20,066 bases of DNA. It comes from a virus. Positions 1-20,066 of this stretch are shown here, in pieces. The position numbers and the translations under genes were made by a program. Numbering within the stretch: position 1 is the stretch's first letter; every line of letters begins with the position of its first letter. Under the pieces are notes generated by a model. That model had not been told where the DNA came from. It saw only the letters and a program-made list of their open reading frames with translations, and did not search any database. The stretch covers positions 1 to 20,066 of the IMG/VR virus record IMGVR_UViG_3300026478_000126; one strand, written 5' to 3'.

Positions 1-1
1 A

Positions 2-127
2 CTGTCATACGACGAGGAATTCGTAGCGGCAGCAAACCTTGGATACTGTGACTTGTTCCAATTCACTTGTGCAGCGGCCCGTACTTGTGATGCTTGGAAA
101 TCTGGTGGGCCCATCACTAAGGATTGA
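2..127 (+). CDS. 3' end of an upstream phage gene (partial)
   Basis: The reading frame is open from the window edge and stops at TGA 125-127, giving the last 41 residues (ending GGPITKD). The piece has three cysteines and many aromatic residues, and I do not recognise the family. It runs in the same direction as the virion genes and ends 2 nt before the next start codon, so it is probably the 3' end of another structural or packaging gene. The true start lies outside the window. Confidence 0.6.
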   Translation: MSYDEEFVAAANLGYCDLFQFTCAAARTCDAWKSGGPITKD

Positions 128-129
128 TC

Positions 130-276
130 ATGTACGGAAAAGCGCCAAAGATGGCTAGTGCTAAAAAGCCTTCCAAGAAGATGGGTGTGCCTGTGGCAAT
201 CATGGTTGCCGTTGGTAAGCCTAAGCCTATGCCCAAAGCTCCTAAGATGATGAAGAAGATGGGGAGAGGCAAATGA
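130..276 (+). CDS. Small Lys/Met-rich basic protein (48 aa)
   Basis: The ATG at 130 is preceded by AAGGA at 119-123 with 6 nt spacing, a good ribosome binding site inside the end of the previous gene. The product has 13 Lys, one Arg, 8 Met and no acidic residues in 48 positions, with repeated K-P and K-M pairs. Such composition suggests nucleic-acid binding or a disordered virion peptide, but no named family is recognised. Its TGA overlaps the next ATG (ATGA), so the two are translationally coupled. It is the first of four small basic proteins in a row. Confidence 0.6.
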   Translation: MYGKAPKMASAKKPSKKMGVPVAIMVAVGKPKPMPKAPKMMKKMGRGK

Positions 277-431
277 AAAAGACTAAAGCCGAAAAGAAGA
301 TCAGCAAGGTCATGCGTGAATACAAGTCTGGTACTTTGCACTCCGGTAAAGGTGGCCCTGTCGTAAAGAGTCCTAAACAGGCAGTTGCGATTGCACTATC
401 TGAGGCCGGCAAAGCCCGGAAAAAGAAGTGA
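273..431 (+). CDS. DUF6496-like small basic protein (52 aa)
   Basis: Starts at the ATG within ATGA 273-276. The order 'SKVMREYKSGTLHSG' (11-25), 'GPVVKS' (28-33) and 'KQAVAIALSEAGKA' (35-48) matches my recollection of the DUF6496 family of small basic proteins found in phages and bacteria; function unknown. A Lys-rich tail (KARKKK) follows. The 3' end overlaps the next gene, which begins with GTG at 428. Family assignment is from memory and should be treated as probable. Confidence 0.65.
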   Translation: MKKTKAEKKISKVMREYKSGTLHSGKGGPVVKSPKQAVAIALSEAGKARKKK

Positions 432-583
432 AAGAGGTTTGGGAAAAGAAGCGTCCTAAGTCGCTGGGAGCTTCTAAGCCTTTGACGCCAGCTAAGAAGG
501 CTGCTGCCAAGAAGATGGCTAAGGCTGCTGGTCGCCCTTATCCCAATCTCATAGACAACATGAGAGCAGCGAGGAAGAAATGA
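428..583 (+). CDS. Small basic phage protein with GTG start (51 aa)
   Basis: No ATG is available at the 5' end. The GTG at 428 overlaps the TGA of the previous gene (GTGA), matching the coupled arrangement of its neighbours. The protein is rich in Lys and Ala (TPAKKAAAKKMAKAAGRPYP) and ends NLIDNMRAARKK. It resembles small conserved phage proteins found next to DUF6321 genes, but I cannot name a family. The ATG of the next gene overlaps its stop codon. A nucleic-acid or virion-core role is only inference. Confidence 0.6.
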   Translation: MKEVWEKKRPKSLGASKPLTPAKKAAAKKMAKAAGRPYPNLIDNMRAARKK

Positions 584-873
584 AAAGCCCCGCTTGGACT
601 CGCAAAGAGGGTAAAAATCCTGCTGGCGGGCTTAACGCAAAGGGGCGAAAGTCCTATAATGAGTCAACTGGCGGGAATCTAAAACCTCCTGTCAAATCAG
701 GCGACAACCCTAGACGGGCCTCCTTTCTAGCGCGTATGGGCAATATGCCCGGGCCTGAGTACAAGAATGGCGAACCGACTCGCCTTCTGTTATCCCTCCG
801 AGCCTGGGGCGCATCGTCCAAAGCGGATGCAAAAGCGAAAGCCAAAGCGATCTCGGCAAGGAACAAGAAATGA
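580..873 (+). CDS. DUF6321-like conserved phage protein (97 aa)
   Basis: Key segments are 'SPAWTRKEGKNPAGGLNAKG' (3-22), 'GGNLKPPVKSGDNPRRASFL' (31-50), 'ARMGNMPGPEY' (51-61) and 'TRLLLSLRAWGASSKADA' (67-84). I know this pattern as DUF6321, a family spread among cyanophages and other aquatic tailed phages, with no established function. The protein is strongly basic and has a Lys/Ala-rich tail. The start is fixed by the ATGA overlap with the previous gene, and its own stop overlaps the next ATG at 870. Confidence 0.8.
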   Translation: MKSPAWTRKEGKNPAGGLNAKGRKSYNESTGGNLKPPVKSGDNPRRASFLARMGNMPGPEYKNGEPTRLLLSLRAWGASSKADAKAKAKAISARNKK

Positions 874-1205
874 GACCTCTTTCGGTCGGCGTAAATCCAA
901 CGGCTACGGTACTTACCACGGTCTATACGGTGCCGACTGGGTACTACGCGAAGTTCACCGTGATGTACATCCATAACACGGGCGGCTCAACCAAACACAT
1001 CACAGTGCAGTGGGCTGACTCTAGCGCAAGTACAACTTACGACATCTTGACGCAATATAACTTCACTGCAAAACAGTATTTGCAATTTGATGGCAATGCT
1101 TACATCGTGTTAGAAGAAGGCGATTCAATCAAGATCACTACTGAGTCTGGTAGCACATTCAGTTTTATCGCCACCTTTGAAGAAATAGGATTGACACGGC
1201 AATGA
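870..1205 (+). CDS. Small putative virion protein (111 aa)
   Basis: Starts at ATG 870 in an ATGA overlap, with an AAGGAAC-type binding site just upstream. The sequence is rich in Thr, Ser, Tyr and Val with alternating hydrophobic residues, as in a single beta-sandwich domain (for example YYAKFTVMYIHNTGGSTKHI and EEGDSIKITTESGSTFSFIA). It lies between the DUF6321-like gene and the neck gene, where podoviruses often carry small head-decoration or head-fibre proteins. No family can be named. The 3' end overlaps the next gene by 4 nt. Confidence 0.65.
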   Translation: MRPLSVGVNPTATVLTTVYTVPTGYYAKFTVMYIHNTGGSTKHITVQWADSSASTTYDILTQYNFTAKQYLQFDGNAYIVLEEGDSIKITTESGSTFSFIATFEEIGLTRQ

Positions 1206-1849
1206 CCTACCTAGAACTCATCAATGACGTGCTGATCCGACTGCGAGAAACGACCGTAGCGACCAGCAACCAGACAACCTACTCGACGCTAATCGGCAAG
1301 TTCGTTAACGACGCCAAACGGCAGGTTGAGGACGCCTACGGCTGGAACGTGCTGGGCCAGACTGTGACAATCCCTACGGTGGCGGGCACCTACGTCTACT
1401 CTATGACGGGCGCAGGACAAAAGTTCCAAGTCATGGACGCGATCAACATCACCTCTAACGTCGGTCTGCGGAACATCAGTTTTGTGGAGATGAACCGCTT
1501 TCAGAATTTTGTACCCGCCATTAGCGGTATCCCCGAGTATTACAGCTTTGATGGTGTGGACGGCAACGGCGATACCAAAGTCGTGCTCTACGCACGGCCC
1601 GATAACGTGTACTCGCTCGCTTTTTCTCTGACCGTGCCCCAAGCCACGCTAACTTCTGATAGCACGTCGGTGCTTGTGCCTGATGTGTTGGTGGCGCAAA
1701 ATGCCTATGCGCGGGCGTTGGTTGAGCGCGGCGAGGACGGCGGGTTGGCCTCATCTGAGGCATATCAGTTGTATCGGTCGATGCTGTCCGACTATATTGC
1801 GCTTGAAGGCACTCGGTATCCAGAGAACCAGGAGTTCGTTGCGATATGA
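1202..1849 (+). CDS. Neck/tail accessory protein, P22 gp4-like (215 aa)
   Basis: The N-terminus (MTYLELINDVLIRLRE, then VNDAKRQVEDAYGWNVL near residues 39-55) is typical of podovirus head-tail joining proteins of the P22 gp4 tail-accessory type, which bind below the portal and prepare it for the tail. A central beta-rich part and a helical C-terminus (ALVERGEDGGLASSEAYQLY) follow. The length is close to other members. It is ATGA-coupled on both sides. Directly downstream there should be the gp10-like gene, but an HNH gene is interposed. The assignment is from the N-terminal pattern and context. Confidence 0.65.
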   Translation: MTYLELINDVLIRLRETTVATSNQTTYSTLIGKFVNDAKRQVEDAYGWNVLGQTVTIPTVAGTYVYSMTGAGQKFQVMDAINITSNVGLRNISFVEMNRFQNFVPAISGIPEYYSFDGVDGNGDTKVVLYARPDNVYSLAFSLTVPQATLTSDSTSVLVPDVLVAQNAYARALVERGEDGGLASSEAYQLYRSMLSDYIALEGTRYPENQEFVAI

Positions 1850-1884
1850 GCCAAGTTCTTCAGACTGCCAGCATTTCAGCGCCA
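1846..1884 (+). repeat. Imperfect direct repeat, copy 1 (5' junction of HNH gene)
   Basis: This 39-nt segment encodes MSQVLQTASISAP and matches 2334-2372 at 27 of 39 bases and 10 of 13 residues. Most differences fall at third codon positions. It has the composition of the flanking structural genes and looks like the original start of the gp10-like gene, now fused to the endonuclease. Confidence 0.8.
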
Positions 1885-2337
1885 GATGAAGGAGCGGTCA
1901 AGCTATTGCATACGGCTTTGCTGTCTTGTTCGCAATGCAAGTTGTCTAAGCCATGCACAGATTTTCCAAAGGCAACTGGCAAATTTCGCGGATATGCATG
2001 GATCTGCAAGAAGTGCAAAAAACAAAAACTTTTGGCAAAAAAAACCAGTATGTCCAATGCTGACTGGCTGCTTCAAAACAGGAAATACTGGCTTAAATCA
2101 CAATATAATTTATCATTAGATGCATACAACGCCCTACTGATAAATCAAAATCATAAGTGCGCCATTTGCTCCTGTGACGAGGCGGCTGCATTTAAGGGAT
2201 TACTTTTTGTAGATCATTGTCATTCAACAAAAAAAGTTCGCGGTTTACTGTGTCATCATTGCAATACAGCTTTAGGGAAATTCAAAGATTCTTCTGAAAT
2301 TTTATCTAAGGCTATAAAGTACTTGGAATCGCAATGA
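1846..2337 (+). CDS. HNH / recombination endonuclease VII-like homing endonuclease (163 aa)
   Basis: Two zinc-binding Cys pairs (C28/C31 and C54/C57) precede an endonuclease VII-type core: C105-x2-C108, 'VDHCH' at 122-126 and 'RGLLCHHCN' at 132-140 with the typical LG following. This fold cuts DNA and is common in free-standing phage homing endonucleases. The body is AT-rich with long A runs, unlike the GC-richer neighbours. The first 13 residues (MSQVLQTASISAP) are a diverged copy of the start of the next gene, the gp10-like protein. Both start codons sit in ATGA overlaps, so the insertion kept translational coupling intact. Confidence 0.9.
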   Translation: MSQVLQTASISAPDEGAVKLLHTALLSCSQCKLSKPCTDFPKATGKFRGYAWICKKCKKQKLLAKKTSMSNADWLLQNRKYWLKSQYNLSLDAYNALLINQNHKCAICSCDEAAAFKGLLFVDHCHSTKKVRGLLCHHCNTALGKFKDSSEILSKAIKYLESQ

Positions 2338-2372
2338 GCCAAATACTACAAACTTACGCAATATCAGCTCCT
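2334..2372 (+). repeat. Imperfect direct repeat, copy 2 (regenerated start of gp10-like gene)
   Basis: Encodes MSQILQTYAISAP with AT-ending codons (ATA CTA CAA ... ATA TCA GCT CCT), unlike the GC-rich codons further into the same gene. It restores an intact start for the gp10-like gene downstream of the inserted HNH gene. It was probably brought in with the mobile gene. Confidence 0.75.
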
Positions 2373-3878
2373 GGCTTTACTGGGTTGAATACGCAAGACT
2401 CGCCGCTTGATCTAGCGGCTGGCTTTGCTCTGGTGGCGACGAACAGCGTAATTGATCAATATGGCCGCATCGGGGCGCGTAAGGGCTGGTCGCGGGTCAA
2501 CGCTTCGTCTGGCAATCTTGGGGCCAACAACGTCGGCGTCATCCATGAACTGGTGCAGTCTGACGGCACGCTGACAATTCTGTTCGCTGGCAACAATAAG
2601 CTCTTTAAGCTCGACGGCTCAAACGCCGTGGTGGAATTGACCTACGGGGGTGGGGGTAGCGCCCCAACGATTTCGGCCAACAACTGGTCGTGCGCCTCGC
2701 TCAACGGCATCACCTACTTTTTTCAAACCGGGCACGATCCGCTGATCTATGACCCGGCTGTCAGCACCACGACGTATCGCCGCGTCAGTGAGAAGACCGG
2801 CTATGTAGCTACGGTGCCAAGCGCCAACATTGCGCTGTCGGCCTTTGGTCGGCTATGGACGGCCAGCACTTCAACAGTCAAGAATACGGTTTACTTCTCT
2901 GATCTACTGGCCGGTCATGTCTGGTCTACAGGCACTGCCGGATCGCTCAATGTAGACCGCGTTTGGCCCAACGGCCCAGACGAAATTCAAGGTCTGGCCG
3001 CTCACAATGGTTTCTTGATCATCTTTGGCAAACGCCAGATTCTTGTTTATCAGGACGCCACTACGCCATCGACAATGCAGTTGAGTGACACGGTGGGTGG
3101 CATTGGCTGTCTGGCGCGTGATTCAATTCAGACCACGGGCAAGGATGTGCTGTTCCTGTCGAACTCTGGCGTCAGGTCGTTTGCTCGGACGATTGTTGAA
3201 AAGTCAGCCCCGCTTGGTGACTTATCTAAAAACGTGCGGAACGATTTGATGGATGTTGTTAACAGCGAGACGCCAGCCAACATTAAGTCTGTGTACTCTG
3301 AGAAAGAAGCCTTTTACCTTCTGACGCTTCCAACCACTAAAGAAGTTTACTGTTTTGACACACGCGGCCAGTTGCAAGACGGCGCGTTTCGCGTCACCAA
3401 GTGGGACTCCATCGAACCGACAGCGTTGTTGTCTCGGCGTAACGGCGACGTACTCATTGGCAAGAATGGCTACATCGGCAAGTACGGCACCTATCAAGAC
3501 CACACGACGGCGTATCGGTTCATGTACTACACGAACCATGCCGACCTGGGCAATGCCAATGTCATTTCCATCCTCAAGCGCTTGAAGGTGGTCGTCATCG
3601 GCGGCACGAACCAGTACGTCACGATGAAGTGGGGCTTTGACTTCAGCACCAACTATCAGTCGGACAACGCGCTAATCCCTACTCAGGGCGTATATGAGTA
3701 TGGCATAGCTGAGTACAACATTGCCGAATATTCTGACGGCGTTGCATTGCAAACGCTTTCTGTTTCGGCCAGCGGCAGCGGTAAAATCGTCCAGACTGGA
3801 TATGAGTCCAACATCAACGGCGCGGCGCTGTCGATTCAACGTATTGAGATCCAATCGAAAGATGGGAAGATGACATGA
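2334..3878 (+). CDS. P22 gp10-like tail hub / DNA-stabilisation protein (514 aa)
   Basis: A beta-rich protein with repeated hydrophobic strands and a central block 'GFLIIFGKRQILVYQDAT' followed by 'DVLFLSNSGVRSFAR' near residue 290. This is the pattern seen in podovirus packaged-DNA stabilisation or tail-hub proteins of the P22 gp10 type, with a propeller-like fold that closes the portal channel and binds fibres. Its place after the neck protein and before fibre genes fits. The first 13 codons are AT-rich and duplicated 488 nt upstream. The 3' end overlaps the fibre gene by 4 nt. A T7 gp12-like tube role is the main alternative. Confidence 0.65.
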   Translation: MSQILQTYAISAPGFTGLNTQDSPLDLAAGFALVATNSVIDQYGRIGARKGWSRVNASSGNLGANNVGVIHELVQSDGTLTILFAGNNKLFKLDGSNAVVELTYGGGGSAPTISANNWSCASLNGITYFFQTGHDPLIYDPAVSTTTYRRVSEKTGYVATVPSANIALSAFGRLWTASTSTVKNTVYFSDLLAGHVWSTGTAGSLNVDRVWPNGPDEIQGLAAHNGFLIIFGKRQILVYQDATTPSTMQLSDTVGGIGCLARDSIQTTGKDVLFLSNSGVRSFARTIVEKSAPLGDLSKNVRNDLMDVVNSETPANIKSVYSEKEAFYLLTLPTTKEVYCFDTRGQLQDGAFRVTKWDSIEPTALLSRRNGDVLIGKNGYIGKYGTYQDHTTAYRFMYYTNHADLGNANVISILKRLKVVVIGGTNQYVTMKWGFDFSTNYQSDNALIPTQGVYEYGIAEYNIAEYSDGVALQTLSVSASGSGKIVQTGYESNINGAALSIQRIEIQSKDGKMT

Positions 3879-4294
3879 GCAACTACGTTCAGAGCACTAA
3901 TTTCGCCACCAAAGACGCGCTGCCATCTGGCGATCCGCTCAAGATCGTCAAGGGCACGGAGATCAACACCGAGTTCGCCAACATTGCTATTGCGGTGGCG
4001 ACCAAGGCCGACCTTGCGTCGCCTACGTTTACGGGTACTGTAACGGGGACTTTTGTTGGAAATTTAACTGGTGTGGCCACAAGTGCAACAAACGCAACAA
4101 ACGCCACAAACGCCACAAACGCCACAAACGCCACAAACGCCACAAACGCAACCAAGTTGGCAACAACTAATTTTACCGTTGAGGAAATTGGCGGTAAATT
4201 GATTTTTAAATATGGCGGGACAACCATTGCATCAATGACTTCCGCTGGCGTATTTACTGCACTCAGCGATGTGGTCGCTGGCGGCACACCTTAA
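3875..4294 (+). CDS. Short tail-fibre base protein with NAT repeats (139 aa)
   Basis: The N-terminus ('STNFATKDALPSGDPLKIVK' at 7-26, then GTEINTEFANIAIAVATKADL) is a segment I know from many podovirus tail-fibre proteins, where it attaches the fibre to the tail. 'SPTFTGTVTGTF' is a typical fibre-shaft phrase. A run of seven Asn-Ala-Thr triplets follows, encoded by 9-bp tandem repeats. The protein is short for a fibre and ends without a receptor-binding domain, so it may be a base or adaptor carrying the glycine-rich adhesin encoded next. Start is by ATGA overlap. Confidence 0.75.
   Translation: MSNYVQSTNFATKDALPSGDPLKIVKGTEINTEFANIAIAVATKADLASPTFTGTVTGTFVGNLTGVATSATNATNATNATNATNATNATNATKLATTNFTVEEIGGKLIFKYGGTTIASMTSAGVFTALSDVVAGGTP
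4091..4153 (+). repeat. Seven 9-bp tandem repeats (AACGCCACA type)
   Basis: Seven in-frame units of AACGCMACM run end to end. The middle five are identical AACGCCACA; the outer two vary at one or two positions. Each unit encodes Asn-Ala-Thr. Changes in copy number would lengthen or shorten the fibre stalk without shifting frame. Confidence 0.95.
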
Positions 4295-4305
4295 AAGGAG
4301 CAATC

Positions 4306-4977
4306 ATGCCAACAACAGTAGCAGGGACAAATATTACCTACAACGACAGTACTGCTCAAAGTACTGCGTATATTGGTGCGAGATCGACAATTTACACATC
4401 AGGAACAAACACATTTACCGTTCCAACAGGTGTTACTGCGGTTAATGTTATTGTCATTGGCGGCGGTGGAGGTGGTGGTGGCGCGGGGACTGTTAGTTGT
4501 ACCACTGGTAATGGTGGTGGCGGAGGTGGTGGTGGTTTTTCACAAAGATGGGTTACTGGTTTAACTCCCGGTTCTACAGTAACGGCTACTGTTGGCGCAG
4601 GGGGCACTGCTGGTACTGGCCCAAGTGGTAACGGTGGGACTGGCGGGACATCCTCATTTGGTGTTCATGCTAGTGCTACTGGCGGCGCTGGTGGCACGGG
4701 CGGTGCCGGCGCGAGTGGGACGGGTGGCGCAAACGGAACAGGATCAAGTGGAAATATAAATTTACCCGGGTATAGAACATCTCCGCGAGATTTTGTTGGT
4801 AACACCACAAATGCGGGTCAAGCAATTATGTATAGCGTTGCCGGTGTAAGTACAAACACTAATGCTGCCGGTGCTGCTGGGTCGGGTTATGGTGCTGGAG
4901 GTAGTGGTGCTTTTTCTAATGGGGGCACATTTAACGGCGGGGCGGGAACAAGTGGAATAATTATTATTCAATATTAA
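4306..4977 (+). CDS. Glycine-rich tail-tip adhesin (223 aa)
   Basis: After an N-terminal Thr-rich segment comes 'FTVPTGVTAVNVIVIGGGGG' at about 37-56, several poly-Gly and GTGG blocks, and the C-terminal 'GGAGTSGIIIIQY'. This is the layout of phage glycine-rich adhesin domains, which pack as poly-glycine II helices and expose variable loops for receptor recognition. AAGGAG at 4295-4300 lies 5 nt before the ATG. It follows the fibre-base gene and probably forms the receptor-binding tip. The gene is GT-rich and codon use differs from neighbours, consistent with exchange of host-range modules. Confidence 0.8.
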   Translation: MPTTVAGTNITYNDSTAQSTAYIGARSTIYTSGTNTFTVPTGVTAVNVIVIGGGGGGGGAGTVSCTTGNGGGGGGGGFSQRWVTGLTPGSTVTATVGAGGTAGTGPSGNGGTGGTSSFGVHASATGGAGGTGGAGASGTGGANGTGSSGNINLPGYRTSPRDFVGNTTNAGQAIMYSVAGVSTNTNAAGAAGSGYGAGGSGAFSNGGTFNGGAGTSGIIIIQY

Positions 4978-4988
4978 AAGGAATGGCA

Positions 4989-5273
4989 ATGAAACAAGCA
5001 TTGATTTCCCCAAACGAAATTGTTAGTTATATCTCTGGTTGGACTGACGTAAAACCGTATCAGCCAATCTATTCTGTTATTTCAGACGCTGCTCGGGTTG
5101 CTGAAGTTTGTGATGTAGATTTTCCAATTGCGCCACCTTTGTTTTGGGTGGACTGTGCCGATGATGTTGTAGCCGATCAATGGTATTACAACAAACAAAC
5201 ACAACAAATCATATTGGTTCCACCCCCAGCACCAAGACCTGATGCAACCGTAAACGGAGCGCAAACGCTGTGA
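4989..5273 (+). CDS. Small tail-region protein of unknown function (94 aa)
   Basis: Two in-frame ATGs exist at 4983 and 4989. AAGGA at 4978-4982 abuts the first and lies 6 nt from the second, so 4989 is chosen. The product reads MKQALISPNE with a C-terminal 'APPLFWVDCADDVVADQWYY' and a Pro-rich end. Small proteins of this look occur beside tail-fibre genes in related phages; a fibre-assembly or fibre-cap role is possible but not shown. The stop overlaps the GTG of the first cupin gene. Confidence 0.65.
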   Translation: MKQALISPNEIVSYISGWTDVKPYQPIYSVISDAARVAEVCDVDFPIAPPLFWVDCADDVVADQWYYNKQTQQIILVPPPAPRPDATVNGAQTL

Positions 5274-5548
5274 TCCAATTAATCCCCAAGTTTTCTGTGA
5301 CGCAAGACGGCACTGTGCTGAACGTGTATCACGCAAATTCAGGGGAAGGTTTACCTAAACACGAACATAATTATTCTCATTTGACTATGTGCGCTGCGGG
5401 ATCGTGTATTGTTCGCAAAGAAAACCGTGAATTGGTCATGACCAAAGACACGCAGCCAGTTAATCTGGTGGCAAACGAATGGCATGAAATTGAAGCGCTG
5501 GAGGATGGCACTGTGTTTGTAAATGTTTTTGCAGAAGGTAAAACATGA
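5270..5548 (+). CDS. Small cupin-domain protein 1 (92 aa, GTG start)
   Basis: The GTG at 5270 overlaps the previous stop (GTGA). The protein is one cupin barrel: 'GLPKHEHNYSHLTMCAAGSC' at 27-46 gives the first metal motif (H31-x-H33, plus H37), and 'ANEWHEIEAL' around H72 gives the second. Cupins bind a divalent metal and may act as enzymes, sugar binders or structural folds. A second cupin gene follows with a 4-nt overlap. The place between adhesin and ejection genes suggests a virion or host-surface role; substrate unknown. Confidence 0.75.
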   Translation: MIQLIPKFSVTQDGTVLNVYHANSGEGLPKHEHNYSHLTMCAAGSCIVRKENRELVMTKDTQPVNLVANEWHEIEALEDGTVFVNVFAEGKT

Positions 5549-5838
5549 TCACCCATCACTTTAGCGATGGTCTGTATGCCAAGGAGATGAAAGTCCCTGC
5601 TGGCGTAGCCATCCTGAAGCATACGCACGACTTCAGCCACCTGTCGATTTTGGCCAAGGGTAAGGTGGCGGTGCTGATGGGAGAAGATATCGAGATCATC
5701 AGCGCCCCGGCGTGCATAGAGATTAAGGCTGGCCTGACGCACGGCGTCAAGGCCATAGACGATTGTGTTTGGTTTTGTATCCACGCTACCGACGAGAAAG
5801 ACCCGTCGAAAGTGGATAATGTTTTGATGGGGGTTTGA
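5545..5838 (+). CDS. Small cupin-domain protein 2 (97 aa)
   Basis: A second single cupin, starting at ATG 5545 in an ATGA overlap. 'GVAILKHTHDFSHLSILAKG' at 20-39 carries H26-x-H28 and H32, and 'GLTHGVKAI' gives H66, in the same order as in the preceding protein (HEHNYSHL versus HTHDFSHL). The two are probably ancient paralogues, diverged strongly at DNA level. They may form a heterodimeric bicupin. It ends just before the putative ejection protein gene. Confidence in the fold is good; the function is unknown. Confidence 0.75.
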   Translation: MITHHFSDGLYAKEMKVPAGVAILKHTHDFSHLSILAKGKVAVLMGEDIEIISAPACIEIKAGLTHGVKAIDDCVWFCIHATDEKDPSKVDNVLMGV

Positions 5839-5839
5839 T

Positions 5840-6913
5840 ATGCCTATAACCGCAGCACTTATTGGGGGCGGCGCGTCGTTGCTTGGTGGTCTGATGGGTG
5901 GCAGTTCTGCTCGCCGCGCTGCTGAAGCACAATCCCGCGCTACGATTGATGCGGCGCGTATTGCTGCTGAAGAGGCGCGGTTTCGGCCAGTAGGCGTTAC
6001 AACGCGCTTTGGGTCGTCGCAGTTCACTACCAGTCCTGAAGGCCGCGTTACAGGCGCAGGATATGAATTGTCCCCGGAGTTAAAGGCTTATCAGGATCGT
6101 CTGATGGCCTTAACAGGCATGGGGCTGACGCAAGCTGAAGCTGGTCAAGAGATGTTCCAGCCCTTGTTCGGCGCGGGGCAAAATTTGTTTGGTTTGGGCC
6201 AGCAGTATCTTGCTCAATCGCCCGAGCAGGCCGCGCAGCAGTACATGGCTCGGCAGCAGGACTTGCTGGCCCCCAGCCGTGAGCGCCAGTTTGCCGGACT
6301 GCAAAATCGTCTTTTTCAAACAGGCCGTGGTGGTCTTGCTGTTGGTGCCACTGGTGAGCGTCCTAGCGGCGCGGCTGGCCTTGGGGCGGCGTCGCCTGAG
6401 ATGGAGGCGTACTACAACGCTATTGCTCAACAAGACGCTGAGTTGGCTGCCCGTGCTCAACAAGCGGGCATGGAGCAGACTAAATTTGGCGCTGGTCTGT
6501 TTGACGTTGGGGCGGGTCTAATTGGCCGTGGCTATTCAGGCCAGGTAGGCGCTTTGGCGCCTTACGAGGCTTATCTTGGCGGCGCGAAGGGGCTTGAGGC
6601 GCTCGGTCAGCAACCATTGGAACTTGGAATCAATGTTGGCGCTAAGGGCATGAGTCCAAGTGCGTCAAACGCGCTACTTACTGGTGGACTTGAGTCGGCT
6701 CGCGCTATGGCTTTGGCCAATTCGTACAACCCGTTCGCCTCTTTTCTAGTGGGCGCATCGGAGAACCCCGATGTGCGTAGAGTAATTGGGGCATACCGAC
6801 AGCCTTATATAAATGCAACAGAAGCCATCCGTCAATACGGCTCTGAAAATGTGTACGGATATGGCGGTGGTGGGCGCGTGCCAACAATAAGTAACAGCAT
6901 CTTTGAGCTTTGA
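5840..6913 (+). CDS. Putative internal virion / DNA-ejection protein (357 aa)
   Basis: The N-terminus is a small hydrophobic Gly/Ala segment ('ITAALIGGGASLLGGLMGG' at 3-21), followed by an Ala-rich helix and 'FRPVGVTTRFGSSQF'. The rest is Gln/Ala-rich and helical, with 'AQSPEQAAQQYMARQQDLLA' and 'ASPEMEAYYNAIAQQDAELA'. I know this protein type from many aquatic podoviruses, where it lies between tail and lysis genes and is thought to enter the cell with the DNA. The N-terminal segment could insert in a membrane. Two further large genes of similar type follow. Confidence 0.65.
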   Translation: MPITAALIGGGASLLGGLMGGSSARRAAEAQSRATIDAARIAAEEARFRPVGVTTRFGSSQFTTSPEGRVTGAGYELSPELKAYQDRLMALTGMGLTQAEAGQEMFQPLFGAGQNLFGLGQQYLAQSPEQAAQQYMARQQDLLAPSRERQFAGLQNRLFQTGRGGLAVGATGERPSGAAGLGAASPEMEAYYNAIAQQDAELAARAQQAGMEQTKFGAGLFDVGAGLIGRGYSGQVGALAPYEAYLGGAKGLEALGQQPLELGINVGAKGMSPSASNALLTGGLESARAMALANSYNPFASFLVGASENPDVRRVIGAYRQPYINATEAIRQYGSENVYGYGGGGRVPTISNSIFEL

Positions 6914-6943
6914 TATTGTGAAAAATAGTATTGAGGGCTAATC

Positions 6944-8884
6944 ATGGCTACAGACATCGTTGCATCTCTATTCGGCGTCACGCCGGAAATGTACCAGCAG
7001 CGTCAAATGGCGCAGGCTGATGAGCGGGCGCTGCAATACGCGCAGCTTACGCCTTTTCAACAAGCCAACTACGCCATCAGTCGTGGTGCTTATGGCCTTG
7101 CTGGCGCTCTGGGCGGCGCCTTGGGTGCTCAAGACCCTCAGTTGCAGTTGATCAGCCAGAGGAATGCTATCGCACGGCAGATTGATTACAACAACCCCGC
7201 GTCGATCATGGAAGGCCAACGCCTGTTAGCGCGTGTGGGGGACACGGTCGGCGCGCTACAGTTGGCTAACGTCGCCCGCGATCTGGAGTACAAGCAGGCG
7301 CAGACGACTCAAAGTCTGGCGGCGGCAGGCGCGTCTCGGGCGCAAGCTGCAAAAAGTCAAGCGGAAATCGATAAGATCGATCGTCAACAAAGGGCTTTTG
7401 CTTTATTGACTGGCGCAAGGCCAGCAGAAGCTGCTGCACCGGCTGTTGTACCGGATGCTGTACCGGCGGCTGCTGCTGCGCCAGAAGCACAGCCTTTATA
7501 TTCAATCAATAAGCAAAGTTTGGCAGGTTTGCCCGACGATATTCAAAACTTAATTCAAATAAAACTTGAGGACGCGGCGCGTTTGCGTGCTGACACAACG
7601 GACCCACAAAGCGCAAGAGCAGATCTCCGTCTTAGACAAGCGGAAATGCTTGAGGAGCAGGCCGCGAGGACGTTTCTTGCAAAGAGACCCGACTTACGAA
7701 GACTTACTGGTGAAGAAAGCAAAGATGCTATCTCGCAACGAAAATTTAATAACCCGATTTATTACACTCTTTCGGATAGTCAGAGGGCGGCAGTTGATAA
7801 AGAATTTGACGCTGCGAGTGAAAAAGCACAGCTTGCACAAGCCAAGCAAAGTTTGGGCTTTCAATTTGCCCCTGCCGCTGCCCCTGCCGCTGCCCCTGCC
7901 GCTGCCCCTGCCGCTGCTGCTTCAACGCGGGCTTCGATCAACCAACAGATCGCCGCGCTAGAAAACAGGCGCAAACAGTTTTTGGCGCTTACGGAAATTC
8001 CCGACGCTAAAGCTGAAGCTGAAATACTCGGTGATCGAATCAAAGACTTGCGCGAGCAACTTAAACCAACTGAGATTGCTAAACTTGAGCGCGAGATTGA
8101 TCAATTCCGCGCTGATGGCGTTTCTGATAGCGATCCTCGCATCAAGACTCGTCTGGACAAGATTGTTAAACTCTCTACCCCAACTTCAGAGCGTTTTGGC
8201 ACCGACAGAGAAGCTGTTTCGCTGGAGGTCTACGATAAGCCTTTCTCGCAACTCACTCAAGCGCAGCGCGCCGCCGTCAATAAACGGGTTGAAGAAGAGC
8301 AAGGAAGAAAAGCCGAAAAAGGCGCAGCTAAGTTTACGCTGCCTGGTGCTGATAAGCTGGCCGACATCCCTGCATTCCGCGCGTCTGTACAGCGCACGAT
8401 TGAGCCGCAACTCAAGACCATTACCGCTGCTGATCAAGCGCTGACCGCAATCAACGATTCCTTGGCGACAGGCAACTTCGCTTCATATCGTGCCGCCCAG
8501 GTGCAGTTTGCCCGAGCAATTGCGGGCGCTGGCGATCTGAGCCAGAAAGAACTGAAGGCGGCGGGTGCTGATCCATCGTTGCTTGGTGGAGCGGCAGATG
8601 TCATCTCTACTGCATTTACATCAACTCCCAGTGAAGATACGCAAAAGAAGATTCGCAGTACGCTAAGAGCTATCATTACTGTGTCTAGAAAGCAAGCAAA
8701 AGATGAGGTCGATCAACAGCGTAAGATTGCGCTGCGCTCGCCGGGGTACAACGCAGACGCCGTCAATGAGGCGCTGAGGTTTCCGCAGTTGGAAGGCGGT
8801 ACTGTTCCTACACCGGCAGTCACGGGCGGCGATCTAGCAGCAGCAGCGGCAGCCGAATTGGCGCGTCGCAGAGGAGGTAAGTAA
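6944..8884 (+). CDS. Putative internal virion / ejection protein with APAA repeats (646 aa)
   Basis: GAGGG at 6933-6937 lies 6 nt before the ATG. The N-terminal half is Gln/Ala-rich ('LTPFQQANYAISRGAYGLAG' at 36-55, then LGGALGAQDPQ). An Ala/Pro linker with four exact 12-bp repeats lies at about residues 309-324 and precedes a charged coiled-coil region. The C-terminus is Ala-rich. No catalytic motif is seen. Size and position between the 357- and 881-aa proteins fit the second of three ejection proteins. Its TAA shares one base with the next ATG (TAATG). Confidence 0.65.
   Translation: MATDIVASLFGVTPEMYQQRQMAQADERALQYAQLTPFQQANYAISRGAYGLAGALGGALGAQDPQLQLISQRNAIARQIDYNNPASIMEGQRLLARVGDTVGALQLANVARDLEYKQAQTTQSLAAAGASRAQAAKSQAEIDKIDRQQRAFALLTGARPAEAAAPAVVPDAVPAAAAAPEAQPLYSINKQSLAGLPDDIQNLIQIKLEDAARLRADTTDPQSARADLRLRQAEMLEEQAARTFLAKRPDLRRLTGEESKDAISQRKFNNPIYYTLSDSQRAAVDKEFDAASEKAQLAQAKQSLGFQFAPAAAPAAAPAAAPAAAASTRASINQQIAALENRRKQFLALTEIPDAKAEAEILGDRIKDLREQLKPTEIAKLEREIDQFRADGVSDSDPRIKTRLDKIVKLSTPTSERFGTDREAVSLEVYDKPFSQLTQAQRAAVNKRVEEEQGRKAEKGAAKFTLPGADKLADIPAFRASVQRTIEPQLKTITAADQALTAINDSLATGNFASYRAAQVQFARAIAGAGDLSQKELKAAGADPSLLGGAADVISTAFTSTPSEDTQKKIRSTLRAIITVSRKQAKDEVDQQRKIALRSPGYNADAVNEALRFPQLEGGTVPTPAVTGGDLAAAAAAELARRRGGK
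7868..7915 (+). repeat. Four 12-bp tandem repeats (GCCCCTGCCGCT)
   Basis: Four perfect in-frame copies encode Ala-Pro-Ala-Ala each, followed by two further GCT codons. They form a flexible Ala/Pro linker inside the putative ejection protein. A shorter Ala/Pro-rich linker occurs near 7426-7486. Confidence 0.95.
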
Positions 8885-11529
8885 TGGCCGTTGACCTGAG
8901 CAAACTCTCCGACGCTGAACTCCAGGCGATTGCGTCTGGCAACATGGCGTCGCTGTCCGACGAGACGCTACAGATGCTCGCGGGCGTTGAAGAGACACGG
9001 CCGCCGTCCACAGCCGCTGTCGCTGCCGAGGCGGCGCGCAAGGGTGTGGCCGGCCTGCCCAGCTTCTTGGCCGGCGCGGGCGCGCTGATCGGCGAGAGCG
9101 CCTTGGGGCGCGGTCTGCCTGAGTTGTTCATGCCCAGCGCCCAACCGACTGGCCGAGCACCTACGCAGGCGTTTATGCAGGCACAGCAGCCTGTTCAACA
9201 AGCACTTATGGAGAGGCTTGGAACAACTGGTGTAAAGCCTGTTACTACTGGTCAAAAGCTGTTTTCGGCCGGTGTTGAGGCTGTTACGTCACCCGAGTCG
9301 TATGTATTCCCGCCGCTGGCCGCCATTCGCCGCCTGGGCCTGCTTGGCCAAGCCGTGGCGCGCCCTGCTGAACAAGCCGTTGTCGGCACTGGCGCAGAAG
9401 CCGGTGGTATGGGTGGCGAATACGCTGGCGAGAAAATGGGTGCTCCTACGACCGGTCGTATTGTCGGCGGTCTGCTTGGCGGTGGCGGCACCGCGTTCGT
9501 TGCGGGGCAGGTCGGCCGGCAAGGCGCGCTCGTTGGAAAAGGCTTTGACTTGCTCAAAGACCAATGGCAGAAGGTAAGCCGGACAGTGCCGGAAGATGAG
9601 CTGATGAAAGATGTGGACCGCCGCATCACCAATATCTTCAACGCGGCTATGGATGCTGACCCAAACATAGCCAAGCTGATTAGAGAAGCCGTTGCCGCGC
9701 AAGAAGGCATATCGCTTAAGGCGCCCGGCGCGCCAGAAGTCAAGCTGCCGCTGTCAGCCATCTTAGCCAACAATCCTGTGATTGACGCGCAGGTTCGCAA
9801 GCTGGCAGGCGAAAACGAGGTGTTCAGGACGCAATACGGCGCGCAGTACGACGCGGCCAAGCAGGCGTTGGCGCAGAACCAGATCCGGCTGTTTGGTGAT
9901 CCGTCCAAAGCAGTGGTCAAAGCCACCGCCCCCGATTTTAGCAAAACGCAAGCAATGCTGGTTAAATCGCTTGACGAGCAGATCGCCAACGCCTATCAAG
10001 GGCAGTCGATAGACCCCAACGCGTTCGGTCAGCGCGTATCCGATTTGGTCGCTCGCAAAGAGAAGGCGGCCTACGCTGAAGTTAAACCGTTGTATACCGA
10101 GGCGTTCGACATCGCCAAGGCCAAGAACTTAGAGTTGCCAGCGGCGTCGGTCGATGACATTTACAACTTTGTAGTAAATGAACGCACGGCAGATATTTTT
10201 AAAAACTTTCCAGAAATATACAAAAAAGTTACTCAACGGTTTAAACCCGTTACTACTGAACCCAGCCCTATTCTGACTTCAGAAGGCGTGTCAATTCGTC
10301 CAGGCGGCAAATCTTTTTACGCGGCCACCGTTGAAGATTTGGACTCCCTTAAACGCGAAATCAATGCAAGTCTTCGCGCCAGCCGCGACGAAAACAACAT
10401 CCGTCTGTTGTCTGAGTTAAAGTCCCGCGTGGGCGGCCACATTGACAGCCTTGACCCTGATTTTGTCACGGCGTATCGCAACGCTGACAAAGCGTACCTC
10501 CAGAAAGTCGGTCTGCCGTTCGACACTGCTACGCTGGCAGCCATTGACCGTAAGAAGTTCGTCGAGCAGATCGCGCCTGTAATCATTGGCAACAAGTCTC
10601 AAGTGCTGGACTTCATTAACGCGACGGGTGATCAGGGAACAAAATTGGTACGTGATGCGTTCACAGATGCTTTCACCACAGCCGCGCTTAAGGATGGCAT
10701 GCTCGATCCAAAGGCTGCGGCCAAGTGGATCAAGAAGAACGAAGGCGGCGTTTCCTTGGTGCCCGGCTTGCGCGAGGAGTTGGACAGCGCTACACGAAAC
10801 GTGCAGCAACTGATCGACAAGCGGGCGCAACTTAACGCTGACTTTCAGCGCGTGGCCGGAGAACAGATCCTGAGCAAAGAAGGCGTGCGAGGCCCGCAAG
10901 AGTTGGTCAACAGGATGTACGGAGACATAAATTTCACCAACCGATTTATGACGCAGTACCGTACAGATAAGGACTCGGTCGGCGCCGCCCGCGCTTTCAT
11001 GCTGGATGACATCATCAAGTCTAATGACCCTGTTGGGATGCTCTCTGACCGCAATCGTGCTGCTGTGTTCAACCGCGTGTTTGGCCCCAAATACTCGCAA
11101 ATAGTGCGGGATTTCGCGGTTGCCTCCGGCCGAATGAAGGTGGACCCTACTCAAGTCGCGTTTAGGGTTGAGACGGTGCCGAAAACAGTGATTGAGGATA
11201 TTACGGGGACGCCGCCGCAGCAAATCATCTCAAGATTTTTGAACCCTGTGTCCGGCCCGCTGTACGCTATCACGACGTCGATAAGTAAGTTCTGGGCTAA
11301 ACAAGCCTCTGAAGCTACAGAGCGAAAGTTGATCAATTTGTTGAGTGACCCAGCAGAAGCTGTTAAGTTCATGTCCACGCTTGAGAAGGCCAAAAAATCC
11401 ATGTCGCCTGGAGACATCGAGAATCTTGCCCGTATCGGCGCGAAATACGGCATCGACTGGGTCAAAGACGCGGCCAACGACATCATGTCTGGCGCAGCGC
11501 GCGGCGCGGTTCAGCAACCACAGGAGTAA
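8884..11529 (+). CDS. Large putative internal virion protein (881 aa)
   Basis: GAGGAGGT about 6 nt before the ATG is a strong binding site. The N-terminus 'LSDAELQAIASGNMASLSDE' carries a short motif often seen at the start of big phage ejection proteins. Gly/Ala-rich hydrophobic stretches near 55-75 and 185-210 could insert in membranes, and the rest is helical and charged. No transglycosylase or protease motif was recognised. As the largest and last of the three, it resembles in position the T7 gp16-type core protein, but no homology is claimed. The holin gene follows after 3 nt. Confidence 0.65.
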   Translation: MAVDLSKLSDAELQAIASGNMASLSDETLQMLAGVEETRPPSTAAVAAEAARKGVAGLPSFLAGAGALIGESALGRGLPELFMPSAQPTGRAPTQAFMQAQQPVQQALMERLGTTGVKPVTTGQKLFSAGVEAVTSPESYVFPPLAAIRRLGLLGQAVARPAEQAVVGTGAEAGGMGGEYAGEKMGAPTTGRIVGGLLGGGGTAFVAGQVGRQGALVGKGFDLLKDQWQKVSRTVPEDELMKDVDRRITNIFNAAMDADPNIAKLIREAVAAQEGISLKAPGAPEVKLPLSAILANNPVIDAQVRKLAGENEVFRTQYGAQYDAAKQALAQNQIRLFGDPSKAVVKATAPDFSKTQAMLVKSLDEQIANAYQGQSIDPNAFGQRVSDLVARKEKAAYAEVKPLYTEAFDIAKAKNLELPAASVDDIYNFVVNERTADIFKNFPEIYKKVTQRFKPVTTEPSPILTSEGVSIRPGGKSFYAATVEDLDSLKREINASLRASRDENNIRLLSELKSRVGGHIDSLDPDFVTAYRNADKAYLQKVGLPFDTATLAAIDRKKFVEQIAPVIIGNKSQVLDFINATGDQGTKLVRDAFTDAFTTAALKDGMLDPKAAAKWIKKNEGGVSLVPGLREELDSATRNVQQLIDKRAQLNADFQRVAGEQILSKEGVRGPQELVNRMYGDINFTNRFMTQYRTDKDSVGAARAFMLDDIIKSNDPVGMLSDRNRAAVFNRVFGPKYSQIVRDFAVASGRMKVDPTQVAFRVETVPKTVIEDITGTPPQQIISRFLNPVSGPLYAITTSISKFWAKQASEATERKLINLLSDPAEAVKFMSTLEKAKKSMSPGDIENLARIGAKYGIDWVKDAANDIMSGAARGAVQQPQE

Positions 11530-11532
11530 CCA

Positions 11533-12036
11533 ATGCTATCTCTAATTTCTACTCTCGGCGGGCTGCTGATCAGCGGCTTGCCCAAGCTGCTAGAGTACTT
11601 CCAGAACAAAGCCGATCAGAAGCATGAACTTGCTCTGGCCAAGATACAGACGGAGAAAGAACTGCAACTGGCCGCACAAGGCTTTGCTGCACAGCAAAAG
11701 ATTGAGGAAATCCGCACCGATCAGGTGATGATGCAGACCGAGGCGCAGATGACCGAAGCGGCGCTCAAGCACGACGAGAAGGTGCTGGAAAAAGCGTCTC
11801 AGTGGGTTGCCAGTTACGTTGGCACTGTGCGCCCGACCGTGACGTACATCTTCGTGCTGGAGTTGGTCGTAATCAACTTTTTCATGGCGCTGTATGTCTG
11901 GAATCACCCTGAGTTGATTAAAAGCGTGGACGATATCATCAAGTACTCCGACCTGATCTTCTCCAACGACGAGATGGCTATGCTAGGGGGAATCCTAGGA
12001 TTTTGGTTTGGGTCTAGGACTTGGAGTAAGAAGTGA
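11533..12036 (+). CDS. Holin of the 3-TM (GTA-like) type (167 aa)
   Basis: An N-terminal hydrophobic/amphipathic helix (1-20), a long charged coiled coil (about 24-90, EKELQLAAQGFAAQQKIEEI), a transmembrane helix at about 103-122 after 'VGTVRPTVTY', and a last hydrophobic segment (148-160, LGGILGFWFG) ending 'SRTWSKK'. The RP-x-TY and FGSRTWSKK parts are typical of the GTA_holin_3TM family. It would form the inner-membrane lesion that lets the lysozyme act. The following lysozyme gene starts with a GTG overlapping this stop. Confidence 0.85.
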   Translation: MLSLISTLGGLLISGLPKLLEYFQNKADQKHELALAKIQTEKELQLAAQGFAAQQKIEEIRTDQVMMQTEAQMTEAALKHDEKVLEKASQWVASYVGTVRPTVTYIFVLELVVINFFMALYVWNHPELIKSVDDIIKYSDLIFSNDEMAMLGGILGFWFGSRTWSKK

Positions 12037-12539
12037 AACTGAGCAAAGCTGGCGCTGACCTGATGCACCAGTTTGAGGGGTACAGAACGCGCCCCTATCT
12101 GTGCCCCGCGCACATCTGGACAATTGGCTATGGCCATGTGCTGTACCAAGACCAGATCAGGCTCCCGATGGCGCGTGTGCCGGATAAAGACATACCCATG
12201 ATCCGCAAAGAGATGCCGCTCAAACCGGAGGACAATCGTGTCTGGAGTAAGCAAGAGATCGAGGAACTATTCGCGCAAGATGTCGCATCTTTTGAACGTG
12301 GTGTTCTACGACTTATTCCCGGCGTGGTTGGCCGTCAAGGCAGCTTTGATGCTCTGGTCAGCATTTCCTACAATTTCGGGCTAGGCAACCTCCAGAGATC
12401 GACTATCCGTATGAAGGCCAATCGAGGCGAGTGGGAGGCTGCCGCCGAGGCGTTCATGCAGTGGACCAAAGGCGGCGGCAAGGAGTTGCCTGGACTCGTC
12501 AGACGACGCAAGGCAGAGAGAGCGCTATTCCTCTCTTAA
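12033..12539 (+). CDS. T4-type lysozyme endolysin, glycoside hydrolase 24 (168 aa)
   Basis: The GTG at 12033 overlaps the holin stop (GTGA). Catalytic spacing is visible: E15 in 'QFEGYR', eight residues, C24, five residues, T30 in 'WTIGYGH'. This is the E-x8-(D/C)-x5-T triad of T4-like lysozymes, here with Cys as in the P1 Lyz type rather than the Asp of T4. 'DALVSISYNFGLGNL' and 'GLVRRRKAERALFL' are also typical. It hydrolyses the glycan strands of peptidoglycan. No signal peptide or SAR helix is present, so release depends on the holin. The last 15 nt overlap a convergent gene. Confidence 0.93.
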   Translation: MKLSKAGADLMHQFEGYRTRPYLCPAHIWTIGYGHVLYQDQIRLPMARVPDKDIPMIRKEMPLKPEDNRVWSKQEIEELFAQDVASFERGVLRLIPGVVGRQGSFDALVSISYNFGLGNLQRSTIRMKANRGEWEAAAEAFMQWTKGGGKELPGLVRRRKAERALFLS

Positions 12540-12734
12540 AACCGCTCTAAAGCCTTCTAAAGCGGCTTTAATGTCCAGTCGGAGTGTCTGTATCTCTTCT
12601 TCCTGAGAGCGCATCTTCTCGTGTGCGTCTTTGGCAAAGTTAACTAAGTTTTCTTGGCTCCACGTTGCGAAATCTGGCCCCTCCGTGAGAATTGGATGGG
12701 ACTTGTCTCTCTTCAGTGGTAAAACGATGCTCAT
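12525..12734 (-). CDS. Small coiled-coil phage protein (69 aa)
   Basis: The ATG at 12734 shares a base with the stop of an upstream gene (TAATG). The protein has a Pro-containing N-terminus, then '[20 protein letters not shown]' and a charged helix 'EEEIQTLRLDIKAALEGFRA', likely a coiled coil. Similar short proteins are common in early regions of related phages; function unknown. It is the last gene of the leftward block and overlaps the lysozyme 3' end tail to tail. Its first 95 nt also encode the end of a zinc-ribbon protein in another frame. Confidence 0.65.
   Translation of the reverse strand: MSIVLPLKRDKSHPILTEGPDFATWSQENLVNFAKDAHEKMRSQEEEIQTLRLDIKAALEGFRAVLREE
12548..12570. terminator. 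Weak hairpin after the lysozyme gene
   Basis: TAAAGCC at 12548-12554 and GGCTTTA at 12564-12570 form a 7-bp stem with a 9-nt loop, just past the end of the rightward late genes. There is no clear T tract beyond TTTAA. It lies inside the 3' part of a convergent gene. It may end late transcription but is only a weak candidate. Confidence 0.3.
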
Positions 12735-12822
12735 TACCGCACTCTCTGAATCTTAGGACTGTTGTGCTTCGCTTCCTGGTGGACTTTACTACCGTCCAGA
12801 CTCCGCAAATTGGGCACTTCAT
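12640..12822 (-). CDS. Small zinc-ribbon protein (60 aa), overlapping two genes
   Basis: The sequence begins [19 protein letters not shown] and continues to '[13 protein letters not shown]'. C3/C6 and C28/H32 form a CCCH zinc ribbon like the NrdR N-terminal type, and the whole pattern is familiar from small phage proteins. The motif is too specific to be chance, so this frame was selected as protein. It overlaps the preceding gene by 89 nt and the following one by 95 nt, both in other frames. No strong binding site precedes the ATG, so reinitiation is likely. Function unknown, probably nucleic-acid or regulatory binding. Confidence 0.6.
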
Positions 12823-12919
12823 TTAGCGGCCTCCATCCAAATTTGCGCCATGTGTCTTGAATGTTGGTTGATGCAGCATTAGTGTATTTAAAATTTGGGT
12901 CTAAGATACGCGACTTCAT
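12734..12919 (-). CDS. Small phage protein with conserved N-terminus (61 aa)
   Basis: AAGGAGG lies just upstream of the ATG at 12919, a strong site, and the ATG overlaps the stop of a 31-aa gene. The first 20 or so residues ('[18 protein letters not shown]') look like a conserved phage protein start. From about residue 33 the frame runs out of phase through the zinc-ribbon gene, and its composition becomes less convincing. The true product may be a short conserved head with an overprinted tail. Function unknown. Confidence 0.55.
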
Positions 12920-13011
12920 AAAACCTCCTTGAGGATGATGGCTATCAAGACTCCTGCCATGCCGATTAGCAATAACTTGCCTTTCAAGATTCTTTGGTCA
13001 ATGTTGGGCAT
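12916..13011 (-). CDS. 31-aa single-span membrane protein
   Basis: A small gene: ATG at 13011, with AAGGAAG a few nt upstream, and a TGA that overlaps the next ATG. The peptide starts [12 protein letters not shown] and continues with '[19 protein letters not shown]', a clear transmembrane helix with a positive cytoplasmic side. It overlaps the 3' end of the upstream gene by 28 nt. It could be a small membrane modulator or a lysis-related peptide; no family is recognised. Confidence 0.55.
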
Positions 13012-13298
13012 AGTCTTCCTTGTTCACATTTATGGTTGCATGGTGGGCACTTAGATGGGTCATAAGGTATGCTCCCCCAGTCGTTAAAAAGAGGCATCTC
13101 ATCTGGCATAGATCGTATGGCCTCTGCTGCTGGACTGATCCATTGCCAGGAGCCATCTTTCCTGACTAACTTGTGCTTGCGCTCCTCGTCGTCTGCGATG
13201 TTTGCACACCTCATGCGCTGGATGTTGAGTAACTCTCTGGAAAATCCAATCACTTCTTGGTGTTTGCGCCACAGAGCAATGATTTGATCGTTTGTCAT
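12984..13298 (-). CDS. Small Cys-containing phage protein (104 aa)
   Basis: Starts at ATG 13298, overlapping the stop of the upstream gene. N-terminal helix '[20 protein letters not shown]', a middle '[20 protein letters not shown]', and a C-terminal Cys cluster '[15 protein letters not shown]' (C84, C87, C91, C97) that could bind zinc. The cluster resembles the short 'C..NC.QGR.CP' end seen in other phage early proteins. Function unknown. Confidence 0.65.
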
Positions 13299-13504
13299 AC
13301 GTCACCATTTTTCTTGATAAATTCAGCGCAATCTAACAGTGCTTCTATGCACATATCTAGATGTCTGTCAATGGCATCAGCTTCTGTCTTACAGATGTTA
13401 GAGCAAGACTCACATGCTGATTTCCACACAAATCGCGCATTATTTAAACCGATTGATTTTCTCTCTTTGTCGGTCAGCCGAACCCACCATAGATCAAATG
13501 TCAT
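13295..13504 (-). CDS. Small phage protein with Cys pairs (69 aa)
   Basis: The frame is open further upstream, but the start is placed at ATG 13504, which follows GGGAGCAG by a normal distance and leaves only an 11-nt overlap with the previous gene. The extra upstream residues are the shadow of that gene. The product begins 'MTFDLWWVRLTDKERKSIGL' and contains 'SACESCSNICKTEADAIDRH' with four closely spaced cysteines. No family is recognised. Its stop overlaps the next ATG. Confidence 0.6.
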   Translation of the reverse strand: MTFDLWWVRLTDKERKSIGLNNARFVWKSACESCSNICKTEADAIDRHLDMCIEALLDCAEFIKKNGDV

Positions 13505-13652
13505 TTTCACTGCTCCCAATGTGTTTAAGCGCTTTATCCACCGCCTCAAGCGCTCGTTGCGTCTTGATCTCGTCAATCGGGAATGGCAGTGTTGCCATGT
13601 GCAGCGCGTCCTGCGCCAGCTTGAGTGCTTCGATGATCTTTTCTTTGGTCAT
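13494..13652 (-). CDS. Small helical phage protein (52 aa)
   Basis: Starts at ATG 13652 in an ATGA overlap with the upstream gene and stops at TGA 13494-13496. The sequence contains 'MTKEKIIEALKLAQDALHMA' and 'TQRALEAVDKALKHIG', two amphipathic helices. It resembles the N-terminal part of the 159-aa protein encoded at 15088-15567 (QALEAL...AITALRTAL), a pattern common among small phage proteins. Function unknown. The coupled layout and coding sense support it although it is short. Confidence 0.6.
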   Translation of the reverse strand: MTKEKIIEALKLAQDALHMATLPFPIDEIKTQRALEAVDKALKHIGSSENDI

Positions 13653-13918
13653 GTATTGCCCCTTGCGCGGATCGCGGCTCCAATTGAATACACATCGTCC
13701 CGGCCATTGGGCCAGTCATCACACACCTTCGCGCACGCCTCGCGCTCGGTCGAGACCATCTCTTCTGCCAGCTTAAGCACTTCACCGCACATCACCTTGA
13801 TGGAGTTGTACGCCTCAGCCTCGTTGCGATCAGCGCAGTCATAAGCCTCCTGCATGATGCGGATTCGTATAGGCTCAAAGGCCGCCCATCTGCGGCGTGT
13901 TGTTTCTTCTACGCTCAT
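13649..13918 (-). CDS. Phage protein with EREACAK...IRARG tail (89 aa)
   Basis: The start is placed at ATG 13918 rather than an upstream in-frame ATG. AGGAG lies 7 nt before it and it overlaps the upstream stop (ATGA). The N-terminus is 'MSVEETTRRRWAAFEPIRIR', and the C-terminus 'STEREACAKVCDDWPNGRDD' then YSIGAAIRARGNT is the recurring module that also ends two nearby genes. The module is common in phages of beta- and gammaproteobacteria; its role is not known to me. Confidence 0.65.
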   Translation of the reverse strand: MSVEETTRRRWAAFEPIRIRIMQEAYDCADRNEAEAYNSIKVMCGEVLKLAEEMVSTEREACAKVCDDWPNGRDDVYSIGAAIRARGNT

Positions 13919-14223
13919 TCCTTCTCTCCTCGCTTGCGGATAGCTTTCAAAACTCGCTCTGTCAAAACCCAATCGGCCCCAAGCATTGCTGTTCTCGCTG
14001 CCTGCGCACACGCCTCGCGCTCGGCTGCGGCGACAAGGGCTGCAAATCTTCGCAGTGACCCGTTGTCTCCATCAAAGCCTACGAACCCAGCCTCCCTAGC
14101 CATGCGGGTAATTTCTTCTCGGGTCATGTCATCCCACTCCTTTTGCCATGCATCAGCCAAACATTTTTTCCAAGTAGTGTCCAAGTACGTCAGCCATTCT
14201 TCTCGTGTAAGTGGCTTGTTCAT
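13915..14223 (-). CDS. Phage protein with EREACAQ...IRKRG tail (102 aa)
   Basis: ATG 14223 overlaps the upstream stop (ATGA). Two parts are seen: an N-terminal Trp-rich segment ('REEWLTYLDTTWKKCLADAW') and 'MTREEITRMAREAGFVGFDG' at 33-52 leading to 'AAEREACAQAARTAM' and the final KAIRKRGEKE. The second part alone looks like a complete member of the EREACAK family with its own possible start at 14127, so this may be a fusion. Function unknown. Confidence 0.65.
   Translation of the reverse strand: MNKPLTREEWLTYLDTTWKKCLADAWQKEWDDMTREEITRMAREAGFVGFDGDNGSLRRFAALVAAAEREACAQAARTAMLGADWVLTERVLKAIRKRGEKE
14005..14029. repeat. 25-bp direct repeat, copy 1 (EREACA codons)
   Basis: Identical to 14522-14546 over 25 bases. 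It encodes the AAEREACA part of the module on the - strand. A shorter match lies near 13730-13749 in the third member. It marks DNA-level duplication or recombination between these small genes. Confidence 0.9.
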
Positions 14224-14444
14224 TTCTCATCCCTCCACGTACCATCCTTAAAGATGAACCGTGTAAACAGCAGGTTGCCGCCCAAGTCGTAGTGTGCTGC
14301 CATGCAAGGCAGGTCGTTGAGCGCAGGTGATCGGGACGGAAGGCCCACGCTACTTTTCTGCTGGTGCGGGAAGTAATACAGGGTTGTGTGTGCTTCCTTG
14401 GGTGTGTCTGGTGGTGTGGTGAAGTCGTACAGATCGCGTTTCAT
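14220..14444 (-). CDS. Small phage protein of unknown function (74 aa)
   Basis: Starts at ATG 14444 and ends at TGA 14220, each sharing an ATGA with its neighbour. The sequence is polar with 'TTLYYFPHQQKSSVGLPS' and a beta-like end 'GGNLLFTRFIFKDGTWRDEK'. No family is recognised. Its coupling and the absence of any other coding frame here support it. A genuine alternative start was not found. Confidence 0.55.
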   Translation of the reverse strand: MKRDLYDFTTPPDTPKEAHTTLYYFPHQQKSSVGLPSRSPALNDLPCMAAHYDLGGNLLFTRFIFKDGTWRDEK

Positions 14445-14641
14445 TCTTGCCCCCTTGCTCGGATGGCCTCAGCAATCTGTTCGTCCGTCCATGTTTCGCG
14501 CCAATGCCCGTCAAAATACTTCGCACACGCCTCGCGCTCGGCTGCGACTTTGTCCCGGACAATCCGGTGGTGGTCAGAGGCTTTGATGTAAAGCTCGCCC
14601 TCAAAGTGCTGGGCGGCGATGATGTCATTTGTATGTTTCAT
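14441..14641 (-). CDS. Phage protein with EREACAK...IRARG tail (66 aa)
   Basis: Begins MKHTNDIIAAQHFEGELYI and runs through 'VAAEREACAKYFDGHWRETW' to 'TDEQIAEAIRARGQE'. This is the third member of the repeated module in this block and shares a 25-bp exact DNA repeat with the gene at 13915-14223. The start at 14641 lies 17 nt inside the end of the upstream gene. Function unknown; the Cys/Trp/Asp spacing varies between the three copies. Confidence 0.65.
   Translation of the reverse strand: MKHTNDIIAAQHFEGELYIKASDHHRIVRDKVAAEREACAKYFDGHWRETWTDEQIAEAIRARGQE
14522..14546. repeat. 25-bp direct repeat, copy 2 (EREACA codons)
   Basis: Exact copy of 14005-14029, 517 bp away. In both places the - strand frame reads Ala-Ala-Glu-Arg-Glu-Ala-Cys-Ala. 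Identity at wobble positions suggests a recent copy or gene conversion rather than only protein-level conservation. Confidence 0.9.
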
Positions 14642-14867
14642 AGTAGCCCTCCTTGAGCATCACGGCATCTGGGTACTCGTCCTGAAACCATTTCCACATC
14701 TTTGCTCGCTCGTCCTTGGCCTTGGCCCAGCGGAACAGATATTCCCAGCTCGTTCTGTCGTCGTCGTTGTCGTAAAACCATTCTGCCCGTAGGCGGTGGG
14801 CGGTGATCTCAATGTTGAGTTCAAAGTAGTGCAGCAACGCTTGTAGCTTGTCTTTGTGTGTTCTCAT
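14625..14867 (-). CDS. Small Trp-rich phage protein, paralogue A (80 aa)
   Basis: The start is placed at ATG 14867, which overlaps the upstream stop (ATGA); the longer in-frame extension is the shadow of the upstream gene. 'TSWEYLFRWAKAKDERAKMW' followed by 'KWFQDEYPDAVMLKEG' matches the protein encoded at 15549-15794 ('SWNWLIDWCVAKDEREELW', 'ERFKHDYPRAIMLKEG'). The two are clear paralogues flanking two other genes. Acidic stretch DNDDD in the middle. Function unknown. Confidence 0.65.
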   Translation of the reverse strand: MRTHKDKLQALLHYFELNIEITAHRLRAEWFYDNDDDRTSWEYLFRWAKAKDERAKMWKWFQDEYPDAVMLKEGYYETYK

Positions 14868-15091
14868 TTTGCATACCCGTCCGTGATGATTTTGTTCTTG
14901 GCTTCCTCCAGCGCGCCGATCAGCATGAGCCGGTCTGGTACTGTCGATGTCTTGATCTTGAACTGACCTCTGTCTTTCCAGAAGCACATCACGATCACGC
15001 TGTCAGGCTGCTCGTCAGCAGCTTCCATCAGCACTGCCTTGGCCTGCACCTTGTGGTGGTCAGGGATGGTCAGGGTTTTGAGTTTGCTCAT
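14864..15091 (-). CDS. Conserved small phage protein (75 aa)
   Basis: ATG 15091 and TGA 14864-14866 each overlap a neighbour. The sequence has strand-rich 'ADEQPDSVIVMCFWKDRGQF' and then 'KIKTSTVPDRLMLIGALEEA', ending KNKIITDGYAK. I recall similar proteins in early regions of other phages, often beside the EREACAK genes. No function is known to me. Composition and coupling support coding. Confidence 0.65.
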   Translation of the reverse strand: MSKLKTLTIPDHHKVQAKAVLMEAADEQPDSVIVMCFWKDRGQFKIKTSTVPDRLMLIGALEEAKNKIITDGYAK

Positions 15092-15567
15092 GGCGCGTTC
15101 TTCTCCTTTAGTTTGGCTTCGATATCGCGGGCAAAGTCTTTGTAGTCTTTCAAATCAAATTCATTACCGCAGTACGGTACAAGCCAATCAAATTCTTCAT
15201 CCGTCAGCCCAACCCACTGGCGCTGTGCTGCGGGTGGGGTGGCTTTGATCTTTTGCAGCAGCGTCACACGCTCCATGTCCCAGTTCTTTTGCTTCTCGGC
15301 CATCGTTCGGTTTGCAATGTTGTCGCAGCGTCGGGCGTGGTCAAGCTGCACCTCAATCATGCCGTCGATCAGTTCCTTCTCACGTTCAGTCCACGCCACC
15401 GGCTCCTGCTTCTCAGCCGCTGCGATAACGGTTCGGAGGGCGGTGCGGAGGGCGGTGATGGCTCTGTGTTGCCTGTTTAACTGTTCCTTGTCGCCGTAAT
15501 CTTCAATTACAGGCAGGTTCCATTCCAGCGCCTCCAACGCCTGCTGCATCAATTCACGTTCAGCCAT
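15088..15567 (-). CDS. Phage protein with QALEALE/KQEPVAW segments (159 aa)
   Basis: N-terminal helices 'RELMQQALEALEWNLPVIED' and 'HRAITALRTALRTVIAAAEK' lead to 'KQEPVAW', a linker phrase common in small phage proteins. A coiled-coil middle (EKELIDGMIEVQLDHARRCD) and a C-terminal part 'GLTDEEFDWLVPYCGNEFDL' follow. The N-terminal part resembles the 52-aa protein at 13494-13652. It may be a mosaic of short exchangeable segments. It overlaps both neighbours. Function unknown. Confidence 0.65.
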   Translation of the reverse strand: MAERELMQQALEALEWNLPVIEDYGDKEQLNRQHRAITALRTALRTVIAAAEKQEPVAWTEREKELIDGMIEVQLDHARRCDNIANRTMAEKQKNWDMERVTLLQKIKATPPAAQRQWVGLTDEEFDWLVPYCGNEFDLKDYKDFARDIEAKLKEKNAP

Positions 15568-15794
15568 ACATTACGCCCTTCCTTCAACATGATCGCTCGT
15601 GGGTAGTCGTGCTTAAACCGCTCCCATAGTTCTTCGCGCTCATCTTTAGCTACGCACCAATCAATTAGCCAATTCCATGAATGCTGCTGGCGGCCACGCG
15701 CAAAATCTTCTACCGCCCAAAGCATAAGAGTTGACATAGCAAGATTGGCTTTTTGGTAGTCGATCAGCAAAGCAAGCAGTTTGATGTCAGTCAT
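15549..15794 (-). CDS. Small Trp-rich phage protein, paralogue B (81 aa)
   Basis: ATG 15794 overlaps the upstream stop; the 3' end overlaps the next gene by 19 nt. 'WNWLIDWCVAKDEREELWER' and 'FKHDYPRAIMLKEGRN' align with the protein at 14625-14867. The N-terminal parts also share a similar helical layout (KLLALLIDYQKANLA versus KLQALLHYFELNIE). Duplication is therefore of the whole gene. Function unknown. Confidence 0.65.
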   Translation of the reverse strand: MTDIKLLALLIDYQKANLAMSTLMLWAVEDFARGRQQHSWNWLIDWCVAKDEREELWERFKHDYPRAIMLKEGRNVWLNVN

Positions 15795-16030
15795 TTCTTT
15801 TTCTCCTTCCTCTGTACGCTGCGTTTGTGCATCGGCATCACGGGCATCTCTGTGGCGTAGTTTTGCGGTACGCCACCATAACTTGCACCGTAAGATGCAC
15901 TTGGTTCTATGCCAGCCTTGCGCTTTTCGTTAACGATGCGGCTTGACTGATATGCACTTCGTCTTGCTCTTTCCTGATCGCGCATATCAATCTGTGGCTT
16001 ATAGTTTTCCAAGTCAAACGGGTTGTTCAT
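15791..16030 (-). CDS. Small basic phage protein (79 aa)
   Basis: Starts MNNPFDLENYKPQIDMRDQE, continues Arg-rich 'RARRSAYQSSRIVNEKRKAG', then a Tyr/Gly segment 'ASYGASYGGVPQNYA' and a Lys-rich end. The product is probably largely disordered and basic. ATG 16030 lies 17 nt inside the previous gene. No family is recognised. Possible roles include nucleic-acid binding, but this is unproven. Confidence 0.55.
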   Translation of the reverse strand: MNNPFDLENYKPQIDMRDQERARRSAYQSSRIVNEKRKAGIEPSASYGASYGGVPQNYATEMPVMPMHKRSVQRKEKKK

Positions 16031-16202
16031 GGATCTGATTTTGAGTTATTTCAAGTGCATCAATGATCTGTTTGGCCTCATCTTTCGTAACATGGACGCT
16101 CATGGAGCCATTGTGAGCATAGATAGATAGCAAAATTTTGTTTTGCAACAATGACACGAACACGTTTGATATTCCGTCTTTAATTTTGATCTGATTGGTC
16201 AT
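16014..16202 (-). CDS. Small phage protein of unknown function (62 aa)
   Basis: The start is ATG 16202, which overlaps the stop of the winged-helix gene (ATGA); an earlier in-frame ATG would add only shadow residues. The sequence is beta-rich: 'GISNVFVSLLQNKILLSIYA', 'GSMSVHVTKDEAKQIIDALE'. It may be a partner of the preceding DNA-binding protein, judging from coupling only. No family is recognised. Confidence 0.6.
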   Translation of the reverse strand: MTNQIKIKDGISNVFVSLLQNKILLSIYAHNGSMSVHVTKDEAKQIIDALEITQNQIHEQPV

Positions 16203-16408
16203 GATTTCTCCAGTTTGTAGTACCATTTTGAACCCCTGCGCTGGCAGGAAATGCCGTAACCGTTTTGACGCAACTCCGAGATGATTGAGTTGACGGCGCA
16301 GACATTGGCTTGCTTGATGATGTCCAGAGTGGTGAACTCACCACCCTGGGACAACAGTTCGGCAACACGGGCAAGTCGGTCAGACTTTTCAATGTTGGCG
16401 TAGTTCAT
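16199..16408 (-). CDS. Winged-helix (HTH_39-like) DNA-binding protein (69 aa)
   Basis: 'RLARVAELLSQGGEFTTLDI' then 'IKQANVCAVNSIISELRQNG' and 'YGISCQRRGSKWYYKLEKS' give the helix-turn-helix plus wing layout of small phage winged-helix proteins of the HTH_39 kind: first helix, recognition helix with ISELRQNGY, and a beta hairpin wing. It probably binds DNA and may regulate early genes or aid recombination. No good ribosome binding site is seen before ATG 16408, which follows the upstream stop TAG closely. Confidence 0.7.
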   Translation of the reverse strand: MNYANIEKSDRLARVAELLSQGGEFTTLDIIKQANVCAVNSIISELRQNGYGISCQRRGSKWYYKLEKS

Positions 16409-16410
16409 GA

Positions 16411-16668
16411 CTAGAAGGGCACGTCAGAATCCATGTCATCGAACCCAGACTTCTTGCCCCGTGGAGCCTCGTCAGTCTTCTTGGGGTCATTGATGTAAGC
16501 CCAGCCGTCCCAGCCGCCCTCTTTGAGAGGAATGGTGTCCAGCTTGAGCATTGCGCCATTGCGTGTCTCGATGATCGAGCCGATCCGCAGATAGCGTTTC
16601 TTGACCTCTCCAGCGGCGTTCTTGTACTCGCCGACGATGGTGTTGATTTCTTTAAGGACTTTCGACAT
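16411..16668 (-). CDS. Conserved phage protein with SSB-like acidic tail (85 aa)
   Basis: A short beta-rich domain ('NTIVGEYKNAAGEVKKRYLR', 'IGSIIETRNGAMLKLDTIPL', 'GWDGWAYINDPK') followed by a flexible linker and the acidic tip 'DDMDSDVPF'. The tip is like the C-terminus of single-strand binding proteins, which recruits partner enzymes. It lies directly after the exonuclease gene in a recombination cassette, so an SSB-like helper is likely. It is smaller than a normal SSB and lacks a recognisable full OB fold, so this is inference. Confidence 0.7.
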   Translation of the reverse strand: MSKVLKEINTIVGEYKNAAGEVKKRYLRIGSIIETRNGAMLKLDTIPLKEGGWDGWAYINDPKKTDEAPRGKKSGFDDMDSDVPF

Positions 16669-16670
16669 TC

Positions 16671-17288
16671 TTACTCTCCAATGATTTGTTTCAGGGATTG
16701 AACTTTCTCTTCTAACTCAGCCAGGAACTTGATCACTTCCTGCTCTGCAACTCCAATCCACTTGTCATCTCTCTTGACCCTGTGGATAAACAGTTGAGCT
16801 TTTGTGGGCATCCTGGGGTCATAGACCACATAATCACACCAGGGCCGGTCGGCACAGCGCATCTGCCACTGCATTTGGGCAAAGTACTTGCCCTCAACAG
16901 GATTCTTAGACAGCCAGCATTCCAAAGCCGTCTTAGACTCTGGGCACTTGATCTCGACCATGCCGTCTTCAACCAGACCATCAGGAGAGGCTCCAGACAT
17001 CGCAATCGTTGGGTGATGGATAAACCCCACCTCCTCGACTAAAACGCCTCTATGGGCCTCGTATGCGGCTCTGGCGTTGGGTTCCTGATCAATGCCCCAC
17101 TGAAGCGCTGCATTGGTGTAGCCCTCTACCTTCTGGCCTGTCATGCGCTCCAGCAGCAACTGCGTCATGTAGTTGGCGCGATGCTCCGAGTAGCCGGTCT
17201 TGGTCTTAGACATGACCTTGTGCAAACTGCTGGCCGTGACTTTACCCAAACGCTCGGCAAACCATTCGGGCGATCGCTGTTCAGTCAT
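16671..17288 (-). CDS. YqaJ / lambda-exonuclease-like recombinase nuclease (205 aa)
   Basis: 'QRSPEWFAERLGKVTASSLH' at 4-23 is the typical N-terminus of YqaJ viral recombinases. The PD-(D/E)xK site is seen as 'SGASPDGLV' (D103) and 'VEIKCP' (E112, K114), with 'EPNARAAYE' near E69 and 'QMQWQM' at 138-143. This 5'-3' exonuclease makes single-stranded tails for the annealing protein, encoded three genes upstream. Length is normal. ATG 17288 overlaps the upstream stop. Together with the SSB-like gene, it makes a two-component phage recombination system. Confidence 0.9.
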   Translation of the reverse strand: MTEQRSPEWFAERLGKVTASSLHKVMSKTKTGYSEHRANYMTQLLLERMTGQKVEGYTNAALQWGIDQEPNARAAYEAHRGVLVEEVGFIHHPTIAMSGASPDGLVEDGMVEIKCPESKTALECWLSKNPVEGKYFAQMQWQMRCADRPWCDYVVYDPRMPTKAQLFIHRVKRDDKWIGVAEQEVIKFLAELEEKVQSLKQIIGE

Positions 17289-17536
17289 TTATCCCTCACT
17301 TTCAGCATGGCGTCTGCCATTGCGTAAGAGCGCTCAGCTGCCCACTGCAAAAATTCTTCCGTCTCATAAGCGTGATGTGACCATGCATCATCAAACTCGA
17401 CCATCGTTTGCTGCATCGCCTTGGCCGCAAAGTAATCTCGCAGCGTCATGCCTTGCGGCTCGCTCTCAAATGTTTCGCCATCGGCGTTAACGTAGCTTTG
17501 AACGGGAAACGCTGGCCCTCCTGTGTCTTTAGTCAT
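17285..17536 (-). CDS. Conserved small phage protein (MTLRDYFAAKAMQ type, 83 aa)
   Basis: Shows 'GGPAFPVQSYVNADGETF' then 'GMTLRDYFAAKAMQQTMVEF' and 'YAMADAMLKVR'. This arrangement is very common in phage early regions, often near recombination genes, but no role is established as far as I know. ATG 17536 lies 8 nt inside the end of the previous gene. The stop overlaps the exonuclease ATG. Confidence 0.75.
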   Translation of the reverse strand: MTKDTGGPAFPVQSYVNADGETFESEPQGMTLRDYFAAKAMQQTMVEFDDAWSHHAYETEEFLQWAAERSYAMADAMLKVRDK

Positions 17537-17732
17537 GGATTTCCACCTTTTGGTTTAGCATGGGCGAAATAGACATTCGCAGGTCAAACGACGCCATGTA
17601 TGCCCTACCTCGGTCTTCCTTTGCGTCGTTCATCATCTGTACAAAATTAGGGTGCTTCAGGACTGCCTCTAGGTGCATGGCAAGCAGACGGTCAATCACT
17701 TCTTGGGCCTCAATCAGTGTTTTGAGCTTCAT
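17529..17732 (-). CDS. Small helical phage protein (67 aa)
   Basis: Helical with 'LKTLIEAQEVIDRLLAMHLE' and 'GRAYMASFDLRMSISPMLNQ'. ATG 17732 overlaps the stop of the annealing-protein gene (ATGA) and its own stop overlaps the next start by 8 nt. No family is recognised. Position between the annealing protein and the exonuclease suggests it may assist recombination or simply be a passenger. Confidence 0.6.
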   Translation of the reverse strand: MKLKTLIEAQEVIDRLLAMHLEAVLKHPNFVQMMNDAKEDRGRAYMASFDLRMSISPMLNQKVEIHD

Positions 17733-18310
17733 TTTGCTGCTCCTGCTGCGGCCTTCAGGGAGGCTTGGTGCTTGACCCAGAACCGAGACTTAGCCGGTGA
17801 TGTTGGAATGGCCTTAAAAGCCTCCTGGAGCGCTTCTATGCCACTCAGAGAGGCATCCCTGAGCGACTCGATGTGTTGAGCCTCAAACGCCTCATCTTCA
17901 TCTTCTGTAGGAGATTTCTCACCTTCTGGCAGGTCTTCTCCGGCATAGATGTACAGACCGAGGCCATGCAGACCCAATGCCTTGGTCATGCAGCGCATAA
18001 TGGCTGTATTGACCGCGAAGGCATCCGGGTTTGGGATAGCTTTGTTCCGATGATCCATGACGGGTAGCTGGCAGGTCATTGGCTTGCCAAAGATCGTCAC
18101 CGTGACCCATACCATAGCCGTCCCGCCTGGGAGCGTCATGAAGGGTTCTTCTGTGTACTGATCGCGCTTGAAGGTTTCCACCTTGAAGGTGGCTGCTGGA
18201 TCAGCTTTGAGGGCTTCTTGCCAGGCCCAAGCCCAGGACAGGTAAGTCAGATTTGACTTCTTCTCTGTATGCTCATTGACGTTCGTCTTGAGCAGCTTCT
18301 CTACACTCAT
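17729..18310 (-). CDS. Single-strand annealing protein, Sak3 / DUF1071-like (193 aa)
   Basis: 'TYLSWAWAWQEAL' at 22-34, 'PGGTAMVWVTVTIFGKPMTC' at 61-80, 'MDHRNKAI' at 85-92 and 'CMTKALGLHGLGLYIYAGED' at 107-126 are typical of the phage Sak3 (formerly DUF1071) annealing family, Rad52-like in role. It pairs complementary single strands made by the exonuclease. Two ATGs exist at 18313 and 18310; AGGAG is 3 nt from the first and 6 nt from the second, so 18310 is chosen. It has its own likely promoter about 45 nt upstream. Confidence 0.85.
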   Translation of the reverse strand: MSVEKLLKTNVNEHTEKKSNLTYLSWAWAWQEALKADPAATFKVETFKRDQYTEEPFMTLPGGTAMVWVTVTIFGKPMTCQLPVMDHRNKAIPNPDAFAVNTAIMRCMTKALGLHGLGLYIYAGEDLPEGEKSPTEDEDEAFEAQHIESLRDASLSGIEALQEAFKAIPTSPAKSRFWVKHQASLKAAAGAAK

Positions 18311-18356
18311 CATCTTCTCCTAAAAAGACCCCGACGGGATGTCAGGGCATGGGACT

Positions 18357-18386
18357 GGATTGTACAGTTCTCTAAACAATCCACAA
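18357..18386 (-). promoter_or_regulatory. Internal promoter with operator-like palindrome (copy O1)
   Basis: On the - strand TTGTGG (18381-18386) and TACAAT (18359-18364) lie 16 nt apart, a plausible promoter for the annealing-protein gene. Between and over them lies TTGTTTAG-AGAA-CTGTACAA (18360-18379), matching two elements near 19.05-19.1 kb. The outer bases give a perfect GGATTGT/ACAATCC inverted repeat. Confidence 0.6.
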
Positions 18387-18395
18387 GATCTTTTT

Positions 18396-18412
18396 ATAGG
18401 GACTTACCCTAT
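18396..18412. other. Short perfect stem-loop ATAGGG-N5-CCCTAT
   Basis: Six-base arms at 18396-18401 and 18407-18412 with a 5-nt loop, overlapping the stop codon of the - strand gene at 18409. The - strand side is followed by A residues, not T, so it is not a clear terminator for that gene. It could be a processing or regulatory hairpin. Confidence 0.35.
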
Positions 18413-18615
18413 GTTTTGCGTTTCTCTTGGAGCTTCAGTTCTTTGGCAAGCACTTCATGGCCGAGCTTCGTCACCACGCTGCCAGAGTCAATCAGCTTGC
18501 GCCTCCTGAGTGACCAGTAGGTGTTCCAGCTTCCAGGCTTGTCGTTTTTCAGCTTGAACTTCCACCCAAGAGCAAAGTGCTTGAGCATGAAGATCTGATG
18601 ATTTGAAAGGCTCAT
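18409..18615 (-). CDS. Small basic, possibly winged-helix protein (68 aa)
   Basis: The start is ATG 18615, which overlaps the upstream stop (ATGA); an in-frame upstream extension is rejected as a shadow. 'NHQIFMLKHFALGWKFKLKN', 'SWNTYWSLRRRKLIDSGSVV' and 'TKLGHEVLAKELKLQEKRKT' have the helix-helix-wing layout of small winged-helix proteins and a basic surface. A DNA-binding role is possible. It is co-transcribed with the sigma-like gene; the operator copy O1 follows it. Confidence 0.6.
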   Translation of the reverse strand: MSLSNHQIFMLKHFALGWKFKLKNDKPGSWNTYWSLRRRKLIDSGSVVTKLGHEVLAKELKLQEKRKT

Positions 18616-19040
18616 GGTCGATTCTTCTGGATGTAGCGCCATCCTCTCCAAGTGGTGACCTCGCACTCGTACTGCCAAACCTCGAAGCCGGTAACTGCCT
18701 TCTGGCGTGTCCTGAGCTTTCGCATGGCTTTCATGTAGATCTGCCGCGCCCGTTCGGTAGTGCAGTCCAACTGCTTGCCAACATCTTGGAAAGTCTCGTT
18801 CTCCAGCACCACAAGCCGCACCACTAAATCCTCGCGCTCGGTCAGCGGGATGGCCTCCAGCAGCTTGATCACCAGATCGTGCTTCTCAATGGCCTCTGTG
18901 TCGGTCTGATGCTCCCATGACCACCCATGCCTGGGTAGCTCTGGCAACTCAGCATCACGGCTGTACCAGATGGCCTTGACCTCGTGGGGCAATGTCTCGG
19001 TCATCAGCTTGCCGTAGTAGGGTGTTCCTTTGCCTCTCAT
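18612..19040 (-). CDS. Sigma-70 region 4-like regulator (142 aa)
   Basis: Residues about 65-110 ('PLTEREDLVVRLVVLENETF', 'QDVGKQLDCTTERARQIYMK', AMRKLR) match sigma region 4, including the helix-turn-helix that reads the -35 box. Residues 1-60 and the C-terminal Trp-rich end are not recognised, and regions 2 and 3 are missing. It may redirect host polymerase or bind phage promoters. As first gene of the leftward block it is made early. The ATG at 19040 lies 7 nt from the -10 box, with no binding site, suggesting a leaderless message; ATG 19004 is an alternative start. Confidence 0.75.
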   Translation of the reverse strand: MRGKGTPYYGKLMTETLPHEVKAIWYSRDAELPELPRHGWSWEHQTDTEAIEKHDLVIKLLEAIPLTEREDLVVRLVVLENETFQDVGKQLDCTTERARQIYMKAMRKLRTRQKAVTGFEVWQYECEVTTWRGWRYIQKNRP

Positions 19041-19047
19041 CTATCCC

Positions 19048-19068
19048 ATTGTATAGCAACCTAGACAA
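19048..19068 (-). promoter_or_regulatory. Early leftward promoter -10 box with operator-like palindrome (copy O2)
   Basis: On the - strand TTGTCTAG-GTTG-CTATACAA (19049-19068) is a near-perfect 20-bp palindrome (7 of 8 arm positions). Its right arm merges with the -10 TACAAT (19048-19053). The ATG of the sigma-like gene is 7 nt downstream. The -35 region is weak. A repressor bound here would block the promoter. Confidence 0.6.
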
Positions 19069-19085
19069 CATGAATCAGTAGAAAC

Positions 19086-19118
19086 CCCAACAGCTACCTA
19101 AACAATGTGTAGTAAAAT
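19086..19118 (+). promoter_or_regulatory. Rightward promoter of the cro-like gene with operator-like half-site (copy O3)
   Basis: The - strand of 19086-19105 reads TTGTTTAG-GTAG-CTGTTGGG, agreeing with O1 and O2 in the left arm and the CTGT. On the + strand TAAAAT at 19113-19118 is a likely -10, 6 nt before the ATG at 19125. No good -35 is visible. O3 occupies the -35 zone, so binding could affect this promoter. Confidence 0.5.
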
Positions 19119-19124
19119 AAACAG

Positions 19125-19298
19125 ATGACCAAAGAAGAGGCTGTAAAGAGAGCTGGGAACCAGGCAAACCTGGCCCGGATTCTTGGCATCACCAGGGGTG
19201 CTGTGAACCAGTGGGGCGCTTTCATGCCTTCTGGTCGTCTGTATCAACTGATGGTGCTTAAGCCTGATTGGTTCTTGACAGACGAAAAAAAAGACTGA
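19125..19298 (+). CDS. Cro-like helix-turn-helix repressor (57 aa)
   Basis: The sequence starts MTKEEAVKRAGNQANL and continues 'ARILGITRGAVNQWGAFMPS' with 'GRLYQLMVLKPDW' at the end. Residues 12-31 form the helix-turn-helix, and the whole layout matches short P22 Cro-type repressors (DNA_binding_2). It probably binds the palindromes at 19049, 19086 and 18360 as a dimer, repressing early leftward transcription and itself. No ribosome binding site precedes the ATG and the -10 box is 6 nt away, so the message is probably leaderless. No CI gene is seen beside it. Confidence 0.8.
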   Translation: MTKEEAVKRAGNQANLARILGITRGAVNQWGAFMPSGRLYQLMVLKPDWFLTDEKKD

Positions 19299-19304
19299 TA
19301 GAAT

Positions 19305-19403
19305 GCGCTCGTTGCCGTAGGAAGCGACAAGCAAAGGCCGTTTACTCATGCTCCTGCCCTCGAAAGAGGGTTCCTACCGGGAGCAGTAGTAAGCGGCTTT
19401 TTT
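19305..19403 (+). ncRNA. Compact structured RNA with predicted pseudoknot and intrinsic terminator
   Basis: Hairpin P1: GCTCGTTGC (19307-19315) with GCGACAAGC (19324-19332), one mismatch, 8-nt loop. Hairpin P2: GCCGTTTACT (19337-19346) with AGTAAGCGGC (19388-19397), then TGCTCC with GGAGCA, then CCCTC-GAAA-GAGGG. T6 follows at 19398-19403. The P1 loop GTAGGAA (19317-19323) is perfectly complementary to TTCCTAC (19371-19377) in the internal loop of P2. It starts 6 nt after the cro-like stop. It may be a terminator/attenuator, an antitermination RNA or a stable small RNA. Confidence 0.7.
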
Positions 19404-19660
19404 GTTTCCTCCTAGGCATCCGTACTCCACACGATAGTAAGACTTCAACCTGAGGGCGTGGAAGAAAAGGGTAGCCGGTATGCCGCAAGGCTAGGGGGCA
19501 GTTCCCGAACAATCCGGTGGGCTGGTCGAATCGTCAAGCCTGGGGCATACGGTCTTAATCCGTAGCATGACGATCCCTTCAATGGGGGGTGAACCTAACT
19601 CGTCCTTCCTCACACTCTGTGGGGTAGGGGGGTCTTTGGGTGAAATTATCTTAACTGGAG
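19404..19660 (+). other. Non-coding, hairpin-rich intergenic region
   Basis: No convincing gene is seen. Inverted repeats: TCCAC (19426-19430)/GTGGA (19458-19462); TAGCC (19472-19476)/GGCTA (19489-19493); ATCGTCA (19530-19536)/TGACGAT (19568-19574), enclosing GCaTACGG/CCGTAGC with a 7-nt loop; CCTCACA (19608-19614)/TGTGGGG (19618-19624). A G-rich stretch follows. It may be a larger structured RNA, a leader of the next gene, or a replication-related site. Confidence 0.5.
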
Positions 19661-19667
19661 ATTAATC

Positions 19668-19817
19668 ATGAAAAGAGTTCTAGCATCACTGATGATTGCA
19701 TTGATTACAACAGGCGCATGGGCTGCGTGTTCAACGCATACCTACTACGCTAACGGCAGGACAGTTACTTGCACGACTTGCTGCTACGGATCAAACTGCA
19801 CGACGAACTGCTATTGA
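19668..19817 (+). CDS. Secreted small Cys-rich peptide (49 aa)
   Basis: GGAG lies about 9 nt before ATG 19668. The N-terminus (MKRVLASLMIALITTGAWA) is a clear Sec signal peptide with likely cleavage after AWA (residue 19). The mature part of about 30 residues holds six Cys (21, 35, 38, 39, 44, 48), with 'CTTCCYGSNCTTNCY' at the end, suggesting three disulfides in the periplasm or outside. W-A-A before Cys21 is a poor lipobox. No known family is recalled with certainty. Placed between cro-like and replication genes, it may be an early-expressed envelope or exclusion factor. Confidence 0.75.
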   Translation: MKRVLASLMIALITTGAWAACSTHTYYANGRTVTCTTCCYGSNCTTNCY

Positions 19818-19912
19818 TTTTGTGGACACGGCTAGGGATGGCCTGATCTCCATCCTGAAAAGCGAACCTCCCGCCTGCCGCTGTTCTCTTTCTGGAGGGT
19901 TGGAGAAAAACG

Positions 19913-20066
19913 ATGTTTGAAAGCGGGTTTGACAGATTCTGGGCAGCATGGCCGAAGTCGCCTCGCAAGGGCGCTAAGTCGGCATGTCTAGTGAAGTGGA
20001 AAAAGGGTCTGTATGAGCATTGTGCAGACCAGATCATCAAGCACATTGAGTGGCAAAAAACCACCG
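19913..20066 (+). CDS. Replication protein, 5' part (partial)
   Basis: ATG 19913 has GGAG 9 nt upstream. The 51 visible residues ('FDRFWAAWPKSPRKGAKSAC', then LVKWKKGLYEHCADQIIKHI) show the F-x-x-F-W-x-x-[WY]-P-[KR] start common in phage replication initiators or helicase-loader-type proteins (lambda O/DnaC-like regions). The frame runs off the window end. Position downstream of cro-like fits a replication gene. The preceding 95 nt hold only a short hairpin (GGATGG/CCATCC, 19836-19855). Confidence 0.6.
   Translation, partial: MFESGFDRFWAAWPKSPRKGAKSACLVKWKKGLYEHCADQIIKHIEWQKTT

Follow-up and report, generated by a model that had tools for sequence, protein, structure and literature searches.

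A pseudoknotted, terminator-ended RNA family of uncultivated phages and the second structured RNA that follows it

The put RNAs of phage HK022 are about 70 nt long, consist of two stem-loops and suppress termination; in the portion of the published account drawn on here, put binds the zinc-binding domain of the RNA polymerase beta' subunit and suppresses both pausing and termination in cis (PMC9378689). In the HMP-PP (thiS) riboswitch the terminator can embed the sensor (PMC6478431), and at type III toxin-antitoxin loci a terminator sets the ratio of the RNA to the downstream product (PMC12373285). The RNA described here, which we call type A, resembles each of these in part. As with put, a structured RNA stands at or near the +1 of a phage transcript, in one case just behind cro, but type A is ∼95 nt long, carries a loop-to-internal-loop pseudoknot and ends in its own U tract, and thus differs from put as that part of the account presents it (PMC9378689). 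The HMP-PP riboswitch is likewise compact, with sequence common to an intrinsic terminator and a possible pseudoknot (PMC6478431), but its ON fold disrupts the terminator stem, whereas the type A pseudoknot is compatible with that stem; thiamin synthesis genes follow the riboswitch, and a second RNA follows type A. With type III units (ToxIN, AbiF-like) it shares the order of promoter, knotted RNA, intrinsic terminator and read-through product (PMC12373285), but it has neither repeats nor a ToxN/AbiQ/AbiF-type toxin gene downstream. Two further known RNAs belong to its surroundings: the Betaproteobacteria-1 RNA (RF02932), a second-module RNA found directly behind type A and hence its neighbor rather than type A itself, and the int-alpA RNA (RF02996), which occupies the same phage region (with sub-threshold matches also in several relatives) but has a different structure and lies further downstream.

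The window, by which we mean the whole stretch of DNA analyzed, is an IMG/VR virus record of 20,066 bp, and the features that concern us lie close to its end:

19125-19298, + strand: cro-like gene forming the upstream context (Pfam P22_Cro, 44.3 bits versus a cut-off of 30.2; phrog_409)
19275-19304, + strand: sigma-70-like promoter, TTGACA at 19275-19280, 18-nt spacer, TAGAAT at 19299-19304
19310-19403, + strand: type A pseudoknotted RNA, ∼95 nt, with covariation across 53 divergent homologues and a covariance model, R1
19311-19328, + strand: P1 hairpin, GUUGC (19311-19315) paired with GCGAC (19324-19328), 5 bp, 8-nt loop CGUAGGAA
19317-19323, + strand: 5' strand of the pseudoknot, GUAGGAA, in the P1 loop, 7 pairs with 19371-19377
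19336-19398, + strand: terminator hairpin P2/P3, P2 19336-19346 with 19388-19398 and P3 19349-19355 with 19379-19385
19357-19370, + strand: P4 apical hairpin CCCUC-GAAA-GAGGG, 19357-19361 with 19366-19370, from sequence and fold
19371-19377, + strand: 3' strand of the pseudoknot, UUCCUAC, in the 3' internal loop of the second hairpin, exact reverse complement of 19317-19323
19398-19403, + strand: U6 tract after P2 (a T-run of 4-8 in relatives)
19420-19634, + strand: structured RNA E, 20 divergent homologues, with its own pseudoknot 19530-19536 / 19568-19574

The predicted +1 of type A falls at about 19310-19312 and its 3' end in the U tract; R1 places the RNA at 19310-19403 with a training set that includes an identical copy, L001. 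P2 and P3 are separated by a conserved CA/GY internal loop. The stretch 19309-19403 folds with a minimum free energy of -46.9 kcal/mol (z = -5.65, with 0 of 200 shuffles equally good), and by our own estimate a 7-nt exact complement at a fixed place would arise by chance with a probability of about 1e-4. The sequence is as the first-pass annotation described it, with two hairpins, a GTAGGAA in the loop of P1 complementary to TTCCTAC in the internal loop of the second, and a T6 end. The three stacked helices and the GAAA loop given there also stand, at lengths that the comparative alignment revises from 10, 6 and 5 bp to 11, 7 and 5 bp. Its start at 19305 took in three outer GCU/AGC pairs that precede the predicted +1 and are not consistent in relatives, and only the hairpins themselves are retained.

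Three pattern scans of IMG/VR viral contigs returned at least 119, 31 and at least 120 stretches, which together give at least 162 distinct type A sequences; because two of the scans yield minimum counts, all figures for abundance are lower bounds. The third scan fixed the outer stem only and left P1, the pseudoknot and P4 unconstrained, so that covariation in P1 and the pseudoknot is no artefact of the search, whereas sequence conservation of the outer stem is partly selected. A perfect 7-bp Watson-Crick pseudoknot is present in 58 of 59 homologues clustered at <86% identity among the matches listed. In a MAFFT alignment of 53 divergent sequences from the same matches (alignment A1, where counts of covariation ignore kinship), pairing of the pseudoknot is complete (100%), six of its seven pairs have changed on both sides, and the loop occurs as 25 different 7-mers. 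P1 is paired in 98.9% of cells, with double changes at 3/5 pairs, and P2/P3 in 99.2%, with double changes at 13/18. Only P4 falls behind, at 70.9%, because a variable spacer between it and the pseudoknot strand misaligns it. The whole structure is 95.3% paired in this alignment versus 82.6% in shuffles and 38-52% when slid, and RNAalifold predicts P1, P2 and P3 unaided. R1, which was built without the pseudoknot, also picks up a more distant branch, A', most members of which retain a loop/internal-loop complement of 7-8 nt. A divergent relative at L375 (2687-2794, - strand) has an apparent 10-bp complement of this kind, TGTAACGGCA / TGCCGTTACA.

On this comparative evidence we regard it as close to certain that the type A RNA family is real, and type A, as judged from its sequences, is a discrete, conserved phage RNA family. 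The proposal of the first-pass annotation that this is a pseudoknotted RNA and more than a simple terminator is thus strongly supported by covariation; the absence of compensatory changes or of a retained RNA in related phages, either of which it had named as counting against the idea, is contradicted, since both are found. Apparent duplicates in relatives proved to be one site, so that the RNA is single copy, and TRF found no tandem array at the locus.

The family is abundant in uncultivated phages and is apparently unlisted and absent from Rfam. No covariance model of Rfam 15 had a gathering match in the window, and over 19310-19403, at E-values up to 10, the search, a comparison that the first-pass annotation had suggested, returned only snoRNA, miRNA and IRES models at chance level. 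Searches of INPHARED phages and PLSDB plasmids with blastn found nothing credible in cultured phages or plasmids at that sensitivity, one strict pattern run over GTDB genomes gave, at its sensitivity, a single match in a Calditrichota MAG that lacked type-A downstream sequence, and literature searches did not find a description of type A.

The promoter and the terminator are fixed relative to this structure. In the window the promoter-like site overlaps the end of cro and, with 11 of 12 consensus matches, is the best in 19050-19960. Among the matches listed, 113 upstream sequences are independent, and 76 of these place the end of the -10 box 6-7 nt ahead of the GTTG of P1; after shuffling, no single position accounts for more than a few per cent of the best promoter-like sites. 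At the other end, the stretch immediately after P2 is a run of 4-8 T in each of the at least 162 distinct copies, every one of which therefore has the form of an intrinsic terminator, a G+C-containing stem running directly into a U tract. A simple terminator scan missed the P2 terminator, probably because the tool admits loops of 3-8 nt only. The fixed position of the -10 box and the T4-T8 run in every listed copy argue that type A is a discrete transcription unit and not merely the leader of an early operon.

The genomic setting varies. The first-pass annotation had put the RNA at the beginning of a phage early operon; in the window it does lie behind cro, but this is one of several contexts, and the RNA has a predicted promoter of its own there. 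Other genes nearby in the window encode a divergent small sigma-70-region-4 protein and YqaJ-like and Sak-like recombination functions. Elsewhere, in translations read by eye rather than systematically, type A copies also adjoin terminase, scaffold/capsid, RusA-like and methyltransferase-like genes, and in ∼20% of listed copies with a long ORF nearby the upstream or downstream neighbor is on the opposite strand. No protein neighbor was common to the type A copies in the neighboring translations of relatives among the listed matches.

What does recur is a second RNA. About 20-30 nt past the U tract, a non-coding, structured-looking stretch of ∼200-300 nt starts in nearly all of the cases examined. 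The 177 downstream stretches of listed matches fall into ten blast-linked groups, and by their motifs at least eight types can be told apart. The tests of covariation covered A and E; the other second types are called structured from reading of their sequences, apart from H, which is the known Betaproteobacteria-1 RNA. In E the 7-bp helix 19530-19536 / 19568-19574 is 99.3% paired, with double changes at 4/7 pairs in 20 homologues (kinship ignored), and despite this strong comparative evidence a single-sequence fold of 19400-19660 gave no signal (z = -0.22). Some E relatives, such as that in L326, have a long stem with a tRNA-like insert in place of the short internal hairpin. As a candidate, a separate promoter for the second RNA just past the terminator was rejected; the 60 bases around the U tract contain fewer promoter-like matches than shuffles.

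The coupling was also examined in reverse, from E and F alone, in the 96 copies that have enough upstream sequence. Seventy-one of these follow type A as detected by R1, 14 follow a module N and five a module B, so that 90 of 96 follow type A or another promoter-plus-terminator module. By reading, the six left over comprise one N, one A-like element, one divergent A, two with an A ∼490 nt upstream, and a single true exception, L420, in which F stands without type A or another module. From these sequences the coupling of type A to a second RNA appears near-obligatory, holding in nearly all cases, and is not absolute. The Betaproteobacteria-1 RNA (RF02932) lies directly behind type A at five loci:

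L083, 3442-3558
L089, 1241-1356
L103, 3482-3599
L127, 4468-4583
L280, 8239-8356

In Acidovorax phage AP1 (L476, 2475-2598) the same RNA follows a primase directly, without type A. Its occurrence in a Paracidovorax phage hints, and no more, that part of the family has hosts among the betaproteobacteria.

Further downstream in the window, a 49-aa ORF (19668-19817, + strand) whose start resembles a signal peptide and whose mature part is rich in cysteine lies between E and an int-alpA-like element; PADLOC gave no match for this ORF. The element itself (RF02996, 19825-19899, + strand) scores 31.4 bits against a gathering threshold of 35.8 (E 2e-4), a sub-threshold match, and lies just before a replication-like gene.

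The place of type A can also be taken by other elements. A search with the cro-like protein gave 80 viral contigs, and behind the cro genes of these relatives stands either type A, a candidate that we call B or C, or directly the int-alpA-like RNA, which follows cro in most relatives without type A. Type B is a promoter-borne, terminator-ended element of ∼185 nt that stands behind cro where type A would otherwise be. Type C is a different pseudoknot candidate behind cro, in which TTGGCGG is matched by a CCGCCAA inside a GACTTAG/CTAAGTC-like terminator hairpin ending in T8-T9. Module N, with a GGCTTCGTCAAAGCT core, a promoter in front and a terminator behind, replaces type A before F or E. In the loci scanned, types A, B, C, E, F and G had no Rfam match. 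The loci are as follows:

Type B: L004 at 2172, L012 at 946, L013 at 3191, L037 at 3193, L040 at 2008
Type C: L015 at 1039, L017 at 3169, L026 at 3185, L039 at 3171
Module N: L422, L423, L428, L432, L441, L446, L447, L449, L454

The combination of a promoter, a knotted terminator-ended RNA and a promoterless second RNA suggests a terminator-gated unit with two products, and we propose, with slightly less than even confidence, that type A acts as a terminator-gated leader for the second RNA. Transcription would start from the sigma-70-like promoter at the 5' edge of P1, and most transcripts would end at the U tract to give a ∼95-nt knotted RNA. A fraction would read through the terminator, so that the second RNA, which in the window is E, and the following operon would be transcribed too; this fraction would perhaps be set by folding of the P1-loop pseudoknot or by a bound protein or ligand. 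The 5' strand of the knot leaves the polymerase first, and its partner follows ahead of the 3' arm of P2; in this way the knot could determine the order of folding and, with it, how efficiently transcription terminates. In favor of gating, the large structured RNA begins ∼20-30 nt behind the terminator with no promoter-like excess between the two; type III toxin-antitoxin units (PMC12373285) offer a precedent for the layout with read-through, and the HMP-PP riboswitch (PMC6478431) one for a sensor within a terminator. Against it, the terminator helix can form with the pseudoknot in place; retention of the U tract by every listed copy is what would be expected of a plain, efficient terminator; and second-type RNAs occur without type A in phage AP1 (Betaproteobacteria-1) and L420 (F). 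The second RNA could instead be made from the upstream operon by antiterminated polymerase. Of the two parallels offered by the first-pass annotation, that to an attenuator fits better than that to put because a promoterless second RNA follows the terminator, but inspection of type A found no conserved mutually exclusive antiterminator or alternative fold, in which it differs from classical attenuators and the HMP-PP riboswitch.

The main rival, a real possibility to which we give clearly less weight than to gating, is that the ∼95-nt terminated transcript is itself the functional product, a stand-alone trans-acting sRNA, for example a decoy or scaffold for RNA polymerase or for some protein of the host or phage, the second RNA being a separate neighbor in an island of non-coding RNAs. 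A promoter with its +1 at P1, the RNA's own terminator, the variety of its genomic settings (in roughly 20% of cases a flanking gene runs on the opposite strand), and a P2 sequence that is highly conserved among relatives, with a nearly invariant CA/G internal loop, would all suit such an RNA. This reading does not sit well with the near-obligatory coupling to a promoterless second RNA or with the exchange of type A, at the same place, for the apparently unrelated promoter-plus-terminator modules B and N, and the longest conserved unpaired run in alignment A1, 2 nt, argues against an antisense sRNA that pairs through a seed. An RNA that acts in cis like put, the nascent knot binding the elongating polymerase and carrying it past its own and later terminators, is improbable. 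Type A is at the +1 of its transcript, as is putL, and the window copy is just behind cro, putR being ∼270 nt after the PR start (PMC9378689, in the part used here). The parallel is positional at best, since put suppresses termination and type A is built as a terminator, its second stem abutting a U tract in every listed copy, which is what makes a put-like antiterminator less likely; that part of the account describes put as ∼70 nt with two stem-loops and mentions no terminator or loop pseudoknot (PMC9378689), and our comparison is with this description rather than with the sequence of put.

We consider it more doubtful still that type A is the RNA partner of a type III-like toxin-antitoxin or abortive-infection system. 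The layout of promoter, pseudoknotted RNA and terminator is that of ToxIN-type units (PMC12373285), but type A is present as a single copy rather than as tandem repeats, it is followed by the non-coding RNA E rather than by a toxin gene (the 49-aa ORF being without a PADLOC match), and its protein neighbors vary among relatives with none shared. An ordinary cro-operon terminator or DNA-level hairpin, with the pseudoknot arising by chance, is very improbable; type A does resemble an intrinsic terminator, but a knot that stays fully paired through 25 different 7-mers already contradicts this view, as does a promoter fixed at its 5' edge. Least credible of all is a -1 frameshift stimulator at the A-rich end of cro, where ORF 19268-19453 would extend the protein. 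The cro stop codon is immediately preceded by an A run and followed by a structured RNA, yet the idea is already contradicted, as the slippery run is missing in relatives with the same RNA, many copies are not behind cro, and Pfam finds nothing in that ORF.

Beyond the proposed gating of E by type A, a broader possibility, in which our confidence is well below even, is a phage-specific bipartite cassette, where interchangeable promoter-borne, terminator-ended 5' RNAs (A, A', B and N) gate interchangeable second RNAs (E-I and others). If this were true, phages would possess a regulatory or effector cassette made of RNA alone, lacking any protein partner within it. Type A adds to the RNAs of uncultivated phages an abundant structured family with unusually clear covariation, and shows RNAs of this kind to be arranged as two-part cassettes whose halves can be exchanged; among those halves the Betaproteobacteria-1 RNA is a known orphan. 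Such cassettes may offer a testable entry to the function of orphan phage RNAs through the question of whether the knotted terminator decides synthesis of the second RNA.
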